From positions 1 to 33,681 of the IMG/VR virus record IMGVR_UViG_3300044846_002188: a stretch of 33,681 nucleotides of DNA; one strand, given 5' to 3'. The stretch's first letter is position 1. Every line of letters starts with the position of its first letter. Source of the stretch: a virus. The translations under genes and the position numbers were made by a program. The notes beneath the pieces were generated by a model. The model made no database searches, was not told where the DNA came from, and saw only the letters and a program-made list of their open reading frames with translations. Shown here piece after piece: positions 1-33,681 of this stretch.

Positions 1-60
1 AGACTACGTAGATCTCCGCGTATTATCGTGTTTTTATGGGAAAGAAAAAAAGGAATAAAA

Positions 61-534
61 ATGGGCGGAAAAGGATCCGGCAGGAAACCAAAGCCTGTTG
101 AAAGAAAAGAACGTTTGGGGAATCCATCAAAAAGAGCTTTGCCAAAAACCAATTTGGTCGCGCTTCCGGCGATGGCACCAAATGATGATGTGCCAGAACC
201 AACGCGTCCTTTGGGCAAATATGGATCTGAATTGTGGTCGCGCATGTGGTTGTCTGGCGCGGTTTGGTTGAAGCCAACCATTGATTCCGAGTTGATGCTC
301 ATTTGTTGCGAACTGGTTGATGAGCGAATGGTCTTGCGTGCGCGCGTGGCGCAGGATCCGTCAGCGTGGCGTGACCGTCGCGGTTTGCGTGAATTGGATC
401 GTCAGATAACTACACTTTTGGGTGACTTGGGATTCAGTCCGACAGAACGAGGAAACTTGTCAGGGGAAGGAGCATCATCAAATGAGTTCGCCAAACTCCA
501 CGCAAAGATCGCGCAGAAGCGCGCTGGAACCTAA
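61..534 (+). CDS. Terminase small subunit (P27-like)
   Basis: Probable small terminase subunit, which recognises phage DNA and presents it to the large subunit for packaging. The 157-residue product starts MGGKGSGRKPKP, a basic glycine-rich N-terminus typical of P27-type small terminases, followed by a proline-rich linker and a helical region with LGKYGSELWSRMW and a C-terminal DLGFSPTERGNL segment, where related proteins have a similar LGLTP-type motif. The ATG at 61 is chosen over the in-frame start at 28 because an AAGGA sequence sits about 7 bases upstream of it and the family pattern begins there. It overlaps the large subunit gene by 53 bases, as expected for a terminase pair. Assignment rests on sequence style plus position directly before an unmistakable large subunit. 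Confidence 0.85.
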   Translation: MGGKGSGRKPKPVERKERLGNPSKRALPKTNLVALPAMAPNDDVPEPTRPLGKYGSELWSRMWLSGAVWLKPTIDSELMLICCELVDERMVLRARVAQDPSAWRDRRGLRELDRQITTLLGDLGFSPTERGNLSGEGASSNEFAKLHAKIAQKRAGT

Positions 535-1990
535 GGCAAAATGGGAACCGGCGTTTTATACGCCACGCAAATATGCCACCACAGATGGCGACGACATTAT
601 TGAATTCGCCAATGATCACTTCAACGTGCTCAAAGGTTTCCGCGCTGGTTTGCAATTGGACTTTACCGATTGGCAGAAATGGCTTTTGCGTTCGCTGTAT
701 GAGCGACGCGATGATGGCAGGCTACGTTATCGGCGCGCGTTGATTGGCTTGCCACGTAAGCAAGGCAAGTCTTTACTTGGTTCTGCCATTGCTGTTTATG
801 GTCTTGTGGCTGGCGAAGCCGGTGCGGAAATATACGCGGTGGCTGGCGATAGGCAACAGGCACGGATCATCTTCGGTGAAGCCAAACAACAAGTGTTGAA
901 TTCGCCAATTCTTTCCAAAGAGTGCAACGTGTATCGTGACGCAATTGAGATGCCCCGATTCGGTTCTGTGTTTCGCGTATTGTCGTCAGAGTTTCGCGGT
1001 CAGGCTGGTTTGAATCCATCGTTGGTGCTGTTTGACGAACTATGGAACCAGCAAAGTTCAGATCTGTACGATCAGATGACGTTGGGATCAGGAGCGCGTC
1101 TTGAACCGTTAGTTGTTTCCATTACAACTGCCGGTTATGACTTGGACTCTCTTTGTGGTCAGTTATATCAATATGGCAAAAGCGTTTCCGCAAGCGAAAT
1201 AGACGACGAGGCGTTTGGCTTTTGGTGGTGGGAAGCCAAAGCAGATTGCCGTGTAGATGATGTGCGCCAATGGAACATATCCAACCCGAACGTCGCGGAA
1301 GGTTTATTGGATCCAGAAGATCTGATGGTGGCTACCAAACAGACAAGCGAAATGGCATTCAGGCGTTGGCGTTTGAACCAGTGGGTACGCTCACAGGAAT
1401 CATGGCTACCAATAGGAGCTTGGGAACAATGCGTCGGGGAAGTTGAGTTTGACCTTGATGCGCCAACGTTTGTCGGTATTGACATGGCTTTGAAGCATGA
1501 CAGTATAGCCATTGTTTGGTCACAGAAAAATGAAGAAGGCAAATTTGCTACTCGTTCAAAGATCTGGCAACCATCTGATGAGGGTGTTGATGTTGCCCAA
1601 GTTGAATCCTTCTTGCGTGATCTCCACCGCGAATACAACGTTAAAGAATTCGCTTACGATCCGGCGTACTTCCAACGGTCTGCCGAGATCTTGGTTGATG
1701 ATGGTCTGCCGATGGTTGAGTATCCACAAACCGGTTCACGAATGATCCCTGCCTGTGGCAACGCTTATGAACTGATCGTTTCATCACAGGTGCTTCACGA
1801 TGGCTCACCAACGTTCACAGACCAAGTGCTATCGGCTGCACAACGAATGACCGATACCGGCTGGCGTTTATCTAAGGGTAAGTCAAAGCGAAAGATTGAC
1901 GCGTGTATTGCTATGGTTATGTCATTGGATCGCGCAAACTCACGACCACGCACAGGAACAGAACCACAAGTTATCAACGTTTGGGATTAG
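482..1990 (+). CDS. Terminase large subunit
   Basis: ATP-driven DNA packaging motor and headful/site nuclease, 502 residues. The ATPase half shows Walker A GLPRKQGKS (residues 89-97), Walker B LVLFDE (181-186) and a coupling motif near VVSITTAG (211-218). The nuclease half has the first acidic residue in VGIDMALKHD (D334) and a late acidic residue in the KRKIDACIAM segment near the C-terminus. The chosen ATG at 482 follows GGGGAAGGAG with a 9-base gap; the 20 residues upstream in the same frame lie inside the small-terminase gene and look unrelated. Length is typical of the Terminase_1 (YmfN-like) type. No intein or frameshift is visible. Confidence 0.95.
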   Translation: MSSPNSTQRSRRSALEPKAKWEPAFYTPRKYATTDGDDIIEFANDHFNVLKGFRAGLQLDFTDWQKWLLRSLYERRDDGRLRYRRALIGLPRKQGKSLLGSAIAVYGLVAGEAGAEIYAVAGDRQQARIIFGEAKQQVLNSPILSKECNVYRDAIEMPRFGSVFRVLSSEFRGQAGLNPSLVLFDELWNQQSSDLYDQMTLGSGARLEPLVVSITTAGYDLDSLCGQLYQYGKSVSASEIDDEAFGFWWWEAKADCRVDDVRQWNISNPNVAEGLLDPEDLMVATKQTSEMAFRRWRLNQWVRSQESWLPIGAWEQCVGEVEFDLDAPTFVGIDMALKHDSIAIVWSQKNEEGKFATRSKIWQPSDEGVDVAQVESFLRDLHREYNVKEFAYDPAYFQRSAEILVDDGLPMVEYPQTGSRMIPACGNAYELIVSSQVLHDGSPTFTDQVLSAAQRMTDTGWRLSKGKSKRKIDACIAMVMSLDRANSRPRTGTEPQVINVWD

Positions 1991-1998
1991 GAAAGATC

Positions 1999-2154
1999 AT
2001 GAAAACACTACGAAAAATGTTACCGTCATTCAGCACGGTATTAGAGATGGTTGGCTTTATAGCACTGATGTATGGTATTGGGCTATTCTCTATTCCAGTT
2101 GCGTTCATTGTGGGCGGAATTATTCTGATAGTGGCAGGCGGATTAGCAGCGTGA
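1999..2154 (+). CDS. Small membrane protein
   Basis: A 51-residue protein with a short basic N-terminus (MKTLRKML) and two closely spaced hydrophobic stretches, roughly residues 14-28 and 30-48, consistent with a membrane hairpin or one long transmembrane segment. AGGAAAG lies 5 bases upstream of the ATG. It sits between the large terminase and the portal and its stop overlaps the portal start as GTGA, so it is translated with the packaging genes. I do not recognise a family and propose no function. Its position in a virion operon is unusual for a membrane protein. Confidence 0.7.
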   Translation: MKTLRKMLPSFSTVLEMVGFIALMYGIGLFSIPVAFIVGGIILIVAGGLAA

Positions 2155-3338
2155 GCGTTTGGCGAAACATAGAGAAAAGAGCTTTGCCGGTTTCAATTGA
2201 TCCGTACCAAGTAACCGCGCGACCCGCTTTCAATAACTATTCCGGCGAGATCGTTGATGAAGTTTCTGCTCTTGCTTCTTCGGCAGTGCTGGCGTCTGTG
2301 ACGATCATTGCAGATTCACTCGCCTCTATGCCATTGAACTTAGTTCGCGAAGAACGCAACAGGGTAATCATTCTTGAAAAGCCCTCGTTGTTAGAAAAAC
2401 CGAATGCTCATCAAACAATGTTTGAGTTCATACATCAAGCAACATCTATGATTGCTTTGCATGGCGTGGATTATATTTACGCGCCACGCGGATCCGGTCA
2501 ATACCCAGTTGAGTTACGCAACTTGCCACCTAGATTCGTTACTGTCTATATGGAGAATGATGAGATCATCTATTCAATGGACAAAAAAGCATTCCGCACC
2601 GGCGACGTCAAAGCAGTTCATTGGTTGCAATTCCCCGACAGGCTACGCCCAATCTCGCCATTAGACGCGCAACGAAACACTATCGGCACATCGTTGGCTA
2701 TGGAACGTTTCTTGTCACAATTCTATGGCGAAGGTGCCACGCCATCTTCCGTATTGGAAACAGATCAAGCACTATCAAAAGATTCCGCAGAAGTATTGCG
2801 TGACACGTGGGAAGATTCGCACTACAAACGTCGTCGTCCGGCAGTATTGACCAACGGTTTGAAATGGCGACCAGTGACTACATCTGCTGCTGATATGCAA
2901 ATGTTGGAACATCGCGAAGCCATCGTGCGCGACATCGCGCGCGTGTATCGCATACCGCCAGCCCTAATGAATGCTTCCGGTGGCGACACACAAACGTATT
3001 CAAACGTGGAACAATCCGGTATTAACTTCGTTCGCTATACGTTGTTGCCATACATGCGTCGTCTTGAAGACGCGATCAGTTCGTTATTGCCTTTGGGTCA
3101 GCGTGTACGTTTTGATGCTGATGAGTTCATGCGCGCCGATCTCGCCACAAGAGTTCGCGCACAACAGGCACAGATCATGTCGGGAACATTGACACCCAAC
3201 GAAGCACGCGCAATGGAAAACAGGGAGCCATACGAAGGTGGCGATCAGTTTGTGCTTGGTGTTGCCGGTGCGCCAATGGCAGGTGTTGAAGGTGGGGATC
3301 TACCTACAATTGGTAAAGATTCGGAGCCACCACAATGA
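2151..3338 (+). CDS. Portal protein (HK97 type)
   Basis: Forms the dodecameric ring through which DNA enters and leaves the capsid. The 395-residue product has the HK97-portal order: an N-terminal segment with AVLASVTIIADSLASMPL, a central region with PLDAQRNTIGTSLAMERF and the FYGEGATPSSVLE loop, the IARVYRIPPALM helix, then a long C-terminal crown helix and an acidic, proline-rich tail. The open frame extends upstream to 1896 inside the terminase gene. The GTG at 2151 is preferred because it couples with the preceding stop (GTGA) and the residues before it have no portal character. There is only a weak GGCGGA upstream, so translation is probably coupled. Confidence 0.93.
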   Translation: MSVWRNIEKRALPVSIDPYQVTARPAFNNYSGEIVDEVSALASSAVLASVTIIADSLASMPLNLVREERNRVIILEKPSLLEKPNAHQTMFEFIHQATSMIALHGVDYIYAPRGSGQYPVELRNLPPRFVTVYMENDEIIYSMDKKAFRTGDVKAVHWLQFPDRLRPISPLDAQRNTIGTSLAMERFLSQFYGEGATPSSVLETDQALSKDSAEVLRDTWEDSHYKRRRPAVLTNGLKWRPVTTSAADMQMLEHREAIVRDIARVYRIPPALMNASGGDTQTYSNVEQSGINFVRYTLLPYMRRLEDAISSLLPLGQRVRFDADEFMRADLATRVRAQQAQIMSGTLTPNEARAMENREPYEGGDQFVLGVAGAPMAGVEGGDLPTIGKDSEPPQ

Positions 3339-3601
3339 AGTCATACAAAACAACAGTCACAAACGTTCGTACGGTTATCGTTGCAGCAGATGACATAAAC
3401 AGAACCGTGTATATACATCATGACAATGACAACGAGATTGTGCATATTGGTGGTGCTGATGTGACTATTGACAACGGTTTCCACATTCACAAACTTGAAA
3501 CACTTACGTTCGTCATACCGGCGAAACAAGACCTATACGCAATCAAAGATGATAGCGGTGACAATGTGGAGTGTTGGGTGTTGATGCCTGACGGTGATTG
3601 A
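3335..3601 (+). CDS. Small beta-rich head-region protein
   Basis: An 88-residue protein starting in an ATGA overlap with the portal stop. It consists of alternating hydrophobic and polar short strands (TVIVAAD, TVYIHH, IVHIGGADVTI, LTFVIPAKQDLYAI) and looks like a small all-beta fold. Small proteins with a VYIGG-type central motif are common next to head genes in actinophages, where a decoration or neck role has been suggested, but I cannot name a family. The next gene begins one base after its stop codon, so it is translationally linked to the prohead protease. Confidence 0.75.
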   Translation: MKSYKTTVTNVRTVIVAADDINRTVYIHHDNDNEIVHIGGADVTIDNGFHIHKLETLTFVIPAKQDLYAIKDDSGDNVECWVLMPDGD

Positions 3602-3602
3602 T

Positions 3603-4778
3603 ATGCCATACGGAATTTCAAACAGCCAGTCTGATTGCGGTAATTGGGCAACAGTAAAACAAAACAACGACGGATCCTACGAAACCATAGGTTGCCATGA
3701 AGACAAAGAAGATGCCATTGACCAAATGATTGCTGTGTCTATCGCGGAAGAAGTTGAACCACTGGGAGACATCAATGAACGCGACGATGATATGGACGAC
3801 GATGAATACGAAGATATTGAAGAACGCGCTGTTGATCTTTCTGCGCCAAACTTCATGCGCGCCAACGCGCGCAAAGGTTTGACATATCACGAAGAAGGTT
3901 TATCCGGCGACGGTTTGCAACCACAAACAGTGGCAGATGCACGCAAGATGGCATCAGGAGTAATCACAGAAGCAAAATGGCGCAAGATCGCACCTTGGAT
4001 CGCAAGACACTTAGTTGATCTTGAATCCGAAGGAGTAGCCGAAGGCGACATTACTGCTGGAATTGTGGCACACTATCTGTGGGGAAGTGGCTCAACAAAG
4101 CGACAAGCAACACGCACAATGAACTATGCTCAACGTATAGTTGATCAACTTGATGAAGAAGAAAGAATGCAAAACGTGGTTGAAGATATTTCTACTAACA
4201 ATTGGGTAGTAGCAGAAGACGGTACAGAAAACCGTCGCATTGCTTTCTCCAACATGGAAGTGCGCGCAATGGGCGACGGCACCAAGCTCGTCGGTTACGC
4301 AGCAGTATTTGATTCGCCATCAGAACCGTTGCCTTGGACTGAATACGTAAAGCGCGGTGCTTTTACGAAAACAATCAACGATGGCGCAGACGTTCGCTTG
4401 CTGATTGACCACGAAGGTGTACCCTTGGCGCGTTCCACTTCTGGCACATTGACCTTGACCGAAGATGATCGTGGGCTATTGGTTGAATCTGACTTGGATC
4501 CTACAAACCCAGATGCAGCAAGACTTATCTCCGCTTTGCGTCGTGGCGACATTTCACAAATGTCTTTCGCATTCCGCACAATCAAAGATTCATGGAATCC
4601 TGATCGCAGTGTACGCGAGTTGCGCGAAGTGCAATTGTTTGATGTTTCCGTAGTGACATTCCCTGCATACGAAGCAACCGTCGCAGAGTTGCGCGCGAAG
4701 CAAGAAGTGGCTACTATTGCAGAAACAAACAACTTGGCTCTCCGTCTTCGGCAGATCCAAATTGCGCGTTACAAATAG
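3603..4778 (+). CDS. Prohead protease with two extra N-terminal domains
   Basis: A 391-residue protein whose last about 180 residues are an HK97-type (U35) prohead protease that cleaves capsid precursor and scaffold. Visible signatures are LVGYAAVFD, YVKRGAF, the histidine in LIDHEGVPLARS (H270) and the serine in ISQMSFAF (S321). In front are two further parts: residues 1 to about 50, with YGISNSQSDCGNW and a predicted helix, resembling a small domain often carried by phage proteins; and residues about 78-185, a helical domain with ANARKGL and GIVAHYLWGSG known from other phage head proteins. An acidic linker (about 55-75) joins them. ATG 3603 is chosen, although an in-frame GTG exists at 3594 inside the previous gene. 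Confidence 0.92.
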   Translation: MPYGISNSQSDCGNWATVKQNNDGSYETIGCHEDKEDAIDQMIAVSIAEEVEPLGDINERDDDMDDDEYEDIEERAVDLSAPNFMRANARKGLTYHEEGLSGDGLQPQTVADARKMASGVITEAKWRKIAPWIARHLVDLESEGVAEGDITAGIVAHYLWGSGSTKRQATRTMNYAQRIVDQLDEEERMQNVVEDISTNNWVVAEDGTENRRIAFSNMEVRAMGDGTKLVGYAAVFDSPSEPLPWTEYVKRGAFTKTINDGADVRLLIDHEGVPLARSTSGTLTLTEDDRGLLVESDLDPTNPDAARLISALRRGDISQMSFAFRTIKDSWNPDRSVRELREVQLFDVSVVTFPAYEATVAELRAKQEVATIAETNNLALRLRQIQIARYK

Positions 4779-4865
4779 CACAGCCGACTAGAAGCCGTCA
4801 GCGCGACACTTCACACAGTCACTTTGCGACACACATAAAACCCAATAAAACCAAGAGGTATTCAA

Positions 4866-6179
4866 ATGTCGTATTCTGACACACTCACTGAAAAGCGCAA
4901 CGCGCTTCTTGCAAAAGCAGAAGCAATCACAGAAGTTGCACAAACCGAAGCACGCGATCTTTCCCCAGAGGAAGACGTTGAAATTGCTGCTGCACTTGAT
5001 GAAGTGCGTAGCCTTGACGATCAGATCAAGCGTCACCAAGAGCTTGAACAGCGTTCGGTTGAAGCAAAAGAGATCCGCAAAGAAACCGGTATTGACATGG
5101 CAGTTGCCGTAGTCAAGTCCGAGCCACGCACATACTCGGAGCGTTCCGGCGATTCGTTCGTTCGTGACGCATACAACGCACAGTTCAATGGCGACTTCGG
5201 CGCAAAGGAACGTCTTGCTCGTCACATGAAAGAAGAAGCAATTGAGCGTCGTGATGTCACATCAGCCAACTTCTCTGGTTTGGTTGTGCCACAGTTCTTG
5301 ACCGAACTTGCTGCACCATTCGCACGCGCTGGTCGCCCATTCATGGACGTATCACGTCGCCATCAATTGCCTGATGCTGGTCTCACGATCAGTTTGAGCA
5401 AAGTCACCACCGGATCAGCAACCGCTGTTCAGACCGAAGGTGCTGCTGTTCAAGAGACAAACATGGACGACACCAAACTGGACATCAGCGTTCTCACAAT
5501 TGCCGGTCAGCAAAACGTTTCACGTCAGGCTATTGAGCGTGGCACAAACATTGATTCGCTTGTTATGGCAGATCTTGTTTCCGCATACCACACCAACCTT
5601 GATTCCACATACGTGACAACAAGTGCAGCGTCTTTGACGAACACCATCACACAAGTGATTACCTACACAGATGCTTCCCCAACGGTTGCTGAACTGTATC
5701 CAAAAATCCTTGATGGCGTTCAGAGAATTCAGACCAACTTCTTTGGTGGTCCGAACTTCATCTTGATGCACCCACGTCGTTTGGCTTTCATCTTGGCAGC
5801 ACTTGACAACAACAACCGACCACTGGCAGTTCCAACAATCAATGGCGCACAAAACGCTTTTGCTGTGGGTGCCGGATCAGTTGTCTATGGCAACAGCGGA
5901 TATTCAATTGCTGGTCTTCCAGTGATCACCGACGCGAACGTAATCACCACAAACGGTGCAGGTGCGAACGAAGACGTAATCATTATCGGTAACAGCCAAG
6001 AGTCACATCTTTGGGAAGATGGTGCCGGTGAGCCAATGATGTTGCGATTTGAAGAGCCAAAGTCAGCCGAGCTTGAAGTCAAGATGGTTGTCTATGGATA
6101 CAGCGCATACACAGCCAACCGCTACCCAAATGCTTTCGCATTGATCGGTGGCACCGGCTTGGTCACGCCAACTTTCTAA
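4866..6179 (+). CDS. Major capsid protein (HK97 fold)
   Basis: Main shell protein, 437 residues. Residues 1 to about 75 are a charged, heptad-like helical region matching the delta/scaffolding domain of HK97-like capsid proteins. The shell-forming part follows from about residue 110, with the characteristic SGLVVPQFL, VSRRHQLP, VQTEGAAVQETN and NVSRQAIERG segments, the FFGGPNFILMHPRRLAFIL helix and a C-terminal VVYGYSAYTANRYPNAFALIGG strand. AGAGGT lies 8 bases before the ATG. The delta domain together with the upstream protease implies proteolytic maturation, and it may explain why no separate scaffold gene is seen. An 87-base gap precedes it and a hairpin follows it. Confidence 0.96.
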   Translation: MSYSDTLTEKRNALLAKAEAITEVAQTEARDLSPEEDVEIAAALDEVRSLDDQIKRHQELEQRSVEAKEIRKETGIDMAVAVVKSEPRTYSERSGDSFVRDAYNAQFNGDFGAKERLARHMKEEAIERRDVTSANFSGLVVPQFLTELAAPFARAGRPFMDVSRRHQLPDAGLTISLSKVTTGSATAVQTEGAAVQETNMDDTKLDISVLTIAGQQNVSRQAIERGTNIDSLVMADLVSAYHTNLDSTYVTTSAASLTNTITQVITYTDASPTVAELYPKILDGVQRIQTNFFGGPNFILMHPRRLAFILAALDNNNRPLAVPTINGAQNAFAVGAGSVVYGNSGYSIAGLPVITDANVITTNGAGANEDVIIIGNSQESHLWEDGAGEPMMLRFEEPKSAELEVKMVVYGYSAYTANRYPNAFALIGGTGLVTPTF

Positions 6180-6201
6180 TCAAACAAAACAACTTTGTGT
6201 G

Positions 6202-6230
6202 TGGGTGGTGGCTGTTGTGGTCACCACCCA
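6202..6230 (+). terminator. Hairpin after the capsid gene
   Basis: A perfect 9-bp stem, TGGGTGGTG (6202-6210) pairing with CACCACCCA (6222-6230), around an 11-base loop, 22 bases after the capsid stop. No U-run follows (TTCATAATTA), so it may be an attenuator or an mRNA 3'-end stabiliser rather than a full intrinsic terminator. A hairpin here would let capsid mRNA accumulate above the downstream tail genes. Confidence 0.55.
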
Positions 6231-6250
6231 TTCATAATTAGGAGACAGAT

Positions 6251-6436
6251 ATGAAAAACCAAATTGAATCACTGTTGGCAGAAAAAGATGGCTACCTTCG
6301 TCGCGGTTTGAAAGATCGCGCAAAGCAAGTTGATGATGTTCTGGCATCGTTAGGTGTAGCGGTCAAAGAAGTTGCAACAACAGAGCCGGAAGCAGAACGT
6401 GCCGTAACACCACGTGCCACCAAGCGCAAGGCTTAG
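6251..6436 (+). CDS. Small charged protein after capsid
   Basis: A 61-residue protein with a strong AGGAG 6 bases upstream. The first half (IESLLAEKDGYLRRGLKDRAKQVDDVLASLGV) is a predicted amphipathic helix; the second half is a proline/threonine-rich acidic linker ending in a basic RATKRKA tail. Comparable short proteins of the form ELLKEREGYVRRGL follow the capsid gene in many actinophages, with no proven function. The gap to the next gene is three bases. Confidence 0.75.
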   Translation: MKNQIESLLAEKDGYLRRGLKDRAKQVDDVLASLGVAVKEVATTEPEAERAVTPRATKRKA

Positions 6437-6439
6437 GTC

Positions 6440-7033
6440 ATGGCAATCACAAACGGCTATTGCACTCTTGCCGAGGTAAAGGCTGCATTGCGTTTGACCG
6501 ATAACGCAGATGACGTATTGCTTGAAAACTCTATTGAAGCAGCATCACGTCGCATAGATGGCTATTGCGGTACTTTCTTTTATCAGAAACAAGCAACGAT
6601 CCAGTTGTTCACTAGGTTTCTTTATTATTGTGAGATCCCAGATCTTGCTTCAACAACACTAACTTTGCGCACCGACGACAATGGAGATGGTACTTTTGAA
6701 ACCACATGGTCAGCGTCGGATTATATTTTGGAACCAACAGACACCGCTGTTACCGGAACACCGTATAGACGGATCACTGCAACAGGCTCCAAAACTTTTC
6801 CATTATTATTCAACCCAAGCCGACCAGCGATCCAACTCACAGGCACATTTGGTTGGTCGTCGGTACCTGATGATGTTCGTGAAGCGTGCGTTCTTTTGGC
6901 TATGCGCGGTTTCGCTCGTTACAACTCTGCTCTTGGCATTGTGGGATTTGCTGACATGGCTATTACGGTTCGTGCGGTTGATCCTGACGTTCGTGATTAT
7001 CTGATGCCATACCGACAAATGATCGTCGCATAA
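6440..7033 (+). CDS. Head-tail connector (gp6-like adaptor)
   Basis: A 197-residue protein likely to form the ring that docks under the portal. The N-terminus (YCTLAEVKAALRL, then DDVLLENSIEAASRRIDGYCG) is the helical pattern of gp6-like head-tail adaptors, followed by a beta-rich insert (ASTTLTLRTDDNGDGTFETTW) and a C-terminal helix (VPDDVREACVLLAMRGFARY). Its place after the capsid gene supports this. AGGT lies just upstream of the ATG, and its stop shares an A with the start of the next gene. Confidence 0.82.
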   Translation: MAITNGYCTLAEVKAALRLTDNADDVLLENSIEAASRRIDGYCGTFFYQKQATIQLFTRFLYYCEIPDLASTTLTLRTDDNGDGTFETTWSASDYILEPTDTAVTGTPYRRITATGSKTFPLLFNPSRPAIQLTGTFGWSSVPDDVREACVLLAMRGFARYNSALGIVGFADMAITVRAVDPDVRDYLMPYRQMIVA

Positions 7034-7443
7034 TGCCAGCAACAGTCACGCAAGTAGCAGCCGGTTTGAAAACACGGTTGGCGACAATTTCCGGTTTGAG
7101 AGCTTACTCTTATCAGCCGGATCAAACCAGCACACCACCGTTCGCTTATCCTGAATTGTCACAAGTGGATTACCACAGGGCTTTTCAAGGTGGTGACGTA
7201 GTGATGCAATGGGAGATCCACGTTGTTGTCGGACGTTATGTTGATCGCACAGCGCACGCTTCACTTGATGACTTCTTGTCTTATAGTGGCGCGAAGTCAA
7301 TACGCGCATGTCTTGAAGGCGACAGAACGCTTGGTGGAATAGTTCAAGATATGGTGCTAACATCAGGTGCAGACATTACGAGCGTCAGCGAAAATGGATC
7401 TGAATTTTTAGAGATTCAAATGAGTTTGACAGTTCACGCTTAG
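7033..7443 (+). CDS. Tail terminator / head-tail joining protein
   Basis: A 136-residue alpha/beta protein. The opening TVTQVAAGLKTRLATISGLRAYSYQPD and the later EIHVVVGRYVDRTAHASLDDFL followed by SIRACLEGDRTLGG are the usual pattern of tail-terminator or minor head-tail joining proteins in actinophages (gpU-like fold in related cases). The start overlaps the preceding stop (TAATG). Function is inferred from this pattern and its location between connector and tail tube genes. Confidence 0.75.
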   Translation: MPATVTQVAAGLKTRLATISGLRAYSYQPDQTSTPPFAYPELSQVDYHRAFQGGDVVMQWEIHVVVGRYVDRTAHASLDDFLSYSGAKSIRACLEGDRTLGGIVQDMVLTSGADITSVSENGSEFLEIQMSLTVHA

Positions 7444-7453
7444 GAGTTAAGAA

Positions 7454-7636
7454 ATGGCATCATACAAAGTATTGACAGAGAATTTGGTTGGCGCAAAGAA
7501 GGGTGCGACGATTGACGACACAGCACTTGAAGGTGCTAATATTCAGGCATTGATTGACGGTGGACATATTGAGCCAGCATCAGCCAACAAAAAGCAAGAA
7601 GATTTCAACAAGTCGGAAGATAACAAGGACAAATAA
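7454..7636 (+). CDS. Small protein before the tail tube gene
   Basis: A 60-residue protein: a short N-terminal domain (YKVLTENLVGAKKGATID, then ALEGANIQALIDGGHIEPAS) and a lysine/glutamate-rich, probably disordered tail. AGGAG lies 6 bases upstream. Short proteins with this VLIDGGHIEP-type pattern often precede tail tube genes in siphophages. Its role is unknown. Confidence 0.75.
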   Translation: MASYKVLTENLVGAKKGATIDDTALEGANIQALIDGGHIEPASANKKQEDFNKSEDNKDK

Positions 7637-7638
7637 TT

Positions 7639-8049
7639 ATGGCAAAGATCGTTCTCACAGATGCGGAAATTATCATCAACAGCGTTGAGTTGAGTGATTT
7701 GTCCAATAGCGTCACCATCAACTATGAAGTGGACAGTGTTGAAGTAACCGCGTTTGGCGACACAGGACACAACTTCACCGGTGGCTTGCGCAACCTGTCT
7801 GTTGAAATTGCTTTGATGCAGGACTATGCAGCAGGCAAAACAGAAGCAACCATTTATCCTTTGGTTGGCACAACGACCACACTTGTTATCAAACCAACTT
7901 CGGGTCTTGATTCCGCAAGCAATCCTCGCTACACGATCACTGGCGCGTTCCTTGCTTCCCACACACCTGTCGCTGGTGCGGTTGGAGAGTTGAGCATGAC
8001 CACATTGACGTTCACCGGCGGAAGTATTGCCAAAACAACTGGACCTTAA
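7639..8049 (+). CDS. Major tail (tube) protein
   Basis: A 136-residue, beta-rich, cysteine-free protein. The pattern is VELSDLSNSVTINYEVDSV, EVTAFGDTGHNF, GGLRNLSVEIALMQDY and a C-terminal strand with SMTTLTFTG. This is the usual layout of short actinophage tail tube proteins, and it sits directly before the frameshifted chaperone pair. It begins two bases after the previous stop. No Ig-like C-terminal extension is present. Confidence 0.88.
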   Translation: MAKIVLTDAEIIINSVELSDLSNSVTINYEVDSVEVTAFGDTGHNFTGGLRNLSVEIALMQDYAAGKTEATIYPLVGTTTTLVIKPTSGLDSASNPRYTITGAFLASHTPVAGAVGELSMTTLTFTGGSIAKTTGP

Positions 8050-8073
8050 TTGATCCAATAGAAGGAGACACAA

Positions 8074-8343
8074 ATGAAAATTAGTTTGGGCATCGTATTT
8101 AACGATGAAAGAAAACAAGACGTTGATGCGGTATTCGCTGACTTCGTTGCGTTTGAAAGAACATGGAACCGTAGTGTTACCAAGTTTGAAGAAGAACTAC
8201 GTTTGACAGATCTTGCTTGGCTGGCATGGCACGCCGAAAAACGTTTGAAGCGCACCACGATGCAGTTTGATCCGGATTGGATTAACACAGTTGCGGAAAT
8301 TGAAATTCGCGACGAGGACGGTAACGAAGTCCCTTTGGACTAG
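8074..8343 (+). CDS. Tail assembly chaperone, short form (G-like)
   Basis: The 89-residue 0-frame product of the tail chaperone locus. It lies between tail tube and tape measure genes, where phages encode a G/GT pair that coats the tape measure protein during tail assembly. It is acidic and helical (VFADFVAFERTWNRS, LTDLAWLAWHAEKRL). GAAGGAG is 9 bases upstream of the ATG. The stop at 8341-8343 comes two codons after a slippery heptamer, see the extended product. Confidence 0.85.
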   Translation: MKISLGIVFNDERKQDVDAVFADFVAFERTWNRSVTKFEEELRLTDLAWLAWHAEKRLKRTTMQFDPDWINTVAEIEIRDEDGNEVPLD

Positions 8344-8537
8344 GTTCCGCTCACTATCTATTTGCTTATTTGGCAGTTGAAACAGGAATACCAATTTCAG
8401 TTTTAATTAGTGAACCGGAAGACCACATCAATGCAATGTTGATTTATTTGAATAACGGTAGGCGTTCTCCATTTGAGTTGCCGAAAGTTACCAACAGCAA
8501 TGCCCAAGCGTTATCAGAGCTAGATGAATTGTTGTAG
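8074..8537 (+). CDS. Tail assembly chaperone, -1 frameshift fusion (GT-like)
   Basis: The longer product of the same gene, made if ribosomes slip back one base at CCCTTTG (8331-8337). Codons CCT TTG re-pair as CCC TTT and translation continues GGA CTA GGT TCC, reaching a stop at 8535-8537; the fusion is about 154 residues. The extension (YLFAYLAVETGIPISVL, NAMLIYLNNG, ending LSELDELL) has no start codon of its own near the junction and no independent ribosome site, and it fills the otherwise empty 8344-8546 interval. This -1 arrangement is conserved in long-tailed phages. Confidence 0.85.
8331..8337 (+). other. Slippery heptamer for -1 frameshift
   Basis: CCCTTTG in the register C CCT TTG fits the X XXY YYZ rule exactly and lies six bases before the 0-frame stop. 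The -1 frame is open from here to 8534, and the 0 frame closes at 8343. I did not identify a definite downstream stimulatory stem. Confidence 0.85.
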
Positions 8538-8546
8538 TATCGGAAC

Positions 8547-9188
8547 ATGGCTCAAATAGTCGCGGTTCATGGAGTTCAAGCAACGGTGCAGTATTTGCGA
8601 CGTTTTGAAAAAGAAGCATACAAGGACATCAAAAAGCAATTGATAACGAAGGCAAATCCAACAGTGCGTGCCGTTCGTGCAGAGTTCCCGAAAGATCCTT
8701 GGCAGTCGCGTCGTGGTGTTCAATGGACAAAGTATGGTCGCACTGATCGTGGGCGCAAACAACCAAGCGCAGCCGGAGCTTCTTTCCCTAGATATCAACA
8801 AAGCAGAGTGCGCAGTGGCGTGAAGGCTGATGATGGCGCGCGTCGTCGTCGTTCTGATGGAACGTACACAATTTTGCGTATCAAGCAGACATATGCTGCC
8901 GGTGCTATTTATGATTTGGCGAACAAGACCCGCACCAATGGCGCGGAATCATTTATTAAGAATTTGAATAAAGGCAAGCGCGGAAAGCCGAAGTCACGCG
9001 TAATGTGGAGCACCGTTCAGAAACATATTCCTCAATTGACGAAAGATGTTGAAAACATTTTGCGTAGCCTTGAAAGCCGTTTCTCCGCAGAGATCGCAGC
9101 CGATACAGCCACGCGTCTTTCACAAGCGCGTCGGGCATCATCGCAGCCAAGAAACGTTTTGGGGCAATTCGGAAAGTTGATGAAGTAA
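8547..9188 (+). CDS. Basic structural protein between chaperone and tape measure
   Basis: A 213-residue, arginine/lysine-rich protein. It has an N-terminal helical part (VQYLRRFEKEAYKDIKKQL), a central region with SRVRSGVKADDGARRRRSDG and AAGAIYDLANKT, and a long C-terminal helix with SLESRFSAEIAADTATRL ending RNVLGQFGK. Proteins of this general form occur near tail genes in actinophages, and a tail-completion or minor tail role is plausible. The ribosome site is poor. It directly abuts the tape measure gene. I cannot assign it to a named family. Confidence 0.8.
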   Translation: MAQIVAVHGVQATVQYLRRFEKEAYKDIKKQLITKANPTVRAVRAEFPKDPWQSRRGVQWTKYGRTDRGRKQPSAAGASFPRYQQSRVRSGVKADDGARRRRSDGTYTILRIKQTYAAGAIYDLANKTRTNGAESFIKNLNKGKRGKPKSRVMWSTVQKHIPQLTKDVENILRSLESRFSAEIAADTATRLSQARRASSQPRNVLGQFGKLMK

Positions 9189-11873
9189 ATGGCTGTCGTT
9201 GTTCCAGTTATATCCACATTTGATTCGCGTGGAATCACGAAAGCAATTCGTGACTTCAAAAAACTTGACGGTGCCGGACAGCGCAGTGCTTTCGCATTGC
9301 TCAATACCGATAAGGCTTTCACGAGCGCAAGCAAAACATTCGCAAAGTTTGGTGGCATCGCAGCAGGCGTAGCAGGAATTGTTGGTGGCAGTTTAGCGAA
9401 CGCTGCTTATGAGTCGCAGAAAGTAATGCGTCAAACCGAAGCGATCATTAAAGCAACCGGTGGCGCAGCAGGCATGACATCAAAACAAATTGGTGATCTG
9501 GCTAATTCTTTGTCTTTGAAAACCGGCATTGATGATGAAGCGATACAAACTGGTTTGAATTTGCTTTTGACGTTCAAGCAGATCCGCAATGAAGTTGGCG
9601 CGGGAAATGATATTTTCAACCGAGCAAGCGCGCTAAGTCTTGACTTGGCGAATGTTTTTGGCTCTGTTGATTCGGCTGCTATTCAACTTGGTAAAGCATT
9701 ATCAAACCCAATCAAAGGTATAACTGCTCTTACACGTTCTGGTATTAACTTCACTGACCAACAGAAGGCACAGATCAAAACTTTGATGGCATCTGGGAAA
9801 GTCCTTGAAGCGCAGAAAATAATCTTAGGCGAAATTGAATCACAAGTCGGTGGCACTGCTGCTGCTAGTGCTACTGCTTTTGATCGTATGAAAGTTGCCA
9901 TTGGTAACGTTCAAGAGGAATTGGGTGGCGTACTCATTCCATACATTGAACGGTTCGCGACATTTGTTGTTGATCGTGTTGTGCCTGTTATGTCCACGTT
10001 TGCTGACATCGTTGGCGAAAAGGGTGTCGGCGCAGGCATCACGTATTTGACCGGAAGCATCTTGAATGGTATTTCTAGTTTGGGCACTTTCGGCAAGCTC
10101 GTAGTTGGTTTGACTGGTGCGTTCATTGCTGTGCGTGTGGCAACCATTTCATACACGGCTGCTATGGGTGCAATGAAAATTATTACGACGTTATCCAGCG
10201 GTGCGGTTTCTCAACTAATTACGCGTTTGGGGCAGGCGAAGATCGCTATGTTGGCAGCCGGTGGCATCACAGCGTTGCTTACATTGGCTGCTGCTATCTA
10301 TGGTTCCTATGCAAAACAAAAGTCAAAGGCACAACAAGCAACAGTGGACTTTGTTGATGCTTTGGAATTGGAAGGCGACGCACAAGACAGAGCGTTGGCA
10401 AACTTGTATCGCGCGAATCCAGCGTTCAAGAGTTCTATTGATGTTCTGACGCAATATGGCGCGTCAATCAACGTATTGAAAGATTACGTCAATAACAACA
10501 AAGGTGCGATTACTGATTGGGCTGCTGCTGTTGATTCTGTTGCAGCAGATGTTGAGAACCTTGACCAACAAACGCGTAGCGCAAACCCAAACATTGATAC
10601 ACAGGCTGCTGCTTACGATAACTTGCGCCAAAAGATACCTGCACTAACCAATGCCACCAAAGCACAGATTGATGCTTTTATTGCTTCCATCAAATTGTTC
10701 CAATCAATGCGCAAAGAAACACAAGCAACAACTGACGCGTTAGCAATTTTCACTAGCGGTCAAAACAGTGCAGGTGGCGCAACCGGCGGTTTGGGCAGTG
10801 CTGTTGATAAAGCGAAAGAAAAAGTACGTGCGTATGTTAGTGCTTTGAAAGGTTTTGGCTCTGATCAAAAGTCATATACGAAAGCCATCAAAGATACGAC
10901 GAGTGCGAAGCAGAAACTTGAAACCGCCACAAACAAAGTGTCTGTGGCACAAGCTCGTTATGACCAGATCGTGCGTGGCTTTGGTGCCAATTCGGATCAG
11001 GCGAAGGCTGCACAAGAAGCATTAGAACAAGCACAACGCGATCAGACGCGCGCTACTTTGGATTCGGAGAAAGCATCGTTCGCTGTGACTGATGCCGAAA
11101 AGGAATTGAATGATCTACGCGCTTCCGGCGAGGCAACAGTTCAAGAGATCCGTGAAGCAGAGATTGCTTTGGCAGAAGCAAAGTTGGCACAAACAGAACA
11201 GACTATTGCTTTGCGTGATGCAAACAATGAAGTTATCACTGCACAAACAACATTGAACGAATTGATCAATGGCGCAACAACTGAAAGCACTACATACAAA
11301 GATGCTTTGAAAGAGTTGAACGATGCCAAAGCAGATGAAGTGGAAGCAGCAAACAATGTTGCCGAGGCAATAGATCGCGAAGCCGAAGCAAAGTTGCGGT
11401 TGGCAGAAGCAGAACGTGAATTGTCAGCAGCACGTGTTGGTGTTTCAAAAGGCGAACGCGCCAAGGCTGAAAGCCAAACTGGTGTTGTTGATGTGACCGG
11501 CAAGCGCAAAGACTTCCTTGCGACGGTCAATAAACAATTGGGCAAAAAGTTCAAGACCATTCAGGGATACATTGACGCAGGAAAGAACGCAACGTCGCGC
11601 GCTGAACGCAAGCAACGTTTCAATGAGTTTGCACAACAAAACGGAATACCGCAAATGGCACGTGGTGGCATCGTGAGCCAACCCACATTCGCGCTCATCG
11701 GGGAAAAAGCACCGGAAGCAGTTATTCCTTTGGATCGTCTTGGCGGTGGTGGCGATACATACATTGTGAATATCAATAGCAAGATCGCTGATGAAACGTT
11801 GCCGGATCTTATTGTTGCTGAATTACGTAAGTTCAATAGGCGTTCCGGAGCCATCAATATTCAGGTGGCATAA
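9189..11873 (+). CDS. Tape measure protein
   Basis: The 894-residue tail length ruler, the longest gene in the window. Residues about 60-230 hold the usual domain with MRQTEAIIKATGG, ALSNPIKGITALTRSG and QIKTLMASGK. Two hydrophobic, potentially membrane-active stretches occur around residues 304-330 and 350-374. A long alanine/glutamate-rich coiled coil spans about 565-755. The C-terminus carries the classic ARGGIVSQPTFALIGEKAPE and VIPLDRLGGG signature. At roughly 1.5 angstrom per residue this predicts a tail of about 130 nm. The next gene starts on the base after its stop. Confidence 0.95.
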   Translation: MAVVVPVISTFDSRGITKAIRDFKKLDGAGQRSAFALLNTDKAFTSASKTFAKFGGIAAGVAGIVGGSLANAAYESQKVMRQTEAIIKATGGAAGMTSKQIGDLANSLSLKTGIDDEAIQTGLNLLLTFKQIRNEVGAGNDIFNRASALSLDLANVFGSVDSAAIQLGKALSNPIKGITALTRSGINFTDQQKAQIKTLMASGKVLEAQKIILGEIESQVGGTAAASATAFDRMKVAIGNVQEELGGVLIPYIERFATFVVDRVVPVMSTFADIVGEKGVGAGITYLTGSILNGISSLGTFGKLVVGLTGAFIAVRVATISYTAAMGAMKIITTLSSGAVSQLITRLGQAKIAMLAAGGITALLTLAAAIYGSYAKQKSKAQQATVDFVDALELEGDAQDRALANLYRANPAFKSSIDVLTQYGASINVLKDYVNNNKGAITDWAAAVDSVAADVENLDQQTRSANPNIDTQAAAYDNLRQKIPALTNATKAQIDAFIASIKLFQSMRKETQATTDALAIFTSGQNSAGGATGGLGSAVDKAKEKVRAYVSALKGFGSDQKSYTKAIKDTTSAKQKLETATNKVSVAQARYDQIVRGFGANSDQAKAAQEALEQAQRDQTRATLDSEKASFAVTDAEKELNDLRASGEATVQEIREAEIALAEAKLAQTEQTIALRDANNEVITAQTTLNELINGATTESTTYKDALKELNDAKADEVEAANNVAEAIDREAEAKLRLAEAERELSAARVGVSKGERAKAESQTGVVDVTGKRKDFLATVNKQLGKKFKTIQGYIDAGKNATSRAERKQRFNEFAQQNGIPQMARGGIVSQPTFALIGEKAPEAVIPLDRLGGGGDTYIVNINSKIADETLPDLIVAELRKFNRRSGAINIQVA

Positions 11874-12671
11874 ATGAGTGGCTTGAATGACATTGGCACA
11901 TACAAGGTTGAACTTGACGCAGGTTTTTACCAGAATGTTTTTACCCTTGACGATGATGTTCTAGGTATTCTTGACGACAACTTTTTAGAAGGTTCTACAA
12001 CTTTCTTTGATGTGACTGAATATGTTGTTGGTGTTTCTATAAAACGTGGGCGCAGTAGCCAAGACGCGCAGTTTGGTGCTGCTACTTGCAGCATCACTAT
12101 TGATGATTTGCTAGGTCAAGATAAGTTCAGTGTTGCCAATAGTGCCAGTCCGTATTGGAATGTTGATCGTGGGCGTCTAGGTTTTGAACCGCGCAGGCAG
12201 GTACGCATTTCACGCAACAATGAGTTTTTGTTCATTGGTTTCATCGTGCATTACAACACAGAGTTTAGCATAGATGGACACAACATGATCAGTATTGAAT
12301 GCGCCGACGCGTTCCTGAACTTATCAACAACAACTATCAATGGTTTTACGCCACCAGCAGAAACATCAGGTGCGAGGGTGGACAGGATTCTTGGCTTGCC
12401 AGAAGTAAGTTTCCCGACTGATCCCGCGCCAATTATTGATGCCGGTGTTGCCAATCTTTCAAACCTTGATGTTGCTACACAAACGCCATTGGCGTATTTC
12501 AACATGCTGGTGGCAGAAGCAGAGCAGGGACGTTTCTATATTGATCGCAATGGGGCGTTGAATTGGGAAGCACGCACACCTAACAGCACAGCTGAATCAC
12601 CGACAATTATCTTCGCTGATAATGATGCCACTAAGATTCCGTATGCGACATTGGAAGTTGTTTATGAGTAG
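11874..12671 (+). CDS. Tail-tip protein, N-terminal part
   Basis: A 265-residue protein following the tape measure. It contains DVTEYVVGVSIKRGRSSQDA and AATCSITIDDLLGQ, then RLGFEPRRQVRISRNNEFLF, MISIECADAFLNLS and TPLAYFNMLVAEAEQGRFYI, the pattern of actinophage minor tail (distal-tail/hub-like) proteins. In related phages this region continues without a break into a second domain. Here it stops at VVYE and the matching continuation is encoded by the next gene in another frame. It may therefore be half of a naturally split protein. Its own start codon lies immediately after the tape measure stop, suggesting coupled translation. Confidence 0.85.
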   Translation: MSGLNDIGTYKVELDAGFYQNVFTLDDDVLGILDDNFLEGSTTFFDVTEYVVGVSIKRGRSSQDAQFGAATCSITIDDLLGQDKFSVANSASPYWNVDRGRLGFEPRRQVRISRNNEFLFIGFIVHYNTEFSIDGHNMISIECADAFLNLSTTTINGFTPPAETSGARVDRILGLPEVSFPTDPAPIIDAGVANLSNLDVATQTPLAYFNMLVAEAEQGRFYIDRNGALNWEARTPNSTAESPTIIFADNDATKIPYATLEVVYE

Positions 12672-12679
12672 GTACCGAC

Positions 12680-13225
12680 ATGGCTGAAATTATTGCCAGA
12701 AAAACATCTATCAGACCAGACAGTATTCTCAATGATGTTATCGTTATCGTTGCACCTAATCCTTCGGAGCCGACACCAACAGACCAACAAAGCACAGATA
12801 CAACGTCACAAGATAACTATGGAGTTCAAAGTATCGTCATTACTGATAGCCCATTATTGACTGACGCTGATGCTTTGGTGCTGGCGGAATATTTGTTGCG
12901 CGCGGATCCTAACTATTGGTTCACAGGGCTTTCTATCAATATGCACAGACTGACAGACCCACAGCGCAGCGCAGTGAGCACTCTTGATATTGGCAGCTTC
13001 GTATCGGTCATCAAGTCATTCAAATTTGGCACGCCATCTGTGGTGCAAAAAAACTTATACGTTGAAGGAATAAACCACCGGATCACTACGACCACCCATC
13101 ACATTGACTTGTATTTTTCACCTGTCGGATATTCCCAAGAATGGGGTAGTGTTACGCCAACACTGACTTGGCAAAACGTACCCGCCGGACTATCATGGTC
13201 TAATCTCATCTGGACGATCTTGTAA
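12680..13225 (+). CDS. Tail-tip protein, C-terminal part
   Basis: A 181-residue protein that looks like the second half of the preceding tail protein: SILNDVIVIV, YGVQSIVITDSPLLTDADAL, VLAEYLLRADPNYWF, TLDIGSFVSVIKSF, YVEGINHRITTTTHHIDLYF and a C-terminal tryptophan-rich NLIWTIL. In homologous single-chain proteins these segments follow the VVYG-type strand on which the upstream gene ends. It has its own ATG with a weak TAGGT 7 bases upstream. A slip from the preceding frame is not supported, because the -1 frame contains a stop at 12665-12667. Confidence 0.8.
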   Translation: MAEIIARKTSIRPDSILNDVIVIVAPNPSEPTPTDQQSTDTTSQDNYGVQSIVITDSPLLTDADALVLAEYLLRADPNYWFTGLSINMHRLTDPQRSAVSTLDIGSFVSVIKSFKFGTPSVVQKNLYVEGINHRITTTTHHIDLYFSPVGYSQEWGSVTPTLTWQNVPAGLSWSNLIWTIL

Positions 13226-13234
13226 GGTAGCAAT

Positions 13235-14413
13235 ATGGCAGGCACAACGACAAACTTTGCGATTCCGTATCCATCTATTACTGATTACGTAACTGATGGT
13301 GCCACAGCTATGCGCACTATGGCTGAACAGGTTGATGGTGTTTTGTTCACTGGTTCTTCATCAGGCAATCTGTTGATCAATGGAGCTATGCAGGTCAGCC
13401 AGCGTTCTGCTGTTGGCACAGCAGTTACAGGTTTGACAGGTACTGGTTATAACACTGCCGATAGGTTTGAATTATCAATTACAACTATGGGTACATTCAC
13501 CCAAACAACTATTGCTGAAGCACCTACTGGTTCAGGGTTTCGCAACAGTTTGAAACTTGCCTGCACAACTGCTGATGCTTCACCTGCTGCTGGCGACAAC
13601 ATTATTCTTAGACAGAAAATTGAAGGACAGAATGTGCAGGCAGTGCGTAAAGGCACAGCATCAGCGCAAACCCTTTCATTGTCTTTCTGGGTTTATGCTT
13701 TTCAAACAGGTACTTTTATTGTTGAACTGGTTGATACTGATAACAGTAGATCGTGCAGTAAGGCTTACACCATCAGTGCTTCTAATACTTGGGAATATAA
13801 AACAGTGTTGTTCCCTGCTGATACAACAGGTGCTTTTACTAATGATGCTAATGAATCGTTGCAGGTGAATTGGTGGTTGGGTGCTGGCACAACTTTTACT
13901 TCTGGCACGCTGGCTACAACTTGGGGTGCAACCGTTTCTGCTAATCGTGCTGTTGGGCAAACCAACTTGGCTTCTTCAACTAGCAATACTTTCTTTGTTA
14001 CTGGTGCGCAACTAACTGTTGGTTCTGTTGCTACACCATTTGAGTTCAAATCTTTTGCTGATGACCTGCGAGAATGCCAACGGTATTACTGGCGTTATTA
14101 CAGTGGTGCAAGTGGTTCATATTTCACCAGTTATTCTCTCAATGCGTATTCAACTACGAATGTAAACGGTGCTGTACCAATGCCTGTAACAATGCGAAGT
14201 ACGCCTACATCATTTGATGTTTCAAGTGTTCAGTTTGATGATGGTCCTACCTCATACGCTTTGACCACAATTACCTATGACGGTGTGGCTTATGCAACAC
14301 CATCATCAGCAACAATAACTATCAACAGAGCAGCAGGGGGTTTGACTACTGCTCGTTCATATGCTGTCAGAGGGGTTGCCCCTTCCTTCTTTGGATTTGG
14401 GTGTGAACTATGA
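13235..14413 (+). CDS. Tail appendage / receptor-binding protein
   Basis: A 392-residue beta-rich protein. It shows the recurrent phage pattern NLLINGAMQVSQR (about 45-57), LRQKIEGQNV, LSLSFWVYAFQTGTF, TWEYKTVLFPADTTG, LGAGTTFTSG, TFFVTGAQLTVGSVATPFE, then FADDLRECQRYYWRYY. This is a jelly-roll-like carbohydrate-binding type module widespread in environmental phage tail fibres. It probably contacts the cell surface. AAGGT lies 8 bases upstream. Codon use shifts towards A/T-ending codons and CpG is scarcer than in the flanking tail genes, consistent with exchange of host-range genes. Confidence 0.85.
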   Translation: MAGTTTNFAIPYPSITDYVTDGATAMRTMAEQVDGVLFTGSSSGNLLINGAMQVSQRSAVGTAVTGLTGTGYNTADRFELSITTMGTFTQTTIAEAPTGSGFRNSLKLACTTADASPAAGDNIILRQKIEGQNVQAVRKGTASAQTLSLSFWVYAFQTGTFIVELVDTDNSRSCSKAYTISASNTWEYKTVLFPADTTGAFTNDANESLQVNWWLGAGTTFTSGTLATTWGATVSANRAVGQTNLASSTSNTFFVTGAQLTVGSVATPFEFKSFADDLRECQRYYWRYYSGASGSYFTSYSLNAYSTTNVNGAVPMPVTMRSTPTSFDVSSVQFDDGPTSYALTTITYDGVAYATPSSATITINRAAGGLTTARSYAVRGVAPSFFGFGCEL

Positions 14414-14610
14414 GCAAGTATTTTTATGTTGATGTGGTTATGCGTAATGATGATGTGAAGCGTCATATCATTATGCCAACAGGTGATAACTCGTACACAA
14501 CATTTCCATTGGGGGATTTCCCTGATTCACCTGAAATGATTGCGTATCTTGCTTGGGTTGATGAAGGTAACACAGCAGAAGAATGGCAACCAGAAAGTGA
14601 AGGTAACTAA
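14410..14610 (+). CDS. Small acidic protein between fibre genes
   Basis: A 66-residue acidic protein starting in an ATGA overlap with the fibre gene, with TAATG overlap into the next. It begins with strands (YFYVDVVMRNDDVKRHIIM) and ends with a helix (DSPEMIAYLAWVDEGN) and a charged tail. Location between two appendage genes suggests a fibre chaperone or small structural role, but no family is recognised. Confidence 0.75.
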   Translation: MSKYFYVDVVMRNDDVKRHIIMPTGDNSYTTFPLGDFPDSPEMIAYLAWVDEGNTAEEWQPESEGN

Positions 14611-15368
14611 TGGCTGGTCTTGGCGCAAGGCTTTTCCCTGCATTCAGTAAATTGACAGCAGCACAGGTGAATGGTTATTTGATGGATCAATCCATTATGC
14701 GTTTTGCTTCTGCTGCTGTGCGTGATGCAGCGTTTGGTGGTGCTGGTGAACCAACACTTGCTGAAGGTATGACTTGTTATCTTGATGATACAAACGAGAT
14801 TCAGTCATACAATGGTTCAGCATGGGTGGGTGTGGCTGCTTCATCAAGTGTTGCCAATGTTTCAAGTGGTTTGGTATTTATCAAGTCAGTAACAGCAACA
14901 TCACCTGCAACAACAATTGATGTGAACAATGTTTTTTCATCTCAATACAATGCGTATAGGGTCATTGTTGGTGGTGGAACAGCAACAACGATTGTGACGG
15001 CATCATTACAATTTCTTGATGCAAGTGGTACGGTAACGCCTGCTGGTAATTATTATGAAGCATTTATTTATTCAACTTTTAGTAGTTCAGGCACATTGAC
15101 AGCAAATACAAACAATGGAAATAACTTTCTTCGTGCAGCAGCAGCGATAAATGGCAATGATTGTTTGAACGGTGCTTTTGACATTCTGAATCCGTTTTTG
15201 CCAAAAATTACTAATTATCAAAACGCATCAAACTCTGCTGGTGGCAATGGTGGTATTTCTATTGGTTATCACAATGTCGCCTCTTCCTATACAGGTTTTC
15301 GCCTTACAAGCAGTGTCGTAAGTGGAATTAGTGGAACAGTTGTTTCTGTTTATGGATATCGCATCTAA
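14610..15368 (+). CDS. Minor tail / appendage protein
   Basis: A 252-residue protein. The N-terminal about 80 residues (KLTAAQVNGYLMDQSIMRFA, RDAAFGG, LAEGMTCYLDDTNEIQSYNG, SAWVGV) form a module common in phage tail proteins, with the DTN...Y.GSAWV signature. The C-terminal part is serine/threonine/glycine-rich and beta-predicted, with YNAYRVIVGGGTAT and ending VVSVYGYRI, consistent with a surface-exposed tip domain. Composition is as AT-shifted as in the preceding fibre gene. Confidence 0.8.
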   Translation: MAGLGARLFPAFSKLTAAQVNGYLMDQSIMRFASAAVRDAAFGGAGEPTLAEGMTCYLDDTNEIQSYNGSAWVGVAASSSVANVSSGLVFIKSVTATSPATTIDVNNVFSSQYNAYRVIVGGGTATTIVTASLQFLDASGTVTPAGNYYEAFIYSTFSSSGTLTANTNNGNNFLRAAAAINGNDCLNGAFDILNPFLPKITNYQNASNSAGGNGGISIGYHNVASSYTGFRLTSSVVSGISGTVVSVYGYRI

Positions 15369-15565
15369 TGAATGAAATTGTTGTTGCTGTTATTGGTATG
15401 ACAGGTGCGCTGCTGGTAGCAATGATTGAAACTACACGCAGGCAAAACAATCGTGACCACGCCAGCAATTCAGACAAACTAGATAGCGTCATAACCAAAA
15501 TAGACAACGTGGATAACCGGCTTGGCAACCACATTGACTGGCACGCGCACAAGGAAACAAAATGA
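15368..15565 (+). CDS. Small membrane-anchored coiled-coil protein
   Basis: A 65-residue protein with one N-terminal transmembrane segment (EIVVAVIGMTGALLVAMI) followed by a polar heptad-like helix (DKLDSVITKIDNVDNRL) and a histidine-rich end. This is the layout of DUF2746-like phage proteins found in lysis regions and sometimes called holin-like. The start overlaps the preceding stop and the stop overlaps the start of the lipoprotein gene (ATGA). A lysis role is inferred from position. Confidence 0.75.
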   Translation: MNEIVVAVIGMTGALLVAMIETTRRQNNRDHASNSDKLDSVITKIDNVDNRLGNHIDWHAHKETK

Positions 15566-15708
15566 AACGTCTAGCCCTAATTACGTTGATCGCGATGAGC
15601 TTGTCCAGTTGTGCGGATCGCACGAGAGTGAATTGCGAACGCGTCAAAAATAAAGCACTGAACGTGGTTGATACAACTGTTCAAATGGGTGGTGGTCGCT
15701 GTGGCTAA
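15562..15708 (+). CDS. Tiny predicted lipoprotein
   Basis: A 48-residue protein, MKRLALITLIAMSLSSC followed by a polar 31-residue tail. It has a basic start, a hydrophobic core and a lipobox LSSC with Cys17 as the predicted lipidated residue, so it should be exported and anchored by signal peptidase II. Two further cysteines (residues 25 and 47) lie in the tail. AAGGAAAC is just upstream of the ATG. It is embedded in the lysis cassette, overlapping genes on both sides. The layout resembles outer-spanin (Rz1-type) proteins, but an actinobacterial host lacks a typical outer membrane. Superinfection exclusion is an alternative. Confidence 0.75.
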   Translation: MKRLALITLIAMSLSSCADRTRVNCERVKNKALNVVDTTVQMGGGRCG

Positions 15709-15970
15709 GGCACGATACACAAACGATGAAATAAAAGCGCGACTAATTTTAATTGTCGGCATCACATTGTCAATCACATTTGTAGCCTCTACTGTCTCGT
15801 TGCTATACGGATTGCTATTTGTGGTGCAGCCTTTGGAAGTCAGCGAGAACGACAAGTCAGCGTGGGCTTTGTTATCGCCAATGATGCTTTTTCTTAGTGG
15901 CGCGCTATCTTCTCTATTGGCAAGCAACGGTTTGAAGAACCCAATGAAAGATAAAAAGGAAACTGAATGA
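15701..15970 (+). CDS. Two-TM membrane protein (holin candidate)
   Basis: An 89-residue protein if started at GTG 15701, inside the end of the lipoprotein gene. There are two hydrophobic segments, about residues 13-38 (ARLILIVGITLSITFVAS) and 54-74 (WALLSPMMLFLSGALSSLLA), and a strongly charged C-terminus (KDKKETE). This is a class II holin-like topology. An upstream in-frame start at 15668 lies inside the lipoprotein gene and would add 11 residues; GTG 15701 is preferred because it begins a normal polar N-terminus (AKARYTNDEIK). Confidence 0.7.
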   Translation: MAKARYTNDEIKARLILIVGITLSITFVASTVSLLYGLLFVVQPLEVSENDKSAWALLSPMMLFLSGALSSLLASNGLKNPMKDKKETE

Positions 15971-16161
15971 ACATCAACCTAACCAAACAACAACAGGAAA
16001 TGATTGCGTCGTATGCGCGTTCGTTGCTCGCTTCGGCAGTGGCTACATATTCTGCTACGCAAAGCCCAACGGCAACGTTGAATGCTGTATGGGCTGCTGC
16101 TATCCCGACAGCGTTACGTTATTTCAATAAGAGTGATCAGGCATTTGGGCGTGGCGCGTAA
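15967..16161 (+). CDS. Small holin-like protein
   Basis: A 64-residue protein in ATGA overlap with the preceding gene. It has the pattern SYARSLLASAVATYSATQSP, AVWAAAIPTALRYFNKSDQAFG. Short proteins of this form, with one or two weak hydrophobic helices and a final RYxNxxDxAFG motif, regularly precede endolysin genes in actinophages and are annotated as holins. The endolysin start lies within its last codons. Confidence 0.75.
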   Translation: MNINLTKQQQEMIASYARSLLASAVATYSATQSPTATLNAVWAAAIPTALRYFNKSDQAFGRGA

Positions 16162-16675
16162 ATATACCGGCAACAGCGATGGCGTTGCGAAGAACAATAA
16201 AGCGCGCGAAGGTGTTGAAGAATTGTTCCGTATTTGCAAAAAGAATTACGGCTTCACCAATTTGGGAATGTTCGCCAACCGGCGCATGAACAACGACGCA
16301 GCGAAAGCAGATCCGAATAATCCAAAATGGCTATCTGTTCATGCCACCGGACGTGCAGTTGATATGGGCTACAAGGATCGTAAGAAGGCTTTGGAGTGTT
16401 GGGAGTTTTTGATTGCCAATACCAAAGAGTTGGGTATTGAGGAGATCCACGATTACGCTTTTGATCCTGATGGTGCTGGCGCGGGCAAGGCTTGGGGTCG
16501 CGGTTTCAGATGTAGTCGCGGAGAGAATTTGCGTGGCGTAAAGGTGTTCAGTGCTACCGATAATGCCGGAACGCCCAACGGAAAATGGCTGCACGTGGAA
16601 CTTTCTCCGGCGATGGCAGATAACGCCAAGGCTTTCCGTGAAGCGTGGATTGCTTGCAAAAACAAGCCGAAGTAG
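16151..16675 (+). CDS. Endolysin, M15-like zinc peptidase
   Basis: A 174-residue peptidoglycan peptidase. Zinc ligands of the M15/VanY-like fold are visible: SVHATGRAVD (H64, D71) and WLHVE (H148, with E150 nearby). Together with FANRRMNND near the N-terminus these indicate cleavage of peptide bonds in the cell-wall stem or cross-bridge. There is no signal peptide, so release would depend on the neighbouring holin-like proteins. No separate wall-binding repeat is seen. GTG 16151 is chosen because the N-terminus ARKYTGNSDG is natural there; in-frame TTG 16145 and the frame upstream to 16082 are possible but lie in the previous gene. Confidence 0.85.
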   Translation: MARKYTGNSDGVAKNNKAREGVEELFRICKKNYGFTNLGMFANRRMNNDAAKADPNNPKWLSVHATGRAVDMGYKDRKKALECWEFLIANTKELGIEEIHDYAFDPDGAGAGKAWGRGFRCSRGENLRGVKVFSATDNAGTPNGKWLHVELSPAMADNAKAFREAWIACKNKPK

Positions 16676-16681
16676 TTACTG

Positions 16682-16690
16682 TTATCCACA
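16682..16690 (+). promoter_or_regulatory. Single DnaA-box-like sequence
   Basis: TTATCCACA, a perfect match to the bacterial DnaA-box consensus TTATNCACA, sits in the 57-base gap after the endolysin gene. A short GGCA-TTCG-TGCC hairpin follows at 16691-16702. Only one perfect copy was found, so it may be chance or a minor DnaA contact point. Confidence 0.35.
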
Positions 16691-16732
16691 GGCATTCGTG
16701 CCACAAATAAAAACAGGGAGAAGGAGAAACTA

Positions 16733-16984
16733 ATGAGCTTGGCAAAAGACTTTGCTGTTGAATCTGTTGCGCGTAGCCGTTCACAGATACAAATGATTAT
16801 TGACGCGTTATCGGGGAATGATCTTCGTGACTTTATTGAAGCGTTGAATGATAGGAACATTCCGAACGCTGCCATCGCGCGTGTTATGGAACGACGTGGC
16901 TTCAACTTAGATGCGAAACGTGTTTCTGAATATCGTCTTGGAAGTAAGAAGTATGGATTGGACGGCAAGCATGTCGCTAAGTAA
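16733..16984 (+). CDS. Small predicted DNA-binding protein
   Basis: An 83-residue protein with a strong GGAGAAGGAG before the ATG. Residues about 28-75 (LRDFIEALNDRNIPNAAIAR, VMERRGFNLDAKRVSEYRLG) resemble a helix-turn-helix in which IPNAAIARVMERRG forms the turn and recognition elements. No named family is recognised. It opens a short operon with the metallophosphoesterase, whose start overlaps its stop by 14 bases. A regulatory role is possible but unproven. Confidence 0.75.
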   Translation: MSLAKDFAVESVARSRSQIQMIIDALSGNDLRDFIEALNDRNIPNAAIARVMERRGFNLDAKRVSEYRLGSKKYGLDGKHVAK

Positions 16985-18035
16985 TGAGTTCAGCGAAGAA
17001 ATAAATGAAGTGTTGATCAAGGCTGAATTGATCAAGGCACGTCGTCAGCGTGATAGCGCACAAAATGAAGTTGTCCGCCTGACAGATCAGTTGGAGATTA
17101 CCAACCGCGCATTGTTTGTCGTTGAACAGGCAGAAAACGCGAAGTTGTCACCGCCGGTTTGGTTGTCTCCGAAAACACCGAAGAAGTCTGCTGTCACTCT
17201 TGTTGTGATGTTGTCTGATACTCATTTTGACGAAGTTGTTTTGCCGGAAGAAGTTGAAGGGTTGAATGCGTATAACCGCGAGATCGCTGTTCTTCGTTTG
17301 AACAAGTGGACAGAAAACGTTGTCAAGTTGGCACGCGATTATCTGTCTGGTGTTACTTATGATGGCATTGTGGTGTTGTTGGGTGGCGATATCTTTTCCG
17401 GCGACATTCACGAGGAGCTTGCGCAAACGAACGAGGACACAATGTTGGGATCGTTGTTGTATTGGGCGGAACAGTTGAGCGCGTCGCTTGACTTATTGGG
17501 TAATGAGTTCAAGAAAGTTCATGTTGCTTCGGTTGTGGGTAATCACGGACGTATGACGCGTAAGCCACGTATGAAGTTGCGCGCCAAAACAAACTTTGAT
17601 TGGCTGTTGGCGAAAATGATTGAACGCAATTTCAAAGACGATAAACGTTTCACATTCCAAATTCCAGAGGGTGCTGATGTTCTTGTTGAGATCTATGGTC
17701 AGGGGCATTTGATGACGCACGGTGATCAAGTTTCTGGCGGTGGCGGTATCGGTGGTATCTATCCACCTATTATGAGAATGCGTGCACGCAAGTCACAGCG
17801 TTATTTGGCGACACAAACAAATTTCAAGACGTTGTGGTTGGGGCATTGGCATCAATACATCTCAACTCCGTCAATGATTGTGAACGGATCTTTGAAGGGT
17901 GTTGATGAATACGCGTTTATCAATAACTTTTCTTTTGAGCAGCCACAGCAAGCGTTGGCTATTGTTGATCCGCAAAAAGGTATAACGATTCAAGCACCTG
18001 TCTTTTGTCAGGATCGCAAAAAAGAAGGTTGGTGA
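16971..18035 (+). CDS. Calcineurin-like metallophosphoesterase
   Basis: A 354-residue protein with an N-terminal coiled coil (about residues 8-55) and a metallophosphoesterase domain. Metal ligands are D83 and H85 in LSDTHFDE, D140 in LLGGDIFSG, N191-H192 in VVGNHGR, H250 in MTHGDQ and H292/H294 in LGHWHQ. This places it in the two-metal phosphoesterase superfamily that includes the SbcD/Mre11 nucleases. In phages such proteins are often found near replication genes; the substrate (DNA, nucleotide or other phosphoester) cannot be read from the sequence. ATG 16971 is chosen; the frame upstream lies in the previous gene. Confidence 0.9.
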   Translation: MSLSNEFSEEINEVLIKAELIKARRQRDSAQNEVVRLTDQLEITNRALFVVEQAENAKLSPPVWLSPKTPKKSAVTLVVMLSDTHFDEVVLPEEVEGLNAYNREIAVLRLNKWTENVVKLARDYLSGVTYDGIVVLLGGDIFSGDIHEELAQTNEDTMLGSLLYWAEQLSASLDLLGNEFKKVHVASVVGNHGRMTRKPRMKLRAKTNFDWLLAKMIERNFKDDKRFTFQIPEGADVLVEIYGQGHLMTHGDQVSGGGGIGGIYPPIMRMRARKSQRYLATQTNFKTLWLGHWHQYISTPSMIVNGSLKGVDEYAFINNFSFEQPQQALAIVDPQKGITIQAPVFCQDRKKEGW

Positions 18036-18037
18036 AT

Positions 18038-18298
18038 ATGCGCACGTTGTTGTTGGTTGAATGGGCTGATGCGCATGATGGCACAGAAACTTGGACAGCA
18101 ATAGATGATCTGGTTGATGATGGTGAAGTGATCATCACTTCAATTGGCATTCAACTTGATGAAGACAACGGTGGCAAAAAAGGGCACGTTGCTTTGGCGC
18201 AGTCAATTGACGGAGATCATGTGGACAATGTTTTGTATGTGCCGGTTGGCATGATCCGCAAGATGACCGCGTTGCAGTTTGATGGCGTAGCGCAATGA
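18038..18298 (+). CDS. Small acidic protein
   Basis: An 86-residue acidic protein beginning two bases after the phosphoesterase stop, with AGAAGG upstream. It appears beta-rich (RTLLLVEWADAHDG, VIITSIGIQLDED, NVLYVPVGMIRKMTAL). A recurring phage theme, a small protein with an LYVPVGMIRKM-type end, is visible, but no function is known. It is the last gene before the double hairpin region, so it probably ends a transcription unit. Confidence 0.75.
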   Translation: MRTLLLVEWADAHDGTETWTAIDDLVDDGEVIITSIGIQLDEDNGGKKGHVALAQSIDGDHVDNVLYVPVGMIRKMTALQFDGVAQ

Positions 18299-18323
18299 GC
18301 TTGCGGTAGCATCGTTGTTCCTA

Positions 18324-18360
18324 GGTCTGGTTTCGTCGTCTCCTTCTCCGTTTCCAGACC
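18324..18360 (+). other. Inverted repeat, first of two
   Basis: GGTCTGG (18324-18330) pairs with CCAGACC (18354-18360) across a 23-base pyrimidine-rich loop. It lies directly before a stronger terminator-like hairpin. The two hairpins may act together. Confidence 0.5.
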
Positions 18361-18365
18361 GGCGA

Positions 18366-18403
18366 AATGGCGCGCGCGGTTTGTTCTGTGTCGCGCCATT
18401 GCG
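18366..18403 (+). terminator. Terminator-like hairpin ending the late/middle genes
   Basis: A perfect 9-bp stem AATGGCGCG (18366-18374) / CGCGCCATT (18392-18400) with a 17-base loop, followed by GCGCTTTTAG with a short T-run. Position after 18298 and before the promoter module at 18443 suits an intrinsic terminator separating the virion/lysis block from the early block. Confidence 0.65.
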
Positions 18404-18406
18404 CTT

Positions 18407-18429
18407 TTAGAACCCTGATACTAATAGGG
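18407..18429 (+). promoter_or_regulatory. Conserved upstream element with CTAATA inverted repeat
   Basis: TTAGAA followed by CCCT-GATACTAAT-AGGG. The same arrangement, TTAGAA.CCTGA..CTAATA, recurs at 25289-25310 at almost the same distance (22-23 bases) upstream of the -35-like sequence. The flanking arms differ but remain self-complementary in each copy (CCCT/AGGG here, CCTG/CAGG there). Possible operator or activator site for the two promoters. Confidence 0.5.
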
Positions 18430-18442
18430 CTATACAAATGGT

Positions 18443-18479
18443 TTGCCTTATAGGTGGGTATCGGGCAGAATGTTCTTAT
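18443..18479 (+). promoter_or_regulatory. Promoter A of the repeated early module
   Basis: TTGCCT (18443-18448), a 17-base spacer and CAGAAT (18466-18471), followed by 8 bases before a hairpin that begins at 18480. The same layout, with the same 17-base spacer, occurs at 19574 and 25324. The predicted transcript would begin close to the hairpin and carry the genes from 18519. Confidence 0.6.
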
Positions 18480-18498
18480 CGCGGTGTAAGGAACCGCG
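18480..18498 (+). promoter_or_regulatory. 5'-leader hairpin A with GTAAGGA loop
   Basis: CGCGGT (18480-18485), loop GTAAGGA (18486-18492), ACCGCG (18493-18498): a perfect 6-bp stem. The loop is identical in three leaders while the stem bases differ. AAGGA in the loop is Shine-Dalgarno-like but is 21 bases or more from the start codon; a proper AGAAGGAG follows nearer the gene. Confidence 0.65.
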
Positions 18499-18518
18499 TT
18501 TTAGAGAAGGAGCCGGTC

Positions 18519-18884
18519 ATGGCAGAACAAACATTCAAAATACTATTCAGTGAAAGAGCACTTGATGCGATGGATCCAATATTGCAGGATCTCCGCGCCG
18601 GAAAAGATGAAGGTGATGGTTATCTTCAAGAGTTCTTGACGAAGTTGCCGAACAAGCGTCAAGCTATGAAACGCGCAAACGGATACCACACATGGGAATT
18701 GGAATTGACTTTGGAAGGCTTGCGTCACTTCGGTGAAGAAATGGCATACCGTTGGCATGAAGCAGCCGAAGCAGTTAGCGAGGGTGACACTGATCGCGTC
18801 AATGAACGAAACGCCTGCCGTCGCGCTTTGCTTGCTATCAATGAGATCATGGTTGCCAACGATCAGCCATCATGCCGGTTCTGA
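18519..18884 (+). CDS. Hypothetical protein, first gene of early block
   Basis: A 121-residue protein preceded by GAGAAGGAG at 6 bases. It is mostly helical and charged, with AEQTFKILFSERALDAMDPI, QEFLTKLPNKRQAMKRANGY and a conserved-looking NERNACRRALLAINEIM end. The frame extends upstream to 18438 through the promoter and hairpin region, which argues for the later ATG. It is the first gene after the predicted promoter A, where phages often place host-takeover proteins. No family is recognised. Confidence 0.75.
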   Translation: MAEQTFKILFSERALDAMDPILQDLRAGKDEGDGYLQEFLTKLPNKRQAMKRANGYHTWELELTLEGLRHFGEEMAYRWHEAAEAVSEGDTDRVNERNACRRALLAINEIMVANDQPSCRF

Positions 18885-18898
18885 AAGGAAGAACGTTC

Positions 18899-19036
18899 AT
18901 GGACACAATGACTGATCGCGAACATGATCTTGCGTTGAAACTTTTATCTGTTGATGGATACATTGCCTACCTGCTGGCACGTCAAGATGGCAAGAGCCAC
19001 GTGTATGCGATGCGCCAAGGCTGGTTGGCGCGATGA
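18899..19036 (+). CDS. 45-residue hypothetical protein
   Basis: A small protein beginning MDTMTDREHDLALKLL and ending YAMRQGWLAR, with AAAGGAAG upstream. Its stop overlaps the next start (ATGA), which supports it being translated. It fills the gap between two clear genes. Helical, no recognised domain. Confidence 0.65.
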   Translation: MDTMTDREHDLALKLLSVDGYIAYLLARQDGKSHVYAMRQGWLAR

Positions 19037-19392
19037 AGCCTGAACAGATGATCAAGAACGCCATGATCGCGCACGGCTCTCCGAATTGGGTGGCGTATGT
19101 GCCATCATCAGTACGCAAACAAGTACCGGCAGTTGTTATTGATGATCTCCGAAAGAGCTTCGCCGGTATCAGTGCGTCAGTCGCGAACAAGCGAGACACG
19201 AAGCATGATCTCATTGACCGGTGGTGTGTTGAAAACGTTTTCGCAATAGTGACGTTGGCAGAATTGGCACAGATAGGTAATTGCTCAAAAGAGTTTGTCC
19301 GGCAAAAAACTATTGACCGTTCTGACATCTTTCGTCGTGTATCGCGATCATCGTATGAGATACGCGATCCCAAAGAAGATAGGCAACGTTAG
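19033..19392 (+). CDS. Hypothetical protein with possible HTH
   Basis: A 119-residue protein. The C-terminal half (VTLAELAQIGNCSKEFVRQK, then IFRRVSRSSYEI) resembles a helix-turn-helix segment, and the N-terminal half has a helical MKPEQMIKNAMIAHGSP and the motif VRKQVPAVVIDDLRKSFAG. The protein is basic overall, compatible with nucleic-acid binding. Translational coupling to both neighbours is visible. No named family. Confidence 0.7.
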   Translation: MKPEQMIKNAMIAHGSPNWVAYVPSSVRKQVPAVVIDDLRKSFAGISASVANKRDTKHDLIDRWCVENVFAIVTLAELAQIGNCSKEFVRQKTIDRSDIFRRVSRSSYEIRDPKEDRQR

Positions 19393-19598
19393 TGGTTTGG
19401 GTAGTAGTTCGGCGCAAACCGTTTGGAGATGATCAGCCGGTACAGGTTTGGGTGATGGCACGATACGGATCATTGTGGGAAGCAGAAAGAGCTTGCAAAA
19501 TGTTCCGCGATGCGCACCCAACAAAGATGGTTGGCGAAGCAACATTCACTGTTGAGTTGCTACAAAAATATTATTGCCAACAAGCCGTTGGTGGATAA
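19392..19598 (+). CDS. Small hypothetical protein
   Basis: A 68-residue protein with a GTG start overlapping the preceding TAG by one base and AGG 9 bases upstream. It has a beta-strand-rich start (VWVVVRRKPFGDDQPVQVWV) and a helix (WEAERACKMFRDAHP), a pattern seen in small phage proteins of unknown role. Promoter B overlaps its last codons. Confidence 0.65.
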   Translation: MVWVVVRRKPFGDDQPVQVWVMARYGSLWEAERACKMFRDAHPTKMVGEATFTVELLQKYYCQQAVGG

Positions 19599-19610
19599 GA
19601 ATAAAACAAT
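19574..19610 (+). promoter_or_regulatory. Promoter B of the repeated early module
   Basis: TTGCCA (19574-19579), a 17-base spacer, AAGAAT (19597-19602), then 8 bases to the hairpin module. It matches the geometry of promoters A and C exactly in the spacer, but lacks the upstream CTAATA element. It overlaps the 3' end of the preceding gene and would drive genes from 19644. Confidence 0.6.
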
Positions 19611-19611
19611 A

Positions 19612-19628
19612 CCGGCGTAAGGAACCGG
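19612..19628 (+). promoter_or_regulatory. 5'-leader hairpin B with GTAAGGA loop
   Basis: CCGG (19612-19615), C, GTAAGGA (19617-19623), A, CCGG (19625-19628). The same 19 bases, ACCGGCGTAAGGAACCGGA, recur in leader C. AGAGAAGGAA follows before the ATG at 19644. Confidence 0.65.
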
Positions 19629-19643
19629 AGAAAAGAGAAGGAA

Positions 19644-19895
19644 ATGACAAAGAAAACATACATTGAATTAGCGAAGCAGTTTGGAATACTGATCGCTGAC
19701 CAACATGGCGTAACAGAGCCGTCAATCTGGCGCGTCATGGACGTGCTGTGCGAAGCGTTGAAGCAAGACAACAGCGCGTTTGACAAGGAACGTTTCATTG
19801 AAGCGATCAAAGCGTCACGCGATAAGACAGCGAAGCGTTATGACGATGCTGCATTGCAGAATCTGACGAACATGATCGTATTGGGGAATGGCTGA
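19644..19895 (+). CDS. Hypothetical helical protein
   Basis: An 83-residue protein preceded by AGAGAAGGAA and leader hairpin B. It is mainly helical: YIELAKQFGILIADQHG, WRVMDVLCEALKQDN, RFIEAIKASRDKTAKRYDD. It looks like a small helical domain but no family is recognised. The next gene starts in a TGATG overlap. Confidence 0.7.
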   Translation: MTKKTYIELAKQFGILIADQHGVTEPSIWRVMDVLCEALKQDNSAFDKERFIEAIKASRDKTAKRYDDAALQNLTNMIVLGNG

Positions 19896-20149
19896 TGAAC
19901 ATAGTGACATACAAATTTGCTTATTGGATTATCGCTTTGCTGAATCGTCATGGGCATCACGCACCAATGTTTATCTTGAAAGCATTTGACAAAGTTTGGT
20001 TGTATGAGCGTGACGTGATTCCATTGTTGAATCAACATTTGATAACGGCAGATCAGTTTGACGTATTAGTAGATCGCCGGATTGCCCTGTGTGGCGCAAT
20101 TGAACGAAAGATCTGTGGCGCGTTGGAACGGAAGTGGGCTGGCAAATGA
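19895..20149 (+). CDS. Hypothetical protein
   Basis: An 84-residue protein with an amphipathic N-terminal segment (YKFAYWIIALLNRHGHH) and a helical C-terminus (DQFDVLVDRRIALCGAIERK). It overlaps both neighbours (TGATG before, ATGA after), which supports translation. The hydrophobic N-terminus is too interrupted by polar residues for a clear membrane call. Function unknown. Confidence 0.65.
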   Translation: MNIVTYKFAYWIIALLNRHGHHAPMFILKAFDKVWLYERDVIPLLNQHLITADQFDVLVDRRIALCGAIERKICGALERKWAGK

Positions 20150-20316
20150 AAATAGTACGCCTACCTGATCACCCAACGTTCTTTGAAGTGTTGGAAAGGG
20201 AAGATCTATACGCACTGTTGCGGAACCGCGACACACAAGAGGAATTCGTTGTGTCTGAAAGAACGTTCAGATCATTTATACCAGTGACACACCCATGTAT
20301 TAGAAAGGAACTGTGA
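20146..20316 (+). CDS. Small hypothetical protein
   Basis: A 56-residue protein starting in ATGA overlap. The sequence MKIVRLPDHPTFFEVLERED, then YALLRNRDTQEEFVVSERTF, suggests a small beta-sheet fold. An in-frame ATG four codons earlier lies inside the previous gene. No family recognised. Confidence 0.65.
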   Translation: MKIVRLPDHPTFFEVLEREDLYALLRNRDTQEEFVVSERTFRSFIPVTHPCIRKEL

Positions 20317-20633
20317 TGAATAAACAGAAAGCATCAAACATACTGACATTGAAGGGTGACGAACCGGCACTCAAACAGTTCGCGCGTGGCTTGTATGAGC
20401 TTTACGATATTGACCGCGATGGCGAAGATTGGTGGACTGCATATCAGTTCAGCGATGGATCATACGCAGACATAAATATCTACGCAAACGATAATGAGCC
20501 ATTCACAATGCGCACAATAACAATTCGTGCTTACGCAGTAGATGATGACGGAATGATGATTACCGGAGACAACGTACTGCTTCTCACAAAACGGATCGCA
20601 AACAAAAACATGGAAGGAATGGAATGCGACTAA
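20316..20633 (+). CDS. Hypothetical acidic protein
   Basis: A 105-residue acidic protein with GAAAGGAA upstream. It begins MNKQKASNILTLKGDEPA and contains LYELYDIDRDGEDWWTAYQF, a run of beta strands (YADINIYANDNEP, MRTITIRAYAVDDDG) and NKNMEGMECD at the end. A GTG one codon earlier is an alternative start. It overlaps the exonuclease gene by 10 bases. Possibly an accessory to recombination because of its position, but nothing more can be said. Confidence 0.7.
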   Translation: MNKQKASNILTLKGDEPALKQFARGLYELYDIDRDGEDWWTAYQFSDGSYADINIYANDNEPFTMRTITIRAYAVDDDGMMITGDNVLLLTKRIANKNMEGMECD

Positions 20634-21571
20634 TACAAAAACCCGAACACGGCACCCTTGAATGGTTGGTTGGCAGACAGAAAGACGAAAACGGCAAAGT
20701 GCTGTTGGGTGGTTCTGATGCTCCGGCTCTTATGGGTGCTTCACAATTCAAAACACGTGGCGATCTATACGTGGACAAGATAACAGCACCGGTGGTGGAC
20801 ACATCATTCAACATGGCATTCCATCGCGGAAACGTTGTTGAGCCTGTCCTTGTGGCGGAAGCATCGCGCATACTCGGTATCTCATTGCTTACGCCGGATC
20901 TGATGTACCGCGAAGGTAGATGGAACATCAACAGTGATGGCGTGGACAATGCCGAATCGCCAACCGTGAACATTGAATGCAAAACAACGACGCGATATAC
21001 CGTAACTGATTCTGATGATCTACCTATTGAATGGCGTTGGCAAGGCTACGCACAGATGGCAGTGATGAACGTACCGGTATTCTTTTCGGTGCTTGATGCG
21101 CGACAGAATCTATCTGTTGTTGAATTACCGAGAGACAACATGATGATTGACTTGTTGCTTCAAGAGTCCGAAGTGTTTTGTGACGCGGTTGAAAGCAACA
21201 CTGGCATTATGGAATACCTTGATCAGTTCACTGCTGACCAGATTGCGCGTCTGATTGACTGCAATGAAACATCTGTTGAATTACCTAGTGAAGCAGAAAC
21301 TTGGCTGACGATGTTGGACGAAGCTCGTTACAACAAGAAAGAAGCAGAAGATGCAGAACGCGAAGCGAAAGACGCGTTGGCGCGTTTGTTGTTGGGAAAT
21401 GAAATTGGTTTGTTCAGGGGCAAGCAAGTTGTGACGTGGAAAGAGCAGGCAGGGAAAACATCTATTGACCTTGCCGGTTTGCGCGCTGCACACCCAGAGA
21501 TCGTCGCTCAATATGAGCGCGCAGGTAGTCCGTATCGTGTGATGCGGATTGTAAAAAAGAAGGAGAAATAA
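20624..21571 (+). CDS. YqaJ-type viral recombinase exonuclease
   Basis: A 315-residue PD-(D/E)XK exonuclease of the lambda-exo/YqaJ family, expected to resect double-stranded DNA ends for recombination. Visible elements: LGGSDAPALMGASQF (about 28-42), the acidic residue in GNVVEP (E73), NSDG (D105), the catalytic core IECKT (E118, K120) and WQGYAQMAVM (Q144). The C-terminal third is a charged helical region (NKKEAEDAEREAKDALARLL), common in this family. AAGGAA lies just before the ATG. The next gene, two bases downstream, is the annealing partner. Confidence 0.9.
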   Translation: MRLIQKPEHGTLEWLVGRQKDENGKVLLGGSDAPALMGASQFKTRGDLYVDKITAPVVDTSFNMAFHRGNVVEPVLVAEASRILGISLLTPDLMYREGRWNINSDGVDNAESPTVNIECKTTTRYTVTDSDDLPIEWRWQGYAQMAVMNVPVFFSVLDARQNLSVVELPRDNMMIDLLLQESEVFCDAVESNTGIMEYLDQFTADQIARLIDCNETSVELPSEAETWLTMLDEARYNKKEAEDAEREAKDALARLLLGNEIGLFRGKQVVTWKEQAGKTSIDLAGLRAAHPEIVAQYERAGSPYRVMRIVKKKEK

Positions 21572-21572
21572 A

Positions 21573-22160
21573 ATGAGGTTTGACTTATCTCAATACGCAA
21601 CCGTTGAAGAAAGGTTGGTCAAGTTTTGGCAGGATCACCCAGACGGTGCGATCATTACCGAAATTGCCCACCGAGAAGGAGACACGATCATTTTCAAAGC
21701 GTACATTTACTTTGAACGTGGCGGTGAACTTGTCTCAACTGGTTTTGCCGAAGAAGTAAAAGATGCCTCGCCGGTAAATAAAACTTCCTACGTGGAAAAT
21801 GCAGAAACGTCTTCAATTGGACGCGGACTCGCAAACGCAAATTATGCGATGAAGAAAAGACCAAGCCGTGAAGAAATGCAGAAAGCAGAACGACGCGCGA
21901 ATACAACAACGGCAACCACCGTTACGAACATCGTTTCCAAAACAACAACAGATCCGGAAGCACCTATTGTCGCGTTGATTACGCCACAGCAACGTGAAAC
22001 TATGGGCAAGTTGGCAAAGGAAACCGGACGCAATAAAGGTTTCATGAAATGGGCATCACAAGAGCTTGGGCGCGAGATCGCTAAGGTTGATGACATGACG
22101 CGCATTGAAGCGACAACGTTGATTGGTCTGTTGATCCGCATAAAGGCAGACCAACAATGA
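21573..22160 (+). CDS. Single-strand annealing-type recombination protein
   Basis: A 195-residue protein. The N-terminal domain has VSTGFAEEVKDASPVNKTSY and VENAETSSIGRGLANANYA, followed by KKRPSREEM. This pattern (ENAETSAIGRALA) marks an ERF/Rad52-like annealing or ssDNA-binding family found next to YqaJ exonucleases in phages. The C-terminal part (residues about 135-195), after a threonine-rich linker, is helical (RETMGKLAKETGRNKGFMKW) and may bind DNA. AAGAAGGAG precedes the start. Family assignment is by motif and context. Confidence 0.8.
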   Translation: MRFDLSQYATVEERLVKFWQDHPDGAIITEIAHREGDTIIFKAYIYFERGGELVSTGFAEEVKDASPVNKTSYVENAETSSIGRGLANANYAMKKRPSREEMQKAERRANTTTATTVTNIVSKTTTDPEAPIVALITPQQRETMGKLAKETGRNKGFMKWASQELGREIAKVDDMTRIEATTLIGLLIRIKADQQ

Positions 22161-22264
22161 ATGATGTGATTGAAGATGAAGTGTGTTGCACTTGTCCATG
22201 TGGCGTGTGGTATTCCGAACTGTGCGATTATTGCGTAACCGAAGATCAGGAAGAATTAGCATGA
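22157..22264 (+). CDS. 35-residue cysteine-rich protein
   Basis: A very small protein, MNDVIEDEVCCTCPCG followed by VWYSELCDYCVTEDQ. Six cysteines in CC-x-C-x-C and C-x2-C arrangement suggest a zinc-binding knuckle. It overlaps the previous gene by ATGA and the next by ATGA, which is good support for such a short gene. Function unknown. Confidence 0.65.
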   Translation: MNDVIEDEVCCTCPCGVWYSELCDYCVTEDQEELA

Positions 22265-22488
22265 AAGATCTACCACTGCATTGCATCTGTGGTTATCAAG
22301 CAATGATCAACCGGTTGAAAACAGATCTGGAAATAACAGAACGTCGTCTGCAACAAGCAGTCAATAATCTGGAACATTCCATTACTGATAACTATGCACT
22401 AAGAAACAAACTTGGTGAAGAAAAGAAAACCAGAACAGCCATTGAGCACGCATTGGCGAACGCACTGAAAAAGATAGAAGGACAATGA
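22261..22488 (+). CDS. Coiled-coil protein with N-terminal cysteine pair
   Basis: A 75-residue protein. It starts MKDLPLHCICGYQAM, with a C-x-C pair, and continues as a long charged heptad helix (TDLEITERRLQQAVNNLEHS, NKLGEEKKTRTAIEHALANA). The start at 22261 is inside the preceding stop overlap, and the frame upstream lies in the cysteine-rich gene. Unknown role. Confidence 0.65.
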   Translation: MKDLPLHCICGYQAMINRLKTDLEITERRLQQAVNNLEHSITDNYALRNKLGEEKKTRTAIEHALANALKKIEGQ

Positions 22489-22700
22489 GCATGGAACAAG
22501 AGATAAAAACAATAGAAATATCTGATAGCCATCTATACAAGGTGACGTTGGTTGTGGCGATACCAAACTACTCAACAACGTTCGCTAACGAATACAACGT
22601 GAGCGCGCTAGATATTATCCTTGACATTATTGGCAATGAACCAGAGATGGAAGTGCTTGACGCTAAGGAAATCAAATTGGGATTGGTGGAAATACAATGA
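22485..22700 (+). CDS. Hypothetical protein
   Basis: A 71-residue acidic protein in ATGA overlap at both ends. It shows a beta-strand start (HLYKVTLVVAIPNYSTTF) and a helical middle (NVSALDIILDIIGNEPEM). It resembles small phage proteins that carry a short alpha/beta domain, but I recognise no family. Confidence 0.65.
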   Translation: MSMEQEIKTIEISDSHLYKVTLVVAIPNYSTTFANEYNVSALDIILDIIGNEPEMEVLDAKEIKLGLVEIQ

Positions 22701-23086
22701 GCGAACAACTGGCACTGTTCACAGCAGCGCGCAACACGGATCCGGAAACATCGCAAGTGAATCGTGACGCGTTCATAAAGAAAACAAGTCAGCGTGACAT
22801 GATCCTCATGACATACAAGCGACATTATGAAAGCAAGTTGCTTTGCTTTTCTGATGGCACAGATGGCGCGCAAGGTTTGACCGACGAAGAAGCCGGTAAG
22901 GGAACATCTTGGTTGAACGCCAACATGTATGAGTATCGGATCTGTTATTGGAAACGTTGTTCTGAATTGCGCAAGCTCGGTTTCATTGAACCGACAGGTG
23001 AAACACGTTTGAGTTCTGCCGGTCAGCCACAACAGGTTTGTAAGATCACTGTTGAAGGCAGACGCTATGTTTCAACTCAACTATAA
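22697..23086 (+). CDS. Winged-helix-like DNA-binding protein
   Basis: A 129-residue protein. It begins with the common phage signature ARNTDPETSQVNRDAF, then QRDMILMTYKRH, GLTDEEAG, and YWKRCSELRKLGFIEPTGET, a winged helix in which the last segment is the wing following the recognition helix. Such proteins are frequent in actinophage and other phage early regions. It probably binds DNA, as regulator or replication accessory; the target is unknown. The next gene begins 20 bases before its stop. Confidence 0.75.
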   Translation: MSEQLALFTAARNTDPETSQVNRDAFIKKTSQRDMILMTYKRHYESKLLCFSDGTDGAQGLTDEEAGKGTSWLNANMYEYRICYWKRCSELRKLGFIEPTGETRLSSAGQPQQVCKITVEGRRYVSTQL

Positions 23087-23342
23087 AGAGTTTGTCTATG
23101 AGGCTTGGCGTGATCGCGCGGTTTGTGTCGGCATAGATAGCAGAGTGTTCTTTCCGGAAATGATCTCGTCAGATAAAGTTTGGATACGCGCGCGTGAATA
23201 TTGTGACTCGTGTCCGGTGAGAAATGATTGTTTGGAATCCGCATTGCGCTACGAAGATCTTGAAGATAAATGGGGAATGTTCGGTGGGCATACGCCACAC
23301 GAAAGAGCTTCCATACGGCATGAGCGAAGGAAATTCCGGTGA
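23067..23342 (+). CDS. WhiB-family iron-sulfur regulator
   Basis: A 91-residue protein with the WhiB arrangement: AWRDRAVC (C20), an FFPE segment, YCDSCPVRNDC (C46, C49, C55, spaced C-x2-C-x5-C), then DKWGMFGGHTPHER with the G[VIM][WF]GG turn and a basic C-terminal tail (RHERRKFR) for DNA contact. WhiB proteins carry a 4Fe-4S cluster, bind the principal sigma factor and occur essentially only in Actinobacteria and their phages, so this gene is the best host marker. ATG 23067 gives the natural length; the frame upstream lies within the preceding gene. Phage WhiB proteins can interfere with host WhiB function. Confidence 0.93.
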   Translation: MFQLNYKEFVYEAWRDRAVCVGIDSRVFFPEMISSDKVWIRAREYCDSCPVRNDCLESALRYEDLEDKWGMFGGHTPHERASIRHERRKFR

Positions 23343-23518
23343 AGATGGTAGTTCCCCAGACAATTGAGGAATGTTTGGTGGCGTTTGGTTTGAAAGAACA
23401 GGACGATGAAGTTGAAGTGATTATGTCTGTCAATTTGATGGCAGATATTTGCACACGCTTGATACGCGTTGAGGATCTAGTTATTTGGGATATAGAAATA
23501 GAAGAAGATGATGAATGA
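23339..23518 (+). CDS. Small acidic hypothetical protein
   Basis: A 59-residue acidic protein starting at GTG in overlap with the WhiB stop, with GAAGGAAA upstream; ATG 23345 is an alternative. It contains QTIEECLVAFGLKEQDDEVE and an extremely acidic end (WDIEIEEDDE). Highly acidic small phage proteins can mimic DNA or bind basic host proteins, but there is no specific evidence here. Confidence 0.6.
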   Translation: MKMVVPQTIEECLVAFGLKEQDDEVEVIMSVNLMADICTRLIRVEDLVIWDIEIEEDDE

Positions 23519-23981
23519 AAACAATTTGAAACCGAAAGCAGATTGTGAAGGCAACAAGGATAAATGCACCAACGATTCATGTCCGTTGTATGGAACGTTA
23601 GGGAAACTAGCGCGCGATGGCAAACGACGCGTGAAAGGTTGTGCGGATCCGGTTGCGCGTGGGAAACGAAACCGCGCCAAGGGTGATGCCAAAGCTCTTA
23701 AAGCGCGCAAGGCTTTGGGCATTGGTGGTGCCAATACGCGCCATGAAGAATTGTGGGGGGGGGCATTCCGCATTGAAGTAAAAGCCGGTGCCCAGATTCA
23801 GCCGATAGCAACGCGCTTTGAAAAAGCCGAAGCACAGTCGGAACAACATCGCGCCATTGGCGATAATCGTCCGTTCATCATGGTTGCTATGCCAGATGGC
23901 ACCAACGATGGCATCGTGCTTGGGCGTTTGTCGCAATTGGGTGAACTGTTAAGGATCCTGCAAGAAGAAGGAAAGTTATGA
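23508..23981 (+). CDS. PD-(D/E)XK nuclease, Holliday junction resolvase-like
   Basis: A 157-residue basic protein (ATG 23511 is an equally good start). An N-terminal cysteine-containing segment (CEGNKDKCTNDSCPL) precedes RGKRNRAKGDAKALKARKAL and AFRIEVKAGAQIQP, in which E-x-K matches the nuclease core. PFIMVAMPDGTNDGIVLG forms the following strands. This agrees with the Hjc-like resolvases of phages, which process branched DNA before packaging or during recombination, and fits its place beside the recombination and replication genes. A run of nine G residues (23755-23763) encodes the WGG just before the core motif. Confidence 0.72.
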   Translation: MMNENNLKPKADCEGNKDKCTNDSCPLYGTLGKLARDGKRRVKGCADPVARGKRNRAKGDAKALKARKALGIGGANTRHEELWGGAFRIEVKAGAQIQPIATRFEKAEAQSEQHRAIGDNRPFIMVAMPDGTNDGIVLGRLSQLGELLRILQEEGKL

Positions 23982-24751
23982 GTGTGAAATGGATCTCCCG
24001 CGTATGGGAAGAATCACCATACGAAGGCAGAAGATTGTTGTTGCATCTGGCGTTGGCTGATTATGCGAATGATGAAGGCACATGCTTCCCATCACAACGG
24101 ACGTTGGCGTTGAAAGCGCGCACAACTGAACAGTGGGTATCAACATCTATTAGGCAATTGGTCAAAGATGGTTTTCTTGAAGTGATGGAACGCGGAAACG
24201 GCAGAGGGAATCGTTCCACATATCGGTTGCTGAAAGGGCAAAGTCAGATTGGGGAAAATGAGAAAGGGCAAACTGAATCATTGGAAAGCCCAAACGTTGA
24301 ACAGAATCATACCTACTTAAAGAACCGTCAAGAACCGTCAATAAAGCACGATTCTGGTTTTGATGAATTCTGGGCTAAGTATCCACGCAAGGTTGCGAAA
24401 GTATCGGCACGAAATGTGTTTGTGATGATGATGAAGAAAGATGATCGTCCGCAATTATCTGATTTATTAGTGGCGGTGGACAGATACGCGCAACTTGGGC
24501 TAGAAATAAAATACGTTGCTCACCCCGCAACGTGGTTGCGCCAACAACGTTGGCTAGATGAAATGCCGGAAACGTCACCGAAGCCAACTCAAAAGGATTG
24601 GCACTTGGAAAACGCGAAAGAAAAAATTGTGCCACTGGCACGTTTGGGTCGGTCTTGGGAAGACTGTTTGGACGCGTTGCGCGATTATGAAGAACGCGTC
24701 ATTGAACCTTGTCATGAGGTTTATCTTCATTTTTGTAAAGATCCCCGATGA
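23978..24751 (+). CDS. Replication protein with winged-helix N-terminus
   Basis: A 257-residue protein. The first about 90 residues are a helix-turn-helix/winged helix typical of phage replication initiators: LLLHLALADYANDEG, CFPSQRTLALKARTTEQWVS, IRQLVKDGFLEVMERGNG and STYRLL. A polar linker follows, then a C-terminal domain with FDEFWAKYPRKVAKVSARNV and HPATWLRQQRWLDE, a signature of phage replisome organisers. It would recruit the host replication machinery to the phage origin. No DNA polymerase or helicase is encoded nearby, so dependence on the host is expected. ATGA overlap with the resolvase. Confidence 0.85.
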   Translation: MSVKWISRVWEESPYEGRRLLLHLALADYANDEGTCFPSQRTLALKARTTEQWVSTSIRQLVKDGFLEVMERGNGRGNRSTYRLLKGQSQIGENEKGQTESLESPNVEQNHTYLKNRQEPSIKHDSGFDEFWAKYPRKVAKVSARNVFVMMMKKDDRPQLSDLLVAVDRYAQLGLEIKYVAHPATWLRQQRWLDEMPETSPKPTQKDWHLENAKEKIVPLARLGRSWEDCLDALRDYEERVIEPCHEVYLHFCKDPR

Positions 24752-24763
24752 AAGGATTAGCCG

Positions 24764-25249
24764 TTGAAAAGAATTCTAATAATCATTTGTTTATCTCTGA
24801 TGTTGCCGGTGGATTATGCGCAAGCTCATCATTCAAAGCCAGAAACACAAGAGCGTTTTCAATTGCCATATATGAAAGACCGGCACAAGTACCAATTGGC
24901 AAACAAGTTTGTGGAACGTTTGGCGTGGTGTGAGACACATGCCGATTGGGACAATGGTGGAAATTGGGCTGGCGGTTTAGGTATTGCGCGTTCAACTTGG
25001 GTGGCGTTCGGCGGAAAACAATTTGCCTCAACTCCGGATCGCGCCACGAAAGAGCATCAGATCATCGTTGCGAATCGGATCGCGCTGTGGGGGCATCTTC
25101 GCAAAGATGGCAGGTACGTTTATCCGGTTGGCGTTTATGGTTGGGGTGGCGCGCGATGTGCTCACCCTGTCAGATTGGTGAAGCGTCGCATTGATGGCTC
25201 ATACGGTGCTGACGCGTCGCGAATGATCCATAAGCAGCGTGGCACCTGA
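24764..25249 (+). CDS. Secreted Rpf/transglycosylase-like protein
   Basis: A 161-residue protein from TTG 24764, supported by AAAGGA 7 bases upstream. It has a signal peptide (MKRILIIICLSLMLPVDYAQ-A, predicted cleavage after AQA21). The mature part contains AWCETHADWDNGGNWAGGLG, IARSTWVAFGG, RATKEHQIIVANRI, the pattern of the Rpf/transglycosylase lysozyme-like domain; E57 in the WCE motif is the expected catalytic residue. Cys56 and Cys132 may form a disulfide outside the membrane. It would cut glycan strands of the cell wall. It lies among replication genes, away from the lysis cassette, so an early role at the wall is possible. Confidence 0.8.
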   Translation: MKRILIIICLSLMLPVDYAQAHHSKPETQERFQLPYMKDRHKYQLANKFVERLAWCETHADWDNGGNWAGGLGIARSTWVAFGGKQFASTPDRATKEHQIIVANRIALWGHLRKDGRYVYPVGVYGWGGARCAHPVRLVKRRIDGSYGADASRMIHKQRGT

Positions 25250-25263
25250 ATGGCATTTTCAGA

Positions 25264-25296
25264 GCTTCTAGCGCGTTAGGGCGATCTCTTAGAAGC
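25264..25296 (+). terminator. Inverted repeat after the Rpf-like gene
   Basis: GCTTCTA (25264-25270) and TAGAAGC (25290-25296) form a 7-bp stem around a 19-base loop, 14 bases after the stop. There is no T-run. It overlaps the TTAGAA part of the conserved upstream element of promoter C, so it could serve termination, regulation or both. Confidence 0.4.
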
Positions 25297-25310
25297 CTGA
25301 CTAATACAGG
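25289..25310 (+). promoter_or_regulatory. Conserved upstream element, second copy
   Basis: TTAGAAG followed by CCTG-ACTAATA-CAGG. It matches the element at 18407-18429 (shared TTAGAA.CCTGA..CTAATA) and lies at the equivalent distance upstream of a TTGTCT -35-like sequence. The arms are self-complementary in both copies although their bases differ. Confidence 0.5.
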
Positions 25311-25323
25311 GGCAAATAAATAC

Positions 25324-25358
25324 TTGTCTAATAGCCATGTCCCCGATAGAGTGTTATT
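25324..25358 (+). promoter_or_regulatory. Promoter C of the repeated early module
   Basis: TTGTCT (25324-25329), a 17-base spacer, TAGAGT (25347-25352), then 6 bases to the hairpin module. The whole stretch from CTAATA to GTAAGGA can be aligned with leader A. It would drive the operon from 25396. Confidence 0.6.
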
Positions 25359-25359
25359 A

Positions 25360-25376
25360 CCGGCGTAAGGAACCGG
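25360..25376 (+). promoter_or_regulatory. 5'-leader hairpin C with GTAAGGA loop
   Basis: CCGG (25360-25363), C, GTAAGGA (25365-25371), A, CCGG (25373-25376), identical to leader B over 19 bases. AGAGAAGGAA and a two-codon ATG AAA TGA mini-frame at 25391-25399 follow; the gene start at 25396 overlaps the mini-frame. Confidence 0.65.
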
Positions 25377-25395
25377 ACATAGAGAAGGAAATGAA

Positions 25396-25689
25396 ATGAT
25401 CCAGACAGGAACCAAAACAGCGAACATGATCCAAATAGGAGATCATGTAGCATTGAAGTTTTGCTCAACTTGGTTGAATGAAAAGAATCAACTGGTTGAG
25501 CGCGAATACGATAACCAACCGCGCATTTGTTATGCGAAGGAAAAGGCTTTTGTTCAAGAATCATCGCAAGTGATCGCGAAAGATTTTGTGACAAAGGAAA
25601 ACGGCAAAAAAGTTGCCGTATTGACTTGTGCCGATGGCAACACATACCGGTTTCACGCTGACCAATCACGAATCATCGTGATCAAATAA
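25396..25689 (+). CDS. Hypothetical beta-rich protein
   Basis: A 97-residue protein, first in the operon behind promoter C. It appears to be a small barrel-like fold: MIQIGDHVALKFCSTWLNE, then EYDNQPRICYAKEKAF, NGKKVAVLTCADGNTYRFHA and QSRIIVIK. ATG 25396 has AGAAGGA at 7 bases. The earlier ATG at 25391 opens only a Met-Lys-stop frame. No family recognised. Confidence 0.75.
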   Translation: MIQTGTKTANMIQIGDHVALKFCSTWLNEKNQLVEREYDNQPRICYAKEKAFVQESSQVIAKDFVTKENGKKVAVLTCADGNTYRFHADQSRIIVIK

Positions 25690-25703
25690 CTAAGGGGAAC
25701 ATC

Positions 25704-26141
25704 ATGGAAACATTAAAGCGATCAATTGAATTACTTGTGGCTCACGAGGCATCAGGACATGAATACACAAGCGTTTATCAGATCAACAAAGAGATTTTGG
25801 GCGAATTGTTTGCAGGCGAAGGCAAGGTAGATACAGAAACGCGTATGGCATATGTGTTCACGGAAACGTTGAGCCGGTGGGCTGATGCGCGCCAAAGCCT
25901 TGTCCGCGCCAACGAAGATGAGATCCGAAACGCGCAACGAATGATTGATGGCGTGAAAGATAACAGCAGTTATTCATGGCACATGGATTCGCGACGCGTG
26001 AACGAATATGTTGCCGAATGCGCAAAGCATGAAGACACGCTGAATACCTTGCGATACATCATTGACATTGAACGCGAAACATTGGTTGCCGTATTCCGTA
26101 TGGCAACGAAAGCAACGTTCGCTGAAAAGGTTGGCAAATGA
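25704..26141 (+). CDS. Hypothetical helical protein
   Basis: A 145-residue protein with AAGGGGAA before the ATG. It is almost entirely helical with charged heptads (LSRWADARQSLVRANEDEIR, NEYVAECAKHEDTLNTLRYI, ERETLVAVFRMATKATFAEK). It may form a helical bundle. The next gene starts in ATGA overlap. Unknown role. Confidence 0.72.
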   Translation: METLKRSIELLVAHEASGHEYTSVYQINKEILGELFAGEGKVDTETRMAYVFTETLSRWADARQSLVRANEDEIRNAQRMIDGVKDNSSYSWHMDSRRVNEYVAECAKHEDTLNTLRYIIDIERETLVAVFRMATKATFAEKVGK

Positions 26142-26389
26142 TCATGTTGCCAATAACACGCATTCATGTAGCGGATCAGCAGAAGTGGAATCGCGCCAAG
26201 CGAACCACGCGAGGAATTATGAGCTTCGCGTCATGGCTGACCGCGATTGCCTTTGCCGGTGGGCTTGAAGGCACTGAACCGGTGCCGTCTTTTACCGGCG
26301 CGATCATCTTCATAATCATTTCAATAGTGTTGGTGCCATCATCAACACGCAAGATCTCATTACCAAAAGCAGAAGGAGCAACACAATGA
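26138..26389 (+). CDS. Small membrane protein
   Basis: An 83-residue protein (ATG 26144 is an alternative start). It has a basic N-terminal region (KWNRAKRTTRG) and two hydrophobic segments, about residues 28-42 and 53-67 (FTGAIIFIIISIVLV), and a polar tail. It should lie in the inner membrane. Coupled to the DUF932 gene by ATGA. Function unknown. Confidence 0.7.
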   Translation: MIMLPITRIHVADQQKWNRAKRTTRGIMSFASWLTAIAFAGGLEGTEPVPSFTGAIIFIIISIVLVPSSTRKISLPKAEGATQ

Positions 26390-27387
26390 GTACCGAAACA
26401 AGCAATTGGCTGAATCAGAACGTTCTGATCGGCATGACCGAAAAACGCGGAAACGCGTGGCACTATAAAGCATCAGACCAAGGTGCCGAACCAAACCATT
26501 ACACCGGCGAGATCCCTATTGAAGATGTGCGCCGACGTTTATTCCATTGGGAAGCAGTTGAGATGCCAATGTACGTCAATACGCCAAATGGCGAATACGT
26601 TGAAGTGCCCAACCGGAAAGCCATCGTGCGCAACGATACGTGGGAAACATTAGGCGTGCCATCAAACCGCTATGAGCCACACCAATACGATGAATGGCTA
26701 TTGAAGTCCGTCGCGAACTTTCTTGACGATGATCTCGTTATTGGTTCAGCCGGATTGCTCAAAGGTGGCGCGATTGCGTGGACACAAATAGAGATGCCAG
26801 ACAACATGAATGTTGGCGACGTTGAGTTCCGTCCGAACCTGTTGGCGACAACATCGTTCAACGGATCCATCGCAACCACCTACAAACGTACTGTGACCGT
26901 CGTGGTATGCGACAACACACGCGAGATGGCATTGCGCGAGAACGGACAAACATTCTCGGTACGCCATACAGCGAATTCATCACTCCGGCTGGCTGATGCG
27001 CGTCAAGCTCTGAACATAGTTCACCAGTTAGGCGATCAGTTCTCTAAGGAGATTGAACAATTGCTTTCAATGAAAGTTTCCGATAGCCAGTTTGAAACGT
27101 TCGTGAAACGATATGTGCCAGTGAATGATGATCAAAGCAAGCAAGCGGTCACACGTGCCGAGAACACGCGGTTGGAGTTCACCAACCTTTGGCAGAATGA
27201 TGTTCGCGTGGCACCTTGGCGCGGAACCGGCTTCGGCGTTACGCAAGCGGTCAATACCCATCGTCAGCACATGCGCCCAACGCGCGGTGACACAATGATC
27301 GTTGAGCGGACAATGATGGACGCGCTGACCGGCAAGACAGAAATGGCTGATGCGAAAGCGGTGAGTCTTCTTCACGCTCTTGTCTAA
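26386..27387 (+). CDS. DUF932 phage/plasmid-like protein
   Basis: A 333-residue protein with the DUF932 pattern: VPNRKAIVRNDTWETLGVPS, QYDEWLLKSVANFL, LLATTSFNGSIATTYKRTVT, VVVCDNTREMAL and VRHTANSSLRLADARQALNI. The family is common in phages and plasmids and its biochemical role is unknown; association with replication or defence evasion has been suggested from gene context. AGAAGGAG precedes the ATG. It closes the operon; a strong hairpin follows. Confidence 0.88.
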   Translation: MSTETSNWLNQNVLIGMTEKRGNAWHYKASDQGAEPNHYTGEIPIEDVRRRLFHWEAVEMPMYVNTPNGEYVEVPNRKAIVRNDTWETLGVPSNRYEPHQYDEWLLKSVANFLDDDLVIGSAGLLKGGAIAWTQIEMPDNMNVGDVEFRPNLLATTSFNGSIATTYKRTVTVVVCDNTREMALRENGQTFSVRHTANSSLRLADARQALNIVHQLGDQFSKEIEQLLSMKVSDSQFETFVKRYVPVNDDQSKQAVTRAENTRLEFTNLWQNDVRVAPWRGTGFGVTQAVNTHRQHMRPTRGDTMIVERTMMDALTGKTEMADAKAVSLLHALV

Positions 27388-27407
27388 TCCGCTAACATAA
27401 AGACGTG

Positions 27408-27442
27408 GTGCGCGCTTTGGTTTCCCCTGCCAGAGCGCGCAC
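27408..27442 (+). terminator. Terminator-like hairpin after DUF932 gene
   Basis: GTGCGCGCTTTGG (27408-27420) pairs with CCAGAGCGCGCAC (27430-27442): a 13-bp stem with one G-T pair and a 9-base loop, beginning 21 bases after the stop. TGCTATGTTTATG follows, so there is only a weak T-rich tail. It is the strongest hairpin noticed in the window. Confidence 0.65.
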
Positions 27443-27460
27443 TGCTATGTTTATGCCCCT

Positions 27461-27601
27461 ATGATGAGCTTGAACGAGATGGAAGTTGCGGTATTCTTTT
27501 TGAAGCGCGTTGTGGCGCGGGGCACAGAAGAAGATCTATTATTGAACCTAATTGACAAGATTGAGAAGGAGATCGCGTCATGCAAGAAGAAAACGAAGTA
27601 G
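27461..27601 (+). CDS. 46-residue hypothetical protein
   Basis: A small helical protein, MMSLNEMEVAVFFLKRVVAR, then GTEEDLLLNLIDKIEKEIAS and a lysine-rich end (CKKKTK). It overlaps the next gene by 22 bases. Evidence is the good amphipathic character and its position in an otherwise empty gap; the ribosome site is weak. ATG 27464 is an alternative. Confidence 0.5.
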   Translation: MMSLNEMEVAVFFLKRVVARGTEEDLLLNLIDKIEKEIASCKKKTK

Positions 27602-27795
27602 CGATAGATCTGCTCAACGAACGCGTTGATTCTTTATCAGTCGCGAATGAATCGTTGCGCGAAAGGCTTGACGAATTCAAGACACAAAATGTTTTCCTGA
27701 AAGAAATTATTGAAAACTTACAGGAACAAAACAAAAAGTTAGGAGCCACTATTGACCGGCTTCAACTACACTTAGCACAAGGTATTGAACTTTGA
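27580..27795 (+). CDS. Coiled-coil protein
   Basis: A 71-residue protein predicted to be one continuous coiled coil (LLNERVDSLSVANESLRERL, FLKEIIENLQEQNKKLGATI). GAGAAGGAG is 7 bases upstream. No catalytic feature. It precedes the SSB gene by 13 bases and may be a dimerising accessory protein. Confidence 0.68.
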   Translation: MQEENEVAIDLLNERVDSLSVANESLRERLDEFKTQNVFLKEIIENLQEQNKKLGATIDRLQLHLAQGIEL

Positions 27796-27808
27796 GAAGG
27801 AAACAACA

Positions 27809-28165
27809 ATGAACAACATCACTATTGTGGGGCGCGTCGGACGTGATCCAGAACTGAAATTTTCCGGCAACGGAATGGCTATCGCAAACTTTTCTGTTGC
27901 CACAGATTACGGACGTGACGATAAAAAGAAAACCACGTGGCACAACGTTGTTGTGTTTGACAAGCTCGCTGAAAACGTTGCGGAATCACTGCATAAAGGT
28001 GCGCGTGTAATCATCGCGGGACGTTTAGAGATCTCTGAATACGACGGTAAAGATGGCGAAAAGAAAAAGAAGACTGAATTGATCGCTGACGCGGTTGGTT
28101 TGGAATTGCGCTTTGAGCCGGTCAAGTCAGTATTTGTAGCGGAAGATCCAGAAGAAGCCTTTTAA
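27809..28165 (+). CDS. ssb: Single-stranded DNA-binding protein
   Basis: A 118-residue OB-fold SSB. The N-terminal pattern is clear: MNNITIVGRVGRDPELKFSG, ANFSVATDYGR, TTWHNVVVFDKLAENVAESL, KGARVIIAGRLEISEYDGKD. The C-terminus is short and ends acidic (AEDPEEAF), comparable to the DDxxF-type tip with which SSBs recruit partner proteins. Upstream in-frame TTG 27785 is rejected because the SSB pattern begins at ATG 27809, which has GAGAAGGAA in front. It coats ssDNA during replication and recombination. Confidence 0.93.
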   Translation: MNNITIVGRVGRDPELKFSGNGMAIANFSVATDYGRDDKKKTTWHNVVVFDKLAENVAESLHKGARVIIAGRLEISEYDGKDGEKKKKTELIADAVGLELRFEPVKSVFVAEDPEEAF

Positions 28166-28169
28166 CATC

Positions 28170-28373
28170 ATGGACGTGGAAGAAATGAAGCGCGTCATGG
28201 AACGTGCGCGACAAGGCACGATAGAAGAACGTTTGACTGTTCACGCGCTCACCTGCAATGAAGGTGATCTGTTGCGCGAAGCCGTTGTTATGCTTTTGAA
28301 CTTGCGTGTCCAATTGAAGATGGCGGAACAAGAGATTGGGCGACTGGAACGCGAACAGTATCGTGGGCAATAA
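28170..28373 (+). CDS. Small helical protein
   Basis: A 67-residue protein, charged and helical (MDVEEMKRVMERARQGTIEE, LREAVVMLLNLRVQLKMAEQ, EIGRLEREQYRGQ). It begins four bases after the SSB stop without a strong ribosome site, so coupling is likely. Unknown function. Confidence 0.6.
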   Translation: MDVEEMKRVMERARQGTIEERLTVHALTCNEGDLLREAVVMLLNLRVQLKMAEQEIGRLEREQYRGQ

Positions 28374-28449
28374 ACTTTTCTATTCGTTATTCGTTTTGTT
28401 GTATGGCATCTTCGTCGCCATCTTGTTAGCGGAACTCATTAAAGGTTGA
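28363..28449 (+). CDS. 28-residue membrane peptide
   Basis: GTG-started micro-protein, MGNKLFYSLFVLLYGIFVAI, then LLAELIKG. It is essentially one transmembrane helix with a short basic end. It fills the gap between two genes and overlaps the previous gene by 11 bases. Support is the clean hydrophobic pattern and context only. Confidence 0.45.
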   Translation: MGNKLFYSLFVLLYGIFVAILLAELIKG

Positions 28450-28451
28450 AA

Positions 28452-29177
28452 TTGCTCACACAAAACAGTGAGTTGAAGCCACATGGGATATTCAACTGGA
28501 CAATTCCGGCTTGGCATACTCGCCTATCTGATGGCACATTCTTCAAGACATGCCCGAACGCCGGTGCTTGTGCGCGTGTGTGTTATGCCAGAAACGGAAC
28601 ATACCTATTCCGCAACGTGGCGCAAGCTCATTTGCGTAACCTTGAAGCGGTATTGAATGATCCGCAAGGCTGGAAGAACGCGATGATCTCGGAGTTGAGC
28701 CACAAACGTTTCCGCGCCACCGGAGATCCGAAGAACATTCCCATTGACACAGATCAATTAGACAATTGGGCAAGAGCATGGATACGAAACGGTGGGAAAG
28801 CGGTACGCATACATGACGCAGGAGACTTTTTCGCGCGTTGGTATTTGGATCTATGGATAGAAATAGCGAACGATGTTCCGGACGTGTTGTTCTATGCCTA
28901 CACGAAAGAAGTGCAGATGTTCCGCGATGTTGAGCAATTCCCTAATAACTTTCGGTTTCTGTTTTCAACCGGTGGCTTACAAGATGACCTGATTGGCGAC
29001 GAACGCCACGCCGACGTATTCCCCAACGATGATGCCATGAACGAAGCCGGATATAGCAGTCAAGAAGCAAATGATCTACTGGCAGTGCTGTTGCCGACGA
29101 ACCGTGTCGGGATCGTGGCTAATAATATTCCCGCATTCAATAAGAAAATGGCAGGACGTAGGTTCTCTGAACTATGA
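28452..29177 (+). CDS. GP88-family protein (cysteine motif)
   Basis: A 241-residue protein of the actinophage GP88-type family: LKPHGIFNWTIPAW, KTCPNAGACARVCYARNGTY, then VRIHDAGDFFARWYLDLW, VLFYAYTKEVQMF and RFLFSTGG. The C-x5-C-x3-C cluster followed by YARNGTY recalls iron-sulfur binding in Gp37/Gp68-like radical-SAM-type phage proteins. TTG 28452 is preferred because AAAGG lies 6 bases upstream; TTG 28446 is an alternative but too close to that site. No enzymatic role is established. It immediately precedes the modification genes and could contribute to them, but this is only contextual. Confidence 0.8.
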   Translation: MLTQNSELKPHGIFNWTIPAWHTRLSDGTFFKTCPNAGACARVCYARNGTYLFRNVAQAHLRNLEAVLNDPQGWKNAMISELSHKRFRATGDPKNIPIDTDQLDNWARAWIRNGGKAVRIHDAGDFFARWYLDLWIEIANDVPDVLFYAYTKEVQMFRDVEQFPNNFRFLFSTGGLQDDLIGDERHADVFPNDDAMNEAGYSSQEANDLLAVLLPTNRVGIVANNIPAFNKKMAGRRFSEL

Positions 29178-29201
29178 TGTGATCCAACAGAAGGAGCGCA
29201 G

Positions 29202-29813
29202 ATGATTCATGATGAACTCACCCAACTAACCGTCGCAATTGATTCGGTAAAGAATCACCCTCGGAACATTCGTCAAGGTGACGTTGGCGCAATTAGCCAG
29301 TCACTCAAAGAGAACGGTCAATACCGACCAATAGTTGTCCAAAAAAGCACCGGTTATGTTCTTGCTGGAAACCACACGTTGAAAGCAGCCAAAGCTCTTG
29401 GCTGGAAAACAATTGCTGCAACAATGGTTGATTGTGACGATGATCGCGCGTTGCGTATCTTGCTTGCCGACAACAAGACAAATGATCTCGCGTCATACGA
29501 TGAGAACGCACTATCCGAACTGTTGAAGGAACTGGCATCAACAGAACAAGGTTTGTCCGGCACGTTATACACTGGCGATGATCTTGACGACATGCTATTC
29601 AAAGCAGACTTCACACACGGCAACGCTTCCGTAGGTGTTGGTGTGCATGATGTGTCTGATGAATATTACGACAAAGCAATCAGAAGCCTGATCCTTGTGT
29701 ATAAAGAAGAAACACACCACGATCTTGTAAAACGTCTTGATGAGATTGGTGAAAAACTCAAATTGGATAACCATTCAGACGTGGTCCGGCACTTGATTGA
29801 AAAATGGAAATAG
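29202..29813 (+). CDS. ParB/Srx-fold protein of the modification cassette
   Basis: A 203-residue protein. Residues about 10-100 are a ParB N-terminal-like domain: IDSVKNHPRNIRQGDVGAIS, SLKENGQYRPIVVQ, VLAGNHTLKAAKALGWKTIA and ALRILLADNKTND. No partition helix-turn-helix is obvious; the C-terminal about 60 residues are helical (HHDLVKRLDEIGEKLKLDNH). Stand-alone ParB-like proteins of this kind accompany DNA methylases and TET/JBP enzymes in phages, and the fold can bind nucleotides or cleave DNA. AGAAGGAG precedes the ATG. It overlaps the dioxygenase gene by 10 bases, which links the two. Confidence 0.85.
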   Translation: MIHDELTQLTVAIDSVKNHPRNIRQGDVGAISQSLKENGQYRPIVVQKSTGYVLAGNHTLKAAKALGWKTIAATMVDCDDDRALRILLADNKTNDLASYDENALSELLKELASTEQGLSGTLYTGDDLDDMLFKADFTHGNASVGVGVHDVSDEYYDKAIRSLILVYKEETHHDLVKRLDEIGEKLKLDNHSDVVRHLIEKWK

Positions 29814-30700
29814 TTGAACGCCAACTAATTGAATGGCAACCTGAAAAGGATCGCGCAAAACGCTTTGCTGATCTCTTGAATGGTCATGGCAATGACTTTG
29901 CTATACGCGATGCGGAAACCGGTGTTATCAGCGTCGTTCAAAAACAAATTGACTTGGCGAATGTGATTGACCTGCCAAAGTTGTTGCGCCATCTCCGGCT
30001 CAAAGGTTTCTATACGCAAGCCAAAGAAGGCTCAATGCAGAGAGCATCGGGAATAAAAGCGAAGGAACAATGGTTTGGATACATACCGCCAGACACTTTG
30101 AAGCGTCGGTATGCCATCAACCGGTCAGGGCTATATAAAAAGAACGCCGAACTAGGTTTCACCCTTGAAGGACTAACTCCGGTGATGTGGGACGCGTTGC
30201 GCGAGATCGCGCCGGAACAGACACAAGCTCATGAAGAATTGGTTGCGGAGAACATTCACCGTGACTGGTGGCTAGGTGATTGCCCATTCACTTCGGGCAT
30301 TATCAACCATACAAACGTTCTGCCATACCACAAGGACAGTGGCAATCTCCAAGGCAGTTGGTCAATGATGTTGGCATTGCGCAAAGGTGATGAAGGTGGC
30401 GCGCTACACATTCCTGAATACAACGAAACACTTGCTATCCCTGATTGCTCGGTTACTTTCTTCAACGGACAGAAATACTGGCACGGTGTTACACCAATAT
30501 CGTTGCGTGATCGTGACGCGTATCGTTTCACAATGGTTTGGTATGTCAAAGACCGCATCAAATACTGTTTGTCACGTGAAGAAGAACTACATCGTGCAGC
30601 ATCAACCGCCACAAAAGGCAACAAAAGCGTAACCGCGAAACGAAAAAGCGTTGCGGAAGCAAAAAGGAATCAAGATGGAACAGGGAAGCCTGTGGAATGA
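29804..30700 (+). CDS. TET/JBP-type 2-oxoglutarate Fe(II) dioxygenase
   Basis: A 298-residue enzyme predicted to oxidise the methyl group of a base (thymine or 5-methylcytosine) in DNA to hydroxymethyl. The double-stranded beta-helix core is visible: NHTNVLPYHKDSGN with iron ligands H176 and D178, SWSMMLALRKGDEGGALHIP, a third ligand H227 in YWHGVTPI, and the 2-oxoglutarate-binding arginine R241 in AYRFTMVWY. KDRIKYCLSREEEL after the core is typical of the phage TET/JBP group. The N-terminal about 110 residues may bind DNA. A basic, low-complexity tail ends the protein. No cytosine methyltransferase is in the window, which favours thymine as substrate. Confidence 0.85.
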   Translation: MEIVERQLIEWQPEKDRAKRFADLLNGHGNDFAIRDAETGVISVVQKQIDLANVIDLPKLLRHLRLKGFYTQAKEGSMQRASGIKAKEQWFGYIPPDTLKRRYAINRSGLYKKNAELGFTLEGLTPVMWDALREIAPEQTQAHEELVAENIHRDWWLGDCPFTSGIINHTNVLPYHKDSGNLQGSWSMMLALRKGDEGGALHIPEYNETLAIPDCSVTFFNGQKYWHGVTPISLRDRDAYRFTMVWYVKDRIKYCLSREEELHRAASTATKGNKSVTAKRKSVAEAKRNQDGTGKPVE

Positions 30701-31553
30701 TTATGTTTCATTTCATACAGAACAAATAAAGTCTTGGGACATTGATCCGGTATATCCAGTTCTCAAATACATAAACAAAGACGTTGATAAAGAATCTGCC
30801 ATTTGGCTGACATTTCTACACGTCGCGTACTATCACATTGGATCCGCGTTGGCGGTGTGGCACGAATATCCGTATCCTGCCATTCCAAGCGATGACATGT
30901 TGAAACTTCCTTGCGGAACAGAACGACGCGCGCACCGCGATCCCGCCAAATTGAAGAAACATCTAACAGATCTCATAACGCGCGAACCATTATCTGAATT
31001 CGTCAATAGAGCCATCACAAACGATCCGCGCCGGTCTTGGGCACGTATGGAACTGATGCTTCAAACGATCTGGGGCAACGGACGTTGGGCAACGTTCAAG
31101 ACTTCCGAAATGTTGATGAAGGTAAATGATCTTGCGCTTGAAGCAACAGATATGGGACACAAGAACGGATCCGGCTCAAAGCACGGTTTGAAGCTCTTGT
31201 ACCCTAATGCGCCAATGGGTAACTCAAAGCGCGACATTGCCATTCTTGACAAGATCTCTGATGAATTGGTTGAACGGCTAATAGATGCTGGCGCACCGGC
31301 AACTTTGGAAACGGCAGAAACATCTTTGTGTGACTTCCATTCAATGCTTGAAGGCAGGTATTACGTCGGATACGACATTGACGCCATGTTGAAACAATTG
31401 CGTGGTGTACCATCACCACTAACAGAAAAAGCATTTGAAGCAAGGTGCGCCACCATACCGGTGCAGTATCTTGGAGAGATCAACGGTTGGGAGACGACAG
31501 ACGATGAACGAAAACGCGCATACAAACAACGACGCGCAGTCCTTTACCGTTAG
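30675..31553 (+). CDS. Amino acid:DNA transferase (aGPT-PPlase-like)
   Basis: A 292-residue helical protein whose pattern fits the alpha-glutamyl/putrescinyl-thymine pyrophosphorylase-like (amino acid:DNA transferase) family: AIWLTFLHVAYYHIGSALAV, NDPRRSWARMELML (about 116-129), GNGRWATFKTSEML (134-147), and ETSLCDFHSM followed by GRYYVGYDIDAML (about 215-239). These enzymes have a DNA-glycosylase-like fold and replace an activated phosphate on 5-hydroxymethyluracil in DNA by an amino acid or amine. AAAAGGAA sits 7 bases upstream of ATG 30675, inside the dioxygenase gene. Assignment is by motif memory and by the company of dioxygenase, kinase, flavoprotein and acetyltransferase. Confidence 0.72.
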   Translation: MEQGSLWNDYVSFHTEQIKSWDIDPVYPVLKYINKDVDKESAIWLTFLHVAYYHIGSALAVWHEYPYPAIPSDDMLKLPCGTERRAHRDPAKLKKHLTDLITREPLSEFVNRAITNDPRRSWARMELMLQTIWGNGRWATFKTSEMLMKVNDLALEATDMGHKNGSGSKHGLKLLYPNAPMGNSKRDIAILDKISDELVERLIDAGAPATLETAETSLCDFHSMLEGRYYVGYDIDAMLKQLRGVPSPLTEKAFEARCATIPVQYLGEINGWETTDDERKRAYKQRRAVLYR

Positions 31554-31968
31554 GACAGCCACAATTACAGATCGCGCCACTATTGAACTGATCGTTAGGC
31601 AATGCGGGAAACATGTTCGTGATTACTTCGGCATACGCAACTTGATTGACTTTTACCGCAAAGGCGAAGTGTTCATCGTTGAAGATCCTTCACCAATAGC
31701 ATTTGCTGTCGCCAAACCGTTGATACGTGAACAAGTAATCTCGCTATATGAGATAGGCGTTGTTCCACATAAACGCGGTCAGGGCATCGCAACCAAGCTC
31801 ATGTATCACATTGATACCTTGCACCCAGATCGCACTTGGCGGTTGGTTGTGAATGATGACAACGCACCGGCACGTATCGCATACGAACGCTTAGGGCTGA
31901 AAGCATACGCATACGACAAAACCAAAGGTGGCAGACCAATAGTCCGCATGGAAGGAAAACTACGTTGA
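31504..31968 (+). CDS. GNAT acetyltransferase of the modification cassette
   Basis: A 154-residue GNAT-fold protein. The acetyl-CoA loop is GVVPHKRGQGIATKLM (about 85-100, RGQGIA), followed by the conserved WRLVVNDDNAPARIAYERLG segment. The N-terminus is polar and asparagine-rich; ATG 31504 is chosen because the frame upstream belongs to the transferase gene. Together with the neighbouring enzymes a role in acetylating an amine placed on the modified base is likely, as acetyltransferases are known in phage thymidine hypermodification sets. Protein or small-molecule acetylation is an alternative. Confidence 0.85.
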   Translation: MNENAHTNNDAQSFTVRTATITDRATIELIVRQCGKHVRDYFGIRNLIDFYRKGEVFIVEDPSPIAFAVAKPLIREQVISLYEIGVVPHKRGQGIATKLMYHIDTLHPDRTWRLVVNDDNAPARIAYERLGLKAYAYDKTKGGRPIVRMEGKLR

Positions 31969-32777
31969 GGCAAATGATTATCGTCGGATCCGGCGTGGCT
32001 GGCTCATGCGCGCAAAGGATCGCGTCATACTATGGCTGGCAAACAACAGTGATAGATGATCTCCCGACAACGGCTGCTTCACGTGCAGCATTGGCAACGA
32101 TCCGCCCACAATGGCTTGGAGAGAACGGCAGGGAATGGGCGAAAGCATCGTGGCGTTGGTATGAACGTTGGGGTGTGAACATCACCCAACATGGCTTGGT
32201 ATCATCATGGAAGAAACCAGAACCAACACTTCAAAAGGATTGGTGGCTGGTTGAGCCAATCGGCGTACTCGTGATGCCAGATGTTATGGAACGCGTCATA
32301 GATGTGACCGGCACAACCGTCACGACAACCGAACAAACGTTCGTAGGCGACGCGGTACTTGTGGCTGTGGGGGCACATGATCCCAAGCTCTATGGCGACT
32401 TCAAACCAATGACCGGCTGCACGCTCTACAACAATCAAATAGAAATGTCCGGCGCGCCATTGCGTGTGCATCATCTAAGACCATTCCACGCGCTCACAGT
32501 GGCTCAACAAGGAGATACCGTCGTGTTGGGATCATCTATCCACCGCGAGATGGCAAAAGCCGAAGAAGAAGTGTGGCGTATGCTCACCGTCGCGGAAGAC
32601 ATTGGCATTGTGCCCAAGTCACACCAATGGATCATGCGCGGAAACACCAGAGCCACATCACCCAAAGCAACATTGCCCGAAGCAGGCAACCCTTCAACCG
32701 TGATTGGATCGTTGGGACGTTCCGGCTATGGCATCACACCACATGTCATTGAGCAATGGATCGTGAGCCTGACATGA
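31965..32777 (+). CDS. FAD-dependent oxidoreductase (amino-acid oxidase type)
   Basis: A 270-residue flavoprotein. The Rossmann dinucleotide motif is IIVGSGVAGS (G8-x-G10-x2-G13), with D31 closing the second strand in TTVIDD; VLVAVGAH (about 131-138) is the usual second FAD-contacting strand, and the C-terminal VIGSLGRSGYGITPHVIEQW resembles the final FAD motif of D-amino-acid/glycine oxidases. It is short for that family (usually over 330). TTG 31965 has AAGGAAAA at the right distance, better than ATG 31974. In known phage pathways a flavin-dependent lyase trims the amino acid attached to the base; this enzyme is the obvious candidate for that step. Confidence 0.82.
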   Translation: MRQMIIVGSGVAGSCAQRIASYYGWQTTVIDDLPTTAASRAALATIRPQWLGENGREWAKASWRWYERWGVNITQHGLVSSWKKPEPTLQKDWWLVEPIGVLVMPDVMERVIDVTGTTVTTTEQTFVGDAVLVAVGAHDPKLYGDFKPMTGCTLYNNQIEMSGAPLRVHHLRPFHALTVAQQGDTVVLGSSIHREMAKAEEEVWRMLTVAEDIGIVPKSHQWIMRGNTRATSPKATLPEAGNPSTVIGSLGRSGYGITPHVIEQWIVSLT

Positions 32778-33334
32778 TCGTTGTGTATCTCATTGGCGTG
32801 GCTGGCGTTGGTAAATCAACAACTGTAAAGGAATTGACTAACGAATGGTCATTGCGTATGGAAGCACCCAAACCATTCGCGCACCGACACTACGATACGC
32901 CACATGGCAGAGGAATCGTACTTGGCAAAGATGTTGAACCATTCGGCGGAACAGACACGCTCTCATGGACAGCCATCAACCACGTCGGTGACTTCTTCAA
33001 CGCTTGCGCACAGCGCAACGTACAACTAATCATCGGTGAAGGAGATCGCTTCGCTAATGGTAGGTTCTTTGACGAAGCATCAGCACACGGAACGTTGTTG
33101 TTGTTCAGTCTTGAAGCACCTGACGATGTGACCGAGGATCGCAGACAGGTACGTGCCACTACCTTCAACACTCCATTGCAGAACGCTACTTGGATTGCAG
33201 GCAGAAAAACAAAAACAACTACCCTTGCCGAGAGGTATAGAGCATTCCCCATAGATGCGACACAACCAACATCATCTGTTATTCAAACAATCAATAAAAG
33301 AATCAACCAATGCCTATTCAAAGACCATGCTTGA
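32774..33334 (+). CDS. P-loop kinase (5-hydroxymethyluracil DNA kinase-like)
   Basis: A 186-residue P-loop kinase. Walker A is GVAGVGKST (8-16), FGGTDTLSWTAI (about 57-68) is a distinctive segment of actinophage base-modification kinases, LIIGEGDRFANGRFF (86-99) carries acidic residues near the active site, and AGRKTK (142-147) supplies a basic lid. In hypermodification pathways such a kinase phosphorylates 5-hydroxymethyluracil in DNA so that the phosphate can be displaced. ATG 32774 overlaps the flavoprotein stop. Some deoxynucleotide kinases are similar, so the DNA-level role depends on context. Confidence 0.8.
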   Translation: MIVVYLIGVAGVGKSTTVKELTNEWSLRMEAPKPFAHRHYDTPHGRGIVLGKDVEPFGGTDTLSWTAINHVGDFFNACAQRNVQLIIGEGDRFANGRFFDEASAHGTLLLFSLEAPDDVTEDRRQVRATTFNTPLQNATWIAGRKTKTTTLAERYRAFPIDATQPTSSVIQTINKRINQCLFKDHA

Positions 33335-33612
33335 ACTGCAAGCAACTGACAACCAGAACAACCAGATGCGAGACATGCCAACGCCTATGGAACACCGCAC
33401 ACCCGAAACCAATTCGCAAGCACTACCAAGGCACATACCGCAAACGCGCCAAGCTCATACGCGACAACGCCACCCACTGCTGGCTATGCGGGAAAGCAGC
33501 CATTCACAACGATCCTTGGACAGCAGATCATGTGATAGCAGGAGATCCGGATTCACCCTTGGCACCGGCACACAGATCATGCAACAGCAGACGCGGAAAC
33601 ACACCTGTATGA
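33310..33612 (+). CDS. HNH endonuclease
   Basis: A 100-residue HNH nuclease. An N-terminal zinc ribbon (CLNC at 7-10, CETC at 20-23) is followed by a second pair C57-x2-C60, the catalytic TADHVIAG (D73, H74), PAHRSCN (H88, C91, N92) and SRRG. Such HNH proteins lie directly upstream of the terminase genes in many phages and take part in DNA packaging. It overlaps the kinase by 25 bases. If the contig ends join, it would sit about 130 bases before the small terminase gene. Confidence 0.9.
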   Translation: MPIQRPCLNCKQLTTRTTRCETCQRLWNTAHPKPIRKHYQGTYRKRAKLIRDNATHCWLCGKAAIHNDPWTADHVIAGDPDSPLAPAHRSCNSRRGNTPV

Positions 33613-33681
33613 ACATCACACCCCGACAACACGCATGCCCCCCGCCATACACATTTTTTCGTGGCACCCCGATTGACGCAC

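Follow-up and report, generated by a model that had tools for sequence, protein, structure and literature searches.

A putative TET-initiated, amino-acid-based thymidine hypermodification pathway encoded by a six-gene cassette of an IMG/VR phage

Related cassettes in described phages

Decorated thymine is a known sort of anti-restriction armour, and in phages of the M6/ViI type the 5-hydroxymethyluracil (5-hmU) is made by an enzyme of the thymidylate-synthase family. Lee and colleagues reportedly placed, in 2022, flavin-dependent lyases and acetyltransferases in a thymidine hypermodification pathway. Here we describe a phage record from IMG/VR (the window, i.e., the whole record of 33,681 bases), in which a cassette of six genes within the final 4.5 kb encodes a ParB-like protein, a TET/JBP dioxygenase, an amino acid:DNA transferase (ADDT), a GNAT acetyltransferase, an FAD-dependent enzyme, and a P-loop kinase. 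The M6-type pathway of Yuavirus (e.g., phage Lydia), which leads to 5-(2-aminoethyl)uridine, shares with the window the ADDT and a kinase acting on 5-hydroxymethyl-deoxyuridine (5-hmdU) in DNA; however, it involves a hydroxymethylase instead of TET, and its tailoring enzymes are a PLP enzyme and a radical SAM enzyme instead of the FAD enzyme and GNAT. Thus, the parallel with M6 and ViI that the earlier note had drawn holds for the pathway chemistry but not for the source of 5-hmU, which here would be the TET protein.

The operon of Pseudomonas phages PaMx11 and Ab18 encodes homologs of the window ADDT, FAD enzyme (an FAD lyase in these phages), GNAT, and P-loop kinase, in the order ADDT-FAD lyase-GNAT-kinase-HMUDK_hel-thymidylate-synthase-family hydroxymethylase, whereas the window order is ADDT-GNAT-FAD, and TET and ParB stand in place of the thymidylate-synthase-family enzyme and the HMUDK helical protein. 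The genus given for PaMx11 is Abidjanvirus, to which Ab18 also belongs (PMC11946847). In a further difference from these phages, no DNA polymerase of family A or B was found in the window, in agreement, for these two families, with the earlier description of a phage lacking its own polymerase.

Among cultured actinophages, the ParB-TET-ADDT-(FAD)-kinase core is found near the terminase in Wooper, Tonitrus, Phelemich, and Mycobacterium phage LilMcDreamy. The five-gene cassette of Rhodococcus phage Tonitrus was named a possible thymidine hypermodification system (PMC11955845); together with Gordonia phage Wooper, it shares with the window ParB, a Tet-like J-binding protein, aGPT-Pplase2/ADDT, and a 5-hmU kinase near the terminase, whereas the fifth gene, W5hyp, which belongs to another family, takes the place of the FAD enzyme, and GNAT is missing. 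Mycobacterium phages Phelemich and Reprobate and Microbacterium phage Kozie share the TET-ADDT-FAD-kinase-terminase order, including the FAD homolog (and, in Phelemich, ParB), but they have no GNAT between ADDT and kinase, and their ADDTs are just 37-39% identical to that of the window. The earlier note had called the combination unusual for an actinophage; on the contrary, ParB-TET-ADDT-kinase is widespread among actinophages, whether cultured or not, and these examples speak against rarity of the cassette. In the 93 ADDT loci from the window or IMG/VR, which were taken from the top 80 scorers of every search and do not represent population frequencies, TET is present in 88, the kinase in 86, and the FAD enzyme in 65, while the W5hyp family occurs in 13 and never alongside the FAD enzyme. 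When W5hyp was compared as a possible diverged FAD enzyme, hhalign gave a probability of 11%, over an N-terminal stretch only. Close ADDT homologs are rare in cellular genomes: scanning 84,980 species genomes yielded five loci.

Gene content and genomic setting

The cassette and its borders comprise the following features:

28446..29177, + strand: Gene product 88 family protein (Pfam GP88, 4.7e-43), left border of the cargo slot
29202..29813, + strand: ParB-like protein, 203 aa (Pfam ParB_N, 3.8e-8; PHROG 723, 6e-40)
29804..30700, + strand: TET/JBP 2OG-Fe(II) dioxygenase, 298 aa (Pfam Tet_JBP, 1.3e-7)
30675..31553 (start approximate), + strand: ADDT, aGPT-PPlase-like transferase, 292 aa (Pfam ADDT PF18724, 3.8e-19)
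31507..31968 (start approximate), + strand: GNAT N-acetyltransferase, 153 aa (Pfam Acetyltransf_1, 1.4e-8)
31965..32777, + strand: FAD-dependent amino-acid-oxidase-like enzyme, 270 aa (Pfam DAO, 1.3e-7)
32774..33334 (ORF from 32756), + strand: P-loop nucleotide kinase 3 (Pfam Ploopntkinase3 PF18751, 1.6e-17)
33310..33612, + strand: HNH endonuclease (PHROG HNH, 2e-5), opening the packaging module, right border of the cargo slot

In the ORF listing of the window, the six ORFs between 29202 and 33334 are all intact, on the + strand, and overlapping. The ADDT ORF opens at 30651; the kinase start is more likely at 32774, since the extension from 32756 is broken by a stop in the related contig L004. 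Pfam and PHROG profiles put every one of the six proteins in or near the family named for it in the earlier note, whose account of six consecutive overlapping or nearly overlapping genes is confirmed by both the ORFs and the profiles. The dN/dS ratios versus L004 are 0.08-0.18 for all six genes, which points to purifying selection; these values and the lack of internal stops in the window genes rule out gene decay. Moreover, the identical gene set in identical order was found in other IMG/VR contigs, which together with the dN/dS ratios excludes a chance arrangement.

The HNH endonuclease probably stands outside the modification pathway. The HNH-TerS-TerL packaging module resumes at 64-1990, at the left end of the record. 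Contigs L002 and L004 carry this cassette too, and there it leads directly into HNH-TerS-TerL; the record is thus probably an almost complete genome opened upstream of TerS. Among phage records, the large terminase that comes closest belongs to Pontimonas phage phiPsal1 (39.7% identity), which is consistent with aquatic actinobacteria as the probable hosts.

Enzyme families and a proposed route

The TET protein scores 31.4 bits against Tet_JBP, slightly under the Pfam cut-off of 34.9, and a PDB search with its single sequence gave no match; nevertheless, profile and fold together establish its enzyme class, a double-stranded beta-helix with HxD...H and a 2-oxoglutarate arginine. Its AlphaFold2 model (pLDDT 92.9) has Naegleria TET1 (NgTET1) as the first Foldseek match (3e-12), and by VIA NgTET1 and human TET2 are equal at Z 19.2, with the next class at 14.2. 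The metal ligands H176, D178, and H227 and the 2-oxoglutarate-binding R241, all picked out in the earlier note, are invariant across 72 homologs. ParB lies immediately upstream of most TETs and is the first gene of ADDT-FAD-KIN-TET cassettes, while none was detected at the thymidylate-synthase-type ADDT loci, which suggests that ParB may aim TET.

Placement of the transferase and the kinase in unrelated families, which the earlier note had named as a refutation, did not occur. The PF18724 match of ADDT exceeds the cut-off of this curated Amino acid:DNA transferase family, and its best PDB match is the ADDT structure 25qc (7e-5). A profile match to 8z2m was discarded as circular, because Ab18, a congener of the phage from which 8z2m derives, was part of the alignment. 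The kinase belongs to P-loop Nucleotide Kinase3, known from ADDT cassettes; it has no match to the separate Pfam family HMUDK_HMUD1, and a PDB search with its single sequence gave none either. Starting from the window kinase, iterated profiles gathered 108 members; starting from the kinase of the Ab18 operon, they gathered 109, and this second profile recovers the family of the window kinase. Since 382 phage records match the kinase and only 94 match TET, the kinase alone is no proof of hypermodification chemistry.

For the FAD enzyme, a profile built from actinophage homologs only has as its first PDB matches the flavin-dependent lyase 8z2o/8z79 (2.3e-8; the next at 4.6e-5), titled in the PDB as the N-alpha-glycinylthymidine FAD-dependent lyase gp47 of phage PaMx11. 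The same structures come first when its model (pLDDT 94.1) is searched with Foldseek (1.9e-13) and with VIA (Z 25.3 over 257 residues, 16% identity), where the runners-up are CmiS2 (24.6, tied with gp47), glycine oxidase (23.2), and MnmC (21.3). Glycine oxidase and MnmC carry out comparable chemistry. The enzyme thus has the fold and family of gp47 (NGTO), and lyase activity on glycinyl-dT DNA is its predicted function. Its R229 is invariant in the first alignment, Ab18 and Rhizobium phage homologs included, and may be the substrate-carboxylate arginine of the oxidase superfamily.

Searching 50,697 phage records with the GNAT protein (to E 0.01) returned ten matches, all from Pseudomonas phages; in the three examined (Ab18, Lucjan, and Epa43), the gene is part of an ADDT-FAD-GNAT-kinase-HMUDK_hel-thymidylate synthase operon. 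The best plasmid match has an E-value of 0.02 over 56 residues. The window protein has a GNAT domain, is encoded within an operon with ADDT, FAD, and kinase genes, and resembles the Ab18-type GNATs most. In contigs L104/L118 and L161, ADDT cassettes are adjoined by GNATs of other types that bear little resemblance to it.

Based on these comparisons and structural models, we propose that the six genes probably constitute a TET-initiated, amino-acid-based thymidine hypermodification pathway ending in 5-acetylaminomethyl-dU; that some amino-acid-based base modification takes place is held with higher confidence than the full chain. In the proposed route, ParB would load onto phage DNA and target the enzymes (the weakest step), and TET would hydroxylate the 5-methyl group of some thymines in replicated DNA, yielding 5-hydroxymethyl-dU. 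The hydroxyl would be phosphorylated by the P-loop kinase, as its family and operon suggest, and ADDT would then swap the phosphate for glycine to give N-alpha-glycinylthymidine, with glycine as the presumed substrate because the next enzyme resembles an N-alpha-glycinylthymidine lyase. The FAD enzyme would oxidatively cleave the glycyl arm, as does PaMx11 gp47, leaving 5-aminomethyl-dU, which GNAT would acetylate to 5-acetylaminomethyl-dU. The prediction is that virion DNA contains a modified base: a fraction of its thymine would be present as the putative final product, shielding the DNA from host nucleases. The succession of a 5-hmU kinase, an amino acid transferase, and flavin and acetyl editing that the earlier note had deduced is thereby supported by family profiles, predicted folds, and purifying selection. 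The novelty lies in a TET start that is combined with a PaMx11-type glycine, flavin, and acetyl finish, the distinctive part being the pair of GNAT and FAD enzyme. If this is right, TET-driven thymidine hypermodification would have a named product testable by mass, the oxidation of thymine, besides 5-methylcytosine (5mC), by phage TETs would become testable, and a compact tool set would be available in five small enzymes that together write an acetylated amine into DNA.

Substrate, end product, and exchangeable genes

The source of 5-hmdU is indicated by a replacement pattern in 52 ADDT records, where members of the thymidylate-synthase family are present in 4 of 4 records without TET and in 0 of 48 with TET (Fisher p 3.7e-6), although many of these are partial contigs, for which absence from the contig does not prove absence from the phage. 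The HMUDK helical protein splits between TET and thymidylate-synthase loci in parallel. In Ab18, the ADDT set is joined to a thymidylate-synthase homolog expected to be a nucleotide-level hydroxymethylase; no member of this family was found in the window. On the simplest reading of these sequences, TET appears to supply 5-hydroxymethyl-dU in DNA in place of the nucleotide-level hydroxymethylase. Since TET would stand in for a dUMP hydroxymethylase, thymine is its likely substrate, and the modification would begin in already polymerised DNA. The TET way would spare the phage from having to take over the nucleotide pool, in keeping with its 33.7 kb genome and its apparent lack of a DNA polymerase, and the exchange suggests two independent ways to prime one decoration chemistry.

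Published work on phage TETs concerns 5mC, and TET might instead oxidise this base, the kinase and ADDT then decorating 5-hydroxymethylcytosine, so that the modified base would be cytosine. Close TET relatives do come from phages encoding C5-cytosine methylases (contigs L023, L025, L027, and L035), and some adjoin TET-associated glycosyltransferases; in L025 the C5-methylase adjoins ParB-TET, and the TETs of L023 and L025 belong to the sister group. The residue at R+8, which presumably corresponds to H1904 of TET2, was considered as a substrate signature dividing ADDT-linked from C5-methylase-linked TETs, but the window TET and the C5-methylase-linked TETs both have lysine there; nor does any other active-site residue examined separate the window TET from those of C5-methylase phages. 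Since the sister TETs share the R+8 residue, the choice between thymine and 5mC cannot be read from the TET sequence; the replacement pattern and the missing C5-methylase favour thymine. A C5-cytosine methylase able to make 5mC is not encoded in the window and scores above the cut-off in only 4 of 43 ADDT+TET records, the kinase/ADDT/FAD/GNAT set of Ab18 goes with the 5-hmdU kinase helical protein as well as the thymidylate-synthase homolog, and the mutual replacement of this homolog and TET has no exception in the 52 records. We therefore regard decoration of cytosine as improbable.

With thymine as the base, two variants of the later steps have to be weighed. The pathway might run as proposed to 5-aminomethyl-dU and end there as a free amine, with GNAT directed at a host or phage protein or at another amine. 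GNATs switch substrates readily, the window and Ab18 proteins are merely 31% identical within a large superfamily, and most FAD-carrying ADDT cassettes have no GNAT of the window type. However, each of the seven contigs with a GNAT of this type has the gene inside the cassette, directly past ADDT; none of the other five genes is as conserved versus L004 as the GNAT gene (90% amino acid identity, dN/dS 0.08); its homologs sit in operons of this sort in Ab18-like phages; and GNATs of other types have also settled beside ADDT cassettes. A free amine as the end product is thus unlikely, if somewhat less so than a different amino acid. In that latter case ADDT would not attach glycine but some other amino acid, the FAD enzyme would yield another oxidised product, and the final base would be a new acylated derivative. 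The low identity of the FAD enzyme to gp47, the nearly equal closeness of the glycine oxidase, sarcosine oxidase, and D-amino-acid oxidase folds, and the 19% identity of the window and Ab18 ADDTs in the alignment leave room for it, but gp47 came first by two independent methods (profile and Foldseek), and the GNAT likewise indicates a pathway of the PaMx11/Ab18 type; we give a non-glycine route little credence.

The thymidine route to 5-acetylaminomethyl-dU may be one of several that share a start. In related contigs (TerL 63-73% and TET 39-50% identical to those of the window), the space separating TET from HNH is taken by other genes. L028 has a TET-associated glycosyltransferase there (a weak Pfam match); L022, a MobA-like nucleotidyltransferase and a choline-kinase-like protein; L026, an FkbM methyltransferase; L021, ADDT and kinase; and L101, ADDT-FAD-kinase. 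ParB is kept with TET across these cargo-slot loci, and at least 12 changes of the ADDT label fall on well-supported branches of the TET tree. An extended proposal, in which thymine hydroxylation by TET feeds the full glycine/flavin/acetyl route and ParB-TET serves as a general platform whose decorating enzymes are swapped, has in our judgement about an even chance of being correct; if true, related phages would start from a single hydroxylated base and arrive at different DNA chemistries. The left border of the slot is conserved as well, the GP88 protein being 60-67% identical over its full length in L027, L028, and L063, which bear other cargo.

Alternative genes next to ParB-TET

In related aquatic actinophages, the interval from ParB-TET to the packaging genes HNH-TerS-TerL is filled by alternative tailoring genes, which in five of the compared loci (L-numbers; coordinates are each locus's own) occupy the following positions:

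L022, 1752-4349: MobA-like nucleotidyltransferase and choline-kinase-like protein among the cargo
L026, 6813-7508: FkbM methyltransferase
L028, 6860-7678: TET-associated glycosyltransferase (weak Pfam match)
L035, 6797-7756: slot cargo
L063, 3910-5636: slot cargo

A second 2OG oxygenase and proteins without family assignment also occur among these five loci. The interval looks like a slot in which DNA decorations are swapped. In L025 (4003-5999), a C5-cytosine methylase lies immediately upstream of ParB-TET, likely representing a 5mC-TET arrangement; the TET protein of this locus is positioned close to that of the window on the tree.

Variants of the amino acid:DNA transferase (ADDT) cassette

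In some ADDT-FAD-kinase cassettes, two additional genes, possibly providing one more tailoring step, separate ADDT from the gene for the amino-acid-oxidase-like FAD enzyme; in other ADDT cassettes, the FAD gene was not detected.

Two-gene inserts:
L139, 6824-8048: amidoligase-2 and low-molecular-weight phosphatase homologues
L148, 6881-8190; L165, 2751-4072; L172, 2253-3505: pairs resembling that of L139

FAD gene not detected:
L051, 7847-8961: FkbM methyltransferase and dual-specificity-phosphatase homologue present
L058, 7745-8831: content similar to the L051 pair
L053, 7706-8611: PLP-dependent (PALP) enzyme present

The W5hyp family (Wooper gp5, Tonitrus gp8), which has a nucleotide-binding-like N-terminus, was found in 13 of 93 ADDT loci, drawn from the best-scoring 80 of each search, and in none of the 93 together with the FAD enzyme. 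Its members include L007 3054-3926 and L008 3761-4642.

The kinase family in mycobacteriophages

A search of phage records revealed the cassette's kinase family in approximately 350 mycobacteriophage records (e.g., Colbert, GQ303259), compared with only 55 Mycobacterium records matching the TET. The mycobacteriophage kinase is frequently gene 1 and frequently annotated as adenylate kinase or terminase small subunit.

Follow-up and report, generated by a model that had tools for sequence, protein, structure and literature searches.

Genome context of the locus

The window analyzed here is the whole of the 33,681-base virus record IMGVR_UViG_3300044846_002188, which is classed in IMG/VR as 'linear'. 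Pfam scans place the terminase, portal, protease and tape measure genes in that order from its left end; the structural genes are followed by those for YqaJ, WhiB, a DnaD-like protein and SSB, and the right end is taken up by a gene cassette and an HNH gene (Table 1). The WhiB-family regulator (23052 to 23342; PF02467, E 7e-16) points to an actinobacterial host. The order GP88-ParB-TET at the upstream edge of the cassette is also found in L005, L027/G005, L201 and L251.

Two metagenome contigs (L185 and L186) start at exactly the first base of the window; in the relative L002 a kinase-HNH pair directly precedes the terminase gene, as the last genes of the window would; and the relative G005 (35.2 kb), a permuted contig opened inside a glycosyltransferase gene whose 3' end lies at the contig start and whose 5' part lies at the contig end, has the same circle of genes. 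All this makes it very probable that the window represents an essentially complete genome of actinophage type whose ends are fixed, so that the absence of a gene from it carries meaning.

Table 1. Genes and predicted active-site residues at the right end of the window.
Feature	Position	Strand	Basis or remark
GP88-family protein, function unknown	28446..29177	+	Pfam PF17338 E 4.7e-43; upstream neighbor kept in the phage lineage
ParB_N-like protein	29202..29813	+	PF02195 E 3.8e-8; stop overlaps TET/JBP start at 29804
TET/JBP-type Fe(II)/2-oxoglutarate dioxygenase, proposed thymine-DNA hydroxylase	29804..30700	+	PF12851, model fold, intact HxD...H...R
H176-K-D178-S-G-N181, iron ligands and D+3 residue (Asn)	30329..30346	+	Alignment
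H227, third iron ligand	30482..30484	+	Invariant column
R241, predicted 2-oxoglutarate-binding Arg	30524..30526	+	Invariant column
ADDT, amino acid:DNA transferase	30675..31553	+	PF18724 E 3.8e-19, over cut-off; start overlaps TET/JBP end
GNAT acetyltransferase	31498..31968	+	PF00583 E 1.5e-8; cassette GNAT profile picks PaMx11 gp48
FAD enzyme resembling N-alpha-glycinylthymidine FAD-dependent lyase	31965..32777	+	Structure model, PDB matches
P-loop kinase (Ploopntkinase3), proposed 5-hydroxymethyluracil-DNA kinase	32756..33334	+	PF18751 E 1.6e-17
HNH protein	33310..33612	+	Between cassette and terminase; cassette boundary, outside the pathway

The dioxygenase

The 298-residue product of the central gene matches the Pfam family Tet_JBP (PF12851) with an E-value of 1.3e-7 and 31.4 bits, under the curated cut-off of 34.9; we take this low score as divergence, because fold and active site agree with TET/JBP enzymes. 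Searched against the PDB, a profile built from the protein and 20 relatives picks out TET2 and Naegleria Tet, with E-values of roughly 2e-5 to 8e-5. An AlphaFold2 model made from a 33-sequence alignment (pLDDT 85.3, pTM 0.81) displays a double-stranded beta-helix that is closest to the TET enzymes NgTet1 (Z 19.1), TET2 (19.1), CMD1 (18.2) and CcTet (16.6); FTO (14.4) comes next, and it and AlkB rank after the TET enzymes. An alignment of 21 relatives shows no variation at H176, D178, H227 and R241. Of 179 TET sequences, 176 have the HxD...H...R residues and three are truncated. R241 is predicted to be the arginine that binds 2-oxoglutarate in this fold. The residue at D+3, N181, aligns with Asn in TET2 and Asp in NgTet1. 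Since predicted fold and active site concur, the assignment of this protein as a TET/JBP-type dioxygenase can be regarded as firm.

The label 'queuine tRNA-ribosyltransferase' attached to this family in PHROG 6059 was rejected on fold and motif, and NCBIfam offers no name for the TET, ADDT or kinase of the window. Public records of several mycobacteriophages (L008, L010, L022 and L023 among others) give the same label to their TET/JBP gene and call the PF18751 kinase 'terminase small subunit' or 'adenylate kinase'.

The solved structures nearest to the dioxygenase are of the TET type; JBP is not among the PDB matches, which are therefore uninformative on JBP versus TET kinship. According to their PDB titles the nearest relatives were solved with duplex DNA, which makes DNA a likelier substrate than a free nucleotide. 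Were the enzyme to act instead on free dTMP or dTTP, 5-hydroxymethyl-dUTP would be made before polymerization and inserted by the host polymerase, a scheme helped by the fact that no phage-encoded, discriminating polymerase is in evidence. We consider this very improbable in view of the DNA-bound structures and the AlkB and FTO folds that come next, the coupling of a ParB-like gene to the dioxygenase, and the absence of ribonucleotide reductase and dCMP deaminase, nucleotide-pool genes seen in PaMx11, from the 40 window proteins scanned.

The downstream cassette

The five genes from TET/JBP to kinase are all open and overlap one another. The ADDT is homologous to that of phage M6 (BLASTP E 7e-12) and to a solved ADDT-domain protein (PDB 25qc; E 7e-5). 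A model of the FAD enzyme (pLDDT 89.0) lies closest to 8z79, the N-alpha-glycinylthymidine FAD-dependent lyase gp47 of phage PaMx11 (Z 24.3, rmsd 2.9 over 256 residues), with CmiS2 at Z 23.6, within one Z unit of 8z79, and glycine oxidases at up to 22.1 as runners-up; its sequence profile likewise ranks the lyase (8z2o/8z79) first in the PDB, with E 1.3e-7, and NCBIfam gives a weak ThiO match alone. This top match is named for a thymidine substrate.

In PaMx11 the corresponding stretch holds ADDT (gp46), lyase (gp47), acetyltransferase (gp48), kinase (gp49), the helical kinase part (gp50) and a thymidylate-synthase (TS) homolog (gp51), with the DNA polymerase gp55 four genes beyond. Profiles made from the ADDT, FAD, GNAT and kinase genes linked to TET pick gp46, gp47, gp48 and gp49 respectively, in a database of the open reading frames of one PaMx11 stretch whose small size makes rank more telling than E-value. 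By homology, the window carries the tailoring genes of PaMx11 with TET/JBP standing in for the TS homolog, and it is the ADDT and the glycinylthymidine-lyase homolog that speak most strongly against a cytosine base. The chemistry of the PaMx11/M6 pathway was reportedly described by Lee in 2018 and 2022 and is also reflected in PDB titles.

The kinase is less telling. It belongs to PF18751, a different Pfam family from PF18748, which contains the 5-hmdU DNA kinase of M6 and also the PaMx11 kinase (there below cut-off); in both phages a separate helical protein of PF18723 accompanies it, a PF18748-PF18723 pair for which the window has the PF18751 kinase instead. Kinase-like genes also lie near TETs linked to C5-methyltransferases (20 of 55 loci, see below). 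For these two reasons we rejected the kinase family as proof of a uracil base.

Relatives L002 to L004 keep the cassette in the same order with a TET about 74% identical to that of the window. This conservation, the five open and overlapping genes and the fact that 176 of 179 TETs retain their catalytic residues suggest that selection has kept the cassette. We therefore see little merit in the idea that it is decaying or borrowed, leaving phage DNA without bulk modification and serving some other end such as host DNA or RNA or regulation, even though the contents of the ParB-linked slot vary strongly between close relatives.

Three other loci are of note. In L005 (4163 to 6727; TET 46% identical), the ADDT, GNAT, FAD and kinase genes give way to those for a MobA-like NTP transferase, an APH-like phosphotransferase and a protein that resembles glycosyltransferases but matches no Pfam family, a set that suggests a sugar decoration. 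Gene 3 of Mycobacterium phage Prince (L014, 1852 to 2826), annotated as 'DNA glycosylase', matches ADDT (PF18724, E 1.4e-8). In Mycobacterium phage LilMcDreamy (L010, 2656 to 3759), gp4, a 367-residue protein resembling aspartyl/asparaginyl beta-hydroxylases (PF05118, E 1.5e-10), lies between ADDT and kinase and is possibly an extra tailoring oxygenase.

Candidate sources of the hydroxymethyl base

Six-frame searches of the whole window gave no match to a TS homolog (PF00303), a C5-methyltransferase (PF00145) or PolA (PF00476), and Pfam scans of 40 window proteins found no polymerase of any family and no DNA methyltransferase. The original prediction, that the TET/JBP enzyme is the only recognizable source of a hydroxymethyl base and that no cytosine methyltransferase is present, is thus borne out, and its proviso that a hydroxymethylase might turn up if the window were a partial genome is answered by a window that is very probably whole and still without PF00303.

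From the TET/JBP phage records fetched, 50 were picked by length and diversity, 16 named phage genomes among them. None of the 50 has a match to PF00303, which is found in all three TS-type hypermodifying phages searched (M6, ViI and phiW-14) and in PaMx11 gp51. The TET/JBP search gave no match in M6, ViI and phiW-14 (nor in control genomes), and none was detected in PaMx11.

The argument from the missing polymerase fared differently. It had been offered as support for oxidation at the DNA level, and we rejected it as evidence because PolA is encoded in 11 of 36 TET/JBP records, of which five (W02, W03, W05, W09 and G010) also have ADDT and kinase; ViI and phiW-14 are likewise without a PF00476 match, which makes this a weak marker. 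Direct oxidation of thymine in DNA nevertheless stands as the most likely route, with a sole candidate source, no TS homolog or C5-methyltransferase, and a cassette of thymidine type.

Gene neighborhoods of TET/JBP homologs

Among the 50 records, ADDT is found in 16, PF18751 in 30 (28 over cut-off) and PF00145 in 11. ADDT and PF00145 never occur together; kinase and PF00145 do so in two records, G015, where the methyltransferase has two internal stops, and W13, where the kinase is sub-threshold.

The D+3 residue of 145 non-duplicate loci is Asn in 88 and Asp in 55, two fragments being unscored. In 81 of the 88 Asn-type loci a ParB-like gene is found no more than 700 nt from TET; ADDT is near in 40, a TET-associated glycosyltransferase-like gene in 30, and both in none. 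A C5-methyltransferase is adjacent in none of these 88 and lies elsewhere in the stretch, 2.7 to 6.8 kb off, in five; in the L093 record it is further off than the surveyed stretch. The Asp-type loci have an adjacent C5-methyltransferase in 48 of 55, ADDT in none and ParB in one. Since the two types were gathered with two kinds of query and form separate clades in a tree of 68 sequences (built by a quick method, with long-branch warnings), the contrast should be read as that of two lineages, not of many independent events. D+3 was rejected as a test of substrate, as it tracks a single deep split of the tree and TET2, a 5mC enzyme, has Asn. It does separate the two gene contexts, and a possible link to substrate is a lead. 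Within the Asn lineage the tree requires at least 22 changes of cassette type, in keeping with exchangeable decorations that share a single conserved hydroxylation step. L002, L005 and L027 fall together with the window (SH-aLRT 99).

Many marine TETs linked to C5-methyltransferases (L109-L176 and L019) also have a P-loop kinase-like gene, mostly 1.3 to 1.7 kb downstream; such a gene lies within 3 kb of TET in 20 of the 55 Asp-type loci and might phosphorylate 5hmC. Contigs from Corynebacterium, an Actinomycetota MAG and Brevibacterium (L264, L265 and L266) carry ParB-TET-ADDT-kinase loci, presumably in prophages, with a C5-methyltransferase in none of the three stretches. The TET of the window lineage, used as query against genome contigs, gave no match.

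These neighborhoods bear on whether the enzyme could be a TET-type 5mC oxidase, with a host C5-methyltransferase supplying 5mC and the cassette decorating 5-hydroxymethylcytosine. The closest solved structures are 5mC oxidases, TET2 shares the Asn at D+3, and kinase-like genes stand beside C5-methyltransferase-linked TETs; moreover, L027, whose TET is 44% identical to that of the window, has a C5-methyltransferase about 6.8 kb away in its genome. We nonetheless judge this unlikely: the window has no C5-methyltransferase, the gene is adjacent to Asp-type and not to Asn-type TETs, the ADDT and FAD enzyme are homologous to thymidine-pathway enzymes, and methylation of host motifs would probably reach few sites. 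Thymine remains the favored base, with several points to be set against it: besides L027, the ADDT locus L091 has a C5-methyltransferase 3.6 kb away, the window kinase falls outside the characterized 5-hmdU DNA kinase family, the D+3 Asn is shared with a 5mC-active enzyme, and the PF12851 score lies below cut-off.

The ParB-like neighbor

In the phage lineage of the window, the interval from ParB to HNH (29202 to 33612 in the window; also L193, L196, L200, L201, L220, L229 and L251) is a site at which DNA-modification genes are swapped. It holds TET with the amino-acid cassette, TET with a glycosyltransferase, fusions of ParB with an N6/N4 methyltransferase (L200 and L220) or a C5-methyltransferase (L229). 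Because the slot beside it holds such varied modification genes, the ParB-like protein gives the impression of being a partner to DNA modification in general. Its constancy is also the sole hint of the sequence selectivity that had been suggested for the enzyme, and is an association, not a mechanism.

A proposed model for thymine hypermodification

Gene content, catalytic residues, predicted fold, cassette homology and the lack of a TS homolog in the TET/JBP phages searched were observed, and favor a model in which base oxidation in DNA takes the place of the nucleotide-level step. We consider it likely that TET/JBP hydroxylates thymine in phage DNA after replication, and that the cassette then decorates the resulting 5-hydroxymethyluracil. 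Thymine as the substrate, its presence in DNA and not in a nucleotide, the order of the steps and the final product are what we infer here. The first step is proposed because the alternatives are missing and the downstream enzymes are of thymidine type, and the later ones because of homology to the PaMx11/M6 pathway.

In this model the dioxygenase would hydroxylate the 5-methyl group of thymine in replicated DNA, and the kinase would phosphorylate the hydroxymethyl group of the 5-hydroxymethyluracil formed. ADDT would swap the phosphate for an amino acid that is probably glycine, whereupon the FAD enzyme would cleave the glycinyl group to leave 5-aminomethyluracil, which GNAT would acetylate. 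The whole would be the PaMx11/M6 thymidine pathway in a form where base oxidation in DNA takes over from the nucleotide-level hydroxymethylase, the TS homolog.

More tentatively, and with somewhat less than even confidence, we suggest that a large group of phages, mainly actinobacterial, has a hydroxylase devoted to thymine in DNA, the prokaryotic equivalent of JBP, which a ParB-like partner directs to chosen sites. One conserved ParB-TET core would then feed interchangeable amino-acid or sugar cassettes, and phages that rely on ordinary dNTPs, and even on the host polymerase, could still hypermodify thymine.

Comparison with known systems

The best-studied hypermodifying viruses make the modified nucleotide before polymerization, and animal TET proteins act on methylated cytosine. 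TET/JBP systems for thymidine hypermodification were reportedly predicted by Iyer in 2013. PaMx11 shares with the window homologs of ADDT, FAD glycinylthymidine lyase, GNAT and P-loop kinase, and M6 shares ADDT; unlike the window, both phages carry a PF00303 TS homolog and a DNA polymerase gene.

Rhodococcus phage Tonitrus and Gordonia phage Wooper resemble the window in having a ParB-like gene, a 'Tet-like J-binding protein', 'aGPT-Pplase2'/ADDT and a kinase in one operon before the terminase. They are known by annotation alone, their TET is 25% identical to that of the window and, unlike in the window, no FAD lyase-like or GNAT gene was detected beside it. The Tonitrus ParB-like, Tet-like J-binding, aGPT-Pplase2 and 5-hmU kinase genes are listed as a thymidine-hypermodification system (PMC11955845), and the GenBank record of Wooper has the same gene labels. 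A TET/JBP gene in a thymidine-hypermodification operon is thus already published as annotation. Beyond that annotation, the window contributes the full PaMx11-type set (ADDT, lyase, GNAT and kinase) behind TET/JBP, in a seemingly complete genome that shows no recognizable polymerase; to this comes the clear-cut division of TET/JBP loci into ParB-TET-(transferase/glycosyltransferase) and C5-methyltransferase-TET.

Phage TETs of the second kind, exemplified by Methylophilales phage Melnitz and reportedly described by Burke in 2021, share the TET/JBP family and its catalytic residues with the window enzyme. They differ in that a C5-methyltransferase gene lies immediately before them, the D+3 residue is Asp, ADDT is missing and they form a clade apart. 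In the passages available, phage TET homologs are typically associated with 2'-deoxycytidines (PMC11404850) and systems of C5-methyltransferase, TET and glycosyltransferase are described (PMC12730594), Burke 2021 being cited in both, and the published phage TET activity is the conversion of 5mC to 5hmC. In the portions of the open-access literature consulted, no report was found of thymine oxidation by a phage TET/JBP.

If the model is true, the window enzyme would make 5-hydroxymethyluracil from thymine within DNA in a virus of prokaryotes, as against the cytosine activity described in those passages, and would account for hypermodified DNA in phages without a modified nucleotide pool or a polymerase of their own. 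It would provide a tool with which 5hmU could be introduced into DNA, and the question is accessible to testing now, as cultured phages of Gordonia (Wooper and LittleMunchkin), Rhodococcus (Tonitrus), Mycobacterium (Reprobate, in which an FAD gene is present too) and Microbacterium carry the same module. It would also suggest a bacterial-virus root for the synthesis of base J: in kinetoplastids the TET/JBP-family enzymes JBP1 and JBP2 convert thymine in DNA to 5-hydroxymethyluracil (PMC6449724), which is the same reaction as that proposed for the window enzyme. Kinetoplastids glucosylate the product to base J, whereas the window cassette would add an amino acid.

Follow-up and report, generated by a model that had tools for sequence, protein, structure and literature searches.

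Which modified base would be made by the gene cassette near the end of this phage genome, and from which starting material? The stretch of DNA analysed here (the window) spans an entire IMG/VR record (33,681 bases), and it carries a run of six plus-strand genes, recognised from their open reading frames and Pfam matches. A reading made from the sequence alone had placed a GNAT acetyltransferase and a flavoprotein at 31504-32777, and both genes indeed score above their Pfam cut-offs. The cassette is composed as follows:

29202-29813, plus strand: ParB-N domain protein, first gene of the cassette (PF02195, 33.7 bits, above the Pfam cut-off)
29804-30700, plus strand: TET/JBP 2-oxoglutarate/Fe(II) oxygenase (PF12851, 31.4 bits against a cut-off of 34.9; predicted fold; invariant residues)
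30675-31553, plus strand: ADDT amino acid:DNA transferase (PF18724, 69.8 bits against 26.2)
31504-31968, plus strand: GNAT acetyltransferase of 154 residues, ATG start, stop included (Acetyltransf_1, PF00583, 35.4 bits against 20.7)
31965-32777, plus strand: FAD protein of the DAO superfamily, 270 residues, TTG start (DAO, PF01266, 31.9 bits against 27.9)
32774-33334, plus strand: P-loop kinase of the 5hmU DNA kinase group (Ploopntkinase3, PF18751, 63.8 bits against 27)

In most JBP-type records, TET/JBP or ADDT is preceded by the ParB gene, whose product is likely a DNA-binding or targeting partner. Directly upstream of the cassette (28446-29177) lies a gene of the GP88 family (PF17338, 148 bits), function unassigned, which recurs in two relatives (L012 and L063).

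Four-base overlaps are found between the GNAT and FAD genes (TTGA) and between the FAD and kinase genes (ATGA). The GNAT and FAD frames are conserved at 72-90% identity in relatives, with dN/dS values of 0.07 and 0.15, respectively, and comparison of the sequences confirms that neither frame is due to chance. Measured against the relative L009, dN/dS ranges from 0.07 to 0.16 over the six cassette genes, and all of them therefore appear to be under purifying selection. For the FAD protein, the TTG at 31965 is favoured as the start over the ATG at 31974, since L009 has an isoleucine at the position of that methionine. Both superfamilies are common in bacteria, and the two proteins could in principle be unrelated metabolic enzymes whose genes lie in the cassette by chance. 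This explanation, already disfavoured, is extremely improbable in view of the overlaps, the low dN/dS, the neighbours shared by about 85 FAD-bearing records, and the outcome of a single-protein scan of 84,980 cellular genomes, which reaches close relatives only and found none for the FAD protein.

On the relatives L009 and L061, 239 bases separate the positions matched by the two ends of the window (base 61 at its start and base 33605 at its end), and the small and large terminase subunits are encoded at the window start. A circularly permuted phage genome of about 34 kb thus appears to be nearly complete in this record, with perhaps 100 bases missing, and the absence of a gene from the record is therefore informative. 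In the 5-aminoethyl-dU pathway of phage M6, tailoring is performed by radical SAM and PLP enzymes. That pathway, like the one predicted for the window, is an ADDT-based thymine hypermodification (PMC6449724), but the window has neither of the two tailoring genes: radical SAM (PF04055) has no match anywhere in the contig, and no PLP enzyme is present among the scanned ORFs. Every ORF of at least 300 residues fits another family by Pfam or PHROGs (terminase, portal, protease, capsid, tape measure, tail fibre, exonucleases, DUF932, and ADDT), so that no PLP decarboxylase is concealed among them. The lack of both enzymes, first remarked for the cassette, thus holds across the near-complete genome. 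Like the identities, conservation, and linkage of the cassette genes, this absence of alternative tailoring genes is directly observed. The window also has no match to the thymidylate-synthase-family dUMP hydroxymethylase (PF00303) or to the HMUDK_hel kinase partner (PF18723).

The same four activities that follow the oxygenase in the window are found in Pseudomonas phage PaMx11, where gp46-gp49 comprise a glycinyltransferase, an N-alpha-GlyT FAD lyase, an acetyltransferase, and a kinase in one gene run. Structures have been solved for gp46 (8z2m) and gp47 (8z2o and 8z79). The gene order differs, the GNAT preceding the FAD lyase in the window, and so does the front end: PaMx11 has a thymidylate-synthase-family hydroxymethylase (gp51) and its HMUDK_hel partner (gp50), whereas the window has TET/JBP and ParB instead.

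Because its Tet_JBP score lies slightly below the curated cut-off, the TET/JBP protein was modelled. NgTET1, TET2, CMD1, and CcTet hold ranks 1-16 among the structures matched by the model (Z 15.8-18.9), with FTO and AlkB at 14.2. The residues that would bind iron and 2-oxoglutarate, namely the HxD motif (H176, D178), H227, and R241, are invariant in 32 sequences. The PHROG label of 29804-30700, 'queuine tRNA-ribosyltransferase', was dropped as misleading.

The distribution of the two front ends was followed in 101 non-redundant related records, which were gathered with cassette and PaMx11 queries and whose counts are not those of a random sample. TET/JBP occurs in 79 of these records, the hydroxymethylase in 14, and both together in none, and whole-record searches concur. 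This mutual exclusion has a Fisher p of 6e-12 over the 101 records, gathered by homology and not at random. All 14 matches to HMUDK_hel fall in non-JBP records and, on the tree of the FAD lyase, a single change divides the TET/JBP group from the hydroxymethylase group. With TET/JBP in place of the dUMP hydroxymethylase and no helical kinase partner, thymine would probably be oxidised in finished DNA, and the TET/JBP oxygenase is proposed to hydroxylate it to 5-hydroxymethyluracil. Hydroxymethyluracil had been named before as the substrate of the transferase; this part is kept, and its source would be the TET/JBP oxygenase, not a nucleotide hydroxymethylase.

The oxygenase might instead act on 5-methylcytosine, provided by the host or by a missing phage methyltransferase, and the product would then be an acylated aminomethyl-cytosine. 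The nearest solved structures are all 5mC oxygenases, solved TET proteins act mainly on 5mC, and a C5-methyltransferase is present in a few JBP records. Neither the near-complete genome of the window nor the complete genome of the mycobacteriophage Phelemich, however, encodes a C5-cytosine methyltransferase, which is the reason why thymine is preferred here as the substrate; in addition, the lyase and the transferase are homologous to PaMx11 enzymes that act on thymine. A cytosine substrate is accordingly held to be unlikely.

For the steps following the hydroxylation of thymine, the kinase and the transferase are the first to be considered. The P-loop, D60, E88, and R126 of the kinase (numbered from 32777) are conserved in 11 sequences, PaMx11 gp49 included. 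In this case too a PHROG label, 'terminase small subunit' for 32774-33334, was dropped as misleading. Among PDB entries, the ADDT profile matches the solved ADDT 25qc (E 8.6e-16) and the PaMx11 'Glycinyltransferase' 8z2m (E 1.3e-7). Together with its Pfam score, this relationship speaks for the earlier idea of a transferase that attaches an amino acid such as glycine. By analogy, ADDT is proposed to swap the phosphate of 5-phosphomethyl-dU for glycine, joined via the amino nitrogen. Glycine would be the likeliest amino acid, but it need not be the one used: the lyase product would be identical with every alpha-amino acid that is joined through its nitrogen.

With the FAD protein as a single query, phmmer found a weak match in the PDB (E 0.027), to the flavin-dependent lyase of 8z79 and 8z2o. 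A profile of 42 relatives matched 8z2o over its full length (residues 2-271) with an E value of 2.7e-55, against 7e-11 for glycine oxidases. Since this profile included relatives from PaMx11-like cassettes, a second one was built from members of TET/JBP cassettes only, and 8z2o was again the best PDB match (E 5.5e-9), most strongly over residues 2-66. The AlphaFold model of the protein (pLDDT 95.8) gave the same ranking, with 8z79 placed first by Foldseek and VIA-align (Z 25.1, rmsd 2.7 over 257 residues) and followed by CmiS2 (Z 24.5) and ThiO-type glycine oxidases (Z 22.6). According to its PDB title, 8z79 is the 5-N-alpha-glycinylthymidine FAD-dependent lyase gp47 of PaMx11, and the crystallised sequence was confirmed to be gp47 with a query from L006. 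As judged by sequence profile and predicted fold, gp47 is the best match of the FAD protein among all solved structures, at an identity of about 16-18%.

In glycine oxidase, the arginine of the GxR motif holds the carboxylate of the substrate. The corresponding R229 is invariant in 42 of 42 sequences of the FAD family and aligns with the GIR motif of gp47; the glycines of the dinucleotide-binding GxGxxG motif (G8, G10, and G13) are likewise present in all 42, within a DAO/glycine-oxidase fold. The scores of glycine oxidases come close to that of gp47 (24.5 against 25.1), and the fold by itself was therefore not accepted as proof that the protein is a lyase. The FAD protein is proposed to be a lyase that cleaves glycinyl-thymine and yields 5-aminomethyl-dU, and its closest solved relative agrees with the view that a glycine-oxidase-like flavoprotein of this short length is a specialised lyase. 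As the fold is common to oxidases and dehydrogenases that are not lyases, the enzyme could also oxidise the glycine unit without releasing an amine, or cut on the thymine side to leave 5-formyl-dU, and no aminomethyl base would arise. Such an outcome is very unlikely, considering that the closest solved relative is a named lyase and that the downstream acetyltransferase requires a free amine.

The GNAT carries the acetyl-CoA loop RGQGIA, and its NCBIfam matches are weak and generic. A search of 50,697 phage records gave 13 matches to it: apart from one uncharacterised fragment, all are from Pseudomonas phages (12), which nearly all belong to the PaMx11/Ab18/Epa type. Among phage GNATs its nearest relatives are the gp48-type enzymes, and its pairwise identity to gp48 is about 30%. 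These PaMx11-type relatives appear to be stronger evidence than a generic GNAT match, and they favour the earlier assignment of this protein as the enzyme that would acetylate aminomethyl-dU. N-acetylation of 5-aminomethyl-dU is proposed as its function, the substrate not being readable from the sequence. Since the FAD protein is nearest to gp47 and the GNAT relatives are nearly all of the gp48 type, N-acetyl-5-aminomethyl-dU, the end product suggested by the sequence-only reading, would remain the best reading. 5-AcNmdU is itself a published product.

TET/JBP and the FAD lyase occur together in 65 of the 101 records, and 49 of these 65 cassettes are without a GNAT, so free 5-aminomethyl-dU must be tolerated. 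Each of the 26 cassette GNATs adjoins a flavoprotein gene except one, whose contig ends inside the GNAT. On the FAD-lyase tree, the presence of a GNAT needs at least six changes; its association with the presence of the FAD protein is uninformative (Fisher p 0.76). The acetyltransferase is thus an optional part of the scheme. In a set of marine records (L066, L067, and L072-L080), a GNAT without detectable pairwise similarity to that of the window is found in the same place, and sequence-distinct GNAT lineages thus occupy one slot between ADDT and FAD. In these marine records TET/JBP is shifted to the end of the cassette.

The many cassettes without a GNAT, and the generic NCBIfam matches, would also suit a pathway in which the same enzymes work but the product is not acetylated. 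The GNAT would then use another acyl-CoA or another target (the glycyl stage, or a host or phage protein), and the DNA would end as free 5-aminomethyl-dU or another acyl form. This is rather unlikely, as the phage relatives of the GNAT come almost exclusively from PaMx11-type cassettes and the ADDT-GNAT-FAD slot is filled by two GNAT lineages of distinct sequence.

Taken as a whole, the locus is probably a post-replicative thymine hypermodification cassette. First, thymines of the finished phage DNA would be hydroxylated at their methyl group by the TET/JBP oxygenase, and the P-loop kinase would phosphorylate, and hence activate, the resulting hydroxymethyl group. An amino acid, most probably glycine, would then be put in the place of the phosphate by ADDT to give N-alpha-glycinylthymine. 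The short FAD enzyme would oxidise the bond between the nitrogen and the alpha carbon, and hydrolysis would release glyoxylate and leave 5-aminomethyl-dU. Finally, acetylation by the GNAT would give 5-(acetylaminomethyl)-dU and abolish the positive charge of the amine. We infer each of the reactions from homologues; which base is modified (T rather than 5mC), which amino acid is attached, and in what order the steps proceed are likewise inferred. Protection from host nucleases is the likely use of the modification. A more specific proposal is slightly favoured, in which this is a distinct post-replicative route where TET/JBP, perhaps guided by ParB, makes 5hmU in phage DNA, a single-protein kinase acts on it, and glycine transfer, lyase, and acetyltransferase lead to acetylaminomethyl-dU, with GNATs recruited to their slot more than once.

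Several parts of this scheme have precedents. Lee et al. in 2022 reportedly described flavin lyases and acetyltransferases in thymidine hypermodification pathways, and TET/JBP-ADDT-kinase cassettes are said to have been predicted by Iyer et al. in 2013. The PaMx11 back end is a studied pathway, as far as can be told from the PDB titles and from that of Wen et al. 2024, a paper cited in PMC11946847. With a back end already studied experimentally, the sequence-only reading is both less speculative and less new than it was written. TET/JBP-ADDT-kinase cassettes have also been noted in cultured actinophages (PMC9302106, PMC11955845): Gordonia phages of the DR cluster (CaiB) and the Rhodococcus phage Tonitrus have ParB, TET/JBP, aGPT-Pplase2/ADDT, and a kinase before the terminase, and tblastn found no window-type FAD lyase or GNAT in them.

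Closer counterparts are the Mycobacterium phages Phelemich and Reprobate (Acadianvirus), whose genes 1-5 encode ParB, TET/JBP, ADDT, FAD lyase, and kinase in the order of the window, without a GNAT. Their annotation says only oxidoreductase or hypothetical. With the window-type lyase and two other JBP-type lyases as queries, these two phages were the only full-length TET-type relatives among the phage records. The combination of TET/JBP, ADDT, GNAT, and FAD lyase was not found in 50,697 cultured-phage records at the sensitivity used. With a PaMx11 back end, a known TET/JBP-ADDT-kinase association, and a full combination absent from the phage records, the cassette is regarded as a variant of a known pathway, in which the back end would be PaMx11 chemistry and the TET/JBP front end what differs.

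If this is true, one decorated base would be reached from two starts, either from hydroxymethyl-dUMP before replication or from the oxidation of thymine by TET/JBP in finished DNA. The clean either/or pattern of the front ends makes this two-route idea testable gene by gene. Phelemich and Reprobate, which are cultured, lack only the acetyltransferase and are for this reason predicted to carry 5-aminomethyl-dU instead of its acetyl form; their virion DNA should hold that base if the scheme is true. The acetyltransferase has been gained or lost repeatedly, which suggests that it depends on the host whether masking of the amine's charge is of importance.

Besides these arrangements, several variant cassettes are found in the related records. 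Where the gp47-type lyase is absent, ADDT is followed by a second flavoprotein-like family of about 295 residues, with a GMG Rossmann motif and a GWRP motif (L092, L093, L094, L106, L110, L111, L115, and L122; e.g., L093:8888-9784), which aligns with the lyase profile over its full length (hhalign probability 87%, E 3.9e-6). In L090, L098, L104, L114, and L117 (e.g., L098:8881-10193), the FAD lyase is separated from ADDT by two inserted genes, one for a protein of about 290 residues that has no Pfam match and looks like an amidoligase by eye, the other for a low-molecular-weight phosphatase; the insertion hints that yet another end product is made. In L110, a viral contig of jumbo size (327 kb), two TET/JBP and three ParB genes adjoin ADDT, the second flavoprotein type, and a GNAT (11178-15416).
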